From NCBI GenBank assembly GCA_945949735.1, contig CAMFFO010000002.1, positions 27,851-91,850 of the forward strand: a stretch of DNA of 64,000 nucleotides, written 5' to 3'. The stretch's first letter is position 1. Each line of letters begins with the position of its first letter. Below, one piece after another: positions 1-64,000 of the stretch. The position numbers were made by a program, and so were the translations under genes. Source of the DNA: an uncultured Clostridia bacterium. Its GTDB lineage: Bacteria > Bacillota > Clostridia > Oscillospirales > Oscillospiraceae. A model generated the notes under the pieces. That model did not search any database and was not told where the DNA came from. It saw only the letters and a list, made by a program, of their open reading frames with translations.

Positions 1-119
1 GCGGCGGGAAGGCGTTCCCTGGGCTGTTCGTTCCGGGGACGGATGGACTCCTCCCGGAATACGGTGGAGTAGAACCACTCGGCGGCTTTCTTCATTCGGT
101 TGGTATCCGTGGCCCTCAC
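1..119 (-). CDS. Possible 3'-truncated ORF running off the left edge, unrecognised
   Basis: On the minus strand a reading frame is open from a stop near 130 to the window edge. Possible starts are GTG at 119 or ATG at 95, the latter beginning MKKAAEWFYSTVF. About 40 residues are visible and I do not recognise a family. No clear ribosome site precedes either start, so it may be chance or the remnant of a decayed gene, since the neighbouring acetyltransferase is itself broken. Confidence 0.2.
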   Translation of the reverse strand, partial: MRATDTNRMKKAAEWFYSTVFREESIRPRNEQPRERLPA

Positions 120-130
120 CCCTCGGTCAA

Positions 131-714
131 ATGTTTGCTAATATCATACACGATTGGAAGGAAACAGTCAAGGGGCGGTTGGGGATTCCTGGAAAGATCC
201 TCTTAGGGGAGGAAAGACAAAGCCCCGGAACCAATCAGGTTCTGACCAGTGCTTGCGGTCTTAACCAGCTTCCCACTGCCAGTGTTCAGCTTGTTTGTGA
301 AGCAGACGGTTCTCGCGGCACCTGCGGTCACAGCCATCGAATGCTGGTTTCCCATGACGGAGGAATTTGCGCGGAGGCATTCCCGGCCGGCATAAACGGA
401 GTACCTTCACCGGGAGATGAGCGGGTTTCCCTGCTTCTGTCCCCGGAGCCTGTGGGAATCACGTCCGCGTGGGGAAGCCTGATTGAGAATCTGTTCATCC
501 TTCCCCAGGCGCAGAACAGGGGGGACGGCAGCAGGCTGCTCCGCTTTGCCATGGCCATGCGTAAGGGAACGCCGGAGCTCTGGATTCCGGAGAACAACGA
601 GGGGGGCAGGCGATACCGAGGTTCGGATTCCGAGAAACCGGAAGGGCGAATCCGCTGAGCGATACCCTGCGGGAGATCCGGATGGTTTTCGCCGGCGGCA
701 TGGGTGAATTGTAA
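131..714 (+). pseudogene. Decayed GNAT-type N-acetyltransferase
   Basis: The readable core (about 450-620) has the acetyl-CoA-binding signature of GNAT enzymes in degraded form: a strand ending in IENLFILP, then a Q-x-x-x-x-G-x-G-like loop, a LLRFAMA helix, then LWIPENN. The frame starting at 131 runs into a premature stop at 656-658. A different frame from about 621 reads FGFRETGRANPLSD and continues to a TAA at 712-714, which is the natural C-terminus of this family. At least one frameshift near 615-622 therefore separates the two parts. The N-terminal 80 residues do not look like a GNAT fold and may be out of frame too. No good ribosome site is seen. It is a relic with no inferred substrate. 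Confidence 0.6.
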
Positions 715-743
715 AGGAAATTGTGGTTATTTTTTCACAACGC

Positions 744-772
744 TTGTTTTTTCCGGGGAAGGACGCTATAAT
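744..772 (+). promoter_or_regulatory. Sigma-A promoter of the xpaC-telA operon
   Basis: TTGTTT at 744-749 and TATAAT at 767-772 are separated by 17 bases. Transcription would begin near 779. The -10 box covers the ATG at 771, so that ATG and any start upstream cannot be the translation start. Confidence 0.7.
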
Positions 773-803
773 GGAGACAAATGAGCATATGGAGAGCGTG
801 GGT

Positions 804-2036
804 ATGGCAAACAATGTACAGCACCCGGATTGGGACGACCTGGGCCGGAGCATCCAGGAGGCCGTGGACAGGGCCGTGGGTTCCCGGGACTTTGGAAAAC
901 TGAATCAAACCATTTCCGACATTGCCGGGAAAGCGGTGGATATGGGCGCACAGGCCGTGCGCAAGGGTGTGGAGAACGCGTCCCGCCCCAGGCCCGAATA
1001 CAAGATCGCAAAACCCAACCTGCCCCAGGAGAAGGTGCAGCTTCCTGCCGTCTACGCGAAAACCGGAGGGATGACCGCCTGGGGCGTGGTGAAAACCACC
1101 TTGGGAGGAATGCTGTCCTTTTCGTTCCTGATCGCGCTGCTGACCCGGCTGCTGTCCTTTGCCCTGATGGGCACGGCGATTCTGACCTGGGGCATGGCGG
1201 CGCTGGGGGTGCTCTTTTTGGGCTCGGTCTGGACGCTGGGCAGCGGCATATCCGACCTGTGCACGCTGAGCCGGTTCAACCGCTACCGCAGGGCCCTTGG
1301 GACAAGCACCCACCTGGCCCTGGAAAAGCTGGCCCGGAGTGTGGGAAAAACAGAGAAATTCGTCCGCCGGGAGGTTCAGCGGATGATCGACAAGGGCCTT
1401 TTCCTGGAAGGCCACCTGGACAAGGAGGAGACCTGCCTCATCACCAGCAACGAAACCTACCGCAATTTTGAGCGCAGCCGGTTGGAGCTGGAGGCGCGCC
1501 AGCGTCAGGAGGCGGAGGAGAAAAGACTCCTGGCCGCCCGGGAGGCTGCCGAACGGCAGCGGAAGGCCGTGTCGGCCCCGAATGCCCAGGTGCAGGAGGT
1601 ACTGGATCGGGGAAATGCTTTCATTGCCCAGATCCGCAGCTGCAACGACGCCATCCCCGGGGAGGAAATCTCCGGGAAGATCTCCCGGATGGAGCTGATC
1701 GTTCAGCGGATTTTCCAGCGGGCGGAGCAGCATCCGGAGATTGTCCCCGATTTGAAGAGGCTGATGGATTATTACCTGCCCATGACGGTGAAGCTCCTTA
1801 CCGCTTACGCCGAGATGGACGCCCAGCCCGTCCAGGGGGAGACCATTCAGGCCTCCAAGCGGGAGATCGAGGACACCCTGGACACCCTGAACCTGGCCTT
1901 TGAAAAGCTGCTGGATTCCGTATTCAAGGAGACGGCCATGGACGTTTCCAGCGATATTTCCGTACTGAACACCCTCCTTGCCCGGGAGGGACTGGCGGAG
2001 GATGAATTGACGAAACTCCAGAAACAGAATATCTGA
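804..2036 (+). CDS. xpaC: XpaC-like 5-bromo-4-chloroindolyl phosphate hydrolysis family protein
   Basis: A 410-residue membrane-anchored protein. An N-terminal cytosolic part (1-95) is followed by two hydrophobic helices (about 100-122 and 123-147), a winged-helix-like stretch (about 160-215, LARSVGKTEKFVRREV), a charged coiled coil (about 225-270) and a C-terminal helical domain typical of the XpaC family. The name comes from a screening phenotype; the molecular activity is not established. The start at 804 is chosen because GGAGAG lies nine bases upstream and because earlier in-frame ATGs sit in or beside the promoter. It is followed after 19 bases by telA, the usual partner, and the two are thought to act together in envelope stress. 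Family call is confident, function is not. Confidence 0.8.
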   Translation: MANNVQHPDWDDLGRSIQEAVDRAVGSRDFGKLNQTISDIAGKAVDMGAQAVRKGVENASRPRPEYKIAKPNLPQEKVQLPAVYAKTGGMTAWGVVKTTLGGMLSFSFLIALLTRLLSFALMGTAILTWGMAALGVLFLGSVWTLGSGISDLCTLSRFNRYRRALGTSTHLALEKLARSVGKTEKFVRREVQRMIDKGLFLEGHLDKEETCLITSNETYRNFERSRLELEARQRQEAEEKRLLAAREAAERQRKAVSAPNAQVQEVLDRGNAFIAQIRSCNDAIPGEEISGKISRMELIVQRIFQRAEQHPEIVPDLKRLMDYYLPMTVKLLTAYAEMDAQPVQGETIQASKREIEDTLDTLNLAFEKLLDSVFKETAMDVSSDISVLNTLLAREGLAEDELTKLQKQNI

Positions 2037-2055
2037 CGAGAAAAGGAGAATCCTT

Positions 2056-3201
2056 ATGGAAGACATTAACAAGCCCATTGTACCCAGCCTGACCCTGGAG
2101 CCTGATCTGGTGGAGGCACCCCAGCTGGCGGTGGCGGAGGAAACCGCCCTGCAGCAGCCCCAGGTGGAGGAGCCGGCGCTGACCCCCCAGGAGCGGGAGA
2201 TGGTGGCCCAGGTTGCCGCCAAGATCGACGTGGAGAACACCGCCCAGATTCTGCAGTACGGCGCGGGAACCCAGAAGAAAATGGCGGATTTCTCCGACGC
2301 GGCCCTGGCCAACGCCCGCACCCAGGACTTAGGCGAGGTGGGCGACCTGATCGTCAGCGTGGTGGGAGAGCTGAAGGGCATGGACGCCGATGAGGAAAAG
2401 AAGGGCTTCCTGGGCTTCTTCCGTAAGCAGGCTGACAAGCTGGAGACCATGAAGAGCCGCTACGCCAAGGCGGAGGTCAATGTGGAGAAAATTGCCGACG
2501 CCCTGGAGCAGCATCAGGTGCGGCTGCTGAAGGACTCCGCGCTGCTGGACAAGATGTATGAGCAGAACCTGGCCTACTTCAAGGAGCTGACCATGTACAT
2601 CCTGGCTGGCAAGCAGAAGCTGGAGCAGGTGCGCACTGGGAAGCTGCGGGAGCTGGAGCAGCAGGCCAAGGCTTCGGGCCTGGCGGAGGATGCCCAGGCT
2701 GCCAAGGACCTGGCGGACAAGTGCGCCCGGTTTGAGAAAAAGATCCACGATCTGGAGCTGACCCGTGCTATTTCCATTCAGACTGCCCCCCAGATCCGGA
2801 TGATCCAGAACAACGACAATGTGATGGTGGAGAAAATCCAGACCACCCTGATGAATACCATCCCCCTGTGGAAGAACCAGATGGTGCTGGCTCTGGGCAT
2901 AGCCCACTCCACCGAGGCTGCTCAGGCCCAGCGGCAGGTGACGGACATCACCAACGCCCTGCTGAAGCAGAACGCTGAGAAGCTGCACATGGCCTCCGTG
3001 GAGACCGCCAAAGAGGCGGAGCGGGGCATCGTGGATATCGAGACCCTGAAAAAGACCAACGCCGAGCTGATCCAGACCCTGGATGACGTGATGAAGATTC
3101 AGACCGAGGGCCGCGCCCAGCGCCTGGCCGCCGAGGCGGAAATGGCAAAGATGGAGAACGACCTGAAAGCCAAGCTCCTCCAGATCCGGGACGGACAGTA
3201 A
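2056..3201 (+). CDS. telA: TelA-family toxic anion resistance protein
   Basis: A 381-residue soluble, almost entirely helical protein of the TelA family (named for tellurite resistance; also tied to resistance to cell-envelope antimicrobials). Residues 1-50 are acidic and low-complexity; the conserved body starts near residue 55 and holds long amphipathic helices. The GFLGFFRKQADKLETMKSRY segment and the repeated Q-A-Q-R-Q-V/T-D-I-T pattern are typical. Ribosome site AAAAGGAG precedes the ATG. It is co-transcribed with xpaC from the promoter at 744-772, the same pairing seen in many Firmicutes. No transmembrane segment, so it probably works at the inner face with XpaC. Nothing is broken. Confidence 0.85.
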   Translation: MEDINKPIVPSLTLEPDLVEAPQLAVAEETALQQPQVEEPALTPQEREMVAQVAAKIDVENTAQILQYGAGTQKKMADFSDAALANARTQDLGEVGDLIVSVVGELKGMDADEEKKGFLGFFRKQADKLETMKSRYAKAEVNVEKIADALEQHQVRLLKDSALLDKMYEQNLAYFKELTMYILAGKQKLEQVRTGKLRELEQQAKASGLAEDAQAAKDLADKCARFEKKIHDLELTRAISIQTAPQIRMIQNNDNVMVEKIQTTLMNTIPLWKNQMVLALGIAHSTEAAQAQRQVTDITNALLKQNAEKLHMASVETAKEAERGIVDIETLKKTNAELIQTLDDVMKIQTEGRAQRLAAEAEMAKMENDLKAKLLQIRDGQ

Positions 3202-3218
3202 ACGGCATCCAGGGAAGG

Positions 3219-3396
3219 AAAATTGTTGTTTACAGTTTTCAAGCACCTTACGTTGCTACCGTAGGGGCGGATATTATCCGCCCGAAACGTTCCGGTTTTT
3301 GAGCATTTCCGGTGAATATGCGTGCTATCAATGCGGTAAGGTTGCGGGCGGATAATATCCGCCCCTACGGTGATAGTGCTGTAAACAACAATTTAC
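3219..3396 (+). repeat. Inverted-repeat element, type A (GGATATTATCC core), copy 1
   Basis: About 178 bp. Ends AAATTGTTGTTTACAG and CTGTAAACAACAATTT are perfect inverse copies. Inside, GTAGGGGCGGATATTATCC on the left and its inverse on the right make a second inverted pair. The full length could fold into one long hairpin. Near-identical copies occur at 6170, 16850 (inverted), 33278 and 50778 (inverted). Confidence 0.9.
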
Positions 3397-3444
3397 ATTC
3401 CTATCATACAAATAGCACCCTTCCGGGTTCCGGAGGGGTGCTGT

Positions 3445-3708
3445 TTATATGCGGGAGAGGAAGAGAATTCCTGCCAGAAGCTGCAGAGCCAGGATCAGGG
3501 GAATTCCAATGGTGAATTTGGGGTGCCGGGTTTTGTGGCGGGCGGTGTACATTCCGATCAGAGCGCCCAGGCTGCCGCCCAGCAGGGCGGAGGTCATCAG
3601 GACGGATTCGGGGATGCGCCACTTCTTTTTTCTGGCGCGGTGCTTGTCCGCAAGCATAAGTCCGAAGGCCAGGGCATTGATTAAAGCGAGGTACAGGCAA
3701 AGTATCAT
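3445..3708 (-). CDS. DUF1294 small membrane protein
   Basis: An 87-residue protein with three hydrophobic stretches (about 1-15, 33-50, 65-85), matching the short DUF1294 family. Characteristic features are the ADKHRA motif near residue 18 followed by a basic run, the RIPE motif, and the GGSLGALIGMY...RHKT...F segment. The function of this family is not known. Start at 3708 is preceded by AAAGGA seven bases upstream; longer in-frame starts lack this. The gene is divergent from the lipoprotein gene, with only 28 bp between the two start codons, so both ribosome sites share that gap and the promoters must lie inside the neighbouring genes. Confidence 0.8.
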   Translation of the reverse strand: MILCLYLALINALAFGLMLADKHRARKKKWRIPESVLMTSALLGGSLGALIGMYTARHKTRHPKFTIGIPLILALQLLAGILFLSRI

Positions 3709-3736
3709 CTGAGAATCCTTTCGGGAGGGATGGATA

Positions 3737-4225
3737 ATGAAAAAACTGTTCTGGATGCTCCTTCCGCTTCTGCTTCTGGCGGGGTGCGCCGCCCGGGAAA
3801 CCATGGAAACCCTGGGGGATATCCCGGTGGAGGGGACGGCTGCACCGCAGAGGCAGATCAGCGTGAAATTGCCGGATGAGGCGGCGGTTCCCGCCGCGGA
3901 AAGCGACAGCGGGCGGATCTATCTGTGCAAGGATTACGAAATTATCATCCAGACCCTGGAAGCAGGGGATCTGGACGAAACCATCCGGACGCTCTCCGGC
4001 TATGACCGGGACAGCCTCACGGTGATGAAAACCCGGGCGGAGGGGGCCGACCGGTACGATTTTGTCTGGGCCGCCGCCGGGGAAAACGGAGAGCGGCTGG
4101 GCCGGGCGGTGATATTGGACGACGGAAATTATCACTACACCATGACGGTGCTGAAGGACGCCGAGGCAACAAAAAAGACCCAGGTGGTGTGGCGGACGGT
4201 GTTTGAATCCTTTTCTCTGGTCTAG
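3737..4225 (+). CDS. Predicted lipoprotein, function unknown
   Basis: A 162-residue protein with a classic lipoprotein signal: KK, a hydrophobic run, then LLAGC with the lipid-acceptor cysteine at residue 17. Residues 18-50 look like a flexible linker, and the remainder is a compact mixed alpha/beta domain I do not recognise. GGGAGGG precedes the ATG. It is divergent from the DUF1294 gene and its stop overlaps the end of the convergent WYL regulator by four bases. Export to the outer face of the membrane is the only safe inference. Confidence 0.7.
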   Translation: MKKLFWMLLPLLLLAGCAARETMETLGDIPVEGTAAPQRQISVKLPDEAAVPAAESDSGRIYLCKDYEIIIQTLEAGDLDETIRTLSGYDRDSLTVMKTRAEGADRYDFVWAAAGENGERLGRAVILDDGNYHYTMTVLKDAEATKKTQVVWRTVFESFSLV

Positions 4226-5211
4226 GTAAGCTCTGAATACTGTTCCAGGGTTTCCCTGCACAGCTTCACGCATTCGTCAATGACGCTCTGGGGGTAGACA
4301 ATCTGCGCTTTTGCCCCAAAGCCGATGACCCAGCTGAGGAACATGGGGGATACGGCCACATCCACGGTGAAGAGAAAATGCTCCTCGCCGTCGGGAATCA
4401 GCATGGTATCCCGGCCGAAACGATCCACCACCACATTCACCAGATCCCGGTGGAACCGGAGCTTTACGGTGGTGGACTCTCCGGCGTACATCTGAAACAG
4501 CCGGTTGGCGTGTTCTGTCAGGGCTTTGCCTGTCAGTTCCGGGCAGGGGATCCTCTTTTCTTCGGACAATTGGATATCGCTCATCCGATCCACCCGGTAG
4601 CTGGTGACCCCGTGCCGGGGGGACAGGGCCAGAAGGTAGCAGTTTTCATGATCCTGGCACAGACCGTAGGGGCTTGCCGTGTAGCTTTTGTCCCGGTAGC
4701 GCCGTTTGCCGTCGATCCCCCAGTCAAAATAGCGAAAAACAATCTGCTTGTTGTGAGCGATGGCTTCCTGAATGGCGTCCACGTTGTAGTAGATGGTCTC
4801 GTTCATGCTTTTGACCCGACCGGACACCAGAACGTCCCGCCGCATGAGCTTGGCGTCGTAAACGCTGCACTGGCTGCACAGCTTCTCGATCAGCTCCCGG
4901 GATTTCTTGGCGGTGAGGAACCGGCTGGACTGGACGGCGTCAATGAGCAGCTTCAGCTCCGGCAGCTCGAAGTTCCGGGAGGCGATGTAATAGCCGCCGT
5001 TCTTCCCGGGGAGGGACACGATATCCATGCCGTAGTCCTGGAGGGCCGCAATGTCCGAATAGACGGTCTTGCGGTCACAGACAATATTGTGCTGCTGCTC
5101 CAGCATGGACAGCAGCTCCGAAGCTCTCACCGGGTGATCCTGGTGAGAGTTTTGCAGCAGATAGTCCTGAATATAAAAGATCTTCAGCTTTTGGTTGTCG
5201 GATTTCGGCAT
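4222..5211 (-). CDS. WYL-domain transcriptional regulator
   Basis: A 329-residue DeoR-like helix-turn-helix plus WYL protein. Residues 5-65 form the DNA-binding domain (RASELLSMLEQ, RKTVYSDIAALQDYG). The WYL domain spans about 140-220, with the conserved positions present in variant form (YGLCQDHENCYLLAL, YRVDRM), and a C-terminal WCX domain follows to 325. Such proteins bind nucleotide or nucleic-acid ligands and often control DNA-damage or defence genes. It is convergent with the lipoprotein gene and divergent from endonuclease IV, so the 108 bp between it and nfo may hold its own operator. Regulation of the DNA repair gene next door is a plausible inference, not shown. Confidence 0.85.
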   Translation of the reverse strand: MPKSDNQKLKIFYIQDYLLQNSHQDHPVRASELLSMLEQQHNIVCDRKTVYSDIAALQDYGMDIVSLPGKNGGYYIASRNFELPELKLLIDAVQSSRFLTAKKSRELIEKLCSQCSVYDAKLMRRDVLVSGRVKSMNETIYYNVDAIQEAIAHNKQIVFRYFDWGIDGKRRYRDKSYTASPYGLCQDHENCYLLALSPRHGVTSYRVDRMSDIQLSEEKRIPCPELTGKALTEHANRLFQMYAGESTTVKLRFHRDLVNVVVDRFGRDTMLIPDGEEHFLFTVDVAVSPMFLSWVIGFGAKAQIVYPQSVIDECVKLCRETLEQYSELT

Positions 5212-5268
5212 GGAACTCCCTCCTTTCCTTCAGTATAGCACATCTATTCGGCGGTGCAAACGGAAAAT

Positions 5269-5297
5269 TTGCATTTTTTAAGGAAATGTGGTATGGT
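5269..5297 (+). promoter_or_regulatory. Candidate promoter of nfo
   Basis: TTGCAT at 5269-5274 and TATGGT at 5292-5297 with a 17-base spacer, 23 bases upstream of the nfo start and in the gap divergent to the WYL regulator. Confidence 0.5.
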
Positions 5298-5319
5298 AAG
5301 GCGAAAGGAGGGGCTGCAT

Positions 5320-6147
5320 ATGATTTACGTAGGCTGCCATTTGTCCGCTGCGGCGGGGTACGAGGCCATGGTGCGCACCGCGCTGGACATCGGCGCAAAT
5401 ACCTTCGCCTTCTTTACCCGGAATCCCCGGGGAAGCCGAGCGAAAAGGGAGGATCCCGCGGATGCCACCGCTGCCGTGGAGCTTCTGGAGAAAAACGGGT
5501 TTGGGCCGCTGGTTGCCCATGGAGCGTATACCATGAATCTGTGTACGGCGGAGCCTGAGGCCAGGGCTTTCGCGGCGGAGGTGCTGCGGGACGATCTGCG
5601 CCGGATGGCGGCGATTCCGGGACAGTATTACAATTTCCATCCCGGCAGCCATGTGGGCCGGGGAACCGAGGCTGGGATTGCGGATATCGCCGCGGCCCTG
5701 AAAAAGGCTCTGGAGCCCGGGTATCCCGTGACGGTTCTGCTGGAAACCATGGCCGGCAAGGGCAGCGAAATCGGGGGCAGCTTCCGGGAGCTGAAGGACA
5801 TCCTGGACGCGGTTGGCTCCAACAGGGTTGGGGTGTGCCTGGATACCTGCCACGTCTACGATGGCGGGTACGATATTGTGGGGAATCTGGACGGGGTGAT
5901 CGCGGAATTCGACGCGGTGATCGGTCTGGGGAGGCTCAAGGCCCTCCACATCAACGATTCCAAGAATCCCATGGGCAGCCGGAAGGACCGGCATGAATGT
6001 CTTGGAAAAGGAAGTCTGGGGTACGATACCTTCCGGGCTATTGTCAATCACCCTGTGCTGAAAGGGCTCCCCATGATTTTGGAAACCCCCAACGAGCTTC
6101 CAGGCTACGCCGAAGAAATCCAGTGGCTTCGCAGCGCGGAGAACTGA
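5320..6147 (+). CDS. nfo: Endonuclease IV (apurinic/apyrimidinic endonuclease)
   Basis: A 275-residue TIM-barrel AP endonuclease of the base-excision repair pathway, which cuts 5' to abasic sites and clears blocked 3' ends. The three-zinc ligand set is visible in order: H in AHGAYTMN, H in FHPGSH, E in LLETMAG, D and H in LDTCHVYDGGYD, the HINDSK motif, D and H in RKDRHE, and E in LETPNE. The usual length is about 280, so it looks complete. Start at 5320 has AAAGGAGG eight bases upstream; the longer frame from 5254 overlaps the promoter. Its closest neighbour is the divergent WYL regulator; a type A repeat follows. Confidence 0.95.
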   Translation: MIYVGCHLSAAAGYEAMVRTALDIGANTFAFFTRNPRGSRAKREDPADATAAVELLEKNGFGPLVAHGAYTMNLCTAEPEARAFAAEVLRDDLRRMAAIPGQYYNFHPGSHVGRGTEAGIADIAAALKKALEPGYPVTVLLETMAGKGSEIGGSFRELKDILDAVGSNRVGVCLDTCHVYDGGYDIVGNLDGVIAEFDAVIGLGRLKALHINDSKNPMGSRKDRHECLGKGSLGYDTFRAIVNHPVLKGLPMILETPNELPGYAEEIQWLRSAEN

Positions 6148-6169
6148 TTGGGCAGCATGGGGGAGGAAG

Positions 6170-6347
6170 GTAAATTGTTGTTTACAGTTTTCAAGCACCT
6201 TACGTTGCTACCGTAGGGGCGGATATTATCCGCCCGAAACGTTCCGGTTTTTGAGCATTTCCGGTGAATATGCGTGCTATCAATGCGGTAAGGTTGCGGG
6301 CGGATAATATCCGCCCCTACGGTGATAGTGCTGTAAACAACAATTTA
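6170..6347 (+). repeat. Inverted-repeat element, type A, copy 2
   Basis: Essentially identical to the copy at 3219, in the same orientation and with complete ends. It lies 23 bp after nfo and just before the promoter of the FHA-SEDS gene. Confidence 0.9.
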
Positions 6348-6407
6348 CCATCCCTGCGCGGGTGTATTTAAGAAATATTAATTTGACAGCGGGCGGGTTT
6401 TGTGCCA

Positions 6408-6416
6408 TGCTATACT
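6408..6416 (+). promoter_or_regulatory. Extended -10 promoter for the FHA-SEDS/PBP operon
   Basis: TGCTATACT gives a TG-n-TATACT extended -10 element. A TTGACA at 6383-6388 is 22 bases upstream of the hexamer, too far for standard spacing, so the extended -10 probably compensates. Confidence 0.5.
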
Positions 6417-6448
6417 AGTGATGTTATGGAAGAAGGGACGGTGACGGT

Positions 6449-8170
6449 ATGGAAGGCTTGCTGGAGGCGTTTTATGCGTCCAGGGATACCTATGTCAGCG
6501 TGTATCTGGGACTGCTTCGGTACGCTGCGCCGCTGCTTGCTGTTTTTTTGCTGGTGCGGTGCGCAAAGCCTTTGCTGACATTTCGCCGGGAGCCGGAAAT
6601 CTGGGCCTGGCTGAATCTGCCGGGGGACAATCAGATCCCCATTACCCACTGGGAAAACGTGATCGGACGGAGCAAAAGCTGTGACGTGACCATTAATTTT
6701 CCTACGGTATCCCGCAATCACGCGGTGCTGACCCGCTACGACGACGGCAGCTGGACCATTACCGATGCCGGCTCCAAGGACGGCGTGCAGGTCAATGGAG
6801 ATCCTGTGCAGATCAGTGTCATCCGGGAGAAGGATGTGATCTCCATCGGCGGCGTGGATATGCGGCTGCAGCCCATCACCGCCAAGCAGGAGCAGCGTCA
6901 GGCGGAGCTGCGCACCAAGGCTGCCAGCGGCTGGGACAGCGTGGGCAATTTGCTGGTTCTGACACTGCTGCAGTGCCTGATGGTGTTGGGATATCTTCTC
7001 GCGGGGAACCGGGAGGACTTTATGACCATCCTCCAGGGTTTTGGCGGGATCATGATCTGCCAGTGGGCGCTGCTGATCTTCTATCTGATCATCCGCAGAA
7101 CCTCCTTCGAGGTGGAAACCCTGGCATTCTTCCTGTGTACCGTGGGTATGGCGGCCATCGCCTCGGTAAAGCCGGGGGAGACAGTTAAGCAGCTTATTGC
7201 CATGGCGCTGGGTGTCGTGACATTCCTGGCTGTGGGCTGGTCGCTGCGGGATCTGGAGCGTGCCAAGATTGTCCGTTATCTTGCCGTGGTGGCGGGCGTG
7301 GGCTTCCTGGTGATCACACTGCTCTTCGGCCGGGAATACTATGGTGCGAAGAACTGGCTGGTGATCGGGGGAATGTCCCTGCAGCCCTCGGAGCTGAGCA
7401 AGCTCTGTTTCGTCTACGCGGGAGCCTCCACCATGGATCGGATTATGAACAAGCGCAATATCATCCTGTTTATCGCCTATTCCGTGGTGATCTGCGGATT
7501 TTTGGCGCTGATGAATGATTTCGGAACTGCGCTTATCTTTTTCTGCGCGTTTCTGGTCATCGCGTACCTGCGCTCCGGGAATATGGGCACCATCGCCCTG
7601 GCCGTGACAGCCCTGGGCTTTGCGGGGGTGCTGGCGCTGAAGATCGCCCCTCACGCCCTGAAACGGTTTGCCGTGTGGCGGCACGTCTGGGAAGATCCCT
7701 TCGGGGGTGGTTATCAGCAGACCCAGGCCATGATCTCCATTGCGGCGGGAGGCCTGCTGGGACTGGGCCCGGATCGGGGACGGCTGCAGAAGGTATTCGC
7801 GGCGGACTCGGACATTGTGTTCGCCACCGTATCCGAGGAATGGGGACTGATTCTTGCGGTGATTACGGTGCTGTGCATCGTGGTGTTCGGCCTGTTTGCC
7901 ATTCGAACCGCGAGCGTGACCCGCAGCAGCTTCTATGCCATCGGTGGATGTACCGCCGCCAGCATTCTGGTAATTCAGACCATTCTCAACTGTCTGGGCA
8001 CCGTGGATGTGCTTCCCTTTACCGGCGTCACCTTCCCCTTCTTAAGCAACGGCGGTACCAGCATGATCGGGGCGTGGGGACTTCTTGGCTTTGTCAAGGC
8101 GGCGGATACCCGGCAGAATGCCAGCTTTGCCGTCCGCTTTACAGGCGGTGGGAGGGATTCCGATGAATAG
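6449..8170 (+). CDS. FHA-domain/SEDS fusion (FtsW/RodA/SpoVE family glycan polymerase)
   Basis: A 573-residue integral membrane protein. One N-terminal membrane helix (about 22-40) is followed by a cytosolic forkhead-associated domain (about 65-140) with the phosphothreonine-binding marks G73-R74-S75, S88-R89-N90-H91 and a KDGVQVNG turn at 110-117. A SEDS core of about ten helices starts near 160 and carries FtsW/RodA landmarks such as GAKNWL, QPSELSK, NDFGTAL and FLSNGGTSM. SEDS proteins polymerise peptidoglycan from lipid II with a class B penicillin-binding protein, and that partner is encoded next with an eight-base overlap. The fused FHA domain implies control by Ser/Thr kinase phosphorylation, an inference from architecture. 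Confidence 0.9.
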   Translation: MEGLLEAFYASRDTYVSVYLGLLRYAAPLLAVFLLVRCAKPLLTFRREPEIWAWLNLPGDNQIPITHWENVIGRSKSCDVTINFPTVSRNHAVLTRYDDGSWTITDAGSKDGVQVNGDPVQISVIREKDVISIGGVDMRLQPITAKQEQRQAELRTKAASGWDSVGNLLVLTLLQCLMVLGYLLAGNREDFMTILQGFGGIMICQWALLIFYLIIRRTSFEVETLAFFLCTVGMAAIASVKPGETVKQLIAMALGVVTFLAVGWSLRDLERAKIVRYLAVVAGVGFLVITLLFGREYYGAKNWLVIGGMSLQPSELSKLCFVYAGASTMDRIMNKRNIILFIAYSVVICGFLALMNDFGTALIFFCAFLVIAYLRSGNMGTIALAVTALGFAGVLALKIAPHALKRFAVWRHVWEDPFGGGYQQTQAMISIAAGGLLGLGPDRGRLQKVFAADSDIVFATVSEEWGLILAVITVLCIVVFGLFAIRTASVTRSSFYAIGGCTAASILVIQTILNCLGTVDVLPFTGVTFPFLSNGGTSMIGAWGLLGFVKAADTRQNASFAVRFTGGGRDSDE

Positions 8171-9524
8171 AGTTGTAAAAAGAAGCTGGCTTATGGGCCT
8201 GTTTGTGTTCCTGCTGCTGGGAGGGCTGTGCTGGTTCCTCTTTGAATACGCCGTATCCGCGCCGAAGTGGATCGGCTCGGCGGGCTCCAGCTATGTCCAT
8301 GCCGGAACCGTTGGCTACGGCAGCGTGACCGACCGGGCGGGGGAGAGTCTGCTGGAAATTGGCGACAGCAAGGCCTACAGTACCGACGCGGCCACCCGGA
8401 TCTCTACCATGCACTGGCTGGGTGACCGGCAGGGGAACATTTCCGCGCCCGTCATTTCCAACTACGCGGCGGATATGTCCGGATATGACATCCTGAACGG
8501 TGTGTACGATTTTTCAGGACTGGGCGGGGAAATGGAGCTGACCATTTCCGCCCGGGTGCAGAACACGGCCATGGAGGCCCTGGCGGGAAGAAAGGGCACC
8601 GTGGCGGTTTACAATTATAAGACCGGGGAGATCCTCTGTGCAGTGAGCGGGCCCTCCTATGACCCGGATAACATTCCGGATCTGACGGGGGAGGCTTATG
8701 AGGGCGTGTTTCTGAACCGCTTTGTTCAGTCATCCTACGTCCCCGGTTCCATCTTCAAGGTGGTGACCGCTGCCGCTGCCCTGGACTGCGTGCCGGACAT
8801 TCTGGACAGAACCTTCCGCTGCGACGGGGTGGTTCAGTACGGCGAGGAACGGGTCACCTGCGAGAAGGCCCATGGAACGCTGGATCTGAAGGGCGCCCTG
8901 GCCCATTCCTGCAACTGCTGCTTTGCTCAGATCGCCGAGCTGGTGGGCAGGAAAAACATGAATGCCTATGTGAAACAGTTCGCCATTACGGAGCCGGTAC
9001 GCTTTGACGGCATCACCACCGCCAAGGGCAATTACGACGTGTCCGAGGCGGCTCCGGTGTCCTTCGCCTGGAGCTGTATCGGCCAGTATACGGATCTTGT
9101 CAATCCTTGCCGCTTTCTGACCTTTATGGGCAGCATTGCCGGGGGAGGGGTTGGGGCGGAGCCCTACATCGTTTCCAGCGTCAGCGCGGGAGGAAAGCAG
9201 GTGTACACGGCCCAGACTGTGAAAACAGGCCGGATCGTATCCGAAGAGGTGGCCGGCATCCTCCGGGAGTATCTGGAGAATAATGTGAATACCATCTACG
9301 GCGCGGGAAATTTCCCGGGACTCACCGTCTGCGCCAAGTCAGGAACCAGCCAGCTGGGAGGGGGACAGACCTCCAACGCCATGTTTGCCGGGTTTGTGGC
9401 GGAGGAAGCGTATCCGCTGGCATTCCTTGTTGTGGTGGAAAACGGAGGCTACGGCGCCAGCACCTGCGTGCCCATCCTCTCCCGGGTTCTGGCTGCCTGC
9501 AAGGAGGTCTTGGACGGAGAATAA
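8163..9524 (+). CDS. Class B penicillin-binding protein (transpeptidase)
   Basis: A 453-residue peptidoglycan transpeptidase with one N-terminal membrane anchor (about 9-30) and a short pedestal. Catalytic motifs are complete: S196-I-F-K199 (acyl-serine), S249-C-N251, and K392-S-G-T395. The length matches the short PbpA-like type that pairs with SEDS proteins in Clostridia and Actinobacteria. The start at 8163 overlaps the end of the FHA-SEDS gene (stop at 8168-8170), so the two are translationally coupled. Together they should form a polymerase-crosslinking pair acting in elongation, division or spore cortex synthesis; the sequence does not say which. Confidence 0.9.
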   Translation: MNRVVKRSWLMGLFVFLLLGGLCWFLFEYAVSAPKWIGSAGSSYVHAGTVGYGSVTDRAGESLLEIGDSKAYSTDAATRISTMHWLGDRQGNISAPVISNYAADMSGYDILNGVYDFSGLGGEMELTISARVQNTAMEALAGRKGTVAVYNYKTGEILCAVSGPSYDPDNIPDLTGEAYEGVFLNRFVQSSYVPGSIFKVVTAAAALDCVPDILDRTFRCDGVVQYGEERVTCEKAHGTLDLKGALAHSCNCCFAQIAELVGRKNMNAYVKQFAITEPVRFDGITTAKGNYDVSEAAPVSFAWSCIGQYTDLVNPCRFLTFMGSIAGGGVGAEPYIVSSVSAGGKQVYTAQTVKTGRIVSEEVAGILREYLENNVNTIYGAGNFPGLTVCAKSGTSQLGGGQTSNAMFAGFVAEEAYPLAFLVVVENGGYGASTCVPILSRVLAACKEVLDGE

Positions 9525-9588
9525 CCGGTTTGTGCATTGTTGACAAAAAACTACAGAATTGTTAAGAGAATATGTAGTGTTTGCCTCG

Positions 9589-9617
9589 TTGACAAATGTC
9601 CTCCCATGAGATACAAT
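9589..9617 (+). promoter_or_regulatory. Consensus promoter of the liv leader
   Basis: TTGACA at 9589-9594, a 17-base spacer, TACAAT at 9612-9617. Start of transcription near 9624. A second TTGACA lies at 9540-9545 with a poor -10. This is the only convincing promoter ahead of livJ. Confidence 0.75.
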
Positions 9618-9647
9618 AGCTTCAAATTCAAGGGGAGGTACAAAGCA

Positions 9648-9818
9648 ATGACCGAACGGTTTTCTTCTGCAACCAGTCGTTCCAACCGCTGTTTCGCAGC
9701 GGCTGCCTGTGCTGCCTCCTCTTCCGTCCGCGATCTATTGGACACTGCCGAATTGCTGGTAGTGTCCATTTTCGCGCTTTGCCTGCTGGTACTGCGAATT
9801 ATGCTGCCAATTGGGTAA
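9648..9818 (+). CDS. Leader peptide rich in branched-chain residues, upstream of livJ
   Basis: A 56-codon ORF with a strong ribosome site (GGGGAGG, nine bases upstream) and its own consensus promoter. The last third is extremely rich in Leu, Val and Ile: 13 of residues 36-55. Its TAA stop (9816-9818) lies within GTAACCG (9815-9821), which is exactly complementary to CGGTTAC (9844-9850), the left arm of the terminator before livJ. This is the arrangement of a ribosome-mediated attenuator: stalling on BCAA codons would free GTAACCG to block the terminator. The alternative is a real single-span membrane microprotein, since the same residues form a hydrophobic helix. Confidence 0.7.
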   Translation: MTERFSSATSRSNRCFAAAACAASSSVRDLLDTAELLVVSIFALCLLVLRIMLPIG

Positions 9819-9840
9819 CCGGAATTCATGTTGTATGAAG

Positions 9841-9872
9841 AAGCGGTTACGACGAAACGTAGCCGCTTTTTT
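9841..9872 (+). terminator. Intrinsic terminator in the livJ leader (attenuator)
   Basis: An eleven-pair stem (9841-9851 with 9858-9868, one G-U pair), six-base loop ACGAAA and a T run to 9872, only 27 bp before the livJ ATG and with no new promoter in between. Transcription of livJ therefore has to pass it. Its left arm can pair instead with 9815-9821. Confidence 0.8.
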
Positions 9873-9899
9873 ATAGTATGAAGAAAAGGAGAATACATT

Positions 9900-11108
9900 A
9901 TGAAAAAGGTACTTGCACTTGTTTTGGCTGTTATCATGGTGATGTCCCTGGCCGCCTGTGGCAGCAAGACGGATACCCCCACCGAGGCTCCGAAAACCGA
10001 CGATGCCCCGCAGACCACCGAGGCTGTCGGCTCCGACGCCGCTCCTGCCGGTGCGATCAAGGTCGGCGCCATCGGCCCTCTGACCGGTGACTACGCCATC
10101 TACGGAAGCGCTGTTGCCAATGGCATCCAGATCGCAATCGAGGAGATCAACGCCAAGGGCGGCCTGCAGTTCGAGCTGCTGAGCGAGGATGATCAGGGCG
10201 ATCCCACCATGTCCGTGAACGCCTACAACGTGGAGATGGAAAAGGGTATGCAGGTTCTGCTGGGCACCACCACCTCCGGCGCCTGCGCCGCGGTTGCTGA
10301 CGTTGCCAACGAGGAGCGCGTATTCGTTCTGACTCCCTCCGCTTCCAACCCCGTTGTCAACGAGGGTAAGGATAATGTTTACCAGGTTTGCTTCACCGAC
10401 CCCAACCAGGGCGCTTCCTCCGCACAGACCATTAAGAGCCTGGGCCTGGGCACCAAGATCGCTGTGATCTGGAACAACGCGCAGGACTACTCCACCAGCA
10501 TTTACCAGTCCTTCATGGCGAAGGCTCAGGAGATCGGCCTGGAGGTCGTTTCCGACACCACCTTCTCCGATGACGGCAACGCTGACTTCTCCGTCCAGCT
10601 GCAGGACGCTGCCAACGCCGGCGCGGATCTGGTATTCCTGCCCATCTACTACACCCCCGTTGTTGCCATTATGCAGCAGGCTGACGCCGCCGGTTACGGC
10701 TTCAAGTTCTTCGGCGTTGACGGCATGGACGGCCTGCTGGCCGTGGAAGGCTTCAACACCGCTCTGGCCGAAGGCTCCTACATGCTGACCCCCTTCGATG
10801 CCAACAAGACCGATGACCTGACCGCTTCCTTCGTGGCCAGCTACGAGGCCAAGTTCGGCGTTACCCCCAACCAGTTTGCCGCTGACGCCTATGACGCCAT
10901 GTACATTTTCTACGCTGCCTGCCAGGAGCTGGGCTTCACCTCCGAGACGACTCCTCAGGAGATCTGCGAGGCCATGATCCCCTGGATGCAGAGCTTCACC
11001 TACACCGGACTGACCGGCGAGGGCATGGTATGGACCGCTGACGGCTGCGTGAGTAAGGTTGCCACCGCTTACGTTATCAGAGACGGCGCTTACGCTTCCG
11101 TTGACTGA
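9900..11108 (+). CDS. livJ: BCAA ABC transporter substrate-binding lipoprotein
   Basis: A 402-residue periplasmic-type binding protein of the leucine/isoleucine/valine family, here a lipoprotein held at the outer membrane face: signal peptide with LAAC and the acceptor cysteine at 20, a Thr/Pro/Ala-rich tether to about 55, then a two-lobed type I fold (IKVGAIGPLTGDYAIYG start; GTTTSGACAAVADVAN and PSASNP in the ligand site region). Ribosome site AAGGAGA precedes the ATG. It heads a five-gene operon with both permeases and both ATPases. A hairpin in the 168 bp before livH may keep this gene expressed above the rest. Substrate range within BCAA or related amides cannot be read. Confidence 0.92.
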   Translation: MKKVLALVLAVIMVMSLAACGSKTDTPTEAPKTDDAPQTTEAVGSDAAPAGAIKVGAIGPLTGDYAIYGSAVANGIQIAIEEINAKGGLQFELLSEDDQGDPTMSVNAYNVEMEKGMQVLLGTTTSGACAAVADVANEERVFVLTPSASNPVVNEGKDNVYQVCFTDPNQGASSAQTIKSLGLGTKIAVIWNNAQDYSTSIYQSFMAKAQEIGLEVVSDTTFSDDGNADFSVQLQDAANAGADLVFLPIYYTPVVAIMQQADAAGYGFKFFGVDGMDGLLAVEGFNTALAEGSYMLTPFDANKTDDLTASFVASYEAKFGVTPNQFAADAYDAMYIFYAACQELGFTSETTPQEICEAMIPWMQSFTYTGLTGEGMVWTADGCVSKVATAYVIRDGAYASVD

Positions 11109-11134
11109 TGCGTTGACTCCATTCCGCTAAAACA

Positions 11135-11177
11135 AACCGGGCGGGTCCCGCTCCCGTGGAAAAGGATCCGCCCGGTT
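11135..11177 (+). promoter_or_regulatory. Intercistronic hairpin between livJ and livH
   Basis: AACCGGGCGG at 11135-11144 pairs with CCGCCCGGTT at 11168-11177, with further pairs inside (GTCC with GGA). There is no T run after it, so it is more like a 3'-end stabilising or processing hairpin than a full terminator. Such structures commonly raise the level of binding protein relative to membrane components. Confidence 0.6.
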
Positions 11178-11276
11178 CCATGCCTCTCCCGGGATGACAA
11201 GCCATGGTCACCCCCCGGGGAGTGACCGGGGCTTATCACCCTGGAAAACAATGAAAAAGAAGGAAGGAAAAACGGT

Positions 11277-12161
11277 ATGACAATGTTCTTGTCCAACCTG
11301 ATTAGTGGGATCAGCCTGGGCAGCGTCTATGCCATCATCGCGCTGGGATACACCATGGTGTACGGCATTGCGAAAATGCTGAACTTTGCTCACGGCGATA
11401 TTATTATGGTGGGCGCGTATATCTGCTTTACCTGTCTGTACAGTCTGGGGCTTTCTCCTGCGGTGGGGGTTCTGGCCTCTGTGATGGTGTGTACGCTGCT
11501 TGGCATCCTGATCGAACGTCTGGCCTACAAGCCTCTGCGGCAGGCCACATCTCTTGCCGTGCTGATCACTGCCATCGGCATGAGTTATTTTCTGCAGAAT
11601 TTGGCCCAGATGATCTGGGGCGCCAACCCCAAGAGCTTCCAGACCGTGATCCCCGCCGGAAATCTTTCCATTATGGGCGGAGAACTGAAGATCTCCTATG
11701 TTTCCATGGTTACCATCGCCGCATCCGTGGTCGTTATGGTAGCCCTTTCGCTTTTTGTCGGACGCACCAAGATGGGACGCGCCATGCGCTGTGTGTCGGA
11801 GGATAAGGGCGCGGCACAGCTGATGGGTGTCAACGTGAATCTGACCATTTCCGTGACCTTCGCCATCGGTTCCGCCCTGGCCGCCATAGCCGGTGTGCTG
11901 ATGTGCTCGGCTTATCCCACCCTGAAGCCGACCACCGGCGCCATGCCCGGCATCAAGGCGTTCACCGCTGCGGTATTTGGCGGCATCGGCTCCATTCCCG
12001 GCGCAATGCTTGGCGGCATTCTGCTGGGTGTCATCGAAATCCTGGGCAGAGCCTACGTCTCCTCGGAACTGGGTGATGCGTTTGTTTTTGCGGTGCTGAT
12101 CCTCGTCCTGCTGATCAAACCCACCGGTTTGCTTGGCAAGAAGATTCACGAGAAGGTGTGA
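11277..12161 (+). CDS. livH: BCAA ABC transporter permease LivH
   Basis: A 294-residue inner-membrane permease with about eight hydrophobic helices, starting with the typical LISGISLGSVYAIIALGYTMVYG and LNFAHGDIIMVGAY. The EAA-like contact loop for the ATPases lies near residues 185-215 (AMRCVSEDKGAAQLMGVNV). Ribosome site AGGAAGG. It pairs with LivM to make the channel. Gap of ten bases to livM. Confidence 0.93.
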   Translation: MTMFLSNLISGISLGSVYAIIALGYTMVYGIAKMLNFAHGDIIMVGAYICFTCLYSLGLSPAVGVLASVMVCTLLGILIERLAYKPLRQATSLAVLITAIGMSYFLQNLAQMIWGANPKSFQTVIPAGNLSIMGGELKISYVSMVTIAASVVVMVALSLFVGRTKMGRAMRCVSEDKGAAQLMGVNVNLTISVTFAIGSALAAIAGVLMCSAYPTLKPTTGAMPGIKAFTAAVFGGIGSIPGAMLGGILLGVIEILGRAYVSSELGDAFVFAVLILVLLIKPTGLLGKKIHEKV

Positions 12162-12171
12162 GGTGGCAGAT

Positions 12172-13230
12172 ATGAAAAAGACAACGGTTTCCAAGCTGCT
12201 CCAAAAGTACCTTCCCTATGTGATCGTGATCGTGGGCTTCGCGGTGTGCCAGTCCATGGTATCCGCTGGTACGATGCCCCGCACGACGAAATCCCTGCTG
12301 ATTCCTGTGTGTGTCTATATTGTAATGGCGGTTTCCCTGAACCTGACCGTCGGTATTTCCGGCGAGCTGAGTTTGGGCCATGCCGGCTTCATGTCAATCG
12401 GCGCCTTTACCGGTATCGTGATCGCGGCTTATGTCCGTGAGGTGTTCGGATGCTCGGAATCGCTGCAGCTGCTGATTTCCATTGCTGCCGGCGGTGTGAT
12501 GGCTGGGCTATTCGGTTTCCTGATCGGAATTCCGGTGCTCCGTCTGCAGGGCGACTACCTGGCCATTGTGACCCTGGCCTTCGGTGAGATCATCCGCAAC
12601 ATACTAAACTGCATTTACATCTCCGTTGACGGCTCCGCGCTGCGGTTCTCCTTTAATCAGCCCAATCTTCCCGGTAAGCTCCTGTTCCGCGGCCCCACCG
12701 GCGCCACCGGCGTCACCCGGATCGCTACCTTCACGGCGGGATTCATCCTGGTTCTTTTCACGCTGTTTGTGGTTTTGAATCTGGTGCATTCCCGCTCCGG
12801 CCGTGCGATCATGGCTGTTCGGGACAACAAGATCGCTGCGGAAGCCTGCGGACTGGACGTGACCAAATACCGCATGATGGCGTTTGTTACCTCCGCAGCT
12901 TTGGCAGGTATGGGCGGCGCGCTGTTCGGACAGAACTATTCCACGCTGACTCCCGCCAATTTCTCCTTCAATGCGTCGATCCTGATCCTTGTGTATGTGG
13001 TGCTGGGCGGTATCGGCAACATCACCGGATCGATCATTGCCGCAACGATTCTGTATGTCCTGCCTGAGGAGCTGCGTGCCTTTGCTGACTACCGGATGCT
13101 GGTTTATGCTGTGGTTCTGATCGGGGTCATGCTGCTGACCAACAACCGGACCATCAAGAATTTCCTGAATTCCCTTCGGGAAAAGATTCGCGGAAATGAA
13201 GAGAAGAAGGGCGGTGCGCTGCATGAGTGA
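12172..13230 (+). CDS. livM: BCAA ABC transporter permease LivM
   Basis: A 352-residue second permease, with landmarks NLTVGISGELSLGHAGFM, YLAIVTLAFGEIIRNI and the ATPase-contact loop with SGRAIMAVRDNKIAAEACG. About ten membrane helices. The start at 12172 is preceded by GAGGTGG; an earlier in-frame ATG at 12133 lies inside livH and lacks a site. Its last eight bases overlap the start of livG. Confidence 0.93.
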   Translation: MKKTTVSKLLQKYLPYVIVIVGFAVCQSMVSAGTMPRTTKSLLIPVCVYIVMAVSLNLTVGISGELSLGHAGFMSIGAFTGIVIAAYVREVFGCSESLQLLISIAAGGVMAGLFGFLIGIPVLRLQGDYLAIVTLAFGEIIRNILNCIYISVDGSALRFSFNQPNLPGKLLFRGPTGATGVTRIATFTAGFILVLFTLFVVLNLVHSRSGRAIMAVRDNKIAAEACGLDVTKYRMMAFVTSAALAGMGGALFGQNYSTLTPANFSFNASILILVYVVLGGIGNITGSIIAATILYVLPEELRAFADYRMLVYAVVLIGVMLLTNNRTIKNFLNSLREKIRGNEEKKGGALHE

Positions 13231-14080
13231 CAAAATCAAGCGGAAAAGCGACACAAAGATGGTTCCGTTCCCTTCCCACGCCATTGTTCCTGAGCGGGAT
13301 TTGGGGAGCCGGCCCGTGCTGGAATGCAGCCACCTGGGGATTGATTTCGGCGGCCTGCGTGCCGTGGATGATTTTAACCTGACCATCGGAAAAACGGAAA
13401 TCGCCGGCCTGATCGGCCCCAACGGCGCAGGCAAAACCACGGTTTTCAACCTGCTTACCAAGGTATACCAGCCTACCTCCGGAACCATCATGGTAAACGG
13501 CAAGGATACTGCCGGAATGAATACCGCTCAGGCCAACAAGCTGGGCCTGGCGAGAACCTTTCAGAACATTCGACTGTTCAATCAGATGACTGTGGAGGAT
13601 AATGTCCGCATTGGCCTGCACAATCAGATTTCTTACGGTATGTTTTCCGGTATTCTCCGCCTGCCGCCTTACTGGTCAGGGGAGAAGAAGCAGCATGAAA
13701 AGGCTATGGATCTTCTGTCCATTTTCCACATGGAGAATATGGCCAATGAGAAAGCGGGAAGTCTGCCCTACGGAGCTCAGCGTCGTCTGGAAATCGTCCG
13801 GGCCCTGGCCACGAATCCCAGCCTGCTGCTGCTGGATGAGCCTGCCGCCGGTATGAATCCCAAGGAAACGGAAGAGCTGATGGATAACATCATCAAGATC
13901 CGTGATCAGTTCCAGATCGCCATTATGCTGATCGAACATGATATGAATCTGGTTATGGGCATCTGCGAGGGCATCTGCGTTCTGAACTTCGGCAGGGTCA
14001 TCGCCAAGGGTACTGCCGAAGAGATTCAGCATAATCCGGAAGTGATCGAGGCCTACCTGGGCCGTCAGAAGGAGGACTGA
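13223..14080 (+). CDS. livG: BCAA ABC transporter ATPase LivG
   Basis: A 285-residue ABC ATPase: Walker A GPNGAGKT at 65-72, a Q-loop after FQNIRLF, signature region LPYGAQRRLEIVRALA (the LivG variant of LSGGQ), Walker B LLLLDEPAAG and the H-loop IEHDM. It has an unusual basic N-terminal extension of about 30 residues compared with most LivG proteins. The start at 13223 overlaps the livM stop (ATGAGTGA), implying translational coupling. Confidence 0.92.
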   Translation: MSDKIKRKSDTKMVPFPSHAIVPERDLGSRPVLECSHLGIDFGGLRAVDDFNLTIGKTEIAGLIGPNGAGKTTVFNLLTKVYQPTSGTIMVNGKDTAGMNTAQANKLGLARTFQNIRLFNQMTVEDNVRIGLHNQISYGMFSGILRLPPYWSGEKKQHEKAMDLLSIFHMENMANEKAGSLPYGAQRRLEIVRALATNPSLLLLDEPAAGMNPKETEELMDNIIKIRDQFQIAIMLIEHDMNLVMGICEGICVLNFGRVIAKGTAEEIQHNPEVIEAYLGRQKED

Positions 14081-14082
14081 AT

Positions 14083-14802
14083 ATGAGTGATAAAAAGTGC
14101 CTTCTTCGGGCGGATAATCTGAATGTATATTACGGCTCCATCCATGCCATTAAGGATGTGTCCTTTCATGTGGATGAGGGCGAGATCGTGACGCTGATCG
14201 GCGCAAACGGCGCGGGAAAGACCACCACGCTGAATACCGTGGCGGGACTCATGAAGCCCAAATCCGGCACGGTCACCTTTGATGGGAAGGTTATTTCCGG
14301 AATTCCGGCCGACCGGATCGTGTCCTTGGGCATGGCTCTTTGCCCGGAGGGACGACGGATATTCCAGCATATGACGGTTCGGGAGAATCTGGAAATGGGC
14401 GGCTACAGCCGTCCCGGAAGCGAGATTGAAGATTCCATCGAGCAGGTGTTCCAACGGTTTCCCCGGCTGAAGGAGCGGCGCAAGCAGATCGCGGGCACCC
14501 TCTCCGGCGGCGAGCAGCAGATGCTGGCAATGTCCAGGGCTCTGATGAGCAAGCCCAAGCTGATGATGCTGGATGAGCCCTCCATGGGTCTGGCGCCCAT
14601 TCTGGTGGATCAGATCTTTGATATTATCAAGGAGCTCCATCAGGCGGGAACAACGATTCTCCTTGTGGAGCAGAATGCACGCAAGGCGCTGCAGGTGGCT
14701 GATCGGGCCTATGTCCTTGAAACGGGCAGCGTGACCCTCAGCGGCACCGGCGCAGAGCTGGCCAGCTCCGACTCGGTCAGAAAAGCGTACCTCGGCGGTT
14801 AA
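14083..14802 (+). CDS. livF: BCAA ABC transporter ATPase LivF
   Basis: A 239-residue ABC ATPase: Walker A GANGAGKT at 40-47, LSGGEQQMLAMSRALM signature, Walker B LMMLDEPSMGL and H-loop in LLVEQN. Typical LivF length. It follows livG by two bases and closes the operon at a strong terminator. Confidence 0.93.
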   Translation: MSDKKCLLRADNLNVYYGSIHAIKDVSFHVDEGEIVTLIGANGAGKTTTLNTVAGLMKPKSGTVTFDGKVISGIPADRIVSLGMALCPEGRRIFQHMTVRENLEMGGYSRPGSEIEDSIEQVFQRFPRLKERRKQIAGTLSGGEQQMLAMSRALMSKPKLMMLDEPSMGLAPILVDQIFDIIKELHQAGTTILLVEQNARKALQVADRAYVLETGSVTLSGTGAELASSDSVRKAYLGG

Positions 14803-14808
14803 TTTCAG

Positions 14809-14843
14809 ACACCCCCTGCATACAATGTGCAGGGGGTGTTTTT
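14809..14843 (+). terminator. Terminator after livF
   Basis: ACACCCCCTGCA pairs with TGCAGGGGGTGT around a short loop, followed by TTTTT. It closes the liv operon. Its right arm also supplies the only Shine-Dalgarno-like sequence of the next small ORF. Confidence 0.9.
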
Positions 14844-14993
14844 ATGTGCCGGAAACGTCATATGCATGGATGGTGCATGATCTGCCTGGGGTTTGGCATT
14901 TTGGTGGGACACTGCCTGGATTCCTGGTTTCTATGCGCGGTAGGAGGCTTTATCCTGGTTGTGGTGGGCTTCTGCACGCTGCGGAGAAGATAG
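14844..14993 (+). CDS. Small Cys-containing two-helix membrane protein
   Basis: A 49-residue ORF beginning MCRKRHMHGWCMICLGFG, with two short hydrophobic helices (about 10-22 and 27-44), six cysteines and a basic end (LRRR). Its length, MCRK start, WC motif and basic tail resemble tiny conserved membrane proteins common in Clostridia; none has a known role that I can name. The ATG directly follows the T run of the livF terminator, and the AGGGGG at 14830-14835 that could bind the ribosome is inside the hairpin. It may be read only from read-through or a weak promoter. Confidence 0.55.
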   Translation: MCRKRHMHGWCMICLGFGILVGHCLDSWFLCAVGGFILVVVGFCTLRRR

Positions 14994-15012
14994 AGCCGGA
15001 ATGTTGAGCAGA

Positions 15013-15264
15013 TAAATTGGTGTTTGTCGCTTCACGTCCACGATTATCTGTCATTGCGAACCAGTCCGCTTAAGTGGTCGTGGCAATCCCCCGGTTGAAA
15101 GGAATCAGGTAACAATTACCGCCAAGAATTGCGGCGAAACTCACTTTTACCGGTACTTTTCGGTACATTTCCCCTCTAAGTAAGGGGATTGCCACGACCA
15201 GTGTGCGCACTGGTCTCGCAATGACAGTATTTTTTCGGGTTCGCACTTGTAAACAACAATTTAC
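15013..15264. repeat. Inverted-repeat element, type B (GTCATTGCGA core), copy 1
   Basis: About 252 bp between AAATTGGTGTTTG on the left and GTAAACAACAATTT on the right, mixing both terminal variants. Inside are GTCATTGCGAACCAGTCCGC and GGCAATCCCCCGG with inverse copies near the right end. Fills the gap between the small ORF and the SipL-like gene; no gene seen. Confidence 0.85.
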
Positions 15265-15331
15265 ATAAGGAATATCCTTGTCCCCCGGGGAATATGCTTT
15301 GGTAACACTGCGTGGAGAAGGAGTGATCCGC

Positions 15332-16834
15332 ATGGAGATTCAATTTAAAAACTACGCCTGCGCCTGCCTGGACACGTGCTTGTGGGAGGTTCAGAATGCC
15401 GAAGGGACGCTGGAGATTCGCGTGCCGGATGGAATGCCGGATATCGGCAGGATTCTGGCTTCCTGGGGACAGCCTATCCTGAGAGGGAAGGAATGGAGAA
15501 GTGAGCAGATTTCCTTCTCCGGAGGAATGATGGTATGGGTGCTGTACGCGCCGGAGGACGGAAGCGCGCCTGGATGCCTGGAGGGGTGGATTCCGTTCCA
15601 AATGCGCTGGGATCTGCCTGGGAATATCCGGGATGGTCAGATCCGCATAGGGCTGACGACTCGGTTTGTGGATGCCCGGTCGGTTTCTGCCAGGAAAATC
15701 ATGATTCGCGCGGGGCTGGCAGCCATGGCCGAGGCCTGGACACCCGGGGAAGCGCAGCTTTATTCCCCCGAGGAGATCCCCAAGGGGGTGGAGCTGAAAC
15801 GGGAGCGGTACCCAATGCGGCTGCAGAAGGAGGCGGGAGAGAAAACCTTCCTGCTTGCCGAGGAGCTGCCCCTGCCCGGCTCCGCGCCCCAGCCGGAGAA
15901 GATCCTCTACTGCAGCTTAAGTCCGGAGGTAACGGATCAGAAGGTGATGGCGAACAAGGTGGTTTTCCGGGGAAACGGAAATCTTCATATGCTTTATACC
16001 GCGGAGGGCGGACAGATTCATAGCTGGGACTTCCCCCTGGCGTTTTCCCAGCTGGCGGAGCTGGAGGAGAGCTATTCCGGGGACGCCCAGGTCAGCGTTA
16101 TCCTCTGCGCCACCACTCTGGAGCCGGAAATAGACGATGAGGGTGTTCTGAAGCTGAAGTGCGCGCTGGTTGGACAGTATTTGGTGGATGATATTCAGAC
16201 CGTAGAGGTTGTGACGGATGCTTACTGTCCGGGAAGAAGCATGGAAATGACCATTCAGGAGCTCTGCTTGCCCGTGATTCTGGATTCCAGTAAAGAGAGC
16301 GTTTTTGGAGAGCAATCCATTCCTGCGGGAGGAAATCTGGCGGCGGATGTTCAGCTGCAGGCGGATTACCCAAGCGTCCGTTCCGGTGAGGACGGCCTGC
16401 AGATCGAGATTCCCGGTTCCATGCAGGTGCTCTATTATGACCGGGATGGGACACTGCAAAGCACAACATCCCGCTGGGAGGGCAAATGCAGCCTCCGCGC
16501 GGACGGGGATTCCCAGGTGATCGCCCGGCCCCTTCCAACCCCGGAACCACAGCTTATGGTGGGCGGCGAGCGTATGGACGCCCGGTGGGAGCTTCCCATG
16601 GAGATTGTCACCACGCAGCGAACCCACATTCCCATGGTCACCGGGCTGGAACTGGGGGAGGCGAAGAAACCCGAACCGGGCCGCCCCTCTCTGATTCTGA
16701 AGCGGGTGGGTTCGGACGGCCTCTGGGAGATTGCCAAGCACACAGGCTCCACCATGGAGGCCATCCGCAAGGCCAATAACCTCCGGGATGAGCCGGAACA
16801 AGGACAGATGCTCCTGATCCCGGTAGGATTGTAA
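15332..16834 (+). CDS. SipL-like spore coat morphogenesis protein (DUF3794/SPOCS plus LysM)
   Basis: A 500-residue protein with two to three SPOCS (DUF3794) beta domains, the first at about 15-150 (ACLDTCLWEVQNAEGTLEIRVPD...DIGRIL) and the next at about 210-330, and a C-terminal LysM domain (about 450-498, LWEIAKHTGSTMEAIRKANN ending LLIPVG). This is the layout of SipL, which bridges SpoIVA and the cortex in clostridial spore coat assembly. Start at 15332 has AAGGAG upstream. It is alone on its strand between two repeats. The call supports a spore-forming ancestry; paralogues with the same layout exist, so the exact orthology is not certain. Confidence 0.8.
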   Translation: MEIQFKNYACACLDTCLWEVQNAEGTLEIRVPDGMPDIGRILASWGQPILRGKEWRSEQISFSGGMMVWVLYAPEDGSAPGCLEGWIPFQMRWDLPGNIRDGQIRIGLTTRFVDARSVSARKIMIRAGLAAMAEAWTPGEAQLYSPEEIPKGVELKRERYPMRLQKEAGEKTFLLAEELPLPGSAPQPEKILYCSLSPEVTDQKVMANKVVFRGNGNLHMLYTAEGGQIHSWDFPLAFSQLAELEESYSGDAQVSVILCATTLEPEIDDEGVLKLKCALVGQYLVDDIQTVEVVTDAYCPGRSMEMTIQELCLPVILDSSKESVFGEQSIPAGGNLAADVQLQADYPSVRSGEDGLQIEIPGSMQVLYYDRDGTLQSTTSRWEGKCSLRADGDSQVIARPLPTPEPQLMVGGERMDARWELPMEIVTTQRTHIPMVTGLELGEAKKPEPGRPSLILKRVGSDGLWEIAKHTGSTMEAIRKANNLRDEPEQGQMLLIPVGL

Positions 16835-16849
16835 CGGCCAATTGCAGGA

Positions 16850-17026
16850 TAAATTGTTGTTTACAGCACTATCACAGTAGGGGCGGATATTATCCGCCCG
16901 CAACCTTACAGCATTGATAGTACGCACATTCACCGGAAATGCTCAAAAACCGGAACGTTTCGGGCGGATAATATCCGCCCCTACGGTAGCAACGTAAGGT
17001 GCTTGAAAACTGTAAACAACAATTTT
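16850..17026 (-). repeat. Inverted-repeat element, type A, copy 3 (inverted)
   Basis: Same sequence as the 3219 copy but in opposite orientation, with both ends complete (TAAATTGTTGTTTACAG and its inverse). Confidence 0.9.
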
Positions 17027-17035
17027 CAACATAAA

Positions 17036-17107
17036 GACAGCCTGCAGTGTGGGGCCGCGAAAACGCCGTTCCGGGGGAGAACCGGGACGGCGTTTGGGCA
17101 GGCTGTC
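17036..17107 (+). terminator. Large nested hairpin after the SipL-like gene
   Basis: Outer arms GACAGCCTGC (17036-17045) and GCAGGCTGTC (17098-17107) enclose an inner GC-rich stem (AAACGCCGTTCCGG with CCGGGACGGCGTTT). There is no T run on the plus strand, so it is either a weak terminator or a structural repeat. On the minus strand the inner stem is followed by TTTTC. Confidence 0.45.
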
Positions 17108-17223
17108 GCGTTTGGGGGAAGGACCTGCCTGGAAACAGCTTAACGAAAATCCTCTGTCATTAGCAAGGGGAATCTGTCGAAGAGAACGCCGGGGAGAAGA
17201 AAGAAGTTTTTTCGGTTTCCGCT

Positions 17224-17251
17224 TGTCATAGCATTGTTTTGGTGGTATAAT
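17224..17251 (+). promoter_or_regulatory. Promoter of the CobW GTPase pair
   Basis: TTGTCA at 17224-17229 and TATAAT at 17246-17251 with 16 bases between. No clear Zur-type palindrome is visible nearby. Confidence 0.65.
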
Positions 17252-17285
17252 ATCGGGTAGAATTTTTATATAGAAGGTGTATTCC

Positions 17286-18476
17286 ATGACAAAAATCGAT
17301 ATTTACTCCGGGTTCCTGGGCGCCGGAAAAACGACCCTGATCAAGAAAATGATCCAGGAGGGCTATCAGGGGGAGAAGCTGGTACTCATTGAGAACGAAT
17401 TCGGTGAGATCGGCATTGACGGCGGATTCCTGCAGGATGCGGGCATCAACATCACCGAGATGAATTCCGGCTGCATCTGCTGCTCTCTGGTGGGTGACTT
17501 CGGAAAGGCTCTGGTTAAAGTCATTGACGAGTATCATCCCGACCGGATCATCATTGAACCCTCCGGCGTGGGCAAGCTGTCCGATGTGATCGGCGCGGTG
17601 AAGAAGGTTATGAACGAGGATGTTACGCTTGGTCATACCGTGGCTGTGGTGGACGCGGGCAAGGTCAAGGTGTATATGAAGAACTTCGGTGAGTTCTATA
17701 ACAACCAGGTGGAGACTGCCTCTGCCATCATTCTCTCCCGTACCGATTCCATTCCCCAGGCGAAGCTGGACGCCGCCGTGGCCATGCTGCGGGAGCACAA
17801 TGACAAGGCGGCCATTGTCACAACCCCCTGGGGTCAGCTCACCGGGGCGCAGCTGATGGACGCCATGGAGGGACAATCCTCCCTGGCCCGGGAGCTGGCG
17901 AAGCTGGAGGAGGAGCATCACCATCATCACGACCATGACGACGATGACGATGATTGCTGCTGCCATGACCATGAAGAGCATGGACACCATCATCACGACC
18001 ATGATGATGACGATGATGGCTGCTGCCATGACCATGAAGAGCATGAGCATCACCATCACGATCATGAGCACCATCATCATGACCATGACGACGATTGCTG
18101 CTGCCATGACCATGAGGAGCATGAGCACCACCATCATGATCATGACGAGAACTGCACCTGTGGCTGCCACGACCATGGGCACCATCACCATGACCATCAC
18201 GCCGATGAGGTCTTTACCTCCTGGGGCGTGGAGACTGCCAGAAAGTTCGACAAGGCCGCGGTGGAAGCCGCTTTGAAGGAACTGGACACCGGGAAATACG
18301 GCGCGGTGCTTCGCGCCAAGGGCATTCTGCCTGCAGCAGACGGAAGCTGGATCCACTTTGATTATGTTCCTGAGGAGATCAATGTGCGTACCGGCGGTGC
18401 GGATATCACCGGCAAGCTGTGCGTCATCGGCTCCAAGCTGGACGAGAAGGGCATCGCGGCTCTCTTTGGGGTGTAA
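17286..18476 (+). CDS. CobW/COG0523-family metallochaperone GTPase with a long His/Asp/Cys metal-binding loop
   Basis: A 396-residue G3E GTPase. Walker A GFLGAGKTT at 9-17, the metal-site motif G62-C-I-C-C66, the IIEPSG switch region, and SRTD (151-154) in the place of the guanine-specificity NKxD. Residues 211-303 are an extreme low-complexity insert of repeated HHHHDHDDDD, CCCHDHEEH blocks, then a CobW C-terminal domain from about 310. The family delivers zinc, cobalt or nickel to client enzymes; the insert implies high metal-buffering capacity. Start at 17286 has AAGG eight bases upstream. The insert is built of at least four tandem units and should be unstable in copy number. It forms an operon with the next GTPase. 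Confidence 0.88.
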   Translation: MTKIDIYSGFLGAGKTTLIKKMIQEGYQGEKLVLIENEFGEIGIDGGFLQDAGINITEMNSGCICCSLVGDFGKALVKVIDEYHPDRIIIEPSGVGKLSDVIGAVKKVMNEDVTLGHTVAVVDAGKVKVYMKNFGEFYNNQVETASAIILSRTDSIPQAKLDAAVAMLREHNDKAAIVTTPWGQLTGAQLMDAMEGQSSLARELAKLEEEHHHHHDHDDDDDDCCCHDHEEHGHHHHDHDDDDDGCCHDHEEHEHHHHDHEHHHHDHDDDCCCHDHEEHEHHHHDHDENCTCGCHDHGHHHHDHHADEVFTSWGVETARKFDKAAVEAALKELDTGKYGAVLRAKGILPAADGSWIHFDYVPEEINVRTGGADITGKLCVIGSKLDEKGIAALFGV

Positions 18477-18479
18477 GCC

Positions 18480-19424
18480 ATGCAGCAGATTCCAGTCTAT
18501 GTCTTTACCGGGTTCCTGGATTCCGGAAAGACGAAATTCATCCAGGAGACCCTGGAGGACCCCCGGTTCAACGCCGGAGAGCGGACGCTGCTGCTTGTTT
18601 TTGAGGAGGGGGAGGAGGAATATGACTTCTCCACCTATCCTCACCAGAATGTGTTCCAGGAGGTTCTGGATCAGCAGACCGTGACCACAAAGGAGCTCCA
18701 GGCCCTGGCCAAAAAGTACAAGGCTCAGCGGGTTGTGGCGGAGCTCAACGGGATGCAGCAGGTGGGCGACCTCTATATGCGCTTCCCGGAGAACTGGGCC
18801 GTAGCTCAGGAGGTTATGTTTGCCGATTCCACCACCTTCCAGGCCTACAACGCCAATATGCGCAATCTGGTGATGGACAAGCTGGTGGGCGCCCAGATGG
18901 TGGTGTTCAACCGAATGACGCCTGGCCAGGATGTGATGCCGCTGCATAAGATCGCGAGAGCCGCCAACCGCCGGATCGACATCCTGTATGACTACACCGA
19001 CGGCACGACGCAAATGGACGACATCGCCGATCCGCTGCCCTTTGATATCAACGCTCCTGTGATTCAGATTCTGGATCAGGATTTTGCCCTCTGGTACCGG
19101 GATGTGACGGAGGAACCGGAGAAATATGACGGGAAAACCGTCTGCTTCAAGGCCCAGGTGGCCATGCTTCGGCGGAATAAGGATGGGATCTTTGCCCCGG
19201 GCCGGTTTGTGATGACCTGCTGTGTGGAGGATATCCAGTTCTGCGGCATTCCCTGCCGGTATGCGGAGGCGGCCAGTCTGGAATCCCGTTCCTGGGTGAT
19301 GGTCAGCGCAAAGATCAGCGCGGAGAAGCACCCGCTGTACAAGGGCGAGGTGGGCCCTGTGCTCACCGCCATCCGGGTAGACCGCAACGCAGAGCCCGCC
19401 GATCCGGATGTGGCAACGTTCTAG
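18480..19424 (+). CDS. Second CobW-like GTPase fused to a DUF1980/TIGR03943-like domain
   Basis: A 314-residue protein starting three bases after the first GTPase. The N-terminal G domain keeps Walker A GFLDSGKTK (11-19) but lacks the CxCC metal motif and has NRMT rather than NKxD. From about 185 the sequence changes to a beta-rich domain with YDGKTVCFKAQV and RFVMTCCVEDIQFCGIPC, resembling the cytosolic or extracellular part of the DUF1980 family that partners a permease in zinc-linked operons. The fused layout suggests a partner or regulator of the first GTPase rather than a metal carrier by itself. Both stop at a strong terminator. Confidence 0.75.
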   Translation: MQQIPVYVFTGFLDSGKTKFIQETLEDPRFNAGERTLLLVFEEGEEEYDFSTYPHQNVFQEVLDQQTVTTKELQALAKKYKAQRVVAELNGMQQVGDLYMRFPENWAVAQEVMFADSTTFQAYNANMRNLVMDKLVGAQMVVFNRMTPGQDVMPLHKIARAANRRIDILYDYTDGTTQMDDIADPLPFDINAPVIQILDQDFALWYRDVTEEPEKYDGKTVCFKAQVAMLRRNKDGIFAPGRFVMTCCVEDIQFCGIPCRYAEAASLESRSWVMVSAKISAEKHPLYKGEVGPVLTAIRVDRNAEPADPDVATF

Positions 19425-19432
19425 ATAACAGC

Positions 19433-19465
19433 AAACCTCCGGGAACGGTGTTCCCGGAGGTTTTG
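19433..19465. terminator. Bidirectional terminator between the GTPase pair and pgsA
   Basis: AAACCTCCGGGAAC pairs with GTTCCCGGAGGTTT around a three-to-four-base loop. T-rich on the plus side and A-rich on the other, so it can serve both converging genes. Confidence 0.85.
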
Positions 19466-19477
19466 ACATTGATACGC

Positions 19478-20056
19478 TCAGGTATCCATATCCTGAACCT
19501 TGGTGTTCTTCCCAAAGTAGGCAAGGATATAGCTGATGAAGGAGAAAATCAGAAAGCCGGTATCCACCAGAGCGATGGTGTTGACTGCGCCACGGGGAAT
19601 GCCAGGGAAAAGCACCAGGGCGATGAGGCTGACAAACAAAATGGTGGTGCAGATTTTTCCCGCCATCAACGCGCCCGGAAGCATTTTGCCCTTGCGGAAG
19701 TGAATGATCCCCACGATGAGCTGAAAGCCCTCCTTGATGACGAAAAGCACCAGCACGGGACGCAGCACCGGGTAATGGACGGACAGGCACAATGTCAGGG
19801 AAAACTGGGTCGCTTTGTCCGCAAGCGGATCCAGAACCTTGCCGACCGTGGAAATCATGTGGAAGCGGCGGGCGATTTTGCCGTCGATGAGATCCGTCAC
19901 GCAGGATACCGCGAGGATCGCTCCCGCCACATAATACTGCCAGTCCTCTTCCGCGTTCAGGTAGACGGTAATATACACAGGAATCAGCGCCAGACGGAAC
20001 AGGCTCAGCAGATTCGGGATGGTGAAAACTTCCTTTTTCCAGTCTTTGATATACAT
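19478..20056 (-). CDS. pgsA: CDP-alcohol phosphatidyltransferase, probably phosphatidylglycerophosphate synthase
   Basis: A 192-residue integral membrane enzyme with about five helices. The family catalytic motif D-G-x2-A-R-x8-G-x3-D-x3-D is complete in DGKIARRFHMISTVGKVLDPLADK (read in two overlapping halves). It transfers a phosphatidyl group from CDP-diacylglycerol, most likely to glycerol-3-phosphate. The IPNLLSLFRLALIP start is typical of PgsA. A GGAGGAG site precedes the ATG. Headgroup specificity cannot be decided from motif alone. Confidence 0.85.
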   Translation of the reverse strand: MYIKDWKKEVFTIPNLLSLFRLALIPVYITVYLNAEEDWQYYVAGAILAVSCVTDLIDGKIARRFHMISTVGKVLDPLADKATQFSLTLCLSVHYPVLRPVLVLFVIKEGFQLIVGIIHFRKGKMLPGALMAGKICTTILFVSLIALVLFPGIPRGAVNTIALVDTGFLIFSFISYILAYFGKNTKVQDMDT

Positions 20057-20105
20057 GGGTTTCTCCTCCGGTGGGCAGTTGGGGTTATAATTGCCATATT
20101 AGCGT

Positions 20106-20134
20106 ATTATAGACAGATTTGAGAACATTATCAA
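20106..20134 (-). promoter_or_regulatory. Promoter of pgsA
   Basis: On the minus strand TTGATA (20134-20129) and TATAAT (20111-20106) with a 17-base spacer, about 50 bases upstream of the start codon. Confidence 0.7.
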
Positions 20135-20213
20135 GTATGGGGAGAGAAAATGGGCAAAAATTCATAAAATGGAAATAAATAGGTGATTTGCATCCGGTTT
20201 CTCTCCTGGCGTG

Positions 20214-20446
20214 GAAAATTGTTGTTTGTGTGTTCTTTGCTGTCATTGCGAGCCAGTGCGCTTGAGTGGCGTGGCAATCCCCCGGTTAGTGGGGAAATGT
20301 ATCGACAACTACCCCACAGAGCGGAAAACCTTGCGATTATTGGCAGAAATCGTTACCTGGCTCCTCTCAACGGGGGGATTGCCACACCAGTCTGCGGACT
20401 GGTTCGCAATGATAGCTTCTTTTTTAGTACGCTAAACAACAATTTA
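20214..20446. repeat. Inverted-repeat element, type B, copy 2
   Basis: Ends AAAATTGTTGTTTG and CTAAACAACAATTTA. Core GTCATTGCGAGCCAGTGCGC, GGCAATCCCCCGG and inverse copies. The centre (TATCGACAACTNCCCCACAGA) matches the centre of the copy at 50373. No gene in this gap of about 430 bp. Confidence 0.85.
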
Positions 20447-20492
20447 TCTGCGTGATACGACATGGAGACAGGCTTTCGGTATTGTTCGGTTT

Positions 20493-21020
20493 TTATGGAC
20501 GATAGCGGCTGGCGGCAAGGGGATAGTGGAGCGCCAGGTGCTTCCAGGTGATCTTATCCAGCTCTCCGGTCATGGGAAGGCTGCTGAGGGCCTGCAGCGT
20601 GGCGATGGAATCCGCTGTGGCTTCGTCCAGAAGTCCTCCCTGGGAGGGAAGGGGGATGCTGTGATAGACCTGGGAGAGTACCGTCAGCATGGCCTGGGCC
20701 AGGTACAGATTCGGGTGAACCTCCCCCTTGCAGATGACCTGCCCGGGGGCTAAGAGAATATCCAGGGGCTGGGCTGAGGTGACCCGGATCAGGGCTGGGT
20801 TACAATGACGGACAATGGCTTCCCAGGTGGGAAGATCCGTCACCCCGGTGACGCCGAGGCCGTGGCGGCGCTGAAAATGCGACACGGCCGCCATGGTTTC
20901 GGGGCCGTAGATCCCGTCGGGAACCAGCGTGGGATGGCTGGGGTCATCCTCCGCGATGACCCGGAGCATGGTTTGCAGCGCCCGGATGGGCTGGCCGACA
21001 AAGGATTCGGTTGGTCTCAT
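20493..21020 (-). CDS. Protein with two peptidoglycan-binding domains, spore cortex-lytic cluster
   Basis: A 175-residue protein made of two peptidoglycan_binding_1 modules (about 5-75 and 100-170). The first has the signature DGIYGPETMAAVSHFQRRHGL; the second is diverged. It has no catalytic domain and no signal peptide. Its start overlaps the end of the SpoIID-domain gene by four bases, so the two are translationally coupled, probably as parts of one cortex-binding machine. Confidence 0.75.
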   Translation of the reverse strand: MRPTESFVGQPIRALQTMLRVIAEDDPSHPTLVPDGIYGPETMAAVSHFQRRHGLGVTGVTDLPTWEAIVRHCNPALIRVTSAQPLDILLAPGQVICKGEVHPNLYLAQAMLTVLSQVYHSIPLPSQGGLLDEATADSIATLQALSSLPMTGELDKITWKHLALHYPLAASRYRP

Positions 21021-22243
21021 CGTACCGCCTCCTGACTGACTGGATCCTGGTTCCCCATGCTCAGGGAGTTTCCGGGGAACTGGGTCATGGTTGAGGTTCG
21101 GGAATACCGGTTGCGGGGGTTGTTTCCGCTGATGATTGCGGAGGTGAAGGGGAAGCTCTCCGGGTCACGCCAGGAGATGGCTTCAATGCCGGAGAACTGC
21201 TCGTAGATCCCGTCCCAGGTTTCCGCGTTCACAACCCCGGTCTGAGGAAGCCCAAAGCGGCGTTGGGCGGCGAGTACCGCGTTCTCGGTGGCGGAGCCGA
21301 AAATCCCATCCACTGTTACCGGAGGTATTTCCGGGATGTAGGCCGAGAGCACCGAGAGCATATACTGAAGATGCTCCACCTTTACCCCGGTATCTCCCCG
21401 GCTGATGGGGTTTGTGGTGGCCCAGGAGATGGAATAGAACCGCTGGCCTTGGCTGCGCAGCTCCGAAAGGGAGGTAACGGCTGTGTAAATCCGGACGAGG
21501 GCGTACCAGGTGGCCTTTCCTACCACACCGTCCGGCTCCAGACCAAAGACCTCCTGGAACCGACGAACCGCCGCCTCGGTCTGGGCGCCGAAGATTCCGT
21601 CCACCGGGGAGATTTTTGGGATGGATGGGTAGTTCTGTGAGATCCGGTTCAGGGATGCCTGAACCACCACCACGCTGGGGCCGGAAAAGCCCCGGCGCAG
21701 GGCAATGCCGGGGTAGGAGGAGGTGATTCCCCGGATGGGGGCATCGGTGACGATTTCCACGTCCCCATAGTAGCTCCTGAGAATCTGGGTGGAGTTGTAG
21801 CCCTGCTTGGCAAGGTTTTGACTGCCCCACTGGCTCAGTCCCTCGCAGGTGACGGTGGTTCCGTTGCAGAATTTGGCGGCCAAGGGCTCCACGAAGCCGG
21901 GACGGCGGAGATAGTCGTTGAACAGATCGTCCACCAGCCGGGCCACATTGGTAAAATAGCTCCGTCCGTTGACAAAGAATTGGTCGTAGGCCGTGGAGCT
22001 GGTGATGTCAAAATCATAGCCCCGGCTGCGGTAGAACTCGGTGTACACCCGGTTCAGTGCGAAGGATACGATGGCCAGAATGTTGGCCCGGAGGGCGCTT
22101 TCCTCCCAGGTGGGATAGATCTCGCTGGAGGCTACGTTCTTGACATAGTCGATAAAGCTGACGGTCACGTTCTGGGCATCGGAGCCCGGCGCGCCCAGGT
22201 GAACCGTAATCCGCTGGGGTACATAGGGCGTTACAGGGGGCAT
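21017..22243 (-). CDS. SleC-like spore cortex-lytic protein (SpoIID-like domain plus two peptidoglycan-binding domains)
   Basis: A 408-residue protein. Residues 1-165 resemble a SpoIID-type lytic transglycosylase domain (SFIDYVKNVASSEIYPTW...ALRANILAIVSFALNR, then GLSQWGSQNLAKQGYNSTQILRSYYG). Peptidoglycan-binding modules follow at about 185-255 (VDGIFGAQTEAAVRRFQEVF) and 285-360 (VDGIFGSATENAVLAAQRRF). SleC of Clostridium combines the same kinds of domain and cuts spore cortex during germination. Start at 22243 is chosen because AGGAGG sits five bases before it; a GTG at 22249 would overlap that site. No signal peptide is visible, as in proteins made in the mother cell. Confidence 0.75.
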   Translation of the reverse strand: MPPVTPYVPQRITVHLGAPGSDAQNVTVSFIDYVKNVASSEIYPTWEESALRANILAIVSFALNRVYTEFYRSRGYDFDITSSTAYDQFFVNGRSYFTNVARLVDDLFNDYLRRPGFVEPLAAKFCNGTTVTCEGLSQWGSQNLAKQGYNSTQILRSYYGDVEIVTDAPIRGITSSYPGIALRRGFSGPSVVVVQASLNRISQNYPSIPKISPVDGIFGAQTEAAVRRFQEVFGLEPDGVVGKATWYALVRIYTAVTSLSELRSQGQRFYSISWATTNPISRGDTGVKVEHLQYMLSVLSAYIPEIPPVTVDGIFGSATENAVLAAQRRFGLPQTGVVNAETWDGIYEQFSGIEAISWRDPESFPFTSAIISGNNPRNRYSRTSTMTQFPGNSLSMGNQDPVSQEAVR

Positions 22244-22252
22244 AGGCACCTC

Positions 22253-22633
22253 CTACAGGTTCTGGGGCGGCGTGTTGAAGATGATGTTCTGGCTCCAGGA
22301 TTGGGGAAGCTCCGCAAGGGGGATCATCTCCAAATTCTGCAAGGTGGTGGTATCCGCGAATACCTGAAGGTTCTCCGATTCGATCTGTTCATAGCCCTTC
22401 AGATGAGCGTACAGATTCACGGAGGTGAAGGGCTTCTCCCCGGGGTCCGGGGACTGGCTCTCCGCCAGATCCGGTACCGGAATCTCGATGGGGGCAATCT
22501 GACCGCTGCGATCCGTCAGACGCATGGCAATCGCCGTTCCGTCGGTGGATGTGACGGCTATGGCCACATTTTCCAGAGGAAGCTGGGCATAGCTGGAGTA
22601 GGCGTGTACCTGTATGTAGCCTGTGGCAGGCAT
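22253..22633 (-). CDS. Small beta-sandwich protein of the cortex-lytic cluster
   Basis: A 126-residue protein starting MPATGYIQVHAYSSYAQLPL, resembling a carboxypeptidase-regulatory-like beta sandwich (V-x-V-T-S-T-D-G, then TDRSGQIAPIEIPVPD). Homologous stretches form the N-terminus of some SleC-type proteins, so this may be that propeptide encoded separately. AAGGAGG precedes the ATG at 22633. It lies nine bases upstream of the SpoIID-domain gene in the same operon. Confidence 0.6.
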   Translation of the reverse strand: MPATGYIQVHAYSSYAQLPLENVAIAVTSTDGTAIAMRLTDRSGQIAPIEIPVPDLAESQSPDPGEKPFTSVNLYAHLKGYEQIESENLQVFADTTTLQNLEMIPLAELPQSWSQNIIFNTPPQNL

Positions 22634-22707
22634 GAAATCCCTCCTTATGGCGTTCTGGATTATTATATGCGGCGAAGGGGAATTCGGTTCCGCCACGGGC
22701 CTTTCCG

Positions 22708-23136
22708 TTATAGGAAGCTCTGCATCTGGCGAATGTTGGCGGTTTCGCAGTCCAGGAGCTTCTGGGATAGGGTTCTGATTTTTTCGTCCGGTTGGGGAAA
22801 CTGGTGGAGGTTTTTCAGACCCTTGATCATCCCCTTGGTATTGCCCTGGATCATCATGTCTGCGATCCGGGAATCGCAGTTTCCCCGGCTCAGCTTCATC
22901 CGGGTCATGGCGTCCGTCATGAAGCGGAGCGCGGGATCCAGCTCCTCCACCTCCCAGCCCCGCTGAGAGGCGATTGCGTGAGCTTCGCTTTCAATGGCGT
23001 CATACTCCCGGAGCTGGGATTCCAGCGCCTTGCGCAGGCCCGGACGCATACTGGCGTTTAGACAGCTCCGGATCCCAAGCTGACCCATTTGGGTGGTTTT
23101 CAGAAGAGAGGACAGTATTTCCTTCCCGTTTTTCAT
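22708..23136 (-). CDS. Hypothetical helical-bundle protein, possibly DUF2383/ferritin-like
   Basis: A 142-residue, all-helical protein with a KTTQMGQLGIRSCL start, EYDAIESEAHAIASQRGW, and SRIADMMIQGNTKGMIKGLKNLHQ. The pattern suggests a four-helix bundle reminiscent of ferritin-like or coat-associated proteins, but no ligand set is convincing. It is 74 bp upstream of the cortex-lytic genes on the same strand and may be part of that spore cluster. Function is unknown. Confidence 0.55.
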   Translation of the reverse strand: MKNGKEILSSLLKTTQMGQLGIRSCLNASMRPGLRKALESQLREYDAIESEAHAIASQRGWEVEELDPALRFMTDAMTRMKLSRGNCDSRIADMMIQGNTKGMIKGLKNLHQFPQPDEKIRTLSQKLLDCETANIRQMQSFL

Positions 23137-23244
23137 GCTGCATCACCTGGGAGCAGTATGCCCCGGCCCCGCAAAAATCATTCACCCGGGAATACTCCCC
23201 GTTTTTCCGGCATAGGCTATGCGGACGGAAAGGATGTGTTGGGT

Positions 23245-25068
23245 ATGTGCGCAATCGCGGGAGCCGTTGGGCTTAGGGTGGACGCGGACACCGGGAAGAA
23301 GATGCTGGGCACCATGGTTCGCAGGGGGCCGGATGGGGAGGGGGTCTTTCGGCAGGGGGAATGCTGCCTGCTCCACAGACGGCTTGCTGTCATCGATCCA
23401 AGGGGTGGTGCACAGCCCATGGAGCTCCGCTGGGCGGGAGAAAGGTACGTGCTGGTCTACAATGGGGAGCTGTACAACACGGATTCCCTTCGCCGGGAGC
23501 TGGAGGGCCTTGGGCACCGCTTCCTGGGACACTCGGACACCGAGGTGGTGCTTCACGCCTATGCGGAATACGGGGAAGCGTGTCTGGAGCACTTCAACGG
23601 GATTTTTGCATTTGCCGTCTGGGAAACTGTTCGGGAATCGTTGTTCCTGGCCAGAGACAGGATTGGGGTAAAGCCCCTGTTTTATCTGCTTCACCGGGAG
23701 GGCCTGCTCTTCGCCTCGGAGATGAAAACCATTCTGGCGTACCCCGGGGTTCGGGCGGAGCTGGATGAAACCGGCGCGGCACAGCTGATTCTGATGGGCC
23801 CCGGCAGGCTGCCCGGCAGCGGCGTGTTCCGGGGGATGCAGGAGCTGGAAAGCGGCTGCTGTGCCCGGTTCGAGGGAGGGCGTCTGCAGCGCCGCCGGTA
23901 CTGGAAGCTAAAGGATCGGGAGCACCGGGATTCCTTTGAGGAAACCGCCCAGCGGGTACGGGAGCTGGTCACCGACGCCATTCGCAGCCAGATGGTATCC
24001 GATGTCCCCATCGGAACCTTCCTGTCCGGCGGGCTGGATTCCAGCATCATCAGCGCCATCTGCGCCGGGGAGATGGCCAAGCGGGGGGAGCGGCTTCGAA
24101 CCTTCAGCGTGGACTACCGGGACAACGACCGGTATTTTCAGCCCGGGAAATTCCAGCCCAATTCCGACGGACACTTCATCCGCGTGATGGAGGAGGCCCT
24201 GAATTCCAGGCACAGCCGGACGGTGCTGAGCCCCCGGGATCTGGCGGACTGCCTGGAGGAGGCGACCATTGCCCGGGATCTGCCTGGAATGGCGGATGTG
24301 GATTTCTCCCTGCTGGCCTTCTGCCGGGAGATCCGAAGGGATGTGACGGTGGCCCTCTCCGGCGAGTGTGCCGATGAGATTTTTGGAGGATATCCCTGGT
24401 ACAGAGACCCGGAGGTGCGGGCACTGGAGGGGTTCCCCTGGGCCCAGAACACCCGGACGCGGGCATCGCTGCTGGGAGAGGGCCTGCGGGGACGGTTGAA
24501 TCCGGAAGAATTTGTCATGGATGCCTACCGGAAAACCTGCCGGGAAAGTGACATTTTGCCGGGGGTGTCTGCGCAGGAACGGCGGATGAAGGAAATGGTG
24601 AACCTGAATTTCAACTGGTTCATGCAGACCCTGCTGGATCGGAAGGATCGAATGAGTATGTACTGCTCCCTGGAGGTGCGGGTGCCCTTCTGCGATTACC
24701 GGATTGCGGAATACCTGTACGGCGTTCCCTGGGAGTACAAGGATTACAGGGGCCAGGAAAAGGGCCTTCTGCGCTATGCCATGCGGGGGCTGCTGCCGGA
24801 GGAGGTGCTGTACCGGAAGAAAAGCCCCTATCCCAAGACCTTCGACCCGGAGTATGAGCGGATCATGGATAGCCGACTCCGGCGGACGCTGAACCGGGGG
24901 GATTCGCCCCTGGAGGCACTGGTGGACAGGGAAGCTCTGGAAACGCTGCTGGATGAGGAAAGCCCTTGGCCATGGTATGGACAACTGATGCGCCGCCCTC
25001 AAACCATGGCCTACTTTTTGCAGCTGGATTTCTGGCTGCGGCATTACAATGTGCAGCTATTGTTTTAG
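23245..25068 (+). CDS. asnB: Asparagine synthetase, glutamine-hydrolysing
   Basis: A 607-residue class II amidotransferase. After Met removal the nucleophile Cys2 is exposed (MCAIAG). The glutaminase domain runs to about 200 (RGPDG, NGELYN, SDTE). The synthetase domain follows with the ATP-pyrophosphate loop SGGLDSS near residue 255 and the ECADEIFGGY motif. It makes asparagine from aspartate, ATP and glutamine. The start at 23245 is set by the obligatory MC; AAAGGA is upstream. It is divergent from the spore cluster and is followed by a type B repeat. Confidence 0.93.
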   Translation: MCAIAGAVGLRVDADTGKKMLGTMVRRGPDGEGVFRQGECCLLHRRLAVIDPRGGAQPMELRWAGERYVLVYNGELYNTDSLRRELEGLGHRFLGHSDTEVVLHAYAEYGEACLEHFNGIFAFAVWETVRESLFLARDRIGVKPLFYLLHREGLLFASEMKTILAYPGVRAELDETGAAQLILMGPGRLPGSGVFRGMQELESGCCARFEGGRLQRRRYWKLKDREHRDSFEETAQRVRELVTDAIRSQMVSDVPIGTFLSGGLDSSIISAICAGEMAKRGERLRTFSVDYRDNDRYFQPGKFQPNSDGHFIRVMEEALNSRHSRTVLSPRDLADCLEEATIARDLPGMADVDFSLLAFCREIRRDVTVALSGECADEIFGGYPWYRDPEVRALEGFPWAQNTRTRASLLGEGLRGRLNPEEFVMDAYRKTCRESDILPGVSAQERRMKEMVNLNFNWFMQTLLDRKDRMSMYCSLEVRVPFCDYRIAEYLYGVPWEYKDYRGQEKGLLRYAMRGLLPEEVLYRKKSPYPKTFDPEYERIMDSRLRRTLNRGDSPLEALVDREALETLLDEESPWPWYGQLMRRPQTMAYFLQLDFWLRHYNVQLLF

Positions 25069-25133
25069 CGCCTGTTTCTTGACGCATAGGATGTTTCGTG
25101 GTAGAATAAAAAAATCCAGGAGAAGCGCAGTGG

Positions 25134-25367
25134 TAAATTATTGTTTGAAAAAATGCTGTCATTGCGAACCAGTCCGCAGACTGGTGTGGCAATCCCCCGG
25201 TTGAAAGGAACCAGGTAACGATTACCACCAAGAATTGTTGCAACTCCCATTCTTTAGGGTACTTTTCGGTACATTTCCCCTCTAACCGGGGGATTGCCAC
25301 GACCAGTGTGCGCACTGGTCTCGCAATGACAGAAAACTTTGGGGCAAAGCCGCTAAACAACAATTTA
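25134..25367. repeat. Inverted-repeat element, type B, copy 3
   Basis: Ends TAAATTATTGTTTG and CTAAACAACAATTTA. Core GTCATTGCGAACCAGTCCGC, GGCAATCCCCCGGTT and inverse copies. It fills the gap between asnB and pyk. Confidence 0.85.
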
Positions 25368-25450
25368 TCGCAGAATACAGCTTTCCTCTGACTTGAGGTT
25401 TGTTTGAAAGGATCCCGCGCCGATGGTGTGGGAGGAATAGGAGAAGCGAT

Positions 25451-26863
25451 ATGCGTAAGACAAAAATAATCTGCACCATCGGCCCATCCAGTGCCAATGA
25501 GGAGACTTTGACCCAGATGTGCCTTGCCGGTATGAATGTGGCGCGGCTGAACTTTTCCCACGGCACCCATGCCGAGCATAAGGAGAAGATGGACCTGGTG
25601 AAGAAGGTTCGGGAAAAGCTGAATCTGCCCATTGCCATCATGCTGGATACCAAGGGGCCGGAGTATCGTATCCGAACCTTCCAGGGCGGAAAGGTGGAGG
25701 TGAAGGAGGGCGACCCGTTTACCTTTACCACCGAGGATATTCAGGGAGACCGGACGCGGGTTTCTGTGAATTATGCCGGATTGATCCGGGATCTTTCCGT
25801 GGGGGATCGGATTCTGGTGAACAATGGTCTGGTGGTCTTTGAGGTGGAGAAGCTGAAAGGATCCGAGGCCATCTGCCGCACCCTGGTGGGCGGCGTTCTC
25901 AGTGACCGGAAAAGCATGAGCTTTCCCAACAAGGTCATGTCCGGCCCCTTCCTGTCGGAGCAGGACAAGGCGGATCTGCTGTTCGGAATTGAAAATGACG
26001 TGGATTTCGTGGCGGCCTCCTTCGTGTCCACCAAGGCCGATGCGGTATCCCTGCGGGAGTTCCTGAATGCCCACGGCGGTGAGCACATCGACATCATTGC
26101 CAAGATCGAGAACCAGTCCGGTGTGGACAATATTGAGGGAATATGTGAGGCCTGCGAGGGCATTATGATTGCCCGGGGCGACCTGGGGGTGGAGATTCCC
26201 TTTGTGGAGGTTCCCGCTATTCAGAAGCTGCTGATCAACAAGTGCCGGATGCTGGGCAAGCGGGTAATCACTGCCACGGAGATGCTGGAATCCATGATCT
26301 ACAATCCCCGCCCCACCCGTGCGGAGATTTCGGACGTGGCCAATGCGGTGTATGACGGCAGCAGTGCGGTCATGCTCTCCGGGGAGTCCGCCGCGGGCAA
26401 GTACCCGGTGGAGGCAGTTCGGAACATGGCGCAGATCTGTGAGTACACGGAAAAGCATACCAGCTACCGCAAGCGGTTTTATAACGCGGAGTTCCGCATC
26501 CGGGACAATCTGGATGCCATTTCTCACGCAACCTGCGCCATGGCCATTGACGTGGATGCCAAGGCCATCGTGGTTTGTTCCGTATCCGGAAAAACCGCCC
26601 GCCTGGTCAGCCGGTTCCGCTGTCCGGTGGATATCATCGGCATGACCACCGACCCCAAGGTCTGGCGGAAGCTGGCGCTCAGCTGGGGTGTCACCCCCAC
26701 TCTGAGCGAGGCCTTCACCAGCATGGACGTGATGTTCCACTATGCCCGAAACAGCGCAAGGGATATCCTGAAGCTCAGCTCGGGGGATAATGTGGTTCTC
26801 ACAGGCGGCCCTATCAACGGCAAAAGCGGAAACACCAATACCATCAAGGTCGAGCAGATTTAA
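25451..26863 (+). CDS. pyk: Pyruvate kinase
   Basis: A 470-residue glycolytic enzyme converting phosphoenolpyruvate and ADP to pyruvate and ATP. Visible marks: KIICTIGPSS start, NVARLNFSHG, the mobile B domain at about 70-165, IIAKIENQSGVDN with the catalytic lysine and ligand Glu, IARGDLGVE, and ATEMLESMIYNPRPTRAEISDVANAV. It lacks the extra C-terminal PEP-utilising domain found in some Bacillus enzymes. Start at 25451 is preceded by GGAGG and AGGAGA. A terminator follows. Confidence 0.95.
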   Translation: MRKTKIICTIGPSSANEETLTQMCLAGMNVARLNFSHGTHAEHKEKMDLVKKVREKLNLPIAIMLDTKGPEYRIRTFQGGKVEVKEGDPFTFTTEDIQGDRTRVSVNYAGLIRDLSVGDRILVNNGLVVFEVEKLKGSEAICRTLVGGVLSDRKSMSFPNKVMSGPFLSEQDKADLLFGIENDVDFVAASFVSTKADAVSLREFLNAHGGEHIDIIAKIENQSGVDNIEGICEACEGIMIARGDLGVEIPFVEVPAIQKLLINKCRMLGKRVITATEMLESMIYNPRPTRAEISDVANAVYDGSSAVMLSGESAAGKYPVEAVRNMAQICEYTEKHTSYRKRFYNAEFRIRDNLDAISHATCAMAIDVDAKAIVVCSVSGKTARLVSRFRCPVDIIGMTTDPKVWRKLALSWGVTPTLSEAFTSMDVMFHYARNSARDILKLSSGDNVVLTGGPINGKSGNTNTIKVEQI

Positions 26864-26868
26864 TCATC

Positions 26869-26906
26869 CGCCTCCCCGGAAATTTTTCGGGGAGGCGTTC
26901 TTTTTT
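26869..26906 (+). terminator. Terminator after pyk
   Basis: CGCCTCCCCG pairs with CGGGGAGGCG around an A/T-rich loop, followed by TTCTTTTTT. Confidence 0.9.
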
Positions 26907-27023
26907 CACCAAATGGAAGTGGCAAAATTCGGCAAATTCAACACATGAAATTTGACGGGAATTGTGTTATTATATAGTCAATTAAGGGATGATGGCCGGT
27001 TTTTTCAGGGGGAGGAATTTGAA

Positions 27024-27542
27024 ATGTATCAGATTGGCGACCGCCTTGTGTATGGAGTTCACGGAGTATGCCAGGTGGCTCGTGAGGAGCAGCGCAGAGT
27101 AGACGGGAAGGAATTGACCTACCTGGTTCTGGAGCCTGTGGGGCAGCGCGGCGCGTGCTATCTTGTCCCGATCCAGAACCCTTCCGCCATGAAACGGCTT
27201 CGTCCTCTTCAGAACCGGAACGCCATGGAACAGCTGCTGCGCTCCGGCCCGGAGCTGCCGGATGCCTGGATTCCGGAGGAGCCCGTCAGAAAACAGCGCT
27301 ATCGGGAGTACATTGCCAGCGCGGATGTGGAAAGCCTGATTCGCATGATCTGCTCGTTATACCGTCACAGGGAGCTGCAGCGCGCTTCCGGGAAGAAATG
27401 TCATGTCAGCGACGAGAACTTCCTCCGGGATGCGGAGAAACTCCTGTCCGGTGAGGTGGCTGCGGTGATGGGGCTGGAGGAGGATCAGGCGAAAAATCTG
27501 ATCCGGAGCAGGCTCAGAATCTCTGACCGGACAACCGGATAA
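27024..27542 (+). CDS. CarD/CdnL-family RNA polymerase-binding regulator
   Basis: A 172-residue protein. The N-terminal CarD domain (1-60: MYQIGDRLVYGVHGVCQV...YLVLEP) is a Tudor-like fold that contacts the RNA polymerase beta subunit; a helical C-terminal domain (about 75-165) interacts with promoter DNA near the -10. Such proteins stabilise open complexes. GGGGGAGG precedes the ATG at 27024. Monocistronic between two terminators. Confidence 0.85.
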   Translation: MYQIGDRLVYGVHGVCQVAREEQRRVDGKELTYLVLEPVGQRGACYLVPIQNPSAMKRLRPLQNRNAMEQLLRSGPELPDAWIPEEPVRKQRYREYIASADVESLIRMICSLYRHRELQRASGKKCHVSDENFLRDAEKLLSGEVAAVMGLEEDQAKNLIRSRLRISDRTTG

Positions 27543-27549
27543 TACAAAG

Positions 27550-27574
27550 AAAACGCCCCGTGAGGGGCGTTTCT
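27550..27574. terminator. Terminator shared by carD-like gene and HAD gene
   Basis: AAACGCCCC pairs with GGGGCGTTT around a four-base loop, with A and T runs on both sides. It lies between two converging genes. Confidence 0.8.
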
Positions 27575-27595
27575 CGTTGCGCGGGAGAACCCGCC

Positions 27596-28237
27596 TCACA
27601 GCGTCTGGAGAATGCTCAAAAGCTCATCCATGGTCGCTGCGATGGCGGCGGCTCCCGCTTTTTTCATTTCTTCCACACTGCCATAACCCCAAGCGACGCC
27701 TACCGCAGGGATTCCGTGGGCGGCGGCCCCCAGAATGTCAAATACTGTGTCCCCGACCATGACCATCGGTTCCTCGGTTCCGTGCTGCTGAAGCAGATAG
27801 GCGATCACCGCGTCCTTACTGCTGCGGGAGCGATCCAGGGAGGCTCCACAGATACGGTCAAAGAAGTGCGCCAGGTCAAAGTGTTCCAGAATTTCCACGG
27901 ACATATCCTCGGGCTTGGAGGTGGCGACAAACAGCCGATGGCCCTGGGCACGAAGCTGCTCCAGAAGCTCCCGGATGCCGGGATAGGGGGTGTTTTCAAA
28001 TTTTCCGATGGGCACATACCGGCTGCGGTAGATCCGGATGGCCTCATCTACCTGATCCTCCGGGACTCCGAATTGCCGGAAGGTATCGTGAAGCGGGGGG
28101 CCGATAAAGACCCGCAGAGCGTCCCGCGGGGGAATGGGAATTCCGAAGCGTTCCAGGGCCAAGGCCGCGCAGTTCATGATTCCCTCGCCGGAATCTGTCA
28201 GGGTTCCGTCCAGATCGAAAAGAATGCTTTTGGGCAT
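27596..28237 (-). CDS. HAD-superfamily phosphatase, phosphoglycolate-phosphatase-like
   Basis: A 213-residue HAD hydrolase: motif I FDLDGTLTDS with the nucleophile Asp at residue 8, motif II ATSK, motif III lysine in SSKDAV, motif IV MVGDTVFD. An alpha-helical cap lies between motifs I and II, as in PGP/Gph proteins. Substrate cannot be told from sequence: phosphoglycolate, pyrophosphate and nucleotides are all possible in this subfamily. The start at 28237 has AGGAGG five bases upstream. Confidence 0.85.
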   Translation of the reverse strand: MPKSILFDLDGTLTDSGEGIMNCAALALERFGIPIPPRDALRVFIGPPLHDTFRQFGVPEDQVDEAIRIYRSRYVPIGKFENTPYPGIRELLEQLRAQGHRLFVATSKPEDMSVEILEHFDLAHFFDRICGASLDRSRSSKDAVIAYLLQQHGTEEPMVMVGDTVFDILGAAAHGIPAVGVAWGYGSVEEMKKAGAAAIAATMDELLSILQTL

Positions 28238-28583
28238 AATTACCTCCTGTGGATTCTTCCGGACAGGAAAAGGGCTGGCGGATAAAAAGCCGGCCTTTTC
28301 CGCCCCGGGAGAATGTCTTTTTCCCATGATAGTGGATTTGCAGAAAAATGTCAATGGATTCCATGGCTTCCGGGCCGTTTTCCGGAGAATCCCCCCAGTC
28401 AAACATCTTTTTAGAAAATCAGCGTCCAGAGCCTGATTTCGCCAGCAGGTGACAGCGGCTTCGTGTTAGAATCGGGACGTATCCGGGATATACAGCAATT
28501 CTCTCAGAAAAGCGGCGCGAAGAGGGAGTTGGTCTGCCGCTTTGCGCCGCAAAGCCATTTTATTTTCAGAAAGGATGGATTCT

Positions 28584-31103
28584 ATGGATATTTTTCGCAA
28601 ACGGTTCCTGGCCGCCCTGCTGGCACTGACATTCCTGGCAGCGGCCCTGGGAACAGCTCTGCCGGAAGCCAGGGCGGAGGAGGAATTCACGGATCCCTAT
28701 GTGCTGAGCTTCGAGGGGGATGTGGGCGGGTATGCCTACAGCGGCGTGCCGTTTTTGTACACCAGCCCCTTCCAGATGTACCATACCTACCATGCCCCCG
28801 CGGGTTCCGACCCTGACTGGCCCTATACATACAGCGCCGAGGTGTTTCAGTTGATCAACACCACGCTCCTGGCACAGGGCGGGGAGGGAGCCTACGCCTC
28901 CATCGGGGCCTATTGTACGGATGTGGCATCCTATACCCGGGGCAACACCAATTACCGACGGATCAACCTGGAGGATTCCACCTACCATGCCTCCGGCGCC
29001 GCCGCCAGGCTTCGCAGTGTGATCCTGAAGAGCTTCCCCTATGTGACGGATATGGAAACCATCACCGCTTCCGCCAACACCTGGCTCCGGGCCAACGGCC
29101 TGACGGAAATCCGGCAGCTTCAGGTGGGGGAGGCCATCCTCGCCACCCAGCAGGCCATCTGGAAGATCACCCATGGGGAAAGCTACTCCATCGATGATGC
29201 CTATGTGGGCTGCGGAAACTATGACGGCTCCAACGCGGTGTTCCAGACGAACAGCGGGGAGGGGGAGACGGAATACACCGAGAACAACATTCAGATGCTC
29301 TTTGAGTACCTGATGGCCCTGCCCGGAACGGCGCCCATTTCCGATGCCGTCAGCGAGGCTGTATTTGAGGAGCCTGTCTACAGCGCGGTGCGGGAGGAGG
29401 ACGGAACCTACACCGTAGTCGTCAGCTTCCGGGTGAACACCCAGGTTGGGGAACGGGACAGCCTGACCTTAAGCGCACGGTGCGGTGACCAGCGTCAGAG
29501 CATCGAGCTTACCGAGGGCGGCAGCTATCAGTTCACCTTCCGGGATCTGGAGGATCGTCCCGAGGTCAAGCTGGAAATCAACGGCTATCAACTGGGCGGG
29601 GACGTATACCTGTTTGACGCCCCCGGCAGCCGGGATACCTCCCAGTCCATGGTGGGCTATGACGACAGTCTGCTGCCTGTCCACGGCGAGGTGCTGGTGA
29701 CCCCCGACCGGATCCTGAACATTCTGAAAACCACCAGCGAGGTGGAGGGAAAGAAGCCTCTGGCCAATATCTCCTTTGAAATCTACCGCGTTGCGGATCT
29801 GGAGCAGTTGGAGCAGGGGACGGTGACCCTGGGGGAGAAGCCCACCCGGGAGGACATCCTGAGATACCAGAAGCAGGAGAATCTGGTCGCCACCCTGACC
29901 ACCGATGCTCAGGGCATGGCCAGCTACAACTTTACGGAAAATGGCCAGCCGGATGGGGCATACCTGATTGTGGAGCAGTACAGTGCCGCCACCACGGGCG
30001 CAATTGAGCCATTTTTTATCCTGATTCCCGGTACTACAGAGGATGGCTCCGGCCACAGCTACAGTCTGTTTGTCAGCCCAAAGAACATCTCCGAAACCGG
30101 GCCGGACATCAAAAAGGACGTCACGGAGATTGAGAATAACAGCGATTCCTTCGACATGGGCCAGGAGCACACCTGGATTCTCCGGGGCGGTGTGCCCGCG
30201 GGTATCGGCTCCGCCCAGAGGTATGCCATTTCCGATACACTGGACTACCGCCTGACCTATGTCAAGGGCAGCCCTGTGGTAAAGCTCTTCACCAAAGCAG
30301 GGGAGGAGCTGAGTATGACGGACGACACCTTCTACACCCTGGCGGAGGGGACGGCTGTGGTGGACGGGCGTACTGTAGACCGGTTCTCCGTATCCCTCAC
30401 GGCAAAGGGCATGGCCTATGTGGCGGGCAACCTGGGCGAGGGCTCCCATCTTCCGGAAATCCGGGTATACTACAGGGCTGCCATCAATGAAAATGCCGGG
30501 CTTGGGGAGCAGATCCCCAACCAGGCCCATGTGGATTACCTGAATTCCGCGGGAATGGACTATGACGCGGATTCGGATATCCCCGAGGTTCATACCGGCG
30601 GCATCCATCTGCTGAAAACCGATGCTGAGGGGAATCCCCTTGCCGGAGCGGAGCTGCGGATTGCCCGGGAAGCTACGGAAGCGGAGCTGGCGGATGAAAG
30701 TGTGGTCAAGCAGAAGCTGACGGTCCAGGGCGAGGTGCTGGATGTGGTATTCGTGGACTTCCTGCCACAGGCGGATCTGAGCGGGGAAAAGGTGGACAGG
30801 GTTGTCACCGGTGAGGACGGAAAGGCGTCCTTCTGCGGCCTGGCCTACAGCAGCTACTACCTGGTGGAGACCAAAGCCCCTGGGGGCTACAACCTCCTTA
30901 CGGAGCCGGTAGCCGTGCAGATTGACGGGGAAAGCCATCTGGTAACTGAGGACAAAGACCCTACGGTGCGGATCATCAATACGAAGTTTGTGCTGCCGGA
31001 AACCGGCGGTACAGGCACCGCGCTGTTTACAGTGGTGGGCCTGCTGATTATCGGATCGGCAGCCATCCTGATCTTTATGAACAGCAGAAAGAAAAAATCC
31101 TGA
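28584..31103 (+). CDS. Sortase-anchored thioester-domain adhesin with pilin-like domains
   Basis: An 839-residue secreted wall protein. Signal peptide 1-31 (cleavage after ARA). The N-terminal thioester domain spans about 35-260: Cys111 in AYCTDV and Gln189/190 in ATQQAIW are the expected thioester pair, which bonds covalently to host amines. Middle domains (about 370-590) and a Cna-B/SpaA-type domain (about 680-795: GGIHLLKTDAEGNPLAGAEL and LVETKAPGGYNL, ending VRIINTK) look like isopeptide-stabilised pilin modules. The LPETG sorting motif is at 804-808 with a hydrophobic helix and RKKKS tail. The dedicated sortase is encoded 57 bp downstream. Start at 28584 has AAAGGA nine bases before it. 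Confidence 0.88.
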   Translation: MDIFRKRFLAALLALTFLAAALGTALPEARAEEEFTDPYVLSFEGDVGGYAYSGVPFLYTSPFQMYHTYHAPAGSDPDWPYTYSAEVFQLINTTLLAQGGEGAYASIGAYCTDVASYTRGNTNYRRINLEDSTYHASGAAARLRSVILKSFPYVTDMETITASANTWLRANGLTEIRQLQVGEAILATQQAIWKITHGESYSIDDAYVGCGNYDGSNAVFQTNSGEGETEYTENNIQMLFEYLMALPGTAPISDAVSEAVFEEPVYSAVREEDGTYTVVVSFRVNTQVGERDSLTLSARCGDQRQSIELTEGGSYQFTFRDLEDRPEVKLEINGYQLGGDVYLFDAPGSRDTSQSMVGYDDSLLPVHGEVLVTPDRILNILKTTSEVEGKKPLANISFEIYRVADLEQLEQGTVTLGEKPTREDILRYQKQENLVATLTTDAQGMASYNFTENGQPDGAYLIVEQYSAATTGAIEPFFILIPGTTEDGSGHSYSLFVSPKNISETGPDIKKDVTEIENNSDSFDMGQEHTWILRGGVPAGIGSAQRYAISDTLDYRLTYVKGSPVVKLFTKAGEELSMTDDTFYTLAEGTAVVDGRTVDRFSVSLTAKGMAYVAGNLGEGSHLPEIRVYYRAAINENAGLGEQIPNQAHVDYLNSAGMDYDADSDIPEVHTGGIHLLKTDAEGNPLAGAELRIAREATEAELADESVVKQKLTVQGEVLDVVFVDFLPQADLSGEKVDRVVTGEDGKASFCGLAYSSYYLVETKAPGGYNLLTEPVAVQIDGESHLVTEDKDPTVRIINTKFVLPETGGTGTALFTVVGLLIIGSAAILIFMNSRKKKS

Positions 31104-31160
31104 CGCGGGGAATGGAGGATGGACCTTTGGCCCATCCTCCATTCGATTGGGAGGTACACT

Positions 31161-32051
31161 ATGGGGAAAAAACGCATCGTCTGGCTGTACCTGTTCCTGG
31201 CGGCAGGGGTGATGATCCTGTGCTATCCAACGGTGAGCAGCGCGGTCAACCGGCGCAGCGGCTCCTACGCCATTGGACTGTGGCAGCGGGATATGGGGAC
31301 GCTGGAGGATAGCGCGCTGGAGGCGCAGCGGCTTCAGGCACAGCGGTACAATCAGGAGCTGCTGACGGGGGGAGAGCCGGAGGGGTATGAGGAATGCCTG
31401 AACCTGGGCAACGGGATGATGGGCTACATTCGGATTCCCAGAATCGATGTGGAGCTTCCCATCTACCACGGGGTGGAGGAGGACACGCTGGCCCGGGGGG
31501 TGGGGCATCTGCCCGGCACAGCTTTGCCCATTGGAGGCCCAGGAAACCACGCGGTGCTCACGGGGCACACGGGGCTGCCCAGCGCCCGGCTTTTCACCGA
31601 CCTGACGGAGCTGCAGGAGGGAGACCGGTTCTACATCCACACGCTGGATGAGGTTCTGTGCTATCAGGTGGATCAGATTCAGGTGGTGCTGCCCAGTGAG
31701 GGGCAGGCGCTGGCGCCCCAGCCGGGGAAGGATTTCTGCACATTGGTGACCTGCACCCCCTACGGCATTAATTCCCACCGGCTGCTGGTTCGGGGAAGCC
31801 GGGTCATTCAGGAGGAACTGATTTCCGCTGGAGAGGCGCCGGAGCAGTCGGGAAGAACTCTGGGACTGGTTTGGCTGCCAATGCCGCTGTGCGCCGTGGC
31901 CGCAATTGCCTGTCTGTGCAAGCGAAGCCTTGACGCCAGACGCAGACGGAACTATAATACATCCGATGAAACAGTCCGGAAAAAGAAGAGGAAGGGCCGG
32001 TTATGGAAGTTCAAAAAATACAAGGGGAAGTACTTAGCGGAAACGCGCTGA
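31161..32051 (+). CDS. Class C sortase
   Basis: A 296-residue transpeptidase with an N-terminal membrane helix (5-25), a second one near 245-265, and a basic C-terminal tail. Catalytic residues are visible: His136 in LTGHTG, Cys198 in TLVTC, Arg207 in NSHRLLVRG. The CTPYGINSHRLLVRG segment and the C-terminal helix are class C (pilin polymerase) hallmarks. It follows the LPETG adhesin with GGGAGG upstream, so it probably anchors or polymerises that protein. Its last 49 bases overlap the next gene. Confidence 0.9.
   Translation: MGKKRIVWLYLFLAAGVMILCYPTVSSAVNRRSGSYAIGLWQRDMGTLEDSALEAQRLQAQRYNQELLTGGEPEGYEECLNLGNGMMGYIRIPRIDVELPIYHGVEEDTLARGVGHLPGTALPIGGPGNHAVLTGHTGLPSARLFTDLTELQEGDRFYIHTLDEVLCYQVDQIQVVLPSEGQALAPQPGKDFCTLVTCTPYGINSHRLLVRGSRVIQEELISAGEAPEQSGRTLGLVWLPMPLCAVAAIACLCKRSLDARRRRNYNTSDETVRKKKRKGRLWKFKKYKGKYLAETR
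31930..31958 (+). promoter_or_regulatory. Promoter inside the sortase gene, driving the TraX-like gene
   Basis: TTGACG at 31930-31935, 17-base spacer, TATAAT at 31953-31958, all within the sortase coding sequence and 45 bases upstream of the next start codon. Confidence 0.65.
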
Positions 32052-32740
32052 AGATCCTGGGAGCTCTGGCTATGGTGGCGGATCATGTGGGACTGATGTT
32101 TTTCCCTGGGATGACGATGCTGCGGATCGTGGGAAGGCTGGCCTATCCCATTTTTGCCTATATGATCGCCGAAGGGTGCGCCCACACCAGGAACAGAGGG
32201 AGGTATTTCCTTCGGGTGTTCGTCCTGGCGGCGTTGTGCCAGATTGTGTATTACCTGGCGGAGGGGAGCGCGTATCTGAGTATTCTGGTCACCTTCTGCT
32301 GTGGGATCGGCATGGTTTTCGCGCTGCAGGATATGAAGCAGGAGCTCTTTTCCGGGGAGCGTCCCCGGTATTTGGGCGCGGTGGAATTTGCGTTGACGGT
32401 TGTGCTGGTATGGCTGCTGAACCGGAGGCTCACCATTGACTATGGTTTCTGGGGCTGCATGGTTCCGGTATTTTCCAGCCTGTTTCAGAGTGTGGAGGGC
32501 GCTCCCAACTGGCTCCGAAAGCTGGATCGGAAGGCGGTTCATGTGGCAATGACCGGCGTGGGACTGATCTTGCTTTCCTGGGATCTGAAGGGTATCCAGG
32601 TTTGGAGCCTGCTGGCTCTGCCGCTGCTGATGCTTTATTCCGGCAGACGGGGAAAATGGAATATGAAATACTTCTTCTACATCTTCTATCCTGCCCACCT
32701 TGCGATCCTCCAGGGAATTGCCTGGTTGCTTGCAAGGTAA
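32003..32740 (+). CDS. TraX-family membrane protein (acyltransferase-like)
   Basis: A 245-residue protein with about eight hydrophobic helices and the TraX marks: GNALKILGALAMVADHVGLM, RIVGRLAYPIFAYMIAEG, FLRVFVLAALCQIVYYL. TraX acetylates F-pilin in Escherichia coli, and chromosomal relatives are presumed acyltransferases. Given the overlap with a pilus-type sortase, modification of the neighbouring adhesin is conceivable, but the gene also has its own promoter and such genes are common elsewhere. Confidence 0.8.
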   Translation: MEVQKIQGEVLSGNALKILGALAMVADHVGLMFFPGMTMLRIVGRLAYPIFAYMIAEGCAHTRNRGRYFLRVFVLAALCQIVYYLAEGSAYLSILVTFCCGIGMVFALQDMKQELFSGERPRYLGAVEFALTVVLVWLLNRRLTIDYGFWGCMVPVFSSLFQSVEGAPNWLRKLDRKAVHVAMTGVGLILLSWDLKGIQVWSLLALPLLMLYSGRRGKWNMKYFFYIFYPAHLAILQGIAWLLAR

Positions 32741-32748
32741 GGATTGAA

Positions 32749-32786
32749 AAATACATCCGCACGACCTTCTGTCATGCGGATGTATT
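32749..32786. terminator. Terminator between TraX-like gene and converging small gene
   Basis: AATACATCCGCA pairs with TGCGGATGTATT around a 13-base loop. The T run is weak but the stem is perfect over 12 pairs. Confidence 0.65.
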
Positions 32787-32790
32787 ATTG

Positions 32791-33237
32791 TCAACGGAAG
32801 GCGCTGAAGAATTTTGCCAGGGGTTCGATGACGGCGGACAGGTCCTGGATGGCCTTGTTCAGGGCGTCAAAGTCGATGGCGTTGATTTTCTCCAGAGTCT
32901 CCACCAGACCGTCCTGATTGGTGGAAACCAGCGTGTCAACATTGGTGACCAGGGAATCCACGTTGGTCAGCAGAGACTGCATCTGCTGGACCAGGGAGGT
33001 CACGTCCATGTTTGCCAGCTCCTGCGTAGTGGCTTCCAGGTTCCCCAGGATCTGCTCCGCCTGACCGACCATGGCCTCCACCCTGGGCACCGCAACAAAG
33101 ACCAGCACCACCACAATCACGCAGCAAACCAGACTGATGAGACTGAACAGGCATTGCAGCCGGGTGTATTTCAGCTGCTGGCGGCTGTACTCCTCCAGAG
33201 TAGAAAGGCGCGTTCCCAATTCCTGATCGTTTTCCAT
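32791..33237 (-). CDS. Small membrane-anchored coiled-coil protein, unknown
   Basis: A 148-residue protein: a short cytosolic head, one membrane helix (about 30-52, LFSLISLVCCVIVVVLVFVA), then an extracellular coiled coil with a seven-residue rhythm (LLTNVDSLVTNVDTLV repeats). It resembles DUF948-like proteins only in layout. AAGGAGG precedes the ATG at 33237. It lies convergent to the TraX-like gene and just downstream of a type A repeat. No function assigned. Confidence 0.65.
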   Translation of the reverse strand: MENDQELGTRLSTLEEYSRQQLKYTRLQCLFSLISLVCCVIVVVLVFVAVPRVEAMVGQAEQILGNLEATTQELANMDVTSLVQQMQSLLTNVDSLVTNVDTLVSTNQDGLVETLEKINAIDFDALNKAIQDLSAVIEPLAKFFSAFR

Positions 33238-33277
33238 GTTGTAACCTCCTTGATGTTTTTCTTTTGAGGGAAGCGAA

Positions 33278-33453
33278 AAATTGCTGTTTACAGTTTTCAA
33301 GCACCTTACGTTGCTAACGTAGGGGCGGATATTATCCGCCCGAAACGTTCCGTTTTTTGAGCATTTCCGGTGAATATGCGTGCTATCAATGCGGTAAGGT
33401 TGCGGGCGGATAATATCCGCCCCTACGGTGATAGTGCTGTAAACAACAATTTC
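33278..33453 (+). repeat. Inverted-repeat element, type A, copy 4
   Basis: Same as the 3219 copy, with small changes (TTGCTGTTTACAG left end; GCTAACG for GCTACCG). Confidence 0.9.
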
Positions 33454-33478
33454 CGTTTTCACGCGGCTTGGGGAAGGG

Positions 33479-34843
<1,365 letters not shown>

Positions 34844-34945
34844 ACGCGTTCGCTCCTGTCGAAAAAGGTTTCTTTCAGTATATTCGATTTTGGGGCAGAA
34901 TGCAAGCGTTGCTTTCGATCCAATGGAGGAAGCGGAGCGTGGAAG

Positions 34946-35082
34946 CCGTAGGGGCGGCTATTAGCCGCCAGAAACGTTCCGGTTTTTGAGCATTTTCGGA
35001 TAAAACGGACATTTCCGTAGTCGTTAGGTTGCGGGCGGCTAATAGCCGCCCCTACGATAACAAATTACCAAACACCAATTTA
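34946..35082. repeat. Inverted-repeat element, type A' (GGCTATTAGCC core), left end missing
   Basis: Core GTAGGGGCGGCTATTAGCCG and its inverse, with the same GAAACGTTCCGGTTTTTGAGCA centre as type A. The right end is CAAACACCAATTTA; the expected left terminus is absent. It sits in the 276 bp gap upstream of fumC. Confidence 0.85.
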
Positions 35083-35119
35083 ACTGTTCCCCGAGGGGAG
35101 AAATGACGCGAAAAGGGGA

Positions 35120-37111
35120 TTATCCTGCTTCGTAGACAAAGACCTGATAGCTTTCCAGAAGCTGCTGGTATTCCTGCTGAGAGATGGGCTTCCACTGTTC
35201 GGGGATGGATTCCACAGGGATATCCCAGGAGTCCAATTCCGCCTTGGCCCACTTGGCGTCGCCGCCGTTGGGGTCATAGCGCAGGCAGTCCCGCAGGAAA
35301 AAGCCGTCTTTCAGGATGCGCAGGAAGGTGTGGTACTCAACGCCGTCCCGGGTTTCGGTGAAGCCTGGAAGCTTCCCTTCGTTGGATACCGGCTGAGCAC
35401 CGGCATTGTGGGCTTCATAGAAGAGGAAGCCGTCCTCATGAATCCACTGGGTGAGCATTCTTCCCTGTCCGTCCAGCAAGCAGACCGCCCGGAACCAGCC
35501 GTCATACATCACGGCCAGATCCAGAACCCCATCGTTGTCGAAGTCGTCCTGGAAGTAGAACAGCATTTTATCCGGGAAGAGGCTTTGGAACCGGGTATAG
35601 AGATCCGTGGCGGATACGGCGCCCTCGGCAAAAGAATGCACCTCCGGTTCCCGGTAGGAATATTCGTCACAGATGGAGTCATAGACTTCCAGGGAAATTT
35701 CCTCCCAGTACATGGGGCTTTCCCGGAAGGCGCGCACATCCTCTCCGGGAGCATTGGTGCAGCGGAACCAAGGCCCATCGGCGTTGGAAGAAAGATCTCG
35801 CTTCAGGAAATCCCGATATCGAAGGGTATCCCCGTCCACCTCCAGGAACAGGTAGTAGGTCTGGTTTCCGTGAACCTGTGTGGATTGAATGACCGGGGCG
35901 CCGTCCTGTGCCCAGCGGATCCAGAAGCCGGTGTAATAGGCGTCGAAGGGCAGCTCCTCCATATAGCCGTTTTTCAGGGTATAGAGCATGGAATAATCCT
36001 GGGCGCTTCCATAGCCTACGGCCAGCTCTTCCGTTCCGTCGCCGTCAAAGTCCAGAAGGGTATAGTAGCCGTTCGTATCGCTCCGATGGGCCAGGAAGTA
36101 CTCCTCATAGCTTTTGGGAGCGGTGGCCTGCTGATTTTCCAGGCGGATGCGCGCCTGCTGAGCTTCCCGGGCGGCTTCCCTTTGCTTCGCTGCGGCAGCG
36201 TCGATGGGCTGGGGGGAAATGGAGAAGTCGAAAATGGAGGCAAAGGCTTCCAGGACTTCCTGAGACAGCGGCTGCTCACCCGGCAGAATGTTGATGGAAA
36301 TGAAACAGTTGTCCAGGTCTGCCAGAATCAGCCCTTTTTCCCAGCTCAGGGCCAGAAGCACCTGACGGCCGTCCTGACTGACGCGCCACTGCTCGTAGCG
36401 GTCAATGTCGCCCACGTTCAGCGTGTAATCGCAGAAGCTGTCCTTGCGGACGCAGGAGTATTGGAAAGCAATGGGATTGCTCTCCTCCCCGGCCAGAGCT
36501 GCGTCCCCCTCCAGGTGGAAGGAGCCGTCGGAGGTGTAGTACCAGCCGTAGGTCTGAACCTCCGCCGGGGCGTTTGGGTTCAATACCCCGGGAATTCCGA
36601 CTGCTTCATAGACCTCTTCCTCCGGGGCGGTGACGTAGACTTCGGTGATCCTGTTCAGGCTGTATTTTTGGCACAGTTCGTCCACCTTCTCCACCATTTC
36701 CCGGGTGTAGCAGGTGTAGACCCGGTATTCCTCCGGCTCCACATAGTCGTCAAAGGGAGAAAGCTTCAGCAGGTTTCCGTCGGGATCGTAGGCTTCCCGA
36801 AACGCCAGCCACTCCTGGAGCGCCTGGTATCCGGGAGTTCCCGCGAAGCCCTGGAGGGAGATCAGCTCGTTTTTATTTGTGGCAGCAGGCTGGCCCTGGG
36901 CCGTCGACCAGTCGCCAACTTTCAGATCACGCAGACTCAGCACATAGGCTACGCAGCCGGCTAACAGCAGCATCACAGCAAGGATGGCAGCGATGAGCAG
37001 GAATTTTCGGTTGGAAGGACGTTTGCGCTGTGGCGATACTTCCCCGTGGGCTTCCAGAATGTATTTGTCCCGAATGCCTGTGATGGACTCCAATAAGGTG
37101 ATGGCTTTCAT
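35120..37111 (-). CDS. Membrane-anchored anti-sigma-like protein with FG-GAP-type repeats
   Basis: A 663-residue protein. Residues 1-35 are a short cytosolic segment, a membrane helix follows (about 36-60, FLLIAAILAVMLLLAGCVAYVL), and the remainder is extracellular. Two calcium-loop motifs, DFDGDGTEELAVGY (about 350) and DFDNDGVLDLAVMY (about 520), resemble FG-GAP/VCBS repeats. It overlaps the ECF sigma gene by four bases, the usual position of an anti-sigma factor; the cytosolic head is short and no zinc motif is seen, so the anti-sigma role is inferred from context. The signal it senses is unknown. Confidence 0.65.
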   Translation of the reverse strand: MKAITLLESITGIRDKYILEAHGEVSPQRKRPSNRKFLLIAAILAVMLLLAGCVAYVLSLRDLKVGDWSTAQGQPAATNKNELISLQGFAGTPGYQALQEWLAFREAYDPDGNLLKLSPFDDYVEPEEYRVYTCYTREMVEKVDELCQKYSLNRITEVYVTAPEEEVYEAVGIPGVLNPNAPAEVQTYGWYYTSDGSFHLEGDAALAGEESNPIAFQYSCVRKDSFCDYTLNVGDIDRYEQWRVSQDGRQVLLALSWEKGLILADLDNCFISINILPGEQPLSQEVLEAFASIFDFSISPQPIDAAAAKQREAAREAQQARIRLENQQATAPKSYEEYFLAHRSDTNGYYTLLDFDGDGTEELAVGYGSAQDYSMLYTLKNGYMEELPFDAYYTGFWIRWAQDGAPVIQSTQVHGNQTYYLFLEVDGDTLRYRDFLKRDLSSNADGPWFRCTNAPGEDVRAFRESPMYWEEISLEVYDSICDEYSYREPEVHSFAEGAVSATDLYTRFQSLFPDKMLFYFQDDFDNDGVLDLAVMYDGWFRAVCLLDGQGRMLTQWIHEDGFLFYEAHNAGAQPVSNEGKLPGFTETRDGVEYHTFLRILKDGFFLRDCLRYDPNGGDAKWAKAELDSWDIPVESIPEQWKPISQQEYQQLLESYQVFVYEAG

Positions 37112-37665
37112 CGCATTCCCTCCTTTTCAAGCTGACGGCTGAGCTTCTGACGGGTTCTGTGAAGCGTGGTTTTGACCTTGCTTTCCGTGAAGTCATATCG
37201 TTGGGCAATGTCCGCAATACTGTCCAAATACCAGTAGCGGCAGACGAATACCCGACGCTCCGGTTCCGGGAGGCCCTCCAGGAACCGGTTGACGAGGGCC
37301 AGCAGCTCCTTCCGGGCCAGGCGTTCCTCCGGGTTTTCTCCGCCGGAGACGCATTCCTCCAGTTCCTCCAGGGCAAGGGTGGTCTGGCCGCCGCCCCGCT
37401 TGGCGGCGGAGCGCCGCTTCCAGCGGTCAAGAGAGATGTAGCGGGTGATTTTCCCCAGGAACGCGGAAAGGGCACTGGGCCGCTTGGGGGGCATGGTGTT
37501 CCAGGCGGCAAGGTATGTGTCGTTAACGCTTTCTTCGGAATCCTCCGGGCTTTCCAGAATATGATAGGCGATGGCGTAGCAATAGCCTCCGTACTTCACC
37601 GCGGTCTGAGAAATGGCATTCTCCGACCGTGCCCAATACAGATCGATAATGGCGTTGTCCTCCAT
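37108..37665 (-). CDS. ECF-type RNA polymerase sigma factor
   Basis: A 185-residue sigma-70 family protein with only regions 2 and 4. Region 2 spans about 15-85 (EDSEESVNDTYLAAWNTMPP, then FLGKITRYISLDRWKRR) and region 4 about 120-180 (LPEPERRVFVCRYWYLDSIADIAQRYDFTESKVKTTLHRTRQKL). It reads extracytoplasmic stress signals passed by the membrane protein encoded next with a four-base overlap. It probably activates its own operon; no clear promoter of that type is assigned. Confidence 0.88.
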   Translation of the reverse strand: MEDNAIIDLYWARSENAISQTAVKYGGYCYAIAYHILESPEDSEESVNDTYLAAWNTMPPKRPSALSAFLGKITRYISLDRWKRRSAAKRGGGQTTLALEELEECVSGGENPEERLARKELLALVNRFLEGLPEPERRVFVCRYWYLDSIADIAQRYDFTESKVKTTLHRTRQKLSRQLEKEGMR

Positions 37666-37750
37666 GGTGTTTCCTCCTTCTTTGTGTTGCCTACAACTCT
37701 CCAGTAGAGAAAAAAGGAAAAGCGTTACAGCTTTTTTAGAATAAGTACGA

Positions 37751-38145
37751 TAAATTGTTATTTAGAATTGACAATTGGCAATTTACAATTGACAATTAAG
37801 GGATCCCTTCGGGATGAATTAAAATAAATGTGTGCGTATCGGGTTCCTGCCGTAGGGGCGGCTATTAGCCGCCTGTGTTGCTTTCGCTTGCGAAAGCAAC
37901 ACATTCTATCGAAAAGCTCAAAAAACGCAGCGTTTCGGGCGGCTAATAGCCGCCCCTACGGTGGCATCGAGACATATTTAAAATCTGCAAACACCAATTT
38001 TCCAGCTTGCTGACTAAAGGCGATAAGCACAGATATTTATGCGCGAAACGTGCTGGTGTATTTCGAAATCGTCCCGTAGGGACACAATAATTGTCAACTG
38101 TCAATTGTCAATTGTCAATTCGGCGAAGCAGTTCAAACACCAATT
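37751..38145. repeat. Composite repeat cluster: type A' element interrupted and flanked by AATTGTCAATTG units
   Basis: Left end TAAATTGTTATTTA at 37751, then short units of AATTGACAATTG, a type A' core at 37850-37975 (GGGGCGGCTATTAGCCGCC and inverse, here with CTTTCGCTTGCGAAAG in the middle), a right end CAAACACCAATTTT at 37989-38002, then units of CAATTGTCAATTGTCAATT at 38095-38118 and a further CAAACACCAATTTG end at 38133-38146. It looks like at least two insertions, one into the other. No gene seen. Confidence 0.75.
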
Positions 38146-38280
38146 TGTCGCAGAAGGTTGTTTCACAATGATACCACAGGAACGCTCATATTTCCACCAT
38201 GTATGGACAAAGATGGTTCACGAACTGTTTGAAATTTGTTCTCAGATTGGTTATGCTTCGGACATAATCCTCCGGTAAGA

Positions 38281-38409
38281 TACAATCATGAAGGGCGGCG
38301 GAAGCCGTGAGCCGCTTCCTTTCATTCCATTGATCCTCTTTTTCTCTCTTCTTTCCAATCCCTTTCGCAAATCCCCGCTGCCGTAATGGCAGCGGGGAAC
38401 TTCTTTTTT
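38281..38409 (+). ncRNA. Candidate small RNA ending in a strong terminator
   Basis: A TACAAT at 38281-38286 with a poor -35 is followed by a GC-rich hairpin (GGAAGC with GCTTCC near 38300-38322), a pyrimidine-rich stretch and a perfect ten-pair terminator (CCCCGCTGCC with GGCAGCGGGG, 38373-38397, then TTCTTTTTT). No credible ORF feeds this terminator; the 34-codon frame ending at 38278 has no ribosome site. A small RNA is one reading; the tail of a lost gene is the other. Confidence 0.35.
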
Positions 38410-38417
38410 CGCAAAAT

Positions 38418-38644
38418 GTGCATATCGGCTTGACTCAGCAAAACGACAAATTGTTATCAACCACGCTTTCCTGTAGGGTGCGGTCATGACCGCACCGCTC
38501 ACGTTCGATGCGGTAAATGTTGGGTTTAATCGGAAAACGATACCGCTCTATCCCGAAGGGTAAGCGGGGCGGTCATAACCGCCCCCTACAGAGGCCCGGG
38601 AAAACAACAAATGGTTCGAGAAGCTGAGTAAAGCCGATAAGCAC
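38418..38644. repeat. Inverted-repeat element, type C (GCGGTCATGACCGC core) with long outer ends
   Basis: Outer arms GTGCATATCGGCTTGACTCA and its near-inverse TGAGTAAAGCCGATAAGCAC, then inner termini ACAAATTGTTATC and AAACAACAAATGGT, then core GTAGGGTGCGGTCATGACCG and an inverse GGGCGGTCATAACCGCCCCC. About 227 bp and the most complete view of the outer ends in this window. Confidence 0.85.
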
Positions 38645-38650
38645 ATTCGC

Positions 38651-38691
38651 AAAAATGCCGTCCCCGATTTTTTCGGGGGCGGCATTTTGAA
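38651..38691 (-). terminator. Terminator of the galacturonate operon
   Basis: AAATGCCGTCCCCGA pairs with TCGGGGGCGGCATTT around a T-rich loop. On the minus strand it is followed by a short T run. Lies 12 bp after kdgK. Confidence 0.75.
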
Positions 38692-38702
38692 GGAAATGGG
38701 AA

Positions 38703-39731
38703 TTATCTCTGAATCCGTCCGGAGCCGTCGCCGCCGGCCAGCTTTTCCACTTCGGGAACGGTAACCATGTTGTAGTCGCCCTCGATGGAGTGCTTCAGGG
38801 CGGAGGCCGCCACGGCGAACTCAACGGCAGCCTGGGTGTCCTTGCCGGAGAGCAGGCTGTAAATCAGACCGCCGCCGAAGCTGTCGCCGCCGCCGACCCG
38901 GTCGATAATGTGCAGGTCGTACTTCTTGGAGAAGCAGTACTCGTTCTTGGCAACGTTATACAGCATCGCACTCCAGCCGTTGTCAAAGGCGGAATGGCTC
39001 TCCCGCAGGGTGATGGCAACCATCTCAAAGCCAAACTTGTCCGCCAGCTGCTTGGCAACGGATTTGTAGCCCTCATGGTTCAGGGAGCCGCCGTAGATAT
39101 CGGTGGCCTCGGCCTCGATGCCGAACACGTCCTTGGCGTCCTCCTCGTTGGAGATGCACACGTCCACATACTGGCACAGCTCGGTCATGGCCTCCCGGGC
39201 CTGGGCGCGGGTCCACAGCTTGCCCCGGTAGTTCAGGTCGCAGGAAATCTTGCAGCCGTGGGCCTTGGCGGCAATGCAGGCCTCCTTGCAGATGGCCACC
39301 AGGTTGGCGCCCAGAGCGGGGGTGATGCCGGTGAAGTGGAACCACTCGGCGCCCTCAAAAATCTTGTCCCAATCAAAGTCGGAGGACTGAGCCTGCTGGA
39401 TGGCGGAGTGAGCCCGGTCGTAGATGCAGACGGAGCCACGCTGGGAAGCGCCCTTCTCATTGAAGTAGATGCCCACACGGTCGCCGCCCCGGGTAATCAG
39501 GGAGGTGTCCACACCATAGCGGCGCAGGGAGTTGACTGCGGCCTGACCGATGGCATGGGTGGGGAGCTTGGTGACGTAGGCAACATCCATGCCATAGTTG
39601 GCAAGGGAAACTGCCACATTGGCCTCGCCGCCGCCGAAGGTGAATTCCACATGGTCGCACTGGACAAAGCGCTCGTAGTTATAGGGCTGGAGCCGGAGCA
39701 TCAGCTCACCGAAAGTAACAATTTTTGCCAT
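38703..39731 (-). CDS. kdgK: 2-Keto-3-deoxygluconate kinase (PfkB family)
   Basis: A 342-residue ribokinase-fold enzyme: VTFGELMLRLQP start, FTFGGGEANVAVSLANYG substrate loop, CDLNYRGKLW, and the GGGDSFGGG anion hole with the catalytic Asp near residue 292. It phosphorylates KDG made from galacturonate to KDPG, the substrate of the aldolase encoded two genes upstream. It is the last gene of the uxa operon, before a terminator. Confidence 0.92.
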   Translation of the reverse strand: MAKIVTFGELMLRLQPYNYERFVQCDHVEFTFGGGEANVAVSLANYGMDVAYVTKLPTHAIGQAAVNSLRRYGVDTSLITRGGDRVGIYFNEKGASQRGSVCIYDRAHSAIQQAQSSDFDWDKIFEGAEWFHFTGITPALGANLVAICKEACIAAKAHGCKISCDLNYRGKLWTRAQAREAMTELCQYVDVCISNEEDAKDVFGIEAEATDIYGGSLNHEGYKSVAKQLADKFGFEMVAITLRESHSAFDNGWSAMLYNVAKNEYCFSKKYDLHIIDRVGGGDSFGGGLIYSLLSGKDTQAAVEFAVAASALKHSIEGDYNMVTVPEVEKLAGGDGSGRIQR

Positions 39732-39750
39732 TGTAGTTTATCCTCCTGTT

Positions 39751-40098
39751 TTATTTATTTCCAACCAGATGTACCGCAAAGCCGCAGATCTCGTCTGCCA
39801 GATAGATTGCGTTGAGGGTGCCGTCTGGTTTGTACTTGGCGGACTCCATATTGAATGCGAAGCCCCGCTCCTTCAAATCGGCGACTGCGGCAGCAACATC
39901 GGGGGTCCCGATGGCAATATGGCCGTTTTTGCCAAGATAGGGGGTTTTCATCAGTTCAACTGCCTTGCCTGCAAATACAGAGCTGTTGCCCTCCTTGGCG
40001 GTCAGGCCGAACATGGCTTCGAACATAACAGCGCCCCTTCTCGCTTCTTCGGCGTTGGCGCAATTAATGCCTACATGGGCAAGCGTATACTCAACCAT
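39751..40098 (-). CDS. VOC-superfamily small protein in the KDPG operon
   Basis: A 115-residue glyoxalase-fold (vicinal oxygen chelate) protein: VEYTLAHVGINCANAEEA, GLTAKEGNSSVFAG, GHIAIGTPDVAAAVADLKERGF, and a C-terminal strand FAVHLVGNK. Potential metal ligands are His, Glu and His in the usual positions. Start at 40098 overlaps the end of eda by eight bases. The same gene order, eda-VOC-kdgK, is familiar to me from other Clostridia, suggesting a sugar-acid epimerase or lactonase-like role, but no activity is established. Confidence 0.75.
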   Translation of the reverse strand: MVEYTLAHVGINCANAEEARRGAVMFEAMFGLTAKEGNSSVFAGKAVELMKTPYLGKNGHIAIGTPDVAAAVADLKERGFAFNMESAKYKPDGTLNAIYLADEICGFAVHLVGNK

Positions 40099-40735
40099 TG
40101 CGGGCCTCCCGGACAATTTCCACAGACTTTCTGCACAGCTCCGTAATCTCATCCCACTTGCCCTCGGAGATCAGCTTGTCAGGGCACATATAGGAGCCGC
40201 CGCAGGCCGCGATGATGGGGTTGGCAGCGTACTCAGCCAGGTTCTTCAGGTTGACGCCCCCGGTGGGCATGACCTTGAACATGGGGAAGGGAGCGGCCAT
40301 GGCTTTGATCTTGGCAAGTCCCCCGCTCTGCTCCGCGGGGAAGAACTTCAGCACCTCCAGGCCCAGTTTGTAGGCCACATGGTAATCCGTGGGAGTCGTG
40401 CAGCCGGGGAAGCAGGTGATGCCCTTTTCCTGGCAATACTTCACGATCTCGGGGTCCAGGCCGGGGGTGACCACAAAGCAGCCGCCAGCAGCGATGGTTC
40501 TGTCCACCTGCTCGGTGGTGAGGACGGTACCGGCTCCGACCAGCATCTGGGGATGGCGCTCCAGCATGATGCGCATGGCGTCGTCCGCTCCGGCAGCCCG
40601 GAAGGTGATTTCCGCGATGGGCACGCCGCCGGCGCACAGTGCGTCGGACAGCGGGGCAGCATCCCGCTGGGGGTTGGTCAGCTTGATGACAGGGACGCAG
40701 CCGACCTGACTGATTTTGGTTTGCAGTTCGTTCAT
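40091..40735 (-). CDS. eda: KDPG aldolase
   Basis: A 214-residue class I aldolase splitting 2-keto-3-deoxy-6-phosphogluconate to pyruvate and glyceraldehyde-3-phosphate. Marks: EITFRAAGADDAMR with the catalytic Glu, VGAGTVLT, FVVTPG, and the Schiff-base lysine in LKFFPAEQ; phosphate loop MPTGGVN. Normal length. Flanked by uxaC and the VOC gene in one operon. Confidence 0.93.
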   Translation of the reverse strand: MNELQTKISQVGCVPVIKLTNPQRDAAPLSDALCAGGVPIAEITFRAAGADDAMRIMLERHPQMLVGAGTVLTTEQVDRTIAAGGCFVVTPGLDPEIVKYCQEKGITCFPGCTTPTDYHVAYKLGLEVLKFFPAEQSGGLAKIKAMAAPFPMFKVMPTGGVNLKNLAEYAANPIIAACGGSYMCPDKLISEGKWDEITELCRKSVEIVREARNG

Positions 40736-40755
40736 GGTAGTTTCCTCCTCAAGAA

Positions 40756-42174
40756 TTATTTCAGAAGTTCGTCAAAACGGAAATAGTGCAGGGTGTTGTT
40801 GTAGCTGATATTTTCCACCATCCGGCCAAGCCGTTTCATATCGGCGGGATATTCGCCGTCCTCCACCATCTGGCCAAAGAGGTTGCACAGGATCCGCCGG
40901 AAATACTCATGCCGGGTGTAGCTGAGGAAGGACCGGGAGTCGGTGAGCATACCGTTGAAGCTGCCCATGGCGCCCAGGCTCATGAGGCTGACCATCTGGG
41001 CTTCCATGCCGGGCTTGTGATCATTGAACCACCAGGCGGAGCCCTGCTGGATTTTTCCGGGGATGGGGCTGTCTGTCTGGAAACCGCCCATGATGGTGCC
41101 GATGATGCCGTTGTCGGCGGGATTCAGGGAGTAAAGAATGGTTTTGCCCAGCGCGCCAGCGTCCTCCAGGGAGCCCAGCAGCTTTGCCAGACCCACGGCA
41201 TTGGCGGCGTCGTTCATGGAGTCGAAGCCGGTATCGGGGCCCAGCTTGCGGAACATCTTCCGGGAGTTGTCCCGCAGGCAGCCGAAGTGGTACTGGCAGA
41301 CCCAATCCCGCTTATAATACTCCTTGCCTACGGTGATCAGCAGCGCGGTATGATAGGCCAGCTGCTCGTCCCAGGTGATGGGCTTGCCGGATCTGGCCCG
41401 GGCGAAGATGTCATTCAGGGTATCCTCGTCGGCCTCCACGCAGAAGCAGTAGTCCAGAGCGTGATCGCTGACCCGGCAGCCGTGATCGGCAAAGTAGGCG
41501 ATCCGATCAAGGAGCGCCCGCCGCATATCCTCCACGGTGTTGATGGTGTAGCCAACCACTTTTTCCAGCTGGGCCACATAGGCGGGGAAGGTTTCCTTGT
41601 CGGCACGCATGGCCTTGTCGGGGCGGAAGGCGGGAAGCACCACAGCGGGGGAGGTGGGATCCGCCGCCAGCAGCTCGTGGGCCCGGAGGTCATCCACGGG
41701 ATCATCTGTGGTGCAGATCAGCTTGACGCCGGACTTGCGGATAATGCCCCGGACGGACATATCGGGCTGGGCAAGAATGGCGTTGCACCTTTCGTAAACT
41801 TCCATGGCATTGTCGCCGGTGAGAGGCTCCGTAATTCCGAAGTAGCGCTTCAGCTCCAGGTGGGTCCAGTGGTAAAGGGGATTGCCAATGAGGTTGGGGA
41901 TGGTTTCCGCCCACTTCTGGAACTTCTCGGCGGGGGAGGCGTCGCCGGTGATGTAGTACTCGGGAACACCGCAGGAGCGCATGGCCCGCCACTTATAGTG
42001 GTCGCCCCCCAGCCAGACCTCCGTGATGGAGTTATAACGCTTATCCTCGTAGATCTCCATGGGGTTGATGTGGCAGTGGTAGTCGATGATGGGCATCTTC
42101 TCCGCGTGGTCGTGGTAGAGCTTTTTGGCAGTTTCGGATTTGAGCAGGAAATCCTCGTTCATAAAGGGTGTCAT
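40756..42174 (-). CDS. uxaC: Uronate isomerase
   Basis: A 472-residue amidohydrolase-fold enzyme converting D-galacturonate to tagaturonate (and glucuronate to fructuronate). Marks: PIIDYHCHINP metal site, TTDDPVDDL, HALDYC and a C-terminal TRHEYFRRILCNLFG. The start at 42174 has AAGGAGG upstream and overlaps the MATE stop by four bases (ATGA). Length matches family. Confidence 0.94.
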   Translation of the reverse strand: MTPFMNEDFLLKSETAKKLYHDHAEKMPIIDYHCHINPMEIYEDKRYNSITEVWLGGDHYKWRAMRSCGVPEYYITGDASPAEKFQKWAETIPNLIGNPLYHWTHLELKRYFGITEPLTGDNAMEVYERCNAILAQPDMSVRGIIRKSGVKLICTTDDPVDDLRAHELLAADPTSPAVVLPAFRPDKAMRADKETFPAYVAQLEKVVGYTINTVEDMRRALLDRIAYFADHGCRVSDHALDYCFCVEADEDTLNDIFARARSGKPITWDEQLAYHTALLITVGKEYYKRDWVCQYHFGCLRDNSRKMFRKLGPDTGFDSMNDAANAVGLAKLLGSLEDAGALGKTILYSLNPADNGIIGTIMGGFQTDSPIPGKIQQGSAWWFNDHKPGMEAQMVSLMSLGAMGSFNGMLTDSRSFLSYTRHEYFRRILCNLFGQMVEDGEYPADMKRLGRMVENISYNNTLHYFRFDELLK

Positions 42175-43581
42175 TGCGGTTCCTCCTTGGTAAATGTCTG
42201 GGGAAGTTCTTCTTCCCGGGATTGTTTCAGAATTTTTCGAATTACGGGTATGGCGATGGCGATGGCCGCGAGGCCCGTGCTGACATTGCTGACCATCATG
42301 GTCAAGCCCACGGCCTCCGCGCCCAGGGACGTGAACCTGTGAAAAGCCCACAGCACCGGAACCCGGAACACAAACACCCGGGCCACGTTCAGGAGCATGG
42401 TCAGCTTGGTGTGACCGTAGCCCATCAGCAGGGCAACGGTGGCGGAGTTGATGCCCAGGGTCACATAGCCCAGCATCTCCCAGCGGTGGATGGCGATGAT
42501 GGCATCCCGGAACTCCGGATCGAAATTGTTCTTGGATTGGGCAAACACCCCGGCAAGCCAGGGCAGAGCGGAGGATACCATCAGAATCCCGGCAAGTCCG
42601 ATGGCCACATCGATAAGGAGCAGCCAAAAATAGAGCTGCAGGGTTCTGCGGTATTTGCCGGCCCCCTGGTTCTGACTGATAAGGGGAGCGGCTCCGTCCG
42701 TGAAGCCGATGTGCCAGGAGGTGGTGAGTCCGCCGATATTGTTGGAGATGCCCAGAGCCCCCACCGTCAGCCCTCCGTAAACACCGGACATGGAGTTCAC
42801 AATGACCTTTCCGGCGGCGAAGAGCATCTTCTCGGCGGATATTGGGTAGGAAAGATGAAAAATGGGAAGCAGCGTGTCCTTGTTCATGCGGATATTCCTC
42901 GCCGAGAACCGGAAGGCTCCCTCGTCCCTCCGCATGAAAAACAGCGCGTAAACAAGCACCAGAGCTTGACTGAGCAGGGTCGCTGCCGCAATCGTGGTCA
43001 CTCCGCCGCGAAGTACATAAACAAAGAAGGCGGAGAGGGACAGCTTCACCGCGATCACAGCCAGATTCAGTCTCAGGATTCGCGCGGCGTGACCCTGGCT
43101 GCGGGCGACGGCGATGAAAACCGTGTTGAAGAAGCTGATCACCAATGTCAGCATTTCGATGCGGAAATACCCCGCACCCGCCAGAATCAGATCCTCCGGA
43201 GTTCGCAGCAGCCGTAAAAAGGGTTCCGCGAAAGGAATCAGCGTGACCGCAATGACGATGCTTACCACCACAGCCAGAGCATAAACCGTAGCCGTGCGCC
43301 GCTGAACTGCCTCATAATCCCCCTGGCTATAGGCCTCGGAAATCTTGATGCTGCCGCCCACATCCGGGCCCGTGCCAAGAGCCGTGGCTCAGGCAGGAAA
43401 CGGCGGAAACCGCCTCGGAGCCAATGCTCGAGGCCATCAGGGCATCCAGTATTTTGAAAATGCTCTGAAGGGCCTGATACAGCGCCAGGGGGCCGCAGGT
43501 GGTGAATATGACCCGCAGGGGAGACGCGTTCAGGGCGAAGGCGCGGTAGGATTCGTCCTGCTTGGATACGTCGAGTGCCAT
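42171..43581 (-). pseudogene. MATE-family transporter in the uxa operon, broken by a frameshift
   Basis: The N-terminal 64 residues read from 43581 in one frame (MALDVSKQDESYRAFALNAS ... SEAVSAVSCLS), and the rest reads in another frame from about 43390 to 42171 (ATALGTGPDVGG, then SIKISEAYSQGDYEAV). Joining SCLS-(Q)-ATALGTGPDVGG gives a natural MATE sequence, so a net loss (for example five bases within a GCCA repeat) at about 43388-43396 is likely. About eleven helices survive in the long part. It lies between uxaA and uxaC and overlaps uxaC by four bases, so it is a true operon member. It could be a recent mutation or an assembly error. Confidence 0.8.
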
Positions 43582-43611
43582 GAAACAAGCGCTTCTTGAA
43601 TCTGTTTTGAA

Positions 43612-45084
43612 TTACAAAACCACGCCGTCCTTGAAAATGGAAATCTCCCGGAAGCCCTGTTCCTCGGTACGGGTCCTTCTGCCGGAGGCAACCTCCAGAA
43701 CAAGAGCCATCAGATCGGAAGCGGCTTCCTCCAGAGTGCGTTCCCCGTCGGCAACCACCCCGGCGTTGAAATCGATCCAGCCGCGCTTCTTCCGGGCCAG
43801 GGGGGTATTGGTGGAGATTTTCATGGTAGGGGCGGGAGCGCCGAAGGGGGTGCCCCGGCCGGTGGTGAAGAGAATCATGTGTGCGCCCGCCGCAGTGAGC
43901 GCGGTGGAGGAGACCAGGTCGTTGCCGGGGCCGTAGAGCATATTCAGTCCCTTGGCAGTGACGGGATCTCCATAGCCGATGACATCCATAATGGGGGCGC
44001 TGCCGCCCTTCTGGACGCAGCCGCAGGACTTGTCCTCCAGGGTGGTGATGCCGCCGGCCTTGTTGCCGGGGCTGGGATTCTCGTAAACCACTTCGTTGTG
44101 GCGCAGGAAGTAGTTCTTAAAGCCGTTGATCATATCCACGGCCTTGTGGAATACGTCCTCGTTGATGCAGCGGTTCATCAGGAAGCCCTCGGCGCCGAAC
44201 ATCTCCGGGACCTCGGTGAGGACGGTGGAACCGCCCATGGCTACCAGCATATCGGAGAACCGGCCCACGGTGGGATTGGCCGTGATGCCGGAAAGACCAT
44301 CGGAACCGCCGCACTTCATGCCGATGACCAGCTCGGAAGCGGGGATGGACTCCCTGGAGAAAGAAGCGGCATAGGCGGCGCACTGCTCCAGAAGTTCGCG
44401 GCCTGCCTCGAATTCATCGTCCACCTGCTGGCAGGTGAGAAATTTCACTCGCTTTTCGTCATAGGGCCCCAGCTCCTGGAGGAACTGCTCGTGGGTCAGA
44501 TTCTCGCAGCCCAGACTCAGCACCAGCACGGCGCCGGCGTTGGGATGTCGGGTCAGAGCAGCCAGGAGCTTGCGGGTCTGGGCATGGTCGGCTCCGGTCT
44601 GGGAGCAGCCGAAGGGGTGAGGGAAGGTGTAGAGCCCGTCGATGCTGCCCTGAACCAGATCCTGGTTCTGCTTCACCAGGGCCTTGGCTACATCGTTGAC
44701 GCAGCCCACGGTGGGGATGATCCAAATCTCGTTGCGGATGCCAACCTTGCCGTCCGGACGGCGGAATCCCTGGAAAACAGAGGGCTCCGCTGCCTTGGGG
44801 AACCGGAGATCCGGGTTGTAGGTATATTCCATCTCACCGGAGAGGTTGGTTTTCATGTTGTGGGTATGCACCCACTCGCCGGGGGCGATGGGGGCGGTGG
44901 CGTGGCCGATGGAGAAGCCGTACTTCACCACCTGAGCCCCTTCGGAAATGGAGGAAAGGGCCATCTTGTGCCCCTGTGGAATATCCGCCTTTGCGGTGAC
45001 GCCACCAAAAACCGTGCCAGCGGGAATGGCGTGAAGGGCCACGGCCACGTTGTCATCGGAATGGATGTGAATAAAGTCAGGCAT
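43612..45084 (-). CDS. uxaA: Altronate dehydratase
   Basis: A 490-residue dehydratase making 2-keto-3-deoxygluconate from altronate. It has the N-terminal SAF domain (1-95, HSDDNVAVALHAIPAG) and the UxaA catalytic body: GFRRPDGKVGIRNEIW, HPFGCSQTGAD, VIGMKCGGSDGLSGITANP and DKSCGCVQKGG with the cysteines expected for a metal or cluster site. Normal length. Second gene of the galacturonate operon. Confidence 0.94.
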   Translation of the reverse strand: MPDFIHIHSDDNVAVALHAIPAGTVFGGVTAKADIPQGHKMALSSISEGAQVVKYGFSIGHATAPIAPGEWVHTHNMKTNLSGEMEYTYNPDLRFPKAAEPSVFQGFRRPDGKVGIRNEIWIIPTVGCVNDVAKALVKQNQDLVQGSIDGLYTFPHPFGCSQTGADHAQTRKLLAALTRHPNAGAVLVLSLGCENLTHEQFLQELGPYDEKRVKFLTCQQVDDEFEAGRELLEQCAAYAASFSRESIPASELVIGMKCGGSDGLSGITANPTVGRFSDMLVAMGGSTVLTEVPEMFGAEGFLMNRCINEDVFHKAVDMINGFKNYFLRHNEVVYENPSPGNKAGGITTLEDKSCGCVQKGGSAPIMDVIGYGDPVTAKGLNMLYGPGNDLVSSTALTAAGAHMILFTTGRGTPFGAPAPTMKISTNTPLARKKRGWIDFNAGVVADGERTLEEAASDLMALVLEVASGRRTRTEEQGFREISIFKDGVVL

Positions 45085-45118
45085 GGGTCAGCACTCCTTT
45101 GTTTGGATAGCACGGGAG

Positions 45119-45143
45119 GGCCTGCCGCGATTCGCGGCAGACC
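45119..45143. promoter_or_regulatory. Intercistronic hairpin between uxaB and uxaA
   Basis: CTGCCGCG pairs with CGCGGCAG over a three-base loop in the 66 bp gap. No T run on the minus strand, so a processing or stabilising hairpin is more likely than a terminator. Confidence 0.5.
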
Positions 45144-45150
45144 CATCTTC

Positions 45151-46644
45151 TTAAAGGCAGGATGCGTAGGCGGCGATGGCGCCCTGCTCCCGGATCATCT
45201 TCAGATTGGCAACGGTGGCAGCCTCGAAGCCGGGAACCTTCGTCAGATCCTGGCCCCACATCTGCTCGTTGGTCATGACGGCGTGGACAAGGGATTCCAC
45301 GCTGTCACCCCGGTGCTCCCAGTAGAACTCCAGTGCCCAGCGGTCGTCGGAGCAGGTGTAGGTGTTGCCCTTGGGACGGCGGCAGACCAGACCCTTCTCG
45401 TTCAGCTCCTGGATATCATTGGAGAAGAAGGCAATGTAGGCGGCGAAGCTCATGGTCAGGCACTTAGGCAGTTGACCCTTCAGGTCGATGTACTCCAGGA
45501 AGCTGGGCATATTTCTGGCGCGCCACTTGGAGGTGGAGTTCAGGGAGATGCTCAGCAGCTCGTGGTTGACAAAGGGATTGTTGAACCGATCCTGCACCGC
45601 GGCGGCGAAGTTCATCAGATCGTCCTTATCCAGGGGCAGGGTGGGGATGACCTCATCATAGAGCATCTTGTTCATGAAGCCGCGGACGGCGTCATCGAAC
45701 ATACAGTCCCGGACGATGTCGTAGCCGCCCAGATAGGCTCCCAGCACGAAGCCGGTGTGGGCGCCGTTCAGGATGCGGACCTTCCGCTTCTTATAGGGGG
45801 TGACATCGGGAACCACGGGGCAGTTGAGGCCGGCAGCCTTGAAGGGCAGCTTCTCCTCCAGCCAGGCGGGGCCTTCAATGTTCCATACGCCGAATACCTC
45901 GCCCACGTCGGTCAGGGGGTCGGCGTAGCCGTTCTCGGCATCCAGGCGGGCCACCTCAGCTGCGTCGCGGATGCGGCCGGGAACGATCCGATCCACCAGG
46001 GTGGAGCAGAAGGTACACTGCTCGTTGATGTAGGCACGGAAGCCATCCTCCAGGCCCCACTGGTCAATGTACTGATTGACGCACTTTAACAATTCTTTGC
46101 CATTGTTGTCGATGAGCTCGCAGGAGAGGATCACCAGACCGCTCTTGCCGGCCTGATAGCGCTTGTAGAGCACCTGGGTCAGCTTGCCGGGGAAGGAGGA
46201 AGCGGGCTCGTCGTTCAGTTCACAGGAGGGGTCATAGACGATACCGGCCTCAGTGGTGTTGGAAACCACATATTCCAGATCATCGGACACGGCGACGGCC
46301 ATCATGGCGTCGAAGCCGGCCTTCTCATAGGGGTTCAGGCAGCGGGAAACAGAGGAGATGACCCGTTTGCGATCCACCTTCTGGCCGTTTTCGGTGCCCC
46401 GCAGGTACAGGGTGTACAGGCCCTCCTGCTCGTTGATCAGCGTGGAAAGTCCGGGGGCAATGGGCTGCACCAGGCAGCACTTGCCGTTCCAGCCGACGCG
46501 CTCATTGGATACGTCGAACCAGTAGTCGACAAAGGCACGCAGGAAATTGCCCTCACCGAACTGCAGAACCTTTTCGGGCGCATCCTTAAGAATGTACCCG
46601 GTGTAGCCGGATTTTTCCAGAGTCGCGTAATTCAGTTTTTCCAT
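45151..46644 (-). CDS. uxaB: Tagaturonate reductase
   Basis: A 497-residue long-chain mannitol-dehydrogenase-type NAD enzyme reducing tagaturonate to altronate. Marks: VLQFGEGNFLRAFVDYW cofactor start, SNTTEAGI, and RILNGAHTGFVLGAYLGG with the conserved NGAH. First gene of the operon, with AGGAGG upstream of the ATG. Divergent from the AraC-type regulator. Confidence 0.94.
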   Translation of the reverse strand: MEKLNYATLEKSGYTGYILKDAPEKVLQFGEGNFLRAFVDYWFDVSNERVGWNGKCCLVQPIAPGLSTLINEQEGLYTLYLRGTENGQKVDRKRVISSVSRCLNPYEKAGFDAMMAVAVSDDLEYVVSNTTEAGIVYDPSCELNDEPASSFPGKLTQVLYKRYQAGKSGLVILSCELIDNNGKELLKCVNQYIDQWGLEDGFRAYINEQCTFCSTLVDRIVPGRIRDAAEVARLDAENGYADPLTDVGEVFGVWNIEGPAWLEEKLPFKAAGLNCPVVPDVTPYKKRKVRILNGAHTGFVLGAYLGGYDIVRDCMFDDAVRGFMNKMLYDEVIPTLPLDKDDLMNFAAAVQDRFNNPFVNHELLSISLNSTSKWRARNMPSFLEYIDLKGQLPKCLTMSFAAYIAFFSNDIQELNEKGLVCRRPKGNTYTCSDDRWALEFYWEHRGDSVESLVHAVMTNEQMWGQDLTKVPGFEAATVANLKMIREQGAIAAYASCL

Positions 46645-46660
46645 GAATAACTACCTCCTG

Positions 46661-46695
46661 ACAGGCCTTGCCTGTAAATTCATAATATGATTATA
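46661..46695 (-). promoter_or_regulatory. uxaB leader: -10 box and operator-like palindrome
   Basis: TATAAT reads on the minus strand at 46695-46690, but the -35 region (TTTATT) is poor, which fits an activated promoter. Between it and the uxaB ribosome site lies the palindrome ACAGGC-CTT-GCCTGT (46661-46675). Either an AraC-type activator or a repressor could use these sites. Confidence 0.5.
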
Positions 46696-46764
46696 GATGT
46701 AAAGCAGAGGGAAATAAATGGCTATATTTGCGAATAAACTTTGCGGAAATTGCGGTTTTCCGGA

Positions 46765-46793
46765 TTGACGGAAAGAAGGGAATCGAGTATGAT
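46765..46793 (+). promoter_or_regulatory. Promoter of the AraC-type regulator
   Basis: TTGACG at 46765-46770, 17-base spacer, TATGAT at 46788-46793. Transcription would start near 46800, leaving about 33 bases to the GTG start. Confidence 0.65.
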
Positions 46794-46832
46794 AATAGAA
46801 AGCAAAATGAGGGAAATAACCGGGAGGAGGCG

Positions 46833-47720
46833 GTGAATTTGGCGCTGAAGCCACAGCAGTTCAATCCCAAGCAGCAGATGCTTCGGAGGGATTTTGAACT
46901 GCAGTACAAGAGGGATTCTTACTTAAGCGATGTGGAGCTGCACCATCATGATTTTTATGAGTTGTACTACCTGGTGTCCGGGGATGTGACCTATACCATT
47001 GAGAGCAAGTGTTACAAGGTTCTGCCCGGGGATGTGCTGCTGATCAGCCCGCGGGAGCTGCACCAGGTGAACATCCAGCCGGAACACGCGGCCTATGAGC
47101 GGTATGTGCTGTGGATCAATCCGGAGCAGATTGCGCAGCTTTCCACCGATGGGACGGATCTGTTCCAGGCGCTGGATCCCACCCGGCCGGGGTATGGCAA
47201 CCAGCTGCGGCTGCAGGCAAATGATCAGCAGAAAATCCGTTCTCTGATGGAGCAGATCTACCTGGAGCAGCAGGAAGCCCTGTACGGCAGGGAGCTGCTG
47301 TCCAAAAGTCTGCTGACCCAGCTTCTTGTTATCATCAACCGGCTGGCCCTGCGGGAGGACTGCCATTTTGAGGACATCTCCCGTTCCGGCAGGTCGGTCT
47401 CCCAGGTGATTGAATACATCAACCTCCACTACAGCGAGCCTCTGGCGCTGGATATGCTGGCGGAAACCTTCTTTGTCAGCAAATACCATCTGAGCCATGA
47501 ATTTCAGCGGCAGATGGGAACCAGTGTCTGCCGCTATATTCAGAAAAAACGGGTTCAGATCGCCCGGCAGCTTCTCGCCGGAGGGAACAAGCCAAACAAT
47601 GTGTATGGGATCTGCGGATTCGGGGACTACACCGGGTTCTACCGGGCGTTCAAGGCCGAGTATGGGACTTCTCCCCGGGAGTACGCGGAGTCACTGAACA
47701 AGGGAACGGCAGTACGGTAA
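46833..47720 (+). CDS. AraC-family regulator of galacturonate catabolism
   Basis: A 295-residue regulator. The N-terminal cupin (about 10-130: VELHHHDFYELYYLVSGDVTY, PGDVLLISPRELHQV) is the sensor; two helix-turn-helix motifs occupy about 195-290 (LALDMLAETFFVSKYHLSHEFQ and NNVYGICGFGDYTGFYRAFKAEYGTSP, each within one domain). The start is probably GTG at 46833 behind GGGAGGAGG; TTG at 46839 is an alternative with better spacing. The longer frame from 46728 would begin upstream of the promoter. It is divergent from uxaB, so it likely controls that operon in response to a uronate. Confidence 0.85.
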   Translation: MNLALKPQQFNPKQQMLRRDFELQYKRDSYLSDVELHHHDFYELYYLVSGDVTYTIESKCYKVLPGDVLLISPRELHQVNIQPEHAAYERYVLWINPEQIAQLSTDGTDLFQALDPTRPGYGNQLRLQANDQQKIRSLMEQIYLEQQEALYGRELLSKSLLTQLLVIINRLALREDCHFEDISRSGRSVSQVIEYINLHYSEPLALDMLAETFFVSKYHLSHEFQRQMGTSVCRYIQKKRVQIARQLLAGGNKPNNVYGICGFGDYTGFYRAFKAEYGTSPREYAESLNKGTAVR

Positions 47721-47830
47721 ATTGGTGTTTGAAAGGGTGCGTTGCAAATTACCTGTCATTGCGAGATCAGTGTGCGCACTGGTCTCGCAATGACAGAAAA
47801 TTTGGCGACAGCCCGACAAACACCAATTTT
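47718..47830. repeat. Inverted-repeat element, type B, short form
   Basis: Only 113 bp: AAATTGGTGTTTG, GTCATTGCGAGATCAGTGTGC joined straight to its inverse GCACTGGTCTCGCAATGACA, and CAAACACCAATTTT. The centre found in long copies is missing, giving a near-perfect palindrome. Confidence 0.85.
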
Positions 47831-47925
47831 CCTTATAGGGGCAGCGAGCCTGCGGGCTCTGTCTGCGGCTTGGTTGGTTCGCAGAATTCGTGCCGCCGCT
47901 TTGCGCTGCGATTCCGGAAAATGGA

Positions 47926-47963
47926 AGGGCCTGCCGCAAATGCGCGGCAGGCCCCCGATTTAT
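47926..47963. terminator. Hairpin between AraC-type gene and second MATE gene
   Basis: GGGCCTGCCGC pairs with GCGGCAGGCCC over a short loop. T-poor, but placed between converging genes. Confidence 0.5.
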
Positions 47964-47968
47964 GGAAT

Positions 47969-49366
47969 TCAGGATTTTGCCTGGGAAAGACGGCGTGAGG
48001 CGGTACGCGGGGAGGAATAGCCCCGCTTGCGCAGACACCGGTAATAGGCGGGGAACAGGAACAGGTCTGCCATGACCCATGCGGCGGGGCTGGCGAAGCA
48101 CACGGCTGTGAAGCCCAGCCAGGGTACCAGACACAGTCCGAAAACCGCCCGGGCCACCATTTCCATTACTCCGGCAAGAACAGCCAGTTCGGAATACCCC
48201 ATGCCCTGAATGGTGAACCGGAGCAGATTCACAAACAGAAGCGGAATGTAGAACAGGGCGTTGATCATGAGAAACTGGCTGCTCAGTGGGATGACTGCCG
48301 CTGCGGAGGCCTGGTCTCCGCTGTCCAGGAAAAGCCGGGTCATTTCTCCGCCGCCGAAATACAGAGCCAGGAGAATGACAATGGAATACACGCTCCCCAA
48401 AAAGGTGCAGTCCCGGACGCCCTGGTGGATCCGCTCGGGCTTGCCCGCTCCCAGATTCTGTCCGGCAAAGGTAGCGGCAGTGGTACCCATGGCGTCGAAG
48501 GGGCATACGCACAGCATACTGACCTTGCTCCCGGCGGTAACCGCAGCCATGGCGCTGGCTCCCAGCCCATTGACGGCGGACTGGAGCAGAATGCTGCCGA
48601 TGGCGGTGATGGAATACTGCATCCCCATGGGGAGTCCCATTGCCAGCAGGTGCCAGACATACACGGGCCTCAGCGCAAGATCCTCCCGGCTCAGGTGGAG
48701 GATGGGGAACCTGCGGATCATGTACACCAGGCAAAGCACACCGGAAATCAGCTGGCTGAGCAGCGTAGCCCAGCCTGCTCCCGCAACGCCCATCCGGAAT
48801 ACCACAATGAAGAGAAGATCGAGAATGACGTTCAGCACGCTGGAGAGGATCAAAAACATCAGCGGTGTCCGGGAATCGCCAAGAGAGCGGATGATGCCGG
48901 ACAGAAGGTTATAAAGCATGGTTGCGGGAATTCCCAGGAAGATGATGAAGATGTAGTCGTAGGCGTAGGAGAAAACCTCTTCCGGAGTATCCATCCAGGT
49001 CAACACCTGGCGGCACAGGGCGGTAGTGGCCAGGGTCACTACAAGGGCAATGGACGCCGTAAGCCAGATCATATTCCCTACGAAGCGGCGAAGATCGTCA
49101 AAACTTTTCTGACCGAATTTCTGGGCGACGGGAATGGCAAAGCCGGCGCAGATCCCGTTGCAGAGGCCCAGCACCAGGAAGTTGATGGAGCCTGTGGAGC
49201 CGACGCCCGCCAGGGCATCCACACCCAGGAGCTTGCCGACCACCATGGTATCCACCATGCTGTACAGCTGCTGAAAAAGGAGCCCAAAGGTCAGCGGAAG
49301 CATAAAGGAAAGAATCAGGCGCATGGGGGAGCCGACAGTCAGGTCCCGTGTACGGTTATTGGTCAT
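47969..49366 (-). CDS. MATE-family efflux transporter
   Basis: A 465-residue, twelve-helix cation-coupled multidrug/toxin exporter of the NorM/DinF superfamily. Marks: MLPLTFGLLFQQLYSMVDTMVVG, ALAGVGSTGSINFL, and the pseudo-repeat in the second half (MGLPMGMQYSITAIGSI, GTTAATFAGQNLGAG). Intact and monocistronic with its own promoter. Distinct from the broken MATE at 42-43 kb. Confidence 0.9.
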   Translation of the reverse strand: MTNNRTRDLTVGSPMRLILSFMLPLTFGLLFQQLYSMVDTMVVGKLLGVDALAGVGSTGSINFLVLGLCNGICAGFAIPVAQKFGQKSFDDLRRFVGNMIWLTASIALVVTLATTALCRQVLTWMDTPEEVFSYAYDYIFIIFLGIPATMLYNLLSGIIRSLGDSRTPLMFLILSSVLNVILDLLFIVVFRMGVAGAGWATLLSQLISGVLCLVYMIRRFPILHLSREDLALRPVYVWHLLAMGLPMGMQYSITAIGSILLQSAVNGLGASAMAAVTAGSKVSMLCVCPFDAMGTTAATFAGQNLGAGKPERIHQGVRDCTFLGSVYSIVILLALYFGGGEMTRLFLDSGDQASAAAVIPLSSQFLMINALFYIPLLFVNLLRFTIQGMGYSELAVLAGVMEMVARAVFGLCLVPWLGFTAVCFASPAAWVMADLFLFPAYYRCLRKRGYSSPRTASRRLSQAKS

Positions 49367-49409
49367 GGTATATCACCTCGCGCAAATCATATTCGTTATG
49401 TTGCACAAG

Positions 49410-49438
49410 ATATTACCACCTATTTTGTGAAATGTCAA
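49410..49438 (-). promoter_or_regulatory. Promoter of the second MATE gene
   Basis: Minus strand TTGACA (49438-49433), 17-base spacer, TAATAT (49415-49410), about 45 bases before the ATG. Confidence 0.7.
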
Positions 49439-49481
49439 TAGGAAGGGGCGGGTTATTTTGGGGAATATCCCGCTTTTCCGC

Positions 49482-50285
49482 CTACCCCAGCATCACATCC
49501 AAAAGCATCATCACGGCAAAGCCAATGACGATCCCCATGGTGGCGCAGTAGGGGTTCTTCTCCTGATTGCGCTGGCATTCCGGAATCAGCTCATGGACGG
49601 CCACCAGGATCATGGCTCCCGCCGCAAAGGACAGGGCGTAGGGAAGAATTGCCTCCGTATACACCACCAGAACTGCCCCGGCAACCCCCGCAACAGGCTC
49701 CACCATGCCGGAGGCCTGACCCAGCAGGAAGCTTCGGCGTCTGGAATACCCCTCCCGACGCAGGGGAACGGACACCGCCGCGCCTTCGGGGAAGTTCTGA
49801 AGTCCGATGCCCACCGCCACGGACACAGCCCCCATGAGGGCCGCACTGCTGTGGCTTCCGTTCTGCAGCGCGCCGAATGCGACCCCCACAGCAAGCCCCT
49901 CCGGGATATTGTGCAGAGTAATGGACAGAACCAGCAGGATGATCCGGTTCATCCGGTGGGGAGATTCCTGATCATCCGGCTCCGCCCTCTGACGGGCGAG
50001 GTTCACCGCTTTGTCCGACCCCCAAAGGAAAATGGCGCCCAGCAGAAAGCCTCCCGTCGCCACCAGCCAGGCGGGAAGCCTGGAAACTGCCTCCGCTCGG
50101 GCAATGGCGGGCTCCAGCAAGGACCAGAAGCTGGCCGCGATCATGACCCCGGCGGAAAAGCCCAGCATGGCGTTCATGGCCTTCGGGGATGGGGAATGCA
50201 AAAAAAACACCACGGCTGCTCCCAGCGCGGTGACCAGCCAGGTGCCCAGAGTGGCAGCCAGGGCCATCATTACATAGTGATTCAT
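49482..50285 (-). CDS. ZIP-family metal transporter
   Basis: A 267-residue, eight-helix metal importer. The metal-binding motifs are HNIPEG (helix 4) and QNFPEG (helix 5), as in the ZupT/GufA branch. A basic-acidic loop (ARQRAEPDDQES) separates helices 3 and 4. Likely zinc, iron or manganese. Start at 50285 is preceded by AGGAGG; the longer frame runs into a type B repeat. Monocistronic. Confidence 0.9.
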   Translation of the reverse strand: MNHYVMMALAATLGTWLVTALGAAVVFFLHSPSPKAMNAMLGFSAGVMIAASFWSLLEPAIARAEAVSRLPAWLVATGGFLLGAIFLWGSDKAVNLARQRAEPDDQESPHRMNRIILLVLSITLHNIPEGLAVGVAFGALQNGSHSSAALMGAVSVAVGIGLQNFPEGAAVSVPLRREGYSRRRSFLLGQASGMVEPVAGVAGAVLVVYTEAILPYALSFAAGAMILVAVHELIPECQRNQEKNPYCATMGIVIGFAVMMLLDVMLG

Positions 50286-50372
50286 GACGCACCTCCTATC
50301 TACATTATATAAATGAGACAGGGAAGGGTGCGAAAAATCAGATAATGCTTCCCGGCTTAAGTCAGCACACCG

Positions 50373-50623
50373 ACAAATTGGCGTTTGTCGGGCTGTCGCC
50401 AAATATCCTGTCATTGCGAGACCAGTGCGCACACTGGTCGTGGCAATCCCCCGGTTAGAGGGAAAATGTATCGACAACTGCCCCACAGAACGGGAAAACC
50501 TTGCACTTTTTGGCAGAAATCGTTACCTGATTCCTTTCAACCGGGGGATTGCCACGACCACTTAAGCGCACTGGTCTCGCAATGACAGGTAATTAGCAAC
50601 GCACCCTTTCAAACGCCAATTTA
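50373..50623. repeat. Inverted-repeat element, type B, copy 4
   Basis: Ends ACAAATTGGCGTTTGTCG and CAAACGCCAATTTA. The T-to-C change at the same position in both ends (GGCGTTT/AAACGCC) preserves pairing. Outer sequence TTAAGTCAGCACACC on the left and a CTGAATCAGGCCGATAAGC on the right resemble the outer arms of the type C element at 38418. Confidence 0.85.
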
Positions 50624-50777
50624 TCGGAAAACTGAATCAGGCCGATAAGCATTAGACAGATTTTTGGCACCGTATTGGCTCCGGGGGCACAGCGGCAGAT
50701 CTACGGAGCGTAGGTTGCGGTTGCCAGATTCACCGGTATACTATTTGGTGAGGACATTCCTTGCCGTGGATGTGGAG

Positions 50778-50954
50778 TAAACTGCTGCTTACAGTACTAT
50801 CACCGTAGGGGCGGATATTATCCGCCCGCACCCTTGCCGCATTGATAGCACGCATATTCACCGGAAATGCTCAAAAACCGGAACGTTTCGGGCGGATAAT
50901 ATCCGCCCCTACGGTAGCAACGTAAGGTGCTTGAAAACTGTAAACAACAATTTA
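50778..50954 (-). repeat. Inverted-repeat element, type A, copy 5 (inverted)
   Basis: Left terminus is AAACTGCTGCTTACAG, the right end standard. Core as in the 3219 copy, reversed. With the previous element it fills the 720 bp gap before the cat pseudogene; nothing else seen there. Confidence 0.9.
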
Positions 50955-51008
50955 TCGCCTCACGGAGCAGCTTTGTACGGATATTTCAGATAATAAGGAG
51001 ATGGCAAT

Positions 51009-51696
51009 ATGAGAAAGCCTCAATTTATCCCGCTGGACTTGCGGACATGGAAGCGCGGACAGATGTTTTACTATTTCGCGAAAATGGCCCCCACCGGATA
51101 TTCCCTGACAGTGGATGTGGATATCACCCGGATGCTGGCGGTGTGCAGGGGGGCTGGGATCAGATTCTTCCCCGCTTACCTGTGGCTGGTCACAAAATGC
51201 CTGAACCGGCAGATGGAATTTCGGATCGCGGAAAAGGAGGGGCAAATCGGATATTATGACTTTCTGACGCCACTTTATGCCTCCTTCCATGAGGACGACA
51301 AAACCTTTTCCCTGATGTGGACGGAGTTCCGGGAGGGTTTTCTTGAGTTTTACCGGGAGAACCTGGCGAACCAGGAACGCTATGGGGAGAACCACGGGGT
51401 GCTGTGTCAGAATCAGACGACGCCCCCCGGAGAACGCCTATACGGTATCCTGCGTTCCATGGATTTCCTTCCGAAGTTTTTCTGTCCACTCCTATGGGGA
51501 TAAGCCCTACTATTTTCCGTCGGTGGAAGCGGGACGCTATTATGAAAGCGGGGGAAGAATCCTGATGCCCCTGTCCATTACCTGCCATCACGCTTCGACG
51601 GACGGATACCATGTCAAATGCTTCCTGGACGACTTCCGGGAAAGCGCGGACAATTTTACGAGGTTTCTCCCGAAAGATTCGGGAGAAAATGGGTGA
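51009..51696 (+). pseudogene. Chloramphenicol acetyltransferase-like gene, frameshifted in a C run
   Basis: A CatA-type trimeric acetyltransferase in two frames. Frame one from 51009 reads FIPLDLRTWKRGQMFYYF, TGYSLTVDVDIT, FFPAYLWLVTKCLNRQMEFR and so on to QNQTTPP; the other frame continues ENAYTVSCVPWISF to the catalytic HHASTDGYH and a TGA at 51694-51696. The switch is at six Cs (51423-51428); five Cs restore one open frame of about 228 residues. The active-site His is intact. This could be a disabled gene, a reversible slippage site or a base-call error. Whether it acts on chloramphenicol is not known; xenobiotic relatives are common in gut Firmicutes. Confidence 0.82.
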
Positions 51697-51719
51697 ATTG
51701 TAAACATTCTGTGTTTTGC

Positions 51720-51748
51720 TTGCATTTCGGGGCAAGACGTGGTAAAGT
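51720..51748 (+). promoter_or_regulatory. Promoter of the PrsA-like gene
   Basis: TTGCAT at 51720-51725, 17-base spacer, TAAAGT at 51743-51748, 43 bases before the ATG at 51792. Confidence 0.6.
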
Positions 51749-51791
51749 AGTCAGGCTGATTTACCGCATTTGCGGGGAAAGAGGATTGACT

Positions 51792-53390
51792 ATGGAACAT
51801 TGTAAGTTTTGTGAGGCCGAGCTGGAAGAGGGCAGTATGGTGTGCCCCAGCTGCGGCAGGGATAATACGGATGCGCCCCGGGAGCCGGAAGCGGAGAATG
51901 TGACCTGCGAAGCTCAGGAGCCTGCGGAAAAGAAAACCGAAGAGGATACCGGGACGCAGGAAGAGAATACTCCGGCGGAGGATGCTGAAGCAGAGAATGC
52001 CAAGGCTGAGGATGACGGGGATTCCGAGGAGAAGGAAGCTGCCGAGGTGTCCCGGGAGCCGGAAGAGGAGAAGGAGCCCTCCGCACCCATCCAGCCCGGT
52101 GTGAAAATGACCCCGGGCAAGGCCGCCGCCGCGGTGGCGGGCCTGGTTGTACTGGCGGCTGTGGTGGTGGCGCTGGTGCTGTGGGGCATGAAGGACTCGA
52201 TTTTCCGGAAGGACGCGCTGAGTGAGACGCCCTCTGCCGAAACGGAGACAACCGCTCCTGTGGTGGAGGCAACCATCCCCGAGGACGGGGATCCGGACAA
52301 TGAAACCTGCAAGGGCAGCTACAGCGCCTCTGACGAGGAGGTCATCGCCGCCCGGGATACGGTGGTCGCCACCGCCGGGGAGTATCCCCTGACCCTGGGC
52401 GAGCTGCAGATCTACTACTGGCAGGAGGTCAGCTCCTTCCTGAACCAATATGGCTCCTATGCTCCCTACTTCGGTCTGGACTATACCCAGCCCCTGGATA
52501 CCCAACCCTGCGGAATTATGGAGGGGAGAACCTGGCAGCAGTATTTCCTGGCCAGCGCGCTGAATTCCTGGAGAACCTATCAGGCTCTGGATGCCGAGGC
52601 TGCCGCCCAAGGCTTTGAAATGGAGCAGGAGCTGAAGGATTATATCGCCGCGCTTCCCGAGACCATGGAGGAAGAAGCGGTTTCCAAGGACTTTGAAAGC
52701 GCGGAGGATCTGCTCAGGTACAATGTGGGCCCGGGCGCAACTGTGGCAGACTATGTGAAGTTCATGGAGGTCTACTACCGGGGCTACAGCTATTTCAACG
52801 ATTTTTATTCGAACCTCACCGCAACCGACGAGGAGATCGCGGATATGTTTGCCCTCCACGAGGAGGAATACGCTCAGCAGGGTCTGACCAGGGATACCAA
52901 GACCGTGAACGTGCGGCACATCCTGATTTACCCCGAGGGGGCAACGACGGATACCATCCGCACCGAAACCTTCTCTGAGGAAGCCTGGGCCGCCGGGGAG
53001 GCTGCCGCCCAGGCGCTGCTGGAGGAGTGGCTCCAGGGGGAGCAGACCGAGGAGAGCTTCGCTGCGCTGGCCCAGGAGCATTCCCAGGATCCCGGCTCCG
53101 CTGCCAACGGCGGGCTTTACACCGATGTGTACGAGGGCGACATGGTGGAGGCCTTCGACGCCTGGTGCTTTGACCCCCTGCGCCAGGTGGGAGATTATGG
53201 AATTGTCAGGACGGAGTACGGTTATCACATTATGTACTACTCCGGAGAGACCATCCAGTGGCCCATCCATGCCGAGAGTGATGTAATCAACGAAAAGACC
53301 AACAACATGGTGGATGCCGCCGTGGAGAAGCTGCCCATACAGGTGGATTACGATAAGATCCTGCTGGGTGTGGTGGATTTAGGAGCATAA
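51792..53390 (+). CDS. Zinc-ribbon membrane-anchored PrsA/SurA-type peptidyl-prolyl isomerase
   Basis: A 532-residue foldase. A zinc ribbon opens the protein (Cys4, Cys7, Cys18, Cys21), then an acidic Glu/Ala-rich linker to about 100, a membrane helix (111-132), a SurA-N-like helical chaperone region (about 185-370) and a parvulin domain (about 372-475: TVNVRHILIYPEG, FAALAQEHSQDPGS-ANGGLY, YGIVRTEYGYHIMYY). Unlike standard PrsA it is not a lipoprotein but a single-pass protein with a cytosolic zinc ribbon. It should help exported proteins fold. Start at 51792 follows the promoter; longer frames start upstream of it. Confidence 0.82.
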   Translation: MEHCKFCEAELEEGSMVCPSCGRDNTDAPREPEAENVTCEAQEPAEKKTEEDTGTQEENTPAEDAEAENAKAEDDGDSEEKEAAEVSREPEEEKEPSAPIQPGVKMTPGKAAAAVAGLVVLAAVVVALVLWGMKDSIFRKDALSETPSAETETTAPVVEATIPEDGDPDNETCKGSYSASDEEVIAARDTVVATAGEYPLTLGELQIYYWQEVSSFLNQYGSYAPYFGLDYTQPLDTQPCGIMEGRTWQQYFLASALNSWRTYQALDAEAAAQGFEMEQELKDYIAALPETMEEEAVSKDFESAEDLLRYNVGPGATVADYVKFMEVYYRGYSYFNDFYSNLTATDEEIADMFALHEEEYAQQGLTRDTKTVNVRHILIYPEGATTDTIRTETFSEEAWAAGEAAAQALLEEWLQGEQTEESFAALAQEHSQDPGSAANGGLYTDVYEGDMVEAFDAWCFDPLRQVGDYGIVRTEYGYHIMYYSGETIQWPIHAESDVINEKTNNMVDAAVEKLPIQVDYDKILLGVVDLGA

Positions 53391-53393
53391 GAT

Positions 53394-53435
53394 TCGCCCG
53401 GAACCAGACCTGATCTGGTTCCGGGCGAGTTTTTA
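53394..53435 (+). terminator. Terminator after the PrsA-like gene
   Basis: CGCCCGGAACCAGA pairs with TCTGGTTCCGGGCG over a short loop, then AGTTTTTAT. Confidence 0.9.
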
Positions 53436-53457
53436 TAGGCATGATTCAAAAGAACGG

Positions 53458-53642
53458 TAAATTGGTGTTTAGGTTATCGGGTTTAGTAAGCACACTATTG
53501 TAGGGTGCGGGCATGACCGCACCGCTCCGGTTGGATGACTGAGAACTACCGTTTTACGGTATATTTTACGAGCTCAATCGCGTCAGGTGGGCGGCGCGGT
53601 CATGCCCGCGCCCTACAGAGCGTGTGCAGCAAACATCAATTT
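53458..53642. repeat. Inverted-repeat element, type C, copy 2
   Basis: Ends TAAATTGGTGTTTA and CAAACATCAATTT. Core GTAGGGTGCGGGCATGACCG and inverse CGGTCATGCCCGCGCCCTAC. The stretch TTATCGGGTTTAGTAAGCAC just inside the left end has an inverse copy just outside the right end. Confidence 0.8.
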
Positions 53643-53670
53643 GACGACCAGCTTACTAAACCCGATAGTC

Positions 53671-53877
53671 TAAATTGGTGTTTGTCGAATTCTTGCTGTC
53701 ATTGCGAACCAGTCCGCACACTGGTGTGGCAATCCCCCAACAATTCAGGACGGTTCGTTAGGGCGTTTGTCCGTTTTTTGCACATTTCCCGTCTTACCGG
53801 GGGATTGCCACGCCAGTGTGCGCACTGGCTCGCAATGACAGTATTTTTTCAGGTGCGCACTTGTAAACAACAATTCA
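53671..53877. repeat. Inverted-repeat element, type B, copy 5
   Basis: Directly adjoins the type C element. Ends TAAATTGGTGTTTGTCG and GTAAACAACAATTCA; core GTCATTGCGAACCAGTCCGC and its inverse. No gene in 53,436-53,913. Confidence 0.85.
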
Positions 53878-53913
53878 CCTGCCTGCGGAGTTCCTTCGGT
53901 CAGAATGGACAAC

Positions 53914-55113
53914 TCAGGCTTCGTCGTAGGTGGCGGAGAGGTCGGCGTAGTAGGCGAGCATTTCCTCTTCGGTGTCGAAGTTGGCGACGTACATCTGGTT
54001 TGCCATGGCTCCGGACAGGGCGTCGGGAATCCGGCCCGACATGACCATCTTGGGGCCGTACTTCATCATGACCTCGTAATCATCCAGCTTGTAGTGCCGT
54101 CCGTCCCGGCGGCCGAAGAAGGCGCAGTAGTGGTGGTTGCCCACGGGCTTGGTGCTCCGGTCAAAGGCCACCATATCCGCCCAGATCTTGTAGACGTCAG
54201 TCTCCTGGGAGTAGTTGTACATATCGGGGGTAAAGCCGCCTGCCGGGCGCATATTGACCTCCAGACCCAGGATATCCCCCTTCTTGCCCAGGCCCTCCTG
54301 ATCCTCGTTGAGGACGAAGAACTCCAGATGGATGAACCGGCTCTTGACGCCGAAGGCCTCCACGGTGCGCAGTCCCGCGTCCCGGATGGCGTCGGGAAGC
54401 TCCTTCACCAGGTAGTACACCGAGTCGCCGCCGTTGTTGACAATATCCATGAGGGAGTAGGGGGTGATGTTTCCGGACTCGAAAAGGGGCTGTCCCTGGG
54501 AATCCACAATGGCGTCATAGGTCTGGACATAGCCGTTGACGAATTCCTCCATGATGTACACATCATCGTCCTTGGTATCGATGAAGAACCGAAGCTCCTC
54601 GTCATCATGGAGCTTGTAGGTGTTGTTGGCGCCGACGCCGTTGTCGGGCTTGACCACCACGGGGTAGCCAACCAGGTGGGCAAACTCCGCGGCGTCCTCA
54701 TAGCCCTCCACCAGGTGATACCGGGCGGTGGGAAGGCCTGCCTTGGCGTAGAACTCCTTCATGGCGGACTTATACTTGATCTTGTACATATCGCCGCTCT
54801 TGGGGCCGGTGGTGATATTGAACTCGGTGCGCAGCCAGGCGTCGCGCATAAGCCAGTATTCGTTGTTGCTCTCCAGCCAGTCGATCTTGCCGTACTTGAA
54901 GCTGAAGAAGGCCACCGCCTTGAATACTTCGTCGTTGTTCTCCAGGGAGGATACCTTATAATACTCGTCCAGGGAGTCCCGCAGCTCCTGCAGCAGCTCG
55001 TTATAGGGGCAGTCACCGATGCCAAGCACCCGCATACCGTTGTTGCGGAGCTCACGGCAGAATTTCCAGTAGGTCATGGGGAAGTTGGGGGAAATGAATA
55101 CAAAGTTTTTCAT
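53914..55113 (-). CDS. ATP-grasp carboxylate ligase of unknown product
   Basis: A 399-residue ATP-grasp enzyme. N-terminal Rossmann-like lobe 1-110 (FVFISPNFPMTYWKFCRELR), then the ATP-grasp fold: VVKPDNGVGANNTYK (central lysine and flexible loop), YIMEEFVNGYVQTYDAIV hinge, and LEVNMRPAGG with the metal-binding Glu and Asn. It should join a carboxylate to an amine via an acyl phosphate. It lies third in an operon after two esterases, 22 bp from the nearest. Substrates are unknown; biotin-carboxylase-like and peptide ligase roles both fit. AGGAGAGAG precedes the ATG at 55113. Confidence 0.82.
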   Translation of the reverse strand: MKNFVFISPNFPMTYWKFCRELRNNGMRVLGIGDCPYNELLQELRDSLDEYYKVSSLENNDEVFKAVAFFSFKYGKIDWLESNNEYWLMRDAWLRTEFNITTGPKSGDMYKIKYKSAMKEFYAKAGLPTARYHLVEGYEDAAEFAHLVGYPVVVKPDNGVGANNTYKLHDDEELRFFIDTKDDDVYIMEEFVNGYVQTYDAIVDSQGQPLFESGNITPYSLMDIVNNGGDSVYYLVKELPDAIRDAGLRTVEAFGVKSRFIHLEFFVLNEDQEGLGKKGDILGLEVNMRPAGGFTPDMYNYSQETDVYKIWADMVAFDRSTKPVGNHHYCAFFGRRDGRHYKLDDYEVMMKYGPKMVMSGRIPDALSGAMANQMYVANFDTEEEMLAYYADLSATYDEA

Positions 55114-55135
55114 AATCTCTCTCCTTTGTTTGGGA

Positions 55136-55876
55136 TCAGCCAAGCAGCCAGGGAAGGTAAGTGCGCACCATCTTAAACCACCAGGGCCAATCATGATTCA
55201 CATCGTAACCCCAGTATTCAAACCGGGTGGGAATGCCCTTGCTCCGGCAGACCGTATCCAGCCAGCGTGTGCTCTCCAGCAGAGGCTCCTCCCAGGCACC
55301 CTGGCCGCAGACCACCAGGCTCTTCTGGCTGCGGTACAGATCCATGTACCAGTGATCCTGGGGCATATTCTGCAGGTACAGGCAGGGACAGTTGTTGTAG
55401 ACCAGATCGTCGCAGTAGTCTCCAAAGAACAGCTTGTTGTCGTACAGGCCGGAAATGGCAAAACAGCTGTCGAAAAGATCCGGCCGCCGGTAATAGAGAT
55501 TCGCCGCGTGCATTGCGCCCATGGAGCAGCCGAAGGTCATGATAGGGTCGCCATTACAGGCGATATAGTGGATGGTGGGCACCAGCTCGTTTACAACATA
55601 ATTGTACCAGCGCTCATGATTCTCAATGCGCCAGCGGTTGTCCGCGCCCTGTGCCGCCCAGGCCTCGTTGTCAATGCAGTCCACACTGAAAACCCGGCAC
55701 TGTCCGGATTCGATCCAATCCGCCCAGGCGTCCAGCATCTTGAAGTTCTCAAAATCGAAGAACCGGCCTCCCTGGCAGGGAATGAACAGAACGCTCTTAC
55801 CGCCGTGACCGTAGACCTTGAATTCCATTTCCCGGTTCAGATAGCTGCTCCAATGTTTCTCGTAGCGAATTTCCAT
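55136..55876 (-). CDS. Alpha/beta-hydrolase esterase, esterase D/antigen 85 type
   Basis: A 246-residue serine hydrolase. Nucleophile elbow F-G-C-S-M-G-A near residue 115, acidic residue in FSVDCID/WYMDLY regions, and terminal His in YDVNHDWPWWF. No signal peptide, so it is cytosolic. It resembles the putative esterase family PF00756. Encoded 19 bp after the other esterase and 22 bp before the ATP-grasp gene; the pair may trim or load an ester-linked small molecule. Confidence 0.8.
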   Translation of the reverse strand: MEIRYEKHWSSYLNREMEFKVYGHGGKSVLFIPCQGGRFFDFENFKMLDAWADWIESGQCRVFSVDCIDNEAWAAQGADNRWRIENHERWYNYVVNELVPTIHYIACNGDPIMTFGCSMGAMHAANLYYRRPDLFDSCFAISGLYDNKLFFGDYCDDLVYNNCPCLYLQNMPQDHWYMDLYRSQKSLVVCGQGAWEEPLLESTRWLDTVCRSKGIPTRFEYWGYDVNHDWPWWFKMVRTYLPWLLG

Positions 55877-55895
55877 TTACCTCTCTCCTTGTGTT

Positions 55896-56654
55896 CTATT
55901 TCAGTCCCAGACACTCCATAAAAATGGGCACCTGTTTTTCCCAGGAGGCCTCCGAATGGTTGCCGTCGGGAACGATCCGCAATGCCAGGTTCACCCGCTT
56001 GGTCATGAGCAGGTGGGCTGTGGAGACAATGGCCTCCTCATTGGCGGCGTGGTTGAAGATCTCCAACGCGCCGTAGTCCAGATATACGGTGGTGTCCCGG
56101 CGGATATGGGCACGGGCAACCATCTCCAGAACCTTGCCGGGGCTGACCCACAGGCTGGGGCTCAGGCAGGCGGCCCGCTGGAAGATGTGGTTATAGGTAC
56201 ACACGGCATACAGGGCCATCAGGCCGCCCATGGAGGAGCCGGCGATGATGGTGTTTTTCCGGTCGGGAAGGGTGCGGTAGTTCCCGTCAATATAGGGCTT
56301 CAGGGTGTTGACCAGCCAGTTCATGTAGACGCTTCCCTTGCCCTTGATCTTCCCCATTTCGGAATTCTGAAAATGAAAGGGAGAATACTCGATCAGCCGA
56401 CCGTTTCCTTCGTGGTTGCACTCCACGCCTACGATGATGAGCTGCTTCTTACTCTTTTCCATGTAAGCATTCATGCCCCAGGACTTGCCGTAGGTGGCAT
56501 CCTCGTCGAAGAACACGTTATGCCCGTCAAACATATACATCACCGGGTATCGTCTGTCGGGCTCCCGGTCATAGGAATCGGGAAGATAGATATATGCCCG
56601 GCGGGGCTTGTCGCCGGACAACTTCGGAATGACCACATTCCATTTCTTTACCAT
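55896..56654 (-). CDS. Alpha/beta-hydrolase esterase (second of pair)
   Basis: A 252-residue serine hydrolase of the PF00756 type: RRYPVMYMFDGHNVFF start, nucleophile elbow AGSSMGGLMALYAVC, acid near DYGALE and His in PDGNHSEASW. GGAGGAG precedes the ATG at 56654. First gene of the operon, reached from the promoter at 56857-56885 through a 195-base structured leader. Not the same subgroup as the next esterase (elbow GSSMG versus GCSMG). Confidence 0.82.
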   Translation of the reverse strand: MVKKWNVVIPKLSGDKPRRAYIYLPDSYDREPDRRYPVMYMFDGHNVFFDEDATYGKSWGMNAYMEKSKKQLIIVGVECNHEGNGRLIEYSPFHFQNSEMGKIKGKGSVYMNWLVNTLKPYIDGNYRTLPDRKNTIIAGSSMGGLMALYAVCTYNHIFQRAACLSPSLWVSPGKVLEMVARAHIRRDTTVYLDYGALEIFNHAANEEAIVSTAHLLMTKRVNLALRIVPDGNHSEASWEKQVPIFMECLGLK

Positions 56655-56743
56655 CGATTGGTCTCCTCCAATGATTGGAAAGTCAGGGCTGCACCGCAGC
56701 ATTCGGCAAGGAAGCACAACGAGATGCTTTGTACCGGTTCAAA

Positions 56744-56789
56744 GTTCCGAAAATCTGGGAATGCCGTAGGTATTCCCCATTTTTGGAAC
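56744..56789 (-). promoter_or_regulatory. Structured leader hairpin upstream of the esterase/ATP-grasp operon
   Basis: On the minus strand GTTCC...GGAAC, AAAAT...ATTTT and GGGAAT...ATTCCC pair in register to give a 46-base hairpin. A second short hairpin (CGCACAAGTGCG) lies nearer the promoter. There is no T run, so it is not a plain terminator. Confidence 0.5.
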
Positions 56790-56856
56790 TGCAGATATGG
56801 CGCAAAAAATACGTTGATATCCGCAGACGCACTTGTGCGGTGCTGTCGTAGACAAT

Positions 56857-56885
56857 AGTATAATGAGGAATTTAAGGATTGTCAA
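56857..56885 (-). promoter_or_regulatory. Promoter of the esterase/ATP-grasp operon
   Basis: Minus strand TTGACA (56885-56880), 17-base spacer, TATACT (56862-56857). The expected start near 56850 leaves about 195 bases of leader. Confidence 0.75.
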
Positions 56886-56936
56886 CACAGGAAAGAATTT
56901 CTGTGAAAAACATTCGACCGCGAGGGGAGGACAGCT

Positions 56937-57722
56937 TCAAAATTTGTGGAAAATGGGCTGTCGGTTTTCGAAGGTGCAGACATACCCGAAAATCTCCGTC
57001 AGGATTTCACAGGCCCGGCGGGTGTGCTGGCCTACCCGGTCGCAGCGGTGGGCATCGGAACCGACAGTGACGATTTCGCCGCCCAGCTGCCGGAACCGGA
57101 CAAAGAATTCCCGCTCGGGCAGGAAGCCCACACCCCGCTCCAGACCGCTGGTGTTCATTTCCAGACCCTTGCCCTTTTTTACCAGGGTTTCCAGGATGGC
57201 GTCCAGAATCTCGGCGTGTTCCCCGTAGGGAAGGGGCCTGGGGCAGGGACAGGCCGGGGCTTTGCTGAGGAAATTCAGGTGGGCCAGCACGTCAAAATCG
57301 TCGTGGACAGTGACACAACGGAGGGTATCCTCCAGGTAACGGCGCTCTGCCTGGTGGATGGTTTTCCCCTCCCAAAAGGGTGCAAAGTATACGTCCTGGC
57401 CGTCTATGAAGTGGACGGAGCCCAGCACAAAGTCGAAATCGCGCAGCCCCACATCCTCATGAAACTGCTCCCGGTTGTCGGGGGTCAGCCCGAATTCCAT
57501 GCCCCGGCGGATGGTCAGGCCCGGGATTTCCAGAGAGTCGTACTCCCGGCTGTAGTCCTGAGGGTCAAATACCATGGTCTGAACCGGCGCGCCAAGTTCA
57601 TAGTCCCGGTGGTCGGTGAAGCAGATTTCCCGGAGCCCTGCCTCCCGGGCGGCCAGGGCCAGGGCATTGCCGGTGTCGTGCCCGTCAAAGGACACCCGGG
57701 AATGAATATGAAAATCAAACAT
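56937..57722 (-). CDS. PHP-domain phosphatase, histidinol-phosphatase (HisJ)-like
   Basis: A 261-residue PHP-fold enzyme. Metal ligands are visible through the barrel: DFHIHSR (4-6), FTDHRD, MEFG, GSVHF, LAHLNF and GSDAHRCDRVG. This set matches HisK/HisJ-type histidinol phosphatases, but no other histidine genes are near, so another phosphoester could be the substrate. The start at 57722 has GAGGAGG upstream and overlaps mutY by eight bases. Confidence 0.82.
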   Translation of the reverse strand: MFDFHIHSRVSFDGHDTGNALALAAREAGLREICFTDHRDYELGAPVQTMVFDPQDYSREYDSLEIPGLTIRRGMEFGLTPDNREQFHEDVGLRDFDFVLGSVHFIDGQDVYFAPFWEGKTIHQAERRYLEDTLRCVTVHDDFDVLAHLNFLSKAPACPCPRPLPYGEHAEILDAILETLVKKGKGLEMNTSGLERGVGFLPEREFFVRFRQLGGEIVTVGSDAHRCDRVGQHTRRACEILTEIFGYVCTFENRQPIFHKF

Positions 57723-58764
57723 AGGGAACCTCCTCAAAAAACTGGCGGAACGCCGTGGGAAGGGCAGCCTGGGCGCGAATCTGCTCCGGGGTCAGCCATT
57801 GGAAGCCCCCGCCGGGTTCGGCCACTTCAATATAAATCCCTTTCATATCCCACTGAATGTGGGTGAAGATGTGCTTTCTGGTCAGCTCCATCCGGAGCTC
57901 CCGGGGCTGCAGGCCCATTTGGGAAAGGGTTTGCAGAGCTTCCCCGGTGGAAAGGGAGCCGGGAACATTGGGAAACTGCCAGAGCCCGGCAAGCAGACCC
58001 CGGGGAGGGCGTTTCTCCAGGGCGAAGGAGCCGCCGCAGCTCAGAATGAATACGGTTCTGTCCTCATGCCGTTTCTCCCGCTTGGGAGAGCGGACGGGGA
58101 GGGAGGAGGCTGTTTTGTTTCTGCAGCCCAGGCAAAGCGTAAGGGCGGGGCAGGCGGCGCATTCCGGGGGACGGTTGGGGCCGCAGAGGGTGGCGCCCAG
58201 CTCCATCAGCGCCTGGGTAAAGTCTCCGGCCGGGGCGGGGTAGACCGAGGCGAGGGCGTCCCGTACCTCCCGCTTCATGTCCGGGGTGTCCACGCTCCGG
58301 TGGTCGTCTGTCAGCCGGGCAATCAGCCGCATTACGTTGCCGTCCACTGCCGGGGTGGGCAGGTCAAAAGCGATGGAGCTAATGGCCCCGGCGGTGTAAT
58401 CCCCGATTCCCGGGAGGCTCCGGATGGCCCGGTAGTCCCGGGGGAAGGCTCCGCCGTATTGCTCCATGAGAAGCCGGGCCGCTTTTTTCAGGTTCCGCAC
58501 CCGAGAGTAATAGCCCAGGCCCTCCCAGAGCTTATGGAGCCGGTCGTCGTCACAGTTGGCAAGCGCCTCCACGCTGGGAAGCGCGTCCAGGAACCGGGCG
58601 TAGTAGCCCTTCACGGCTTCCACACGGGTCTGCTGGAGCATGATCTCCGACAGCCAGATGTGGTACGGCTCCCGGTCGGCGCGCCAGGGGAGCTCCCGGC
58701 GGTTTTTCTCATACCAGGGAAGCAGCGTCCCGGGAAGGGCAGCAAACAACTCCGACCTTTCCAT
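57715..58764 (-). CDS. mutY: A/G-specific adenine glycosylase
   Basis: A 349-residue base-excision repair enzyme removing adenine opposite 8-oxoguanine. Helix-hairpin-helix with catalytic Asp: LPGIGDYTAGAISSIAF and PAVDGNVMR; iron-sulfur site C-x6-C-x2-C-x5-C in CGPNRPPECAACPALTLC; C-terminal NUDIX-like recognition domain from about 235. Normal length. Translationally coupled to the PHP gene. Confidence 0.93.
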   Translation of the reverse strand: MERSELFAALPGTLLPWYEKNRRELPWRADREPYHIWLSEIMLQQTRVEAVKGYYARFLDALPSVEALANCDDDRLHKLWEGLGYYSRVRNLKKAARLLMEQYGGAFPRDYRAIRSLPGIGDYTAGAISSIAFDLPTPAVDGNVMRLIARLTDDHRSVDTPDMKREVRDALASVYPAPAGDFTQALMELGATLCGPNRPPECAACPALTLCLGCRNKTASSLPVRSPKREKRHEDRTVFILSCGGSFALEKRPPRGLLAGLWQFPNVPGSLSTGEALQTLSQMGLQPRELRMELTRKHIFTHIQWDMKGIYIEVAEPGGGFQWLTPEQIRAQAALPTAFRQFFEEVPYV

Positions 58765-58887
58765 AATCCCGCTCCTTTCCGGCAGACCGCATAAGTGTTC
58801 CGCGTTATTTTACTACAAGCGCCATTTTCCGTCAAGCCCACCGGTTAACGCGGTGTGAAAAATAATCCTGCTTTTTTAAAAAAGTGC

Positions 58888-58916
58888 TTGCATTTTTCGG
58901 GACAGTGTGATATTAT
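58888..58916 (+). promoter_or_regulatory. Promoter of tRNA-Arg
   Basis: TTGCAT at 58888-58893, 17-base spacer, TATTAT at 58911-58916, 27 bases before the tRNA. Confidence 0.7.
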
Positions 58917-58943
58917 ACATTGGCACTGCGGAAGCAGATGTAT

Positions 58944-59020
58944 GCGGCGGTAGCTCAGTTGGATAGAGTGACTGACTACGAATCAGTAGGTCGGGGGTTC
59001 GAGTCCCTTCCGGCGTACCA
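58944..59020 (+). tRNA. tRNA-Arg (anticodon ACG), acceptor stem with one G-G mismatch
   Basis: 77 bases. The D arm, anticodon arm (ACTGA-CTACGAA-TCAGT, anticodon ACG) and T arm all form, and CCA is encoded. The acceptor 5' strand GCGGCGG pairs with 3' CCGGCGT except at the fourth pair, which is G-G. A second 3' end downstream (59158-59178) ending TCGCCGT-A-CCA would pair with the 5' strand fully, suggesting that the present 3' end was swapped in by recombination. Confidence 0.9.
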
Positions 59021-59026
59021 AGAGTT

Positions 59027-59072
59027 AATAATCCGAACCTTATCTCAGCAGGAGAAGGGTTCGGATTATTTT
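59027..59072 (+). terminator. Terminator after tRNA-Arg
   Basis: AATAATCCGAACC pairs with GGTTCGGATTATT, followed by TTT. Confidence 0.85.
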
Positions 59073-59076
59073 GCAC

Positions 59077-59310
59077 TTGGGACTCGAACCATAAAATGCA
59101 AATGTCCGGTGGACATTTGCTCGGCGGCGGCTCGACGACGCCGACACCATAATGTTGCGAGTCCCTTTCGCCGTACCAAAAACGGGTTATCCCATCCGGG
59201 ATGACCCGTTTTTGATTTGACGGGTGGGACTCGAAAGGGCGGCCCGGCCGCAGGCCGGGTAAAAACAGTCCGGTGGACTGTTTTTAGATAAGTGGGAGAG
59301 TCCCTCCGGT
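59077..59310. other. Scar region with tRNA-Arg 3'-end copies and GTCCGGTGGAC palindromes
   Basis: CGAGTCCCTTTCGCCGTACC at 59157-59176 is a second tRNA 3' end (19 of 21 matching the real one, CCA included). Inverted pieces of the T arm (GGGACTCGAA) occur at 59079-59088 and 59226-59235. Palindromes around TCCGGTGGA are at 59099-59121 and 59265-59288. A terminator (59178-59213) follows the displaced 3' end. No ORF with a ribosome site. This looks like remains of integration at the tRNA. Confidence 0.6.
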
Positions 59311-59422
59311 TTCAGACGCATCCCGCAGGGATGTGGATGAAACCGGAACAGGTTCGATGCGGAATAGCGTTGGTATGGTGCACCGTTCCCAAAAGTCTTA
59401 TAAGAACACTTGTACCAGATTG

Positions 59423-59475
59423 AAAAAGCACCTAAGTCTCACCATTCCGGTGAGACTTAGGTGCTTTTTCTTTTT
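59423..59475 (+). terminator. Strong hairpin terminator without an assigned gene
   Basis: AAAAAGCACCTAAGTCTCACC pairs over more than 20 bases with its inverse around a short loop and ends in TTTTTCTTTTT. It could close a lost gene of the integrated element or act bidirectionally. Confidence 0.75.
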
Positions 59476-59613
59476 GAATGATGGAAAATTGTTGCGATAA
59501 GCACAATTCTTTGCCGATGCAAACGCATAATAACGAATATAAAAATCGGGAAAATGATGTCAAAAATGATGTCAGGTTTTCGGGATAATCACATTCCTTT
59601 TTGGCGTATGCCT

Positions 59614-59868
59614 TTAGCTTATCTGCGGATTCGTGTGTTTCTTTTCACGGAGGTTGGTATAGATTGCCATGGTGGTGTTTATGTCCGCGTGGCCGAGGAG
59701 TTTCTTTGCGGTATGCACATCAACGTCCGCCTCAAACAGGATGGTGGCGCAGCCGTGCCGTAGAGAATGGGCTGTCAGGTTTGGTTTGAAGTTGTGGACG
59801 ACGTAGGTCTTTCCTTGTTTGCTGATCTTTGTTTCCTGGGTATCCTCGACGAAGCCCATATCCTTAAC
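59614..59868 (-). pseudogene. C-terminal fragment of a tyrosine recombinase (integrase)
   Basis: About 84 residues of the catalytic domain: LTAHSLRHGCATILFEADVD (with the HxLRH box), AKKLLGHADINTTMAIYTNL (the second His and the nucleophile Tyr), then a short tail. The N-terminal DNA-binding part and first catalytic Arg are lost: the frame meets a TGA exactly where a type A' repeat begins at 59867. Probably the integrase of the element that once used the tRNA-Arg site. Not functional. Confidence 0.8.
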
Positions 59869-60076
59869 TCAGCAAACCGACAAATTGGTGTTTGTCGAGA
59901 TGCCACCGTAGGGGCGGCTATTAGCCGCCCGCTTTTGTTTCGTCAACGAAAGTGCTTCCGTTTATCGGAAACGCTCAGAAACCTGAACGTTTCCGGGCGG
60001 CTAATAGCCGCCCCTACGGTGGCAATGCAGCGTGTTTGGAAATCTACAAACACCAATTTGTCAGGCTGCTGACTTA
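59867..60076. repeat. Inverted-repeat element, type A', inserted in the integrase gene
   Basis: Outer arms TTAACTCAGCAAACCGACAA and an imperfect inverse ending GCTGACTTAG; inner ends AAATTGGTGTTTGTCG and CAAACACCAATTTGTC; core GGGGCGGCTATTAGCCGCC and inverse. It truncates the integrase, which shows that this family inserts as a unit. Confidence 0.85.
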
Positions 60077-60106
60077 GGCCAGTATGCTATTTTGAAATTA
60101 TTGCGA

Positions 60107-60210
60107 TTATTTTTTACCGTCTAATATTTCGAGAATTGCAGTATTACTGAACGCTATATTCATAACGTCCCGAAGGGACTCCTTAACTGTCCACTGTCCT
60201 GCGTCTATGA
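60107..60210 (-). pseudogene. C-terminal remnant of an unidentified minus-strand gene
   Basis: In one frame the minus strand reads LIDAGQWTVKESLRDVMNIA, then FSNTAILEILDGKK and TAA (60107-60109). It is AT-rich, unlike its neighbours, has no start and ends where the polyvalent protein fragment begins. Probably a decayed mobile-element gene; family not recognised. Confidence 0.35.
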
Positions 60211-60219
60211 GAGCGGAAA

Positions 60220-62568
60220 GTGGGCAAATCTTTACGACTGGGGCGAAAAAAGGCGCCCAACGGATACTATGATCCGGCGGACGGGAGCATCCATATTGAC
60301 CTGAACGCAGGGCAGTCCGGCAAGGGCACCATGCTGTTCACCGTGGCCCATGAGCTGGCCCATTTTATCAAGGACTGGTCAAGCGTCAAATATATGGCTC
60401 TTGCGGATGCGCTGGTGAAGCAGTACCAGAAGCAGGGCGTAACTGTTTCGGAGCTGGTGGACAATCAGATCGAAAAGGCAAAGCTGAACGGGCGGGAAAT
60501 GAGCAGACTGGAAGCGTTTGACGAGATGGTGGCGGATTCCATGGAGAGTATGCTCACCGATGAAAACGCGGCGGCTTTCCTGGAACGGCTTGCCCAGCGG
60601 GACAGGGGGCTTAAAGAGAAGATTGTTTCCTGGCTGAAGGAGCTGGCCGCGAAGCTGAAAAACGCGCTGAGCGCCTACAAGGACGTGAAGCCAGATTCCC
60701 AGGAGGGGAAGATGGTGGCCCAGATGGAGGATTTCCGAAAGGAGATCATGGGCATCTATACCTCCGCGCTGGTGGATGCCGGGGAGAATTTCAGGGAGAA
60801 TGGAGGTACTTTAACATCAGATGGTGATTATCTCTATTCGGAAAGAGTTACGGATAAGGATACGCTTGATTTCCTTAACAGTCAGGAAACTGTAACCACA
60901 TACAAAACCATGCAGATCGTTGACGGGAAGCTGTACCCTCCTATGGCATCCAGAATTGGAGGGAAGCATGAGGACTACAGCGTTCTTGGAGAATGGGAAC
61001 AGGCTACAGAACACCCCGAACTGATAAAGGAAAACGGTAAATTCAAACTCGATAAGGGAAAAGGACAGGGCAGCATTGAAGCCGCGTACAATCCTTATAT
61101 GCATTCGTCGAATCTGGTTATCAACGATCAGTTTTCAGGAGCATATGCTCGGGACAATCTTGTTACTGTAGAATGTGAAGTACCTGTCAGTGAACTTACC
61201 AGCGGATACAGAGCACAGTACGCGAAGGATTCTGTCGGTTGGCACGCATGGCACACAGGAACCGTAGCTGGCGCGATTCGGAAAGCTACCGGGGTGGAAA
61301 GACAGGTTTTGCTTTCCAGGTGGATTAAGCCTGTCCGAATCCTATCGGATTCCGAAGTTGCGGCTATGTATAAGGATTTGCTTGATGGAACAGATATCTC
61401 TGTTCCTGACAATGTGGTAACTCCTTCGCTCCTTTCCGAATTGAAAAAGGCTGGTGTGAAAATCAATGAAAGCGGAAGAGTAAAGCATTCATACCGGGAA
61501 GGTGGAGAGAAGTATTCTGATCGATACATTTCTTCAGATGTTGACACAAATGTGCTTTCCCTTGTCGAGCGCGTAAAATCTGGTCACTATTCCGATAATG
61601 AAAAGGTATTTTTTAGCACTGTCCCTGATAAAATAGCATCGACGATTGAGAAAATTACAGGTATTGATGTTAAAGGTTTTCGTGTCGCTATAGAAGCTCG
61701 GCAAATATACCACATTCTAAATGACCATGGCCCAAAAGGCACTTCAGACCATTCGATGGCCGATCCAAATGATATTGCTCGGATAAGATACACTTTAGAT
61801 GACCCTGACGATATTCGTGAATCAGGTACAACAAAGGCATACACCCATTTCAAAAATGGAAAAAACAGGCTTGCGCCAACTGTTCTTTATGAAAAAAGCA
61901 TTGGAGATAAGTCCTATTATGTTGTGCAAGCGGTACCGGATACGAAAGCCAAAATACTTTATATTGTGTCAGCATTTATTGGGAAAAGCGGATACAAAAA
62001 GGAAGTCCAGCAGCTCATCAATGCCAATGGCTCTGATGCAACGGCTAAAACCGGTTCTGCTGAAACTTCCAATTACAGTATACGCGACCCCAATTCTGTT
62101 GTCAAGCAGAAATTCTCCGACCGTGACCCGACAGCGGAGGCTACGCGGGCGGCGTTGGAGAAGGAGAATGGGAAACTGCGGGAGGATGTTTCCAGGCTCA
62201 GGGAGCTGCTGAGGCTGCAGGGGAAGGTGACCGGCGGGACGGTGATGAAGCCCTCCAGCGTGGAGGCGGCGGCAAGATGGCTGAACAAGTACGCCGGGGC
62301 AAAGGCGGATGTGAAGGAGCTCAGCCGGATTCTGACGGAGTTTTACCAGTTCATCGCCACTGACAAGGACTACAGTTGGGAGGATGTCCACGATCGGGCT
62401 ATGGTCATTGCCAAATACCTTAAGGACAATGTACAGATCAAGCCCCAGATGAGCGACTACGCCAGGGACGTGCTGCGGGATATCCGGGGGATCAAGATCA
62501 CCCTGGACGAGAGCCAGCGGGCCAAGGCAGAATACCAATACGGATGTGTTGATGCAATCAAGAGTTGA
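60220..62568 (+). pseudogene. Fragment of a phage/ICE polyvalent protein: zincin domain, AT-rich effector cassette with a PBECR-like nuclease, helical tail
   Basis: A 782-residue open frame beginning inside a domain (GTG, no ribosome site) and ending in an abrupt, unnatural tail. Residues 12-110 are a zincin-like peptidase (H44-E-L-A-H48, with E102 in AFDEMVADS). Residues 206-400 are an unrecognised domain with WHAWHTGTVAGA. Residues 445-600 resemble a barnase-EndoU-ColicinE5/D-RelE-type (PBECR) nuclease, with H498 and H503 in IYHILNDHG. Residues 640-770 are coiled coil plus a helical domain typical of large polyvalent proteins. The motif YS-x-R (or FSDR) recurs at 206, 432, 619 and 632, at domain borders. 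Bases 60,805-62,110 are visibly AT-richer than both flanks, as if the middle cassette had been exchanged. A type A' repeat lies upstream and a type B fragment downstream. Confidence 0.7.
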
Positions 62569-62580
62569 TACGTCAAAAAC

Positions 62581-62623
62581 TTGCTGTCATTGTGCGTCAG
62601 TGCGCTTACGTCGCAATGACACC
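62581..62623. repeat. Minimal type B fragment
   Basis: GTCATTGTGCGTCAGTGCGC followed by TTACGTCGCAATGACA, without the usual ends. It abuts the broken 3' end of the polyvalent protein gene. Confidence 0.6.
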
Positions 62624-62721
62624 GTTTTCAGCCTGCGCGCAACAGTATCCAGTGTATATGGCCCGTTTCAACTATTGATTCGAATTGTTGACTGCCGCTG
62701 AAGTAATTTTAAAGGATTTTC

Positions 62722-62750
62722 TTGACAAATCCGCTCCGTGGGGTTATAAT
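62722..62750 (+). promoter_or_regulatory. Consensus promoter of tRNA-Ala
   Basis: TTGACA at 62722-62727, 17-base spacer, TATAAT at 62745-62750: a perfect sigma-A promoter 24 bases before the tRNA. Confidence 0.9.
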
Positions 62751-62773
62751 TGCTTGGCAACCTCCGGAGAAAC

Positions 62774-62849
62774 GGGCTTGTAGCGCAGCTGGGAGCGCAC
62801 CACATTCGCATTGTGGGGGTCGAGGGTTCGAATCCCTTCAAGTCCACCA
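62774..62849 (+). tRNA. tRNA-Ala (anticodon CGC)
   Basis: 76 bases with CCA encoded. Acceptor GGGCTTG/CAAGTCC carries the G3-U70 pair that marks alanine identity. Anticodon loop TTCGCAT in a CCACA/TGTGG stem gives CGC, reading GCG. D and T arms form normally. A terminator follows immediately. Confidence 0.92.
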
Positions 62850-62850
62850 T

Positions 62851-62892
62851 GAAAAAACCTCTTTTGTCTGACAGGACAAGAGAGGTTTTTTC
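62851..62892 (+). terminator. Terminator after tRNA-Ala
   Basis: AAAAAACCTCT pairs with AGAGGTTTTTT around a loop containing TTGTC/GACAA, with a T run. Confidence 0.9.
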
Positions 62893-63107
62893 ATGATTTT
62901 CGGGGCCAATCGGCTCTGTGCCAACACTGCGCATTTGCGTCTGCGGATCCCGACGGGCGCGGATACCGCGCCCCGGTGCGTTAATCGTCAGCAGCGGTCA
63001 TTTTGCTGAACATCCACGACAAACAGTACGACGCCTCCGCAGCGGACAGGGATCTCTATGGTTCAATGAAAAAACTTGTGTGTTTGCACAGAACGCTATC
63101 GTTTTTA

Positions 63108-63255
63108 CTGTAGGGGAGGCATTCATGCCTCCCGAGTACACGGTACAATTTGCCGAAATGCGGAGTAAAATTGGAAAGTTTCACCGCCGGGAGGCATGAA
63201 TGCCTCCCCTACAGTGTTTTCGGCGTTTCCAGAACAGACATACAAACACCAATTT
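63108..63255. repeat. Inverted-repeat element, type D (GGAGGCATTCATGCCTCC core)
   Basis: CTGTAGGGGAGGCATTCATG on the left and CATGAATGCCTCCCCTACAG on the right are exact inverses about 85 bp apart; the right end carries the family terminus CAAACACCAATTTG. The left terminus is missing. Sequence 62,893-63,107 shows no gene. Confidence 0.85.
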
Positions 63256-63353
63256 GTTTGGCAGCAGAATCTTTCAGTCACTCGTGATTTCCGCATCCTG
63301 CGCCCTGGTGGAATGCTGACAAGGGGAGGGAATGCTCACACACACAAACTTTT

Positions 63354-63668
63354 TCATTGAGGCATCTCTATTGTAGGAATACTGCTCAGCGCCCCACCGG
63401 GGATTCCACCGCTGCTGAATGGCGCTGCGGACTGATACTGCATTTCGATCTGTTCGCCATACCGCTTCAGGATTGCCAGAGCTTCTTCCAGGTGGTCATG
63501 GTTGACACCAATCATCAGCGTTACACTTTTCTTATTCAAAAAACCGCCGGTGGAATGCAGAACCGTGGCATAAAACCCTTTGGCATTCAGATTCTCAATC
63601 GCAACCCGGTAGTCATCGCCCTGCAGCACAGCGAAGATCATCTTATCACAGTTAATATGTTTTTCCAT
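63354..63668 (-). CDS. PII-like cyclic-di-AMP receptor (DarA/PstA family, DUF970)
   Basis: A 104-residue protein with the PII-like fold of DarA: MIFAVLQGDDYRVAIENLNA, the T-loop marker LHSTGGFLNKKSVTLMIGV and a C-terminal strand region with a Gly-rich tail. In DarA the corresponding TTGGFL-x-x-x-N segment contacts cyclic-di-AMP; here it is STGGFLNKK. The long B-loop is short in this copy, which may mean a diverged ligand. It is presumably a cytosolic signalling trimer. Monocistronic. Confidence 0.8.
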   Translation of the reverse strand: MEKHINCDKMIFAVLQGDDYRVAIENLNAKGFYATVLHSTGGFLNKKSVTLMIGVNHDHLEEALAILKRYGEQIEMQYQSAAPFSSGGIPGGALSSIPTIEMPQ

Positions 63669-63940
63669 GTTCCTTTGAATCTCCTCTCACTTGGCCTGCT
63701 TGCGAAATGGATTATAGCACAGAGGTCATAAAGATCGTGTTATTTTCGAAAGGGCCAAATTAAACATATGCAAATATGGATTTTGGCGGCTAAACGAAGA
63801 ATTCGTGCCAAGCTGTCAAAAGGAGAAAAAACGCAGCCGCGTGTGCAGCGGATCTGCCCGCCATTGCCTGCTCAGGCGAAACAGCGCCCGCAGCACACCC
63901 TGACAGGCGCTTTCAGATCCCCCAAGGAGTCCAGAAAACT

Positions 63941-64000
63941 GGTGCTTGAAAAAATGCTGTCATTGCGAGCCAGTGCGCACACTGGCGTGGCAATCCCCCG
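63941..64000. repeat. Type B element, cut by the window edge
   Basis: AAACTGGTGCTTG followed by GTCATTGCGAGCCAGTGCGC and GGCAATCCCCCG, which runs off the window. Sequence 63,669-63,940 shows no convincing gene. Confidence 0.8.

Follow-up and report, generated by a model that had tools for sequence, protein, structure and literature searches.

Organization of the operon

The window, meaning the whole 64,000-nt stretch of DNA analyzed here, carries on its minus strand a promoter, a leader of ~196 bases ending at the ATG of est1 (position 56654), two hydrolase genes, est1 and est2, and a gene for an ATP-grasp enzyme (Table 1). A sequence-only reading of this DNA had proposed a TTGACA-17-TATACT promoter, a structured leader with a 46-base nested hairpin, and two PF00756-type esterases with an ATP-grasp enzyme, with genes for transport, carrier proteins or known biosynthesis absent next to them. 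Direct reading bears out the promoter, the hairpin is present within the leader, and profile matches confirm the enzymes, although those to ATP-grasp profiles are weak. Annotation of the neighbors likewise agrees: upstream of the operon lie genes for a PHP/HisJ-like phosphatase and MutY, and downstream a repeat and a convergent gene for a PpiC-domain protein. A PADLOC search for a defence system gave no match. A known biosynthetic cluster was dropped as a candidate when a literature search on operons combining ATP-grasp enzymes and esterases yielded nothing relevant.

Table 1. Operon features and their positions in the window
Feature	Position	Strand	Remarks
Sigma-70-type promoter, TTGACA-17-TATACT	56857..56885	-	Read directly
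-35 box, TTGACA	56885-56880	-	17-base spacer to -10
-10 box, TATACT	56862-56857	-	Read directly
MITE-like palindromic repeat copy	56683..56850	-	Ends CAGCACCGCA...TGCGGTGCAG, flanked by TA...TGA; between transcription start and RBS
Hairpin at the apex of the repeat, GTTCC...GGAAC	56744..56789	-	The 46-base hairpin of the sequence-only reading; helix 6 of the covarying fold, 43 copies
RBS, GGAGGAG	56663..56669	-	Read directly; kept 3' of the insertion; identical in L039
est1	55896..56654	-	PF00756 serine hydrolase, 252 aa
est2	55136..55876	-	Divergent PF00756-fold hydrolase, 246 aa
ATP-grasp ligase	53914..55113	-	399 aa; start judged better than that of a 426-aa ORF

Near the operon, 5' of its promoter, the window also contains a hairpin followed by a T-run (56893-56935). 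In several relatives (L039-L065) a hairpin and T-run (GTCCGCC...GGGCGGATGTTTTT) precede the -35 box by ~20-35 bases, even in cases where a different gene comes before the operon. This feature may be a terminator or an operator.

The leader is a copy of a dispersed palindromic repeat

When the leader was used as the query in a DNA search of its own draft genome, which is 81% complete, the search returned the locus itself and 31 near-full-length copies of its subfamily with 74-83% identity, together with several partial ones. Of the leader, 168 bases constitute one diverged copy of a dispersed element of ~161 bp that is palindromic over its full length. The terminal motif GGCAACACCGCATAAT, allowing up to two mismatches, marks 64 + 65 (~129) ends in this genome, compared with 1 + 0 for the reversed pattern used as a control. 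The distance between motif ends is exactly 161 bases in 47 of 61 fetched elements; internally shortened versions of 66 bases that retain both ends also occur. Copies occupy dozens of unrelated sites in both orientations. Once oriented alike and aligned, they fall into three subfamilies that differ in the interior but share the terminal inverted repeats TAnGGCAACACCGCA...TGCGGTGTTGCCnTA and one fold. The window copy belongs to the first subfamily, of which it is the most diverged member (~82%), and its ends are decaying (CGACAGCACC versus the consensus AAGGCAACACC).

The distribution of the repeat is uneven. Among 121 genomes of the genus the terminal motif is present in high copy number in only some (e.g. 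53 + 53 ends in a 98%-complete genome) and is lacking in most, as expected of a mobile element. A search in phages found no copy. The element is shorter than 500 bp, has no transposase gene, and exists in many dispersed copies with terminal inverted repeats, target duplication and empty sites. Since it is short, non-coding and of high copy number, with inverted ends, a TA duplication and empty sites, we assign it to the miniature transposable elements as a palindromic MITE; it represents a new, apparently orphan family with 50+ copies in an uncultured, Faecousia-like gut genus.

No transposase gene with the repeat ends (GGCAACACCGCA) was found, and the 81%-complete draft genome contains no DDE_3 (IS630-type) gene. 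A longer element bearing these ends was sought in the same genome (G000) and in a candidate from another (G678), and none was found. The latter candidate, an apparent autonomous transposon of 1,272 bases (L195, 836-2107, on G678:C14), proved to be two separate 161-base elements. This pair flanks a sortase-like gene, and its outer ends mimic a 1.27-kb transposon. The unpaired ends that were inspected in the source genome are truncated or diverged copies, or lie at contig ends.

We also compared the element with palindromic repeats described in other bacteria. Closest in kind are two small palindromic MITEs, ERIC/IRU of enterobacteria (127 bp) and the pneumococcal RUP (PMC2229807, PMC10969869), which resemble it in being short, non-coding near-palindromes of high copy number, with inverted repeats at their termini, TA at the ends and empty sites in relatives; RUP inserts at TA targets (PMC2229807, PMC10969869). 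The present element differs from both in its unrelated sequence, its length of 161 bp and its occurrence in a Faecousia-like genus of the Oscillospiraceae. In addition, RUP has IS630-Spn1, whereas a parental IS for the element was not found in the draft genome. The Correia/NEMIS repeats of Neisseria are palindromes of 107-155 bp, one copy of which lies directly 3' of the mtrCDE promoter and forms a hairpin in the transcript (PMC2229807, PMC10969869). The resemblance is in the position of a palindromic repeat just 3' of a promoter, while the ends of the two elements differ. YPAL/RU-2 of Yersinia (~168 bp) is of nearly equal length, palindromic and intergenic, with empty and filled sites, but it has no TA at its termini, carries its inverted repeats in the interior and shows duplications of 3-26 bp (PMC2229807); the present element has terminal inverted repeats and TA.

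A second inverted repeat, TGTCATTGCGAGCCAGTGCGCACACTGGCGTGGCAATCCCCC ... GGGGGATTGCCACACCAGTGTGCGGACTGGTTCGCAATG, is found at window positions 53700-53860, directly 3' of the ATP-grasp gene. Together with the leader element it brackets the operon between two repeat families. A piece resembling it also flanks an element copy at another locus (L090).

Insertion between promoter and est1

The leader was compared among 22 relatives in which the start of est1 can be read. In the nearest relative (L039, genome G204) est1 is 94% identical and is preceded by the same TTGACA-17-TATACT promoter and GGAGGAG, but the element is missing and the leader measures only ~27 bases. A TTGACA-17 promoter precedes est1 in 21 of the 22 relatives (with TATACT in 20), and their leaders are 27-62 bases long. 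The remaining relative (L061) has neither such a promoter nor the hairpin.

Filled and empty sites elsewhere in the same two genomes speak for duplication of a TA target. At one pair of loci the source genome reads GACTTA[element]TTAACAAATG (L111) and the relative G204 reads GAGTTAACGAAAG (L191), which amounts to a TA duplication. Two further sites filled in the source genome are empty in G204 (L084 versus L192, and L100 versus L183, the former of the latter pair being a double insertion). At the window copy itself the target duplication is degenerate (TA/TGA).

Taken jointly, insertion of the repeat between promoter and est1 and conservation of the est1-est2-ATP-grasp operon (see below) form the reading we favor, at a probability of roughly 0.85; this figure does not extend to the product of the enzymes. 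In the source lineage, the palindromic element of ~161 bp would have entered a TA located 3' of the transcription start and 5' of the RBS, sparing both promoter and RBS and lengthening the 5' UTR from ~30-60 to ~196 bases. Less probably, the insertion is older, preceding the split from the L039 lineage and followed by loss there, since within its subfamily no other copy has diverged as far as the one in the window. Whatever their age, such natural pairs of sites with and without an element of this family allow the effects of insertion on mRNA to be measured.

Possible consequences of the insertion for the RNA

An inserted repeat could have been co-opted, the hairpin in the 5' UTR being cut by RNase III or protecting and insulating the mRNA so that expression of the operon is altered in the source lineage. 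The whole element falls within the stretch from transcription start to RBS and has kept a strong fold, and an action of this kind is reported for Correia/NEMIS and ERIC elements (PMC10969869, PMC2229807). By analogy with Correia/NEMIS, the most likely effect would be cutting by RNase III or a change in mRNA stability. However, the case is a single locus and the ends of the copy are in decay, and we consider co-option rather unlikely.

The leader RNA is predicted to fold with -64 kcal/mol, compared with -49.3 ± 4.4 kcal/mol for shuffled sequences (z -3.3). The consensus of 43 distinct copies is one long imperfect hairpin spanning the whole element, with the 46-base hairpin as its apex. Among these copies 97.1% of cells are paired and double changes occur at 15 of 45 pairs, which exceeds every one of 500 shuffles and every slid control. 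Such covariation, together with the uniform length of 161 bases, would also be expected if the element were a family of structured non-coding RNA genes, or a retrotransposed RNA, rather than a DNA transposon. The terminal inverted repeats, the TA target duplication and the empty sites fit a DNA element, as do the 66-base internally shortened versions with both ends, and paired changes in long palindromes can stem from template switching during replication (PMC8794818). For the latter reason the covariation is not taken as proof of RNA function, and we regard an origin as RNA genes as improbable.

The sequence-only reading had taken the leader for a riboswitch or other RNA switch. A ligand-sensing RNA controlling the operon is very improbable, strong fold and true covariation notwithstanding: the structure is missing from the operon in the 22 relatives, dozens of copies lie at unrelated sites in both orientations, and Rfam gave no match to the leader at the gathering score, the weak matches being at chance level. 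A known leader RNA is rejected along with the riboswitch by the absence in relatives and the lack of an Rfam match. Of the two refuting conditions set by the sequence-only reading, the one on the leader tells against an RNA switch and the one on the genes (see below) in favor of a joint system; the fold covaries among repeat copies across the genome and not among orthologous leaders, and so supports the element rather than control of the operon. Covariation over repeat copies that resembles RNA conservation is a general trap, and here one false riboswitch candidate is removed. The letters of the stretch could not reveal that this leader belongs to a multi-copy repeat; the search of the source genome did. 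Weak matches of the repeat to miRNA-type Rfam models concern eukaryotic families, fall below the gathering score and were disregarded.

Conservation of the three-gene operon

In a sample of 201 genomes of the family, the ATP-grasp gene is present in 37, est2 in 34 and est1 in 27, and all three are present in 23. Every genome with est1 (27/27) and nearly every one with est2 (32/34) has the ATP-grasp gene, so that esterases mostly without the ligase are not what is seen. Fisher tests of co-occurrence in these genomes gave p values, which ignore shared ancestry, of 2e-29 for the ATP-grasp gene with est2 and 2e-25 for the ATP-grasp gene with est1. The order est1-est2-ATP-grasp is kept in most loci, including those of Candidatus Faecousia, Candidatus Scybalocola and a distant family of Bacillota, and est2 or est1 lies elsewhere or is reversed in some lineages. 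Across the phylum the ligase gene is uncommon, being present in 12 of 399 genomes.

In Peptoclostridium acidaminophilum, Pararhizobium qamdonense and Sinorhizobium sp. RAC02, an est2 homologue (profile scores of 307, 285 and 276 bits, respectively) lies immediately 3' of the ATP-grasp gene. These pairs in Peptoclostridium and Rhizobiaceae make the ATP-grasp gene and est2 look like the core, with est1 an addition. The operon is conserved in gut Clostridia, and its ligase-hydrolase core occurs even in soil bacteria. The suspicion that the three genes form one system is thus supported by co-occurrence, by the kept order and by the ligase-est2 pair in other phyla. The genes would constitute an old, patchily distributed metabolic module under its own conserved promoter. 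At the level of the genes the sequence-only reading was sound and merits a biochemical test, while its RNA switch does not.

Homologues of the ATP-grasp enzyme with 53-62% identity were also seen in three unannotated records named 'Bacteriophage sp.' from human faeces (MT836893.1, MT838712.1, MT838107.1). These are short contigs and may be bacterial DNA.

The enzymes and their likely chemistry

Against the PF00756 profile (cut-off 22 bits), Est1 scores 94.5 bits (1e-26) and Est2 38.4 bits (2e-9); no NCBIfam model matched Est2. The nucleophile of Est1 is S141 in GSSMGG, accompanied by H233, and that of Est2 is S118 in GCSMG, accompanied by H228 in a conserved HDWxWW motif. The serine of the G-x-S-x-G elbow is invariant in the aligned members of both groups and the histidine is conserved. 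The predicted fold of Est2, a good model (pLDDT 82.5), most resembles those of feruloyl esterase 5vol, S-formylglutathione hydrolases and Ag85, so that either hydrolysis or acyl transfer is possible. Both proteins have the fold, the serine nucleophile motif and the histidine in common with PF00756 esterases such as feruloyl esterase, S-formylglutathione hydrolase and the mycolyltransferase Ag85; unlike these, they are stand-alone domains encoded in an operon with an ATP-grasp enzyme, and Est2 has its own HDWxWW.

In the ATP-grasp enzyme K155, E189-E190, E285, N287 and R289, residues of the ATP/Mg type, are invariant among 28 homologues. Its top solved relative in both sequence and fold searches is RizA (4wd3; E 9e-15, with 18% identity in the fold search). 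The structure model is poor (pLDDT 61), and the substrate class consequently rests on weak homology. The L-amino acid ligases RizA and BacD (YwfE) are ATP-grasp enzymes of similar size and the best match in sequence and fold. However, the identity is ~18%, no phosphonate, bacilysin or rhizocticin genes lie nearby, and the partners are hydrolases instead; the resemblance is too weak to claim membership in that class.

From these similarities, the ATP-grasp enzyme would most likely act in the manner of an L-amino acid ligase, forming an acyl-phosphate from a small carboxylate and then coupling it to an amine. Est2, the near-constant partner, and Est1, the accessory one, would hydrolyze or transfer an acyl or ester group of the substrate or product. 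We offer this scheme, in which ligation joins a small carboxylate and an amine and the hydrolases attack an ester or acyl group, as tentative, with the odds somewhat against it. The chemistry suggested by the sequence-only reading, a ligase whose product the esterases trim or load, agrees with the enzyme families but is likewise conjectural. A broader view, in which the ATP-grasp enzyme and Est2 are the core of an undescribed pathway that crosses phyla and both makes and trims one small amide or ester, Est1 being added in gut Clostridia and expression being rewired here by the co-opted element as an RNase-processed 5' UTR, is speculative and as a whole unlikely. The operon itself, as an uncharacterized combination of ligase and hydrolases, has firm comparative support and is open to direct assay. 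Elsewhere in the source genome (G000:C5:13852-15420; L006, L007), a single open frame of 621 aa contains two PF00756 esterase domains in tandem.

What the first reader, a model, noticed from the sequence alone, without database searches (positions are those of the whole stretch)
60220..62568. Polyvalent phage/ICE protein with an exchanged, AT-rich toxin-like cassette
The frame starts with a HELAH zincin domain and ends with the helical tail of large polyvalent proteins, both GC-rich like the host. Bases about 60,805-62,110 are clearly AT-richer and encode an unrecognised WHAWHTGT domain plus a PBECR-like nuclease domain. The composition change coincides with YSER at residue 206 and FSDR at 632. 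This is what cassette swapping of effector domains in a fixed delivery scaffold would leave behind.
Basis: partly seen in the sequence, partly recalled or inferred. Interest (0 to 1): 0.7.

Follow-up and report, generated by a model that had tools for sequence, protein, structure and literature searches.

The report
Swappable effector slot in phage protein
The window holds a broken-off piece of a giant phage protein, of the kind thought to be injected into bacteria, whose middle section is a replaceable slot: close relatives carry the same flanking parts at both ends but different enzyme domains between them, and the joins fall at or beside a short repeated motif.

Summary
The ORF at 60220-62568 has a GC-rich start (zincin plus helices) and tail, and an AT-rich middle (GC3 0.74 / 0.44-0.33 / 0.81). 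The composition breaks fitted by segmentation (60787 and 62116) match the DNA-homology breaks against a congeneric genome (60806|60807 and 62112|62113). Both flanks are 87-91% identical there, but the middle is replaced by MuF_C plus ART domains.

In two intact relatives, 3146- and 3657-codon frames beside portal, major head and internal virion protein genes of P22-like phages, this slot is the main non-homologous block in about 15 kb of 79-88% identical DNA. Homology stops within the motif [FY]S[IL]R and resumes at [FL]SDRD. So 'same scaffold, different middle' is shown directly.

Corrections: the carrier is a phage, not an ICE. The window copy is a truncated relic beside a tRNA-Arg with an integrase fragment. 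The middle holds two units of separate history: a conserved domain unmatched in Pfam, NCBIfam and PHROGs but found across several phyla, and a PBECR3 nuclease-like domain. Domain mosaicism in polyvalent proteins is known; the internal, motif-bounded slot and the new domain are the new parts. Cleavage at the motif by the zincin is inferred.

The parts
60220..62568 (+). Open reading frame, 782 aa: fragment of a giant phage polyvalent protein, truncated at both ends
   Evidence: relatives are 3000-4800-codon frames in which this stretch starts near residue 1000
60247..60806 (+). Scaffold: partial zincin metallopeptidase (HELAH 60349-60363; downstream FDEMVADS helix) plus helical region. The N-terminal helix and first strand seen in relatives are missing
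   Evidence: alignment; L045 homologue hits MPTase-PolyVal PF18818 at 23.5 bits, below the 27.5 cut-off. GC3 0.74
60806..60807 (.). Left exchange breakpoint: the end of homology to G303 (L042), after about 67 identical bases
60835..60846 (+). Junction motif YSER (residues 206-209)
60835..61509 (+). WHAWHTGT ('M1') domain, unnamed family
   Evidence: 26 members aligned, 41-62% identity, several phyla and IMG/VR contigs; AF2 pLDDT 88.7, pTM 0.85; no PDB fold or sequence match
61513..61524 (+). Junction motif YSDR (residues 432-435) between M1 and PBECR3
   Evidence: the same EGG-x-KYSD linker in phage L159 joins scaffold to PBECR3
61624..61992 (+). PBECR3 nuclease-like domain (residues 469-591)
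   Evidence: Pfam PF18812, E 2.2e-12; conserved H-I-x-x-x-HG core; 63% aa identity to phage contig L159
62074..62088 (+). Junction motif YSIRD (residues 619-623)
62113..62127 (+). Junction motif FSDRD (residues 632-636) and right exchange breakpoint 62112|62113
62113..62544 (+). Coiled/helical tail of the scaffold, truncated
   Evidence: PHROG 22978; 90.6% DNA identity to L059 over 62113-62250; GC3 0.81
60107..60217 (-). 3' end of another reading frame (SALIDAGQWTVKESLRDVMNIAFSNTAILEILDGKK*), cut about 3 bases before the polyvalent fragment begins: deletion or assembly junction
59614..59859 (-). C-terminal fragment of a tyrosine recombinase
   Evidence: Pfam PF00589, E 1.4e-13; homologous to the 464-aa integrase reading frame beside the same tRNA in G304
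58944..59020 (+). tRNA-Arg(ACG), likely integration site; its 3' end is repeated at 59158-59179 (91%)
   Evidence: G304 has a 46-bp copy of this 3' end about 7 kb away

Best explanation
The ORF is a relic of the giant polyvalent protein of a P22-like temperate phage of this bacterial genus. Shown: the protein contains one exchange slot between a zincin-plus-helix block and a coiled tail block. Different lineages hold different effector domains in that slot, alone or in series. In the sampled genus members these are AT-richer than the scaffold, and most are joined by linkers with the motif [YFL]S-x-R, often followed by D or E. In this lineage the slot holds a previously unnamed domain (M1, 'WHAWHTGT') followed by a PBECR3 nuclease-like domain; phage L159 has the same PBECR3 without M1, so M1 was gained here or lost there as a separate unit. 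Inferred: the intact protein is packaged and ejected with phage DNA, as its place beside portal, major head and internal virion protein genes suggests. In the recipient cell the resident zincin, or another protease, cuts near the linker motif and releases the slot domains, which act early against host defences or host RNA. Swapping of domains with other phages, with joins at or near the linkers, keeps the frame and both flanks intact. Later the prophage decayed, leaving this open fragment near tRNA-Arg.
For: Exchange: DNA homology to G303 stops at 60806 and restarts at 62113, where MuF_C plus ART lies instead. Intact genes G307 and G427 are 87.6% and 79.1% identical on either side of the slot and differ by 574 bp (MuF_C) versus 2080 bp (PBECR5 and unassigned); protein homology ends within the FSIR/YSLR motif and resumes one residue before [LF]SDRD. 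Composition. Motif: 17 hits in 3277 slot residues versus 2 in 8198 outside (Fisher p 5e-8), none inside a mapped domain; also seen before M1 in 12 of 24 proteins of other bacteria and phages (background 5%). Carrier phage: portal, major head and internal virion protein upstream; 98% identical portal in G427. M1 gain or loss. Coding selection: dN/dS 0.22 (scaffold) and 0.02 (tail) against G303. Relic.
Against: No experiment shows packaging, injection, cleavage or nuclease activity. The motif regex was chosen after seeing the first examples, and proteins with other zincin clades lack it. L042 has no motif in its slot. The left DNA break against G303 is about 9 codons before YSER, not at it. The PBECR3 model found no significant PDB match. 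The window genome is a fragmented assembly (289 contigs, 81.5% complete) and the ORF lies 1.4 kb from the contig end, so the outer junctions could be assembly errors.
Confidence: 0.85

Rival explanations
1. Assembly chimera: an AT-rich sequence from another genome was joined into the ORF, and there is no biological exchange.
For: The genome is a fragmented assembly, the ORF is near a contig end, and dispersed repeats flank it.
Against: The frame stays open through all joins. The same slot, with AT-rich contents, recurs in independent assemblies and in IMG/VR phage contigs. Breaks fall at or near motifs. PBECR3 follows the same scaffold directly in L159.
Confidence: 0.04
2. The AT-rich middle is native: composition differs because these domains are under other codon or amino-acid constraints, and relatives merely diverged or lost domains.
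For: Low GC3 is found in the slot of most sampled genus relatives, whatever the domain.
Against: Different Pfam families occupy one position between 79-88% identical flanks. M1 was found in 1 of 136 genus genomes but in several other phyla. The M1-like domain in L026 has host-like GC3 0.72, so the domain itself does not force AT-richness.
Confidence: 0.06
3. Orphan cassette: the scattered truncated copies (window, L042, L059, L062) are not simply decay but stored donor cassettes flanked by scaffold homology, as orphan toxin cassettes of CDI or Rhs loci are.
For: Several genus genomes hold isolated fragments that keep part of the N-flank, a slot domain and/or part of the tail, with no phage genes seen nearby. 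L059 and L062 end at about the same tail position (window residue about 676). The window frame is open, with low dN/dS.
Against: The other fragment ends differ. L042 has a stop codon after MuF_C. An integrase fragment and a repeated tRNA end next to the window copy point to ordinary prophage decay.
Confidence: 0.12

Closest known systems
Polyvalent proteins of phages and conjugative elements (Iyer et al. 2017, PMC5512222)
   Same: Giant multidomain proteins with zincin MPTase, PBECR, MuF_C, ART and LPD domains, mosaic between relatives (Helicobacter jhp1044), proposed to be auto-processed by the zincin
   Different: That paper's main text, searched for the words linker, cleavage, processing, motif and cassette, shows no linker motif at domain joins and no DNA-level exchange slot between conserved flanks in the passages read; M1 is not in Pfam
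Polymorphic toxins (CDI, Rhs, MuF-fused; PMC3482391, PMC5576092)
   Same: Constant delivery part with exchangeable effector domains from a shared pool; peptidase domains thought to release the effector
   Different: There the C-terminal tip is swapped together with an immunity gene. Here the slot is internal, both flanks are kept in frame, domains can sit in series, and no immunity gene can travel with the slot
PBECR3 (Pfam PF18812)
   Same: Profile match above cut-off; conserved H-I-x-x-x-HG core
   Different: Activity unknown; the nearest relative found is in an IMG/VR phage contig with 63% aa identity
DUF7666 / phage rIIB-associated domains (BFVD structure hits to M1)
   Same: Weak overall shape similarity of the M1 model to several phage proteins
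   Different: Hits named DUF7666 or rIIB have E of 0.06 or worse; only unnamed phage proteins reach E below 0.001. Not a membership claim

Membership tests
Polyvalent protein (Iyer 2017) | Two or more domains of disparate activity in one polypeptide | tested here: met
   Zincin, M1 and PBECR3 in one frame
Polyvalent protein (Iyer 2017) | Encoded by a phage or conjugative element, next to virion or transfer genes | tested here: met
   Met for intact relatives (portal, major head, internal virion protein); the window copy itself has only an integrase fragment nearby
Polyvalent protein (Iyer 2017) | Packaged and injected | not testable with these tools
   Needs virion proteomics
PBECR3 nuclease PF18812 | Profile match above curated cut-off | tested here: met
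   47.3 bits against cut-off 30
PBECR3 nuclease PF18812 | Conserved core residues kept | tested here: met
   I499, H503 and G504 invariant in 14 sequences
PBECR3 nuclease PF18812 | BECR fold by structure comparison | tested here: inconclusive
   Confident model (pLDDT 85.5) but best PDB hits have E > 0.1; RelE- and HigB-type toxins appear only at E about 1
Zincin MPTase-PolyVal PF18818 | HEXXH helix plus downstream acidic ligand helix | tested here: met
   HELAH and FDEMVADS aligned in relatives
Zincin MPTase-PolyVal PF18818 | Complete domain and profile match | tested here: not met
   No Pfam hit for the window copy; N-terminal helix and first strand missing. Relative L045 hits below cut-off
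Polymorphic toxin | Variable domain at the C-terminus followed by an immunity gene | tested here: not met
   Slot is internal; the conserved tail continues for more than 1500 aa in intact relatives

The most novel reading that the evidence does not exclude
The [YFL]S-x-R-[D/E] linkers are both the cutting sites of the phage's own embedded zincin and the usual joins of recombination, so that phages exchange ready-to-process polyprotein units inside an ejected giant protein: an internal counterpart of the polymorphic-toxin cassette, used without immunity genes.
Probability: 0.25. Interest if true: 0.75.

Novelty: new variant of a known kind. Interest (0 to 1): 0.58.

Why it matters
It turns the known mosaicism of polyvalent phage proteins into something concrete and testable: one defined slot, exact borders, a short border motif, a set of alternative contents in near-identical phages, and a new conserved domain found across phyla. 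It predicts where the protein should be cut, and it gives a way to harvest unknown phage effectors by reading whatever lies between the two border motifs.

Tried and rejected
Close-relative pattern scans with the whole ORF found nothing in genome or viral collections; whole-genome searches and alignment-based scans worked. No plasmid hit, so an ICE or plasmid origin was not supported. The motif as a universal feature of polyvalent proteins was rejected: many genus and family members with other zincin clades lack it. Fold searches of M1 and PBECR3 against PDB gave no significant match, so no catalytic assignment is made for M1; an ADP-ribosyltransferase-like reading of M1 was considered from local sequence pattern only and not claimed. 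Pfam scan of all 26 M1 members gave only chance-level hits. Laying the whole genome in the Python box was not available.

Full report
WHAT IS THERE. The ORF at 60220-62568 is real as described. HELAH is at residues 44-48, YSER at 206 and FSDR at 632. GC3 is 0.743 in the N-part, 0.437 in the WHAWHTGT part, 0.328 in the PBECR part and 0.806 in the tail, against 0.74-0.81 in neighbouring genes; a two-breakpoint fit gives 60787 and 62116 with a likelihood ratio far above codon shuffles. Pfam recognises only PBECR3. The tail belongs to PHROG 22978, a 3513-position phage family. NCBIfam adds nothing.

SAME SCAFFOLD, DIFFERENT MIDDLE. Genome searches in the family and genus found the N-scaffold in 11 of 101 genus genomes, the tail in 6 of 136, and the WHAWHTGT part only in the window's own genome. 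In genome G303, window 60411-60806 is 86.6% identical at DNA level, with no difference in about the last 67 bases, and then homology stops dead (L042). On a second contig, homology resumes at 62113 (L059, 90.6% to 62250). Between them G303 has MuF_C and ART-PolyVal. These DNA breaks are independent of composition and agree with it to within 20 bases. Purifying selection is visible on both flanks (dN/dS 0.22 and 0.02).

INTACT GENES SHOW THE SLOT DIRECTLY. G307 (L044, 3146 codons) and G427 (L060, 3657 codons) share about 15 kb at 87.6% and 79.1% DNA identity. The main non-homologous block is the slot: 574 bp in L044 (MuF_C) and 2080 bp in L060 (an unassigned domain, PBECR5 and more). Protein homology ends at residue 1203/1204, inside or at the end of FSIR/YSLR, and resumes at 1393/1896, one residue before LSDRD/FSDRD. 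GC3 falls from about 0.75 to 0.4-0.5 there; the only other dip is at the very N-terminus. Other contents at the same place: MuF_C plus ART plus an unassigned domain (G350), LPD3-like below cut-off (G422), PBECR3 (G374). Phage contigs L159-L171 carry the scaffold too, with PBECR3, ART, or ART plus LPD3 downstream in those that Pfam could read.

THE TWO UNITS OF THE WINDOW HAVE SEPARATE HISTORIES. Phage contig L159 has scaffold, then the same PBECR3 unit (63% identity over 211 residues, including the EGG-x-KYSD linker) with no WHAWHTGT domain, then about 550 further residues, then the tail beginning LSERD. Which of the two states is older is not shown. The WHAWHTGT domain ('M1') is found in 28 genome loci and 5 IMG/VR contigs, from Oscillospiraceae, Bacilli, Bacteroidales, Verrucomicrobia and Victivallales, at about 40-61% identity for full-length matches, often inside reading frames of 3000-4200 codons with different neighbours. 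Its AlphaFold model is confident but matches nothing solved; a few unnamed phage proteins match in BFVD.

THE JUNCTION MOTIF. In the window clade [YFL]S-x-R occurs 17 times in 3277 slot residues and twice in 8198 residues outside, never inside a mapped domain. In proteins of other bacteria and phages, [YF]S plus one residue of a set precedes M1 in 12 of 24 cases against 5% background. The regex was formed after seeing examples, so the p-values are optimistic; the boundary coincidence in L044/L060 does not depend on the regex. The motif is not universal: polyvalent proteins with other zincin clades lack it.

CARRIER. Upstream of L044 lie a P22-like portal, a major head protein and an internal virion protein; G427 has a 98% identical portal. 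So the giant protein is encoded among virion genes of a P22-like phage. The window genome itself has two more distant portals on other contigs.

THE WINDOW COPY IS A RELIC. It starts after the zincin's first helix and strand, about 3 bases from the cut end of a minus-strand reading frame, and ends where relatives continue for more than 1500 residues. Nearby are an 80-aa integrase fragment and tRNA-Arg with a repeat of its 3' end. In G304 the same mutY-tRNA-Arg site has a 464-aa integrase-like reading frame beside it and a 46-bp copy of the tRNA end 7 kb away.

MECHANISM. Shown: exchange of internal domains between conserved flanks, with joins at or near linkers. From the literature: polyvalent proteins are mosaic and their zincins are proposed processing peptidases (PMC5512222). 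Inferred: packaging, ejection, cleavage at the motif, and RNase or other effector action in the recipient cell.

Noticed in passing
L042, L048, L059, L061, L062, L063: Isolated truncated polyvalent-gene fragments lie among ordinary chromosomal genes in several genus genomes; L059 and L062 end at about the same tail position (window residue about 676), which may be chance or a hotspot.
   Followed up: partly
window 59901-60024 and copies near 3253-3372, 6205-6324, 16934-16992, 33318-33430, 34946-35056, 37850-37968, 50801-50920: Dispersed palindromic repeat (MITE- or REP-like, arms about 30 bp, GGGGCGGCTATTAGCCGCCC core); one copy sits just upstream of the integrase fragment.
   Followed up: no
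L156 4989-12663: In G304 the tRNA-Arg 3' end is repeated about 7 kb away; a reading frame beginning MKTYTIIGGVNGVGKSSFTG (zeta-toxin-like by eye) occurs in two near-identical copies, one on each side of the second repeat.
   Followed up: no
L026 (G238) residues 1075-1191: A distant M1-like stretch (YKVFYAKGGQLYPPM) follows the same scaffold and a YSLRE motif in a 3350-codon frame; unlike most other slots its GC3 is host-like (0.72).
   Followed up: partly
L167: This phage polyvalent frame carries two copies of the zincin scaffold (residues 1032-1213 and 1906-2093), with a PBECR3 domain between them.
   Followed up: no
G000:C4 and G000:C68: The window's own genome carries two further P22-like portal genes (46-48% identity), one with an internal stop codon.
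   Followed up: partly
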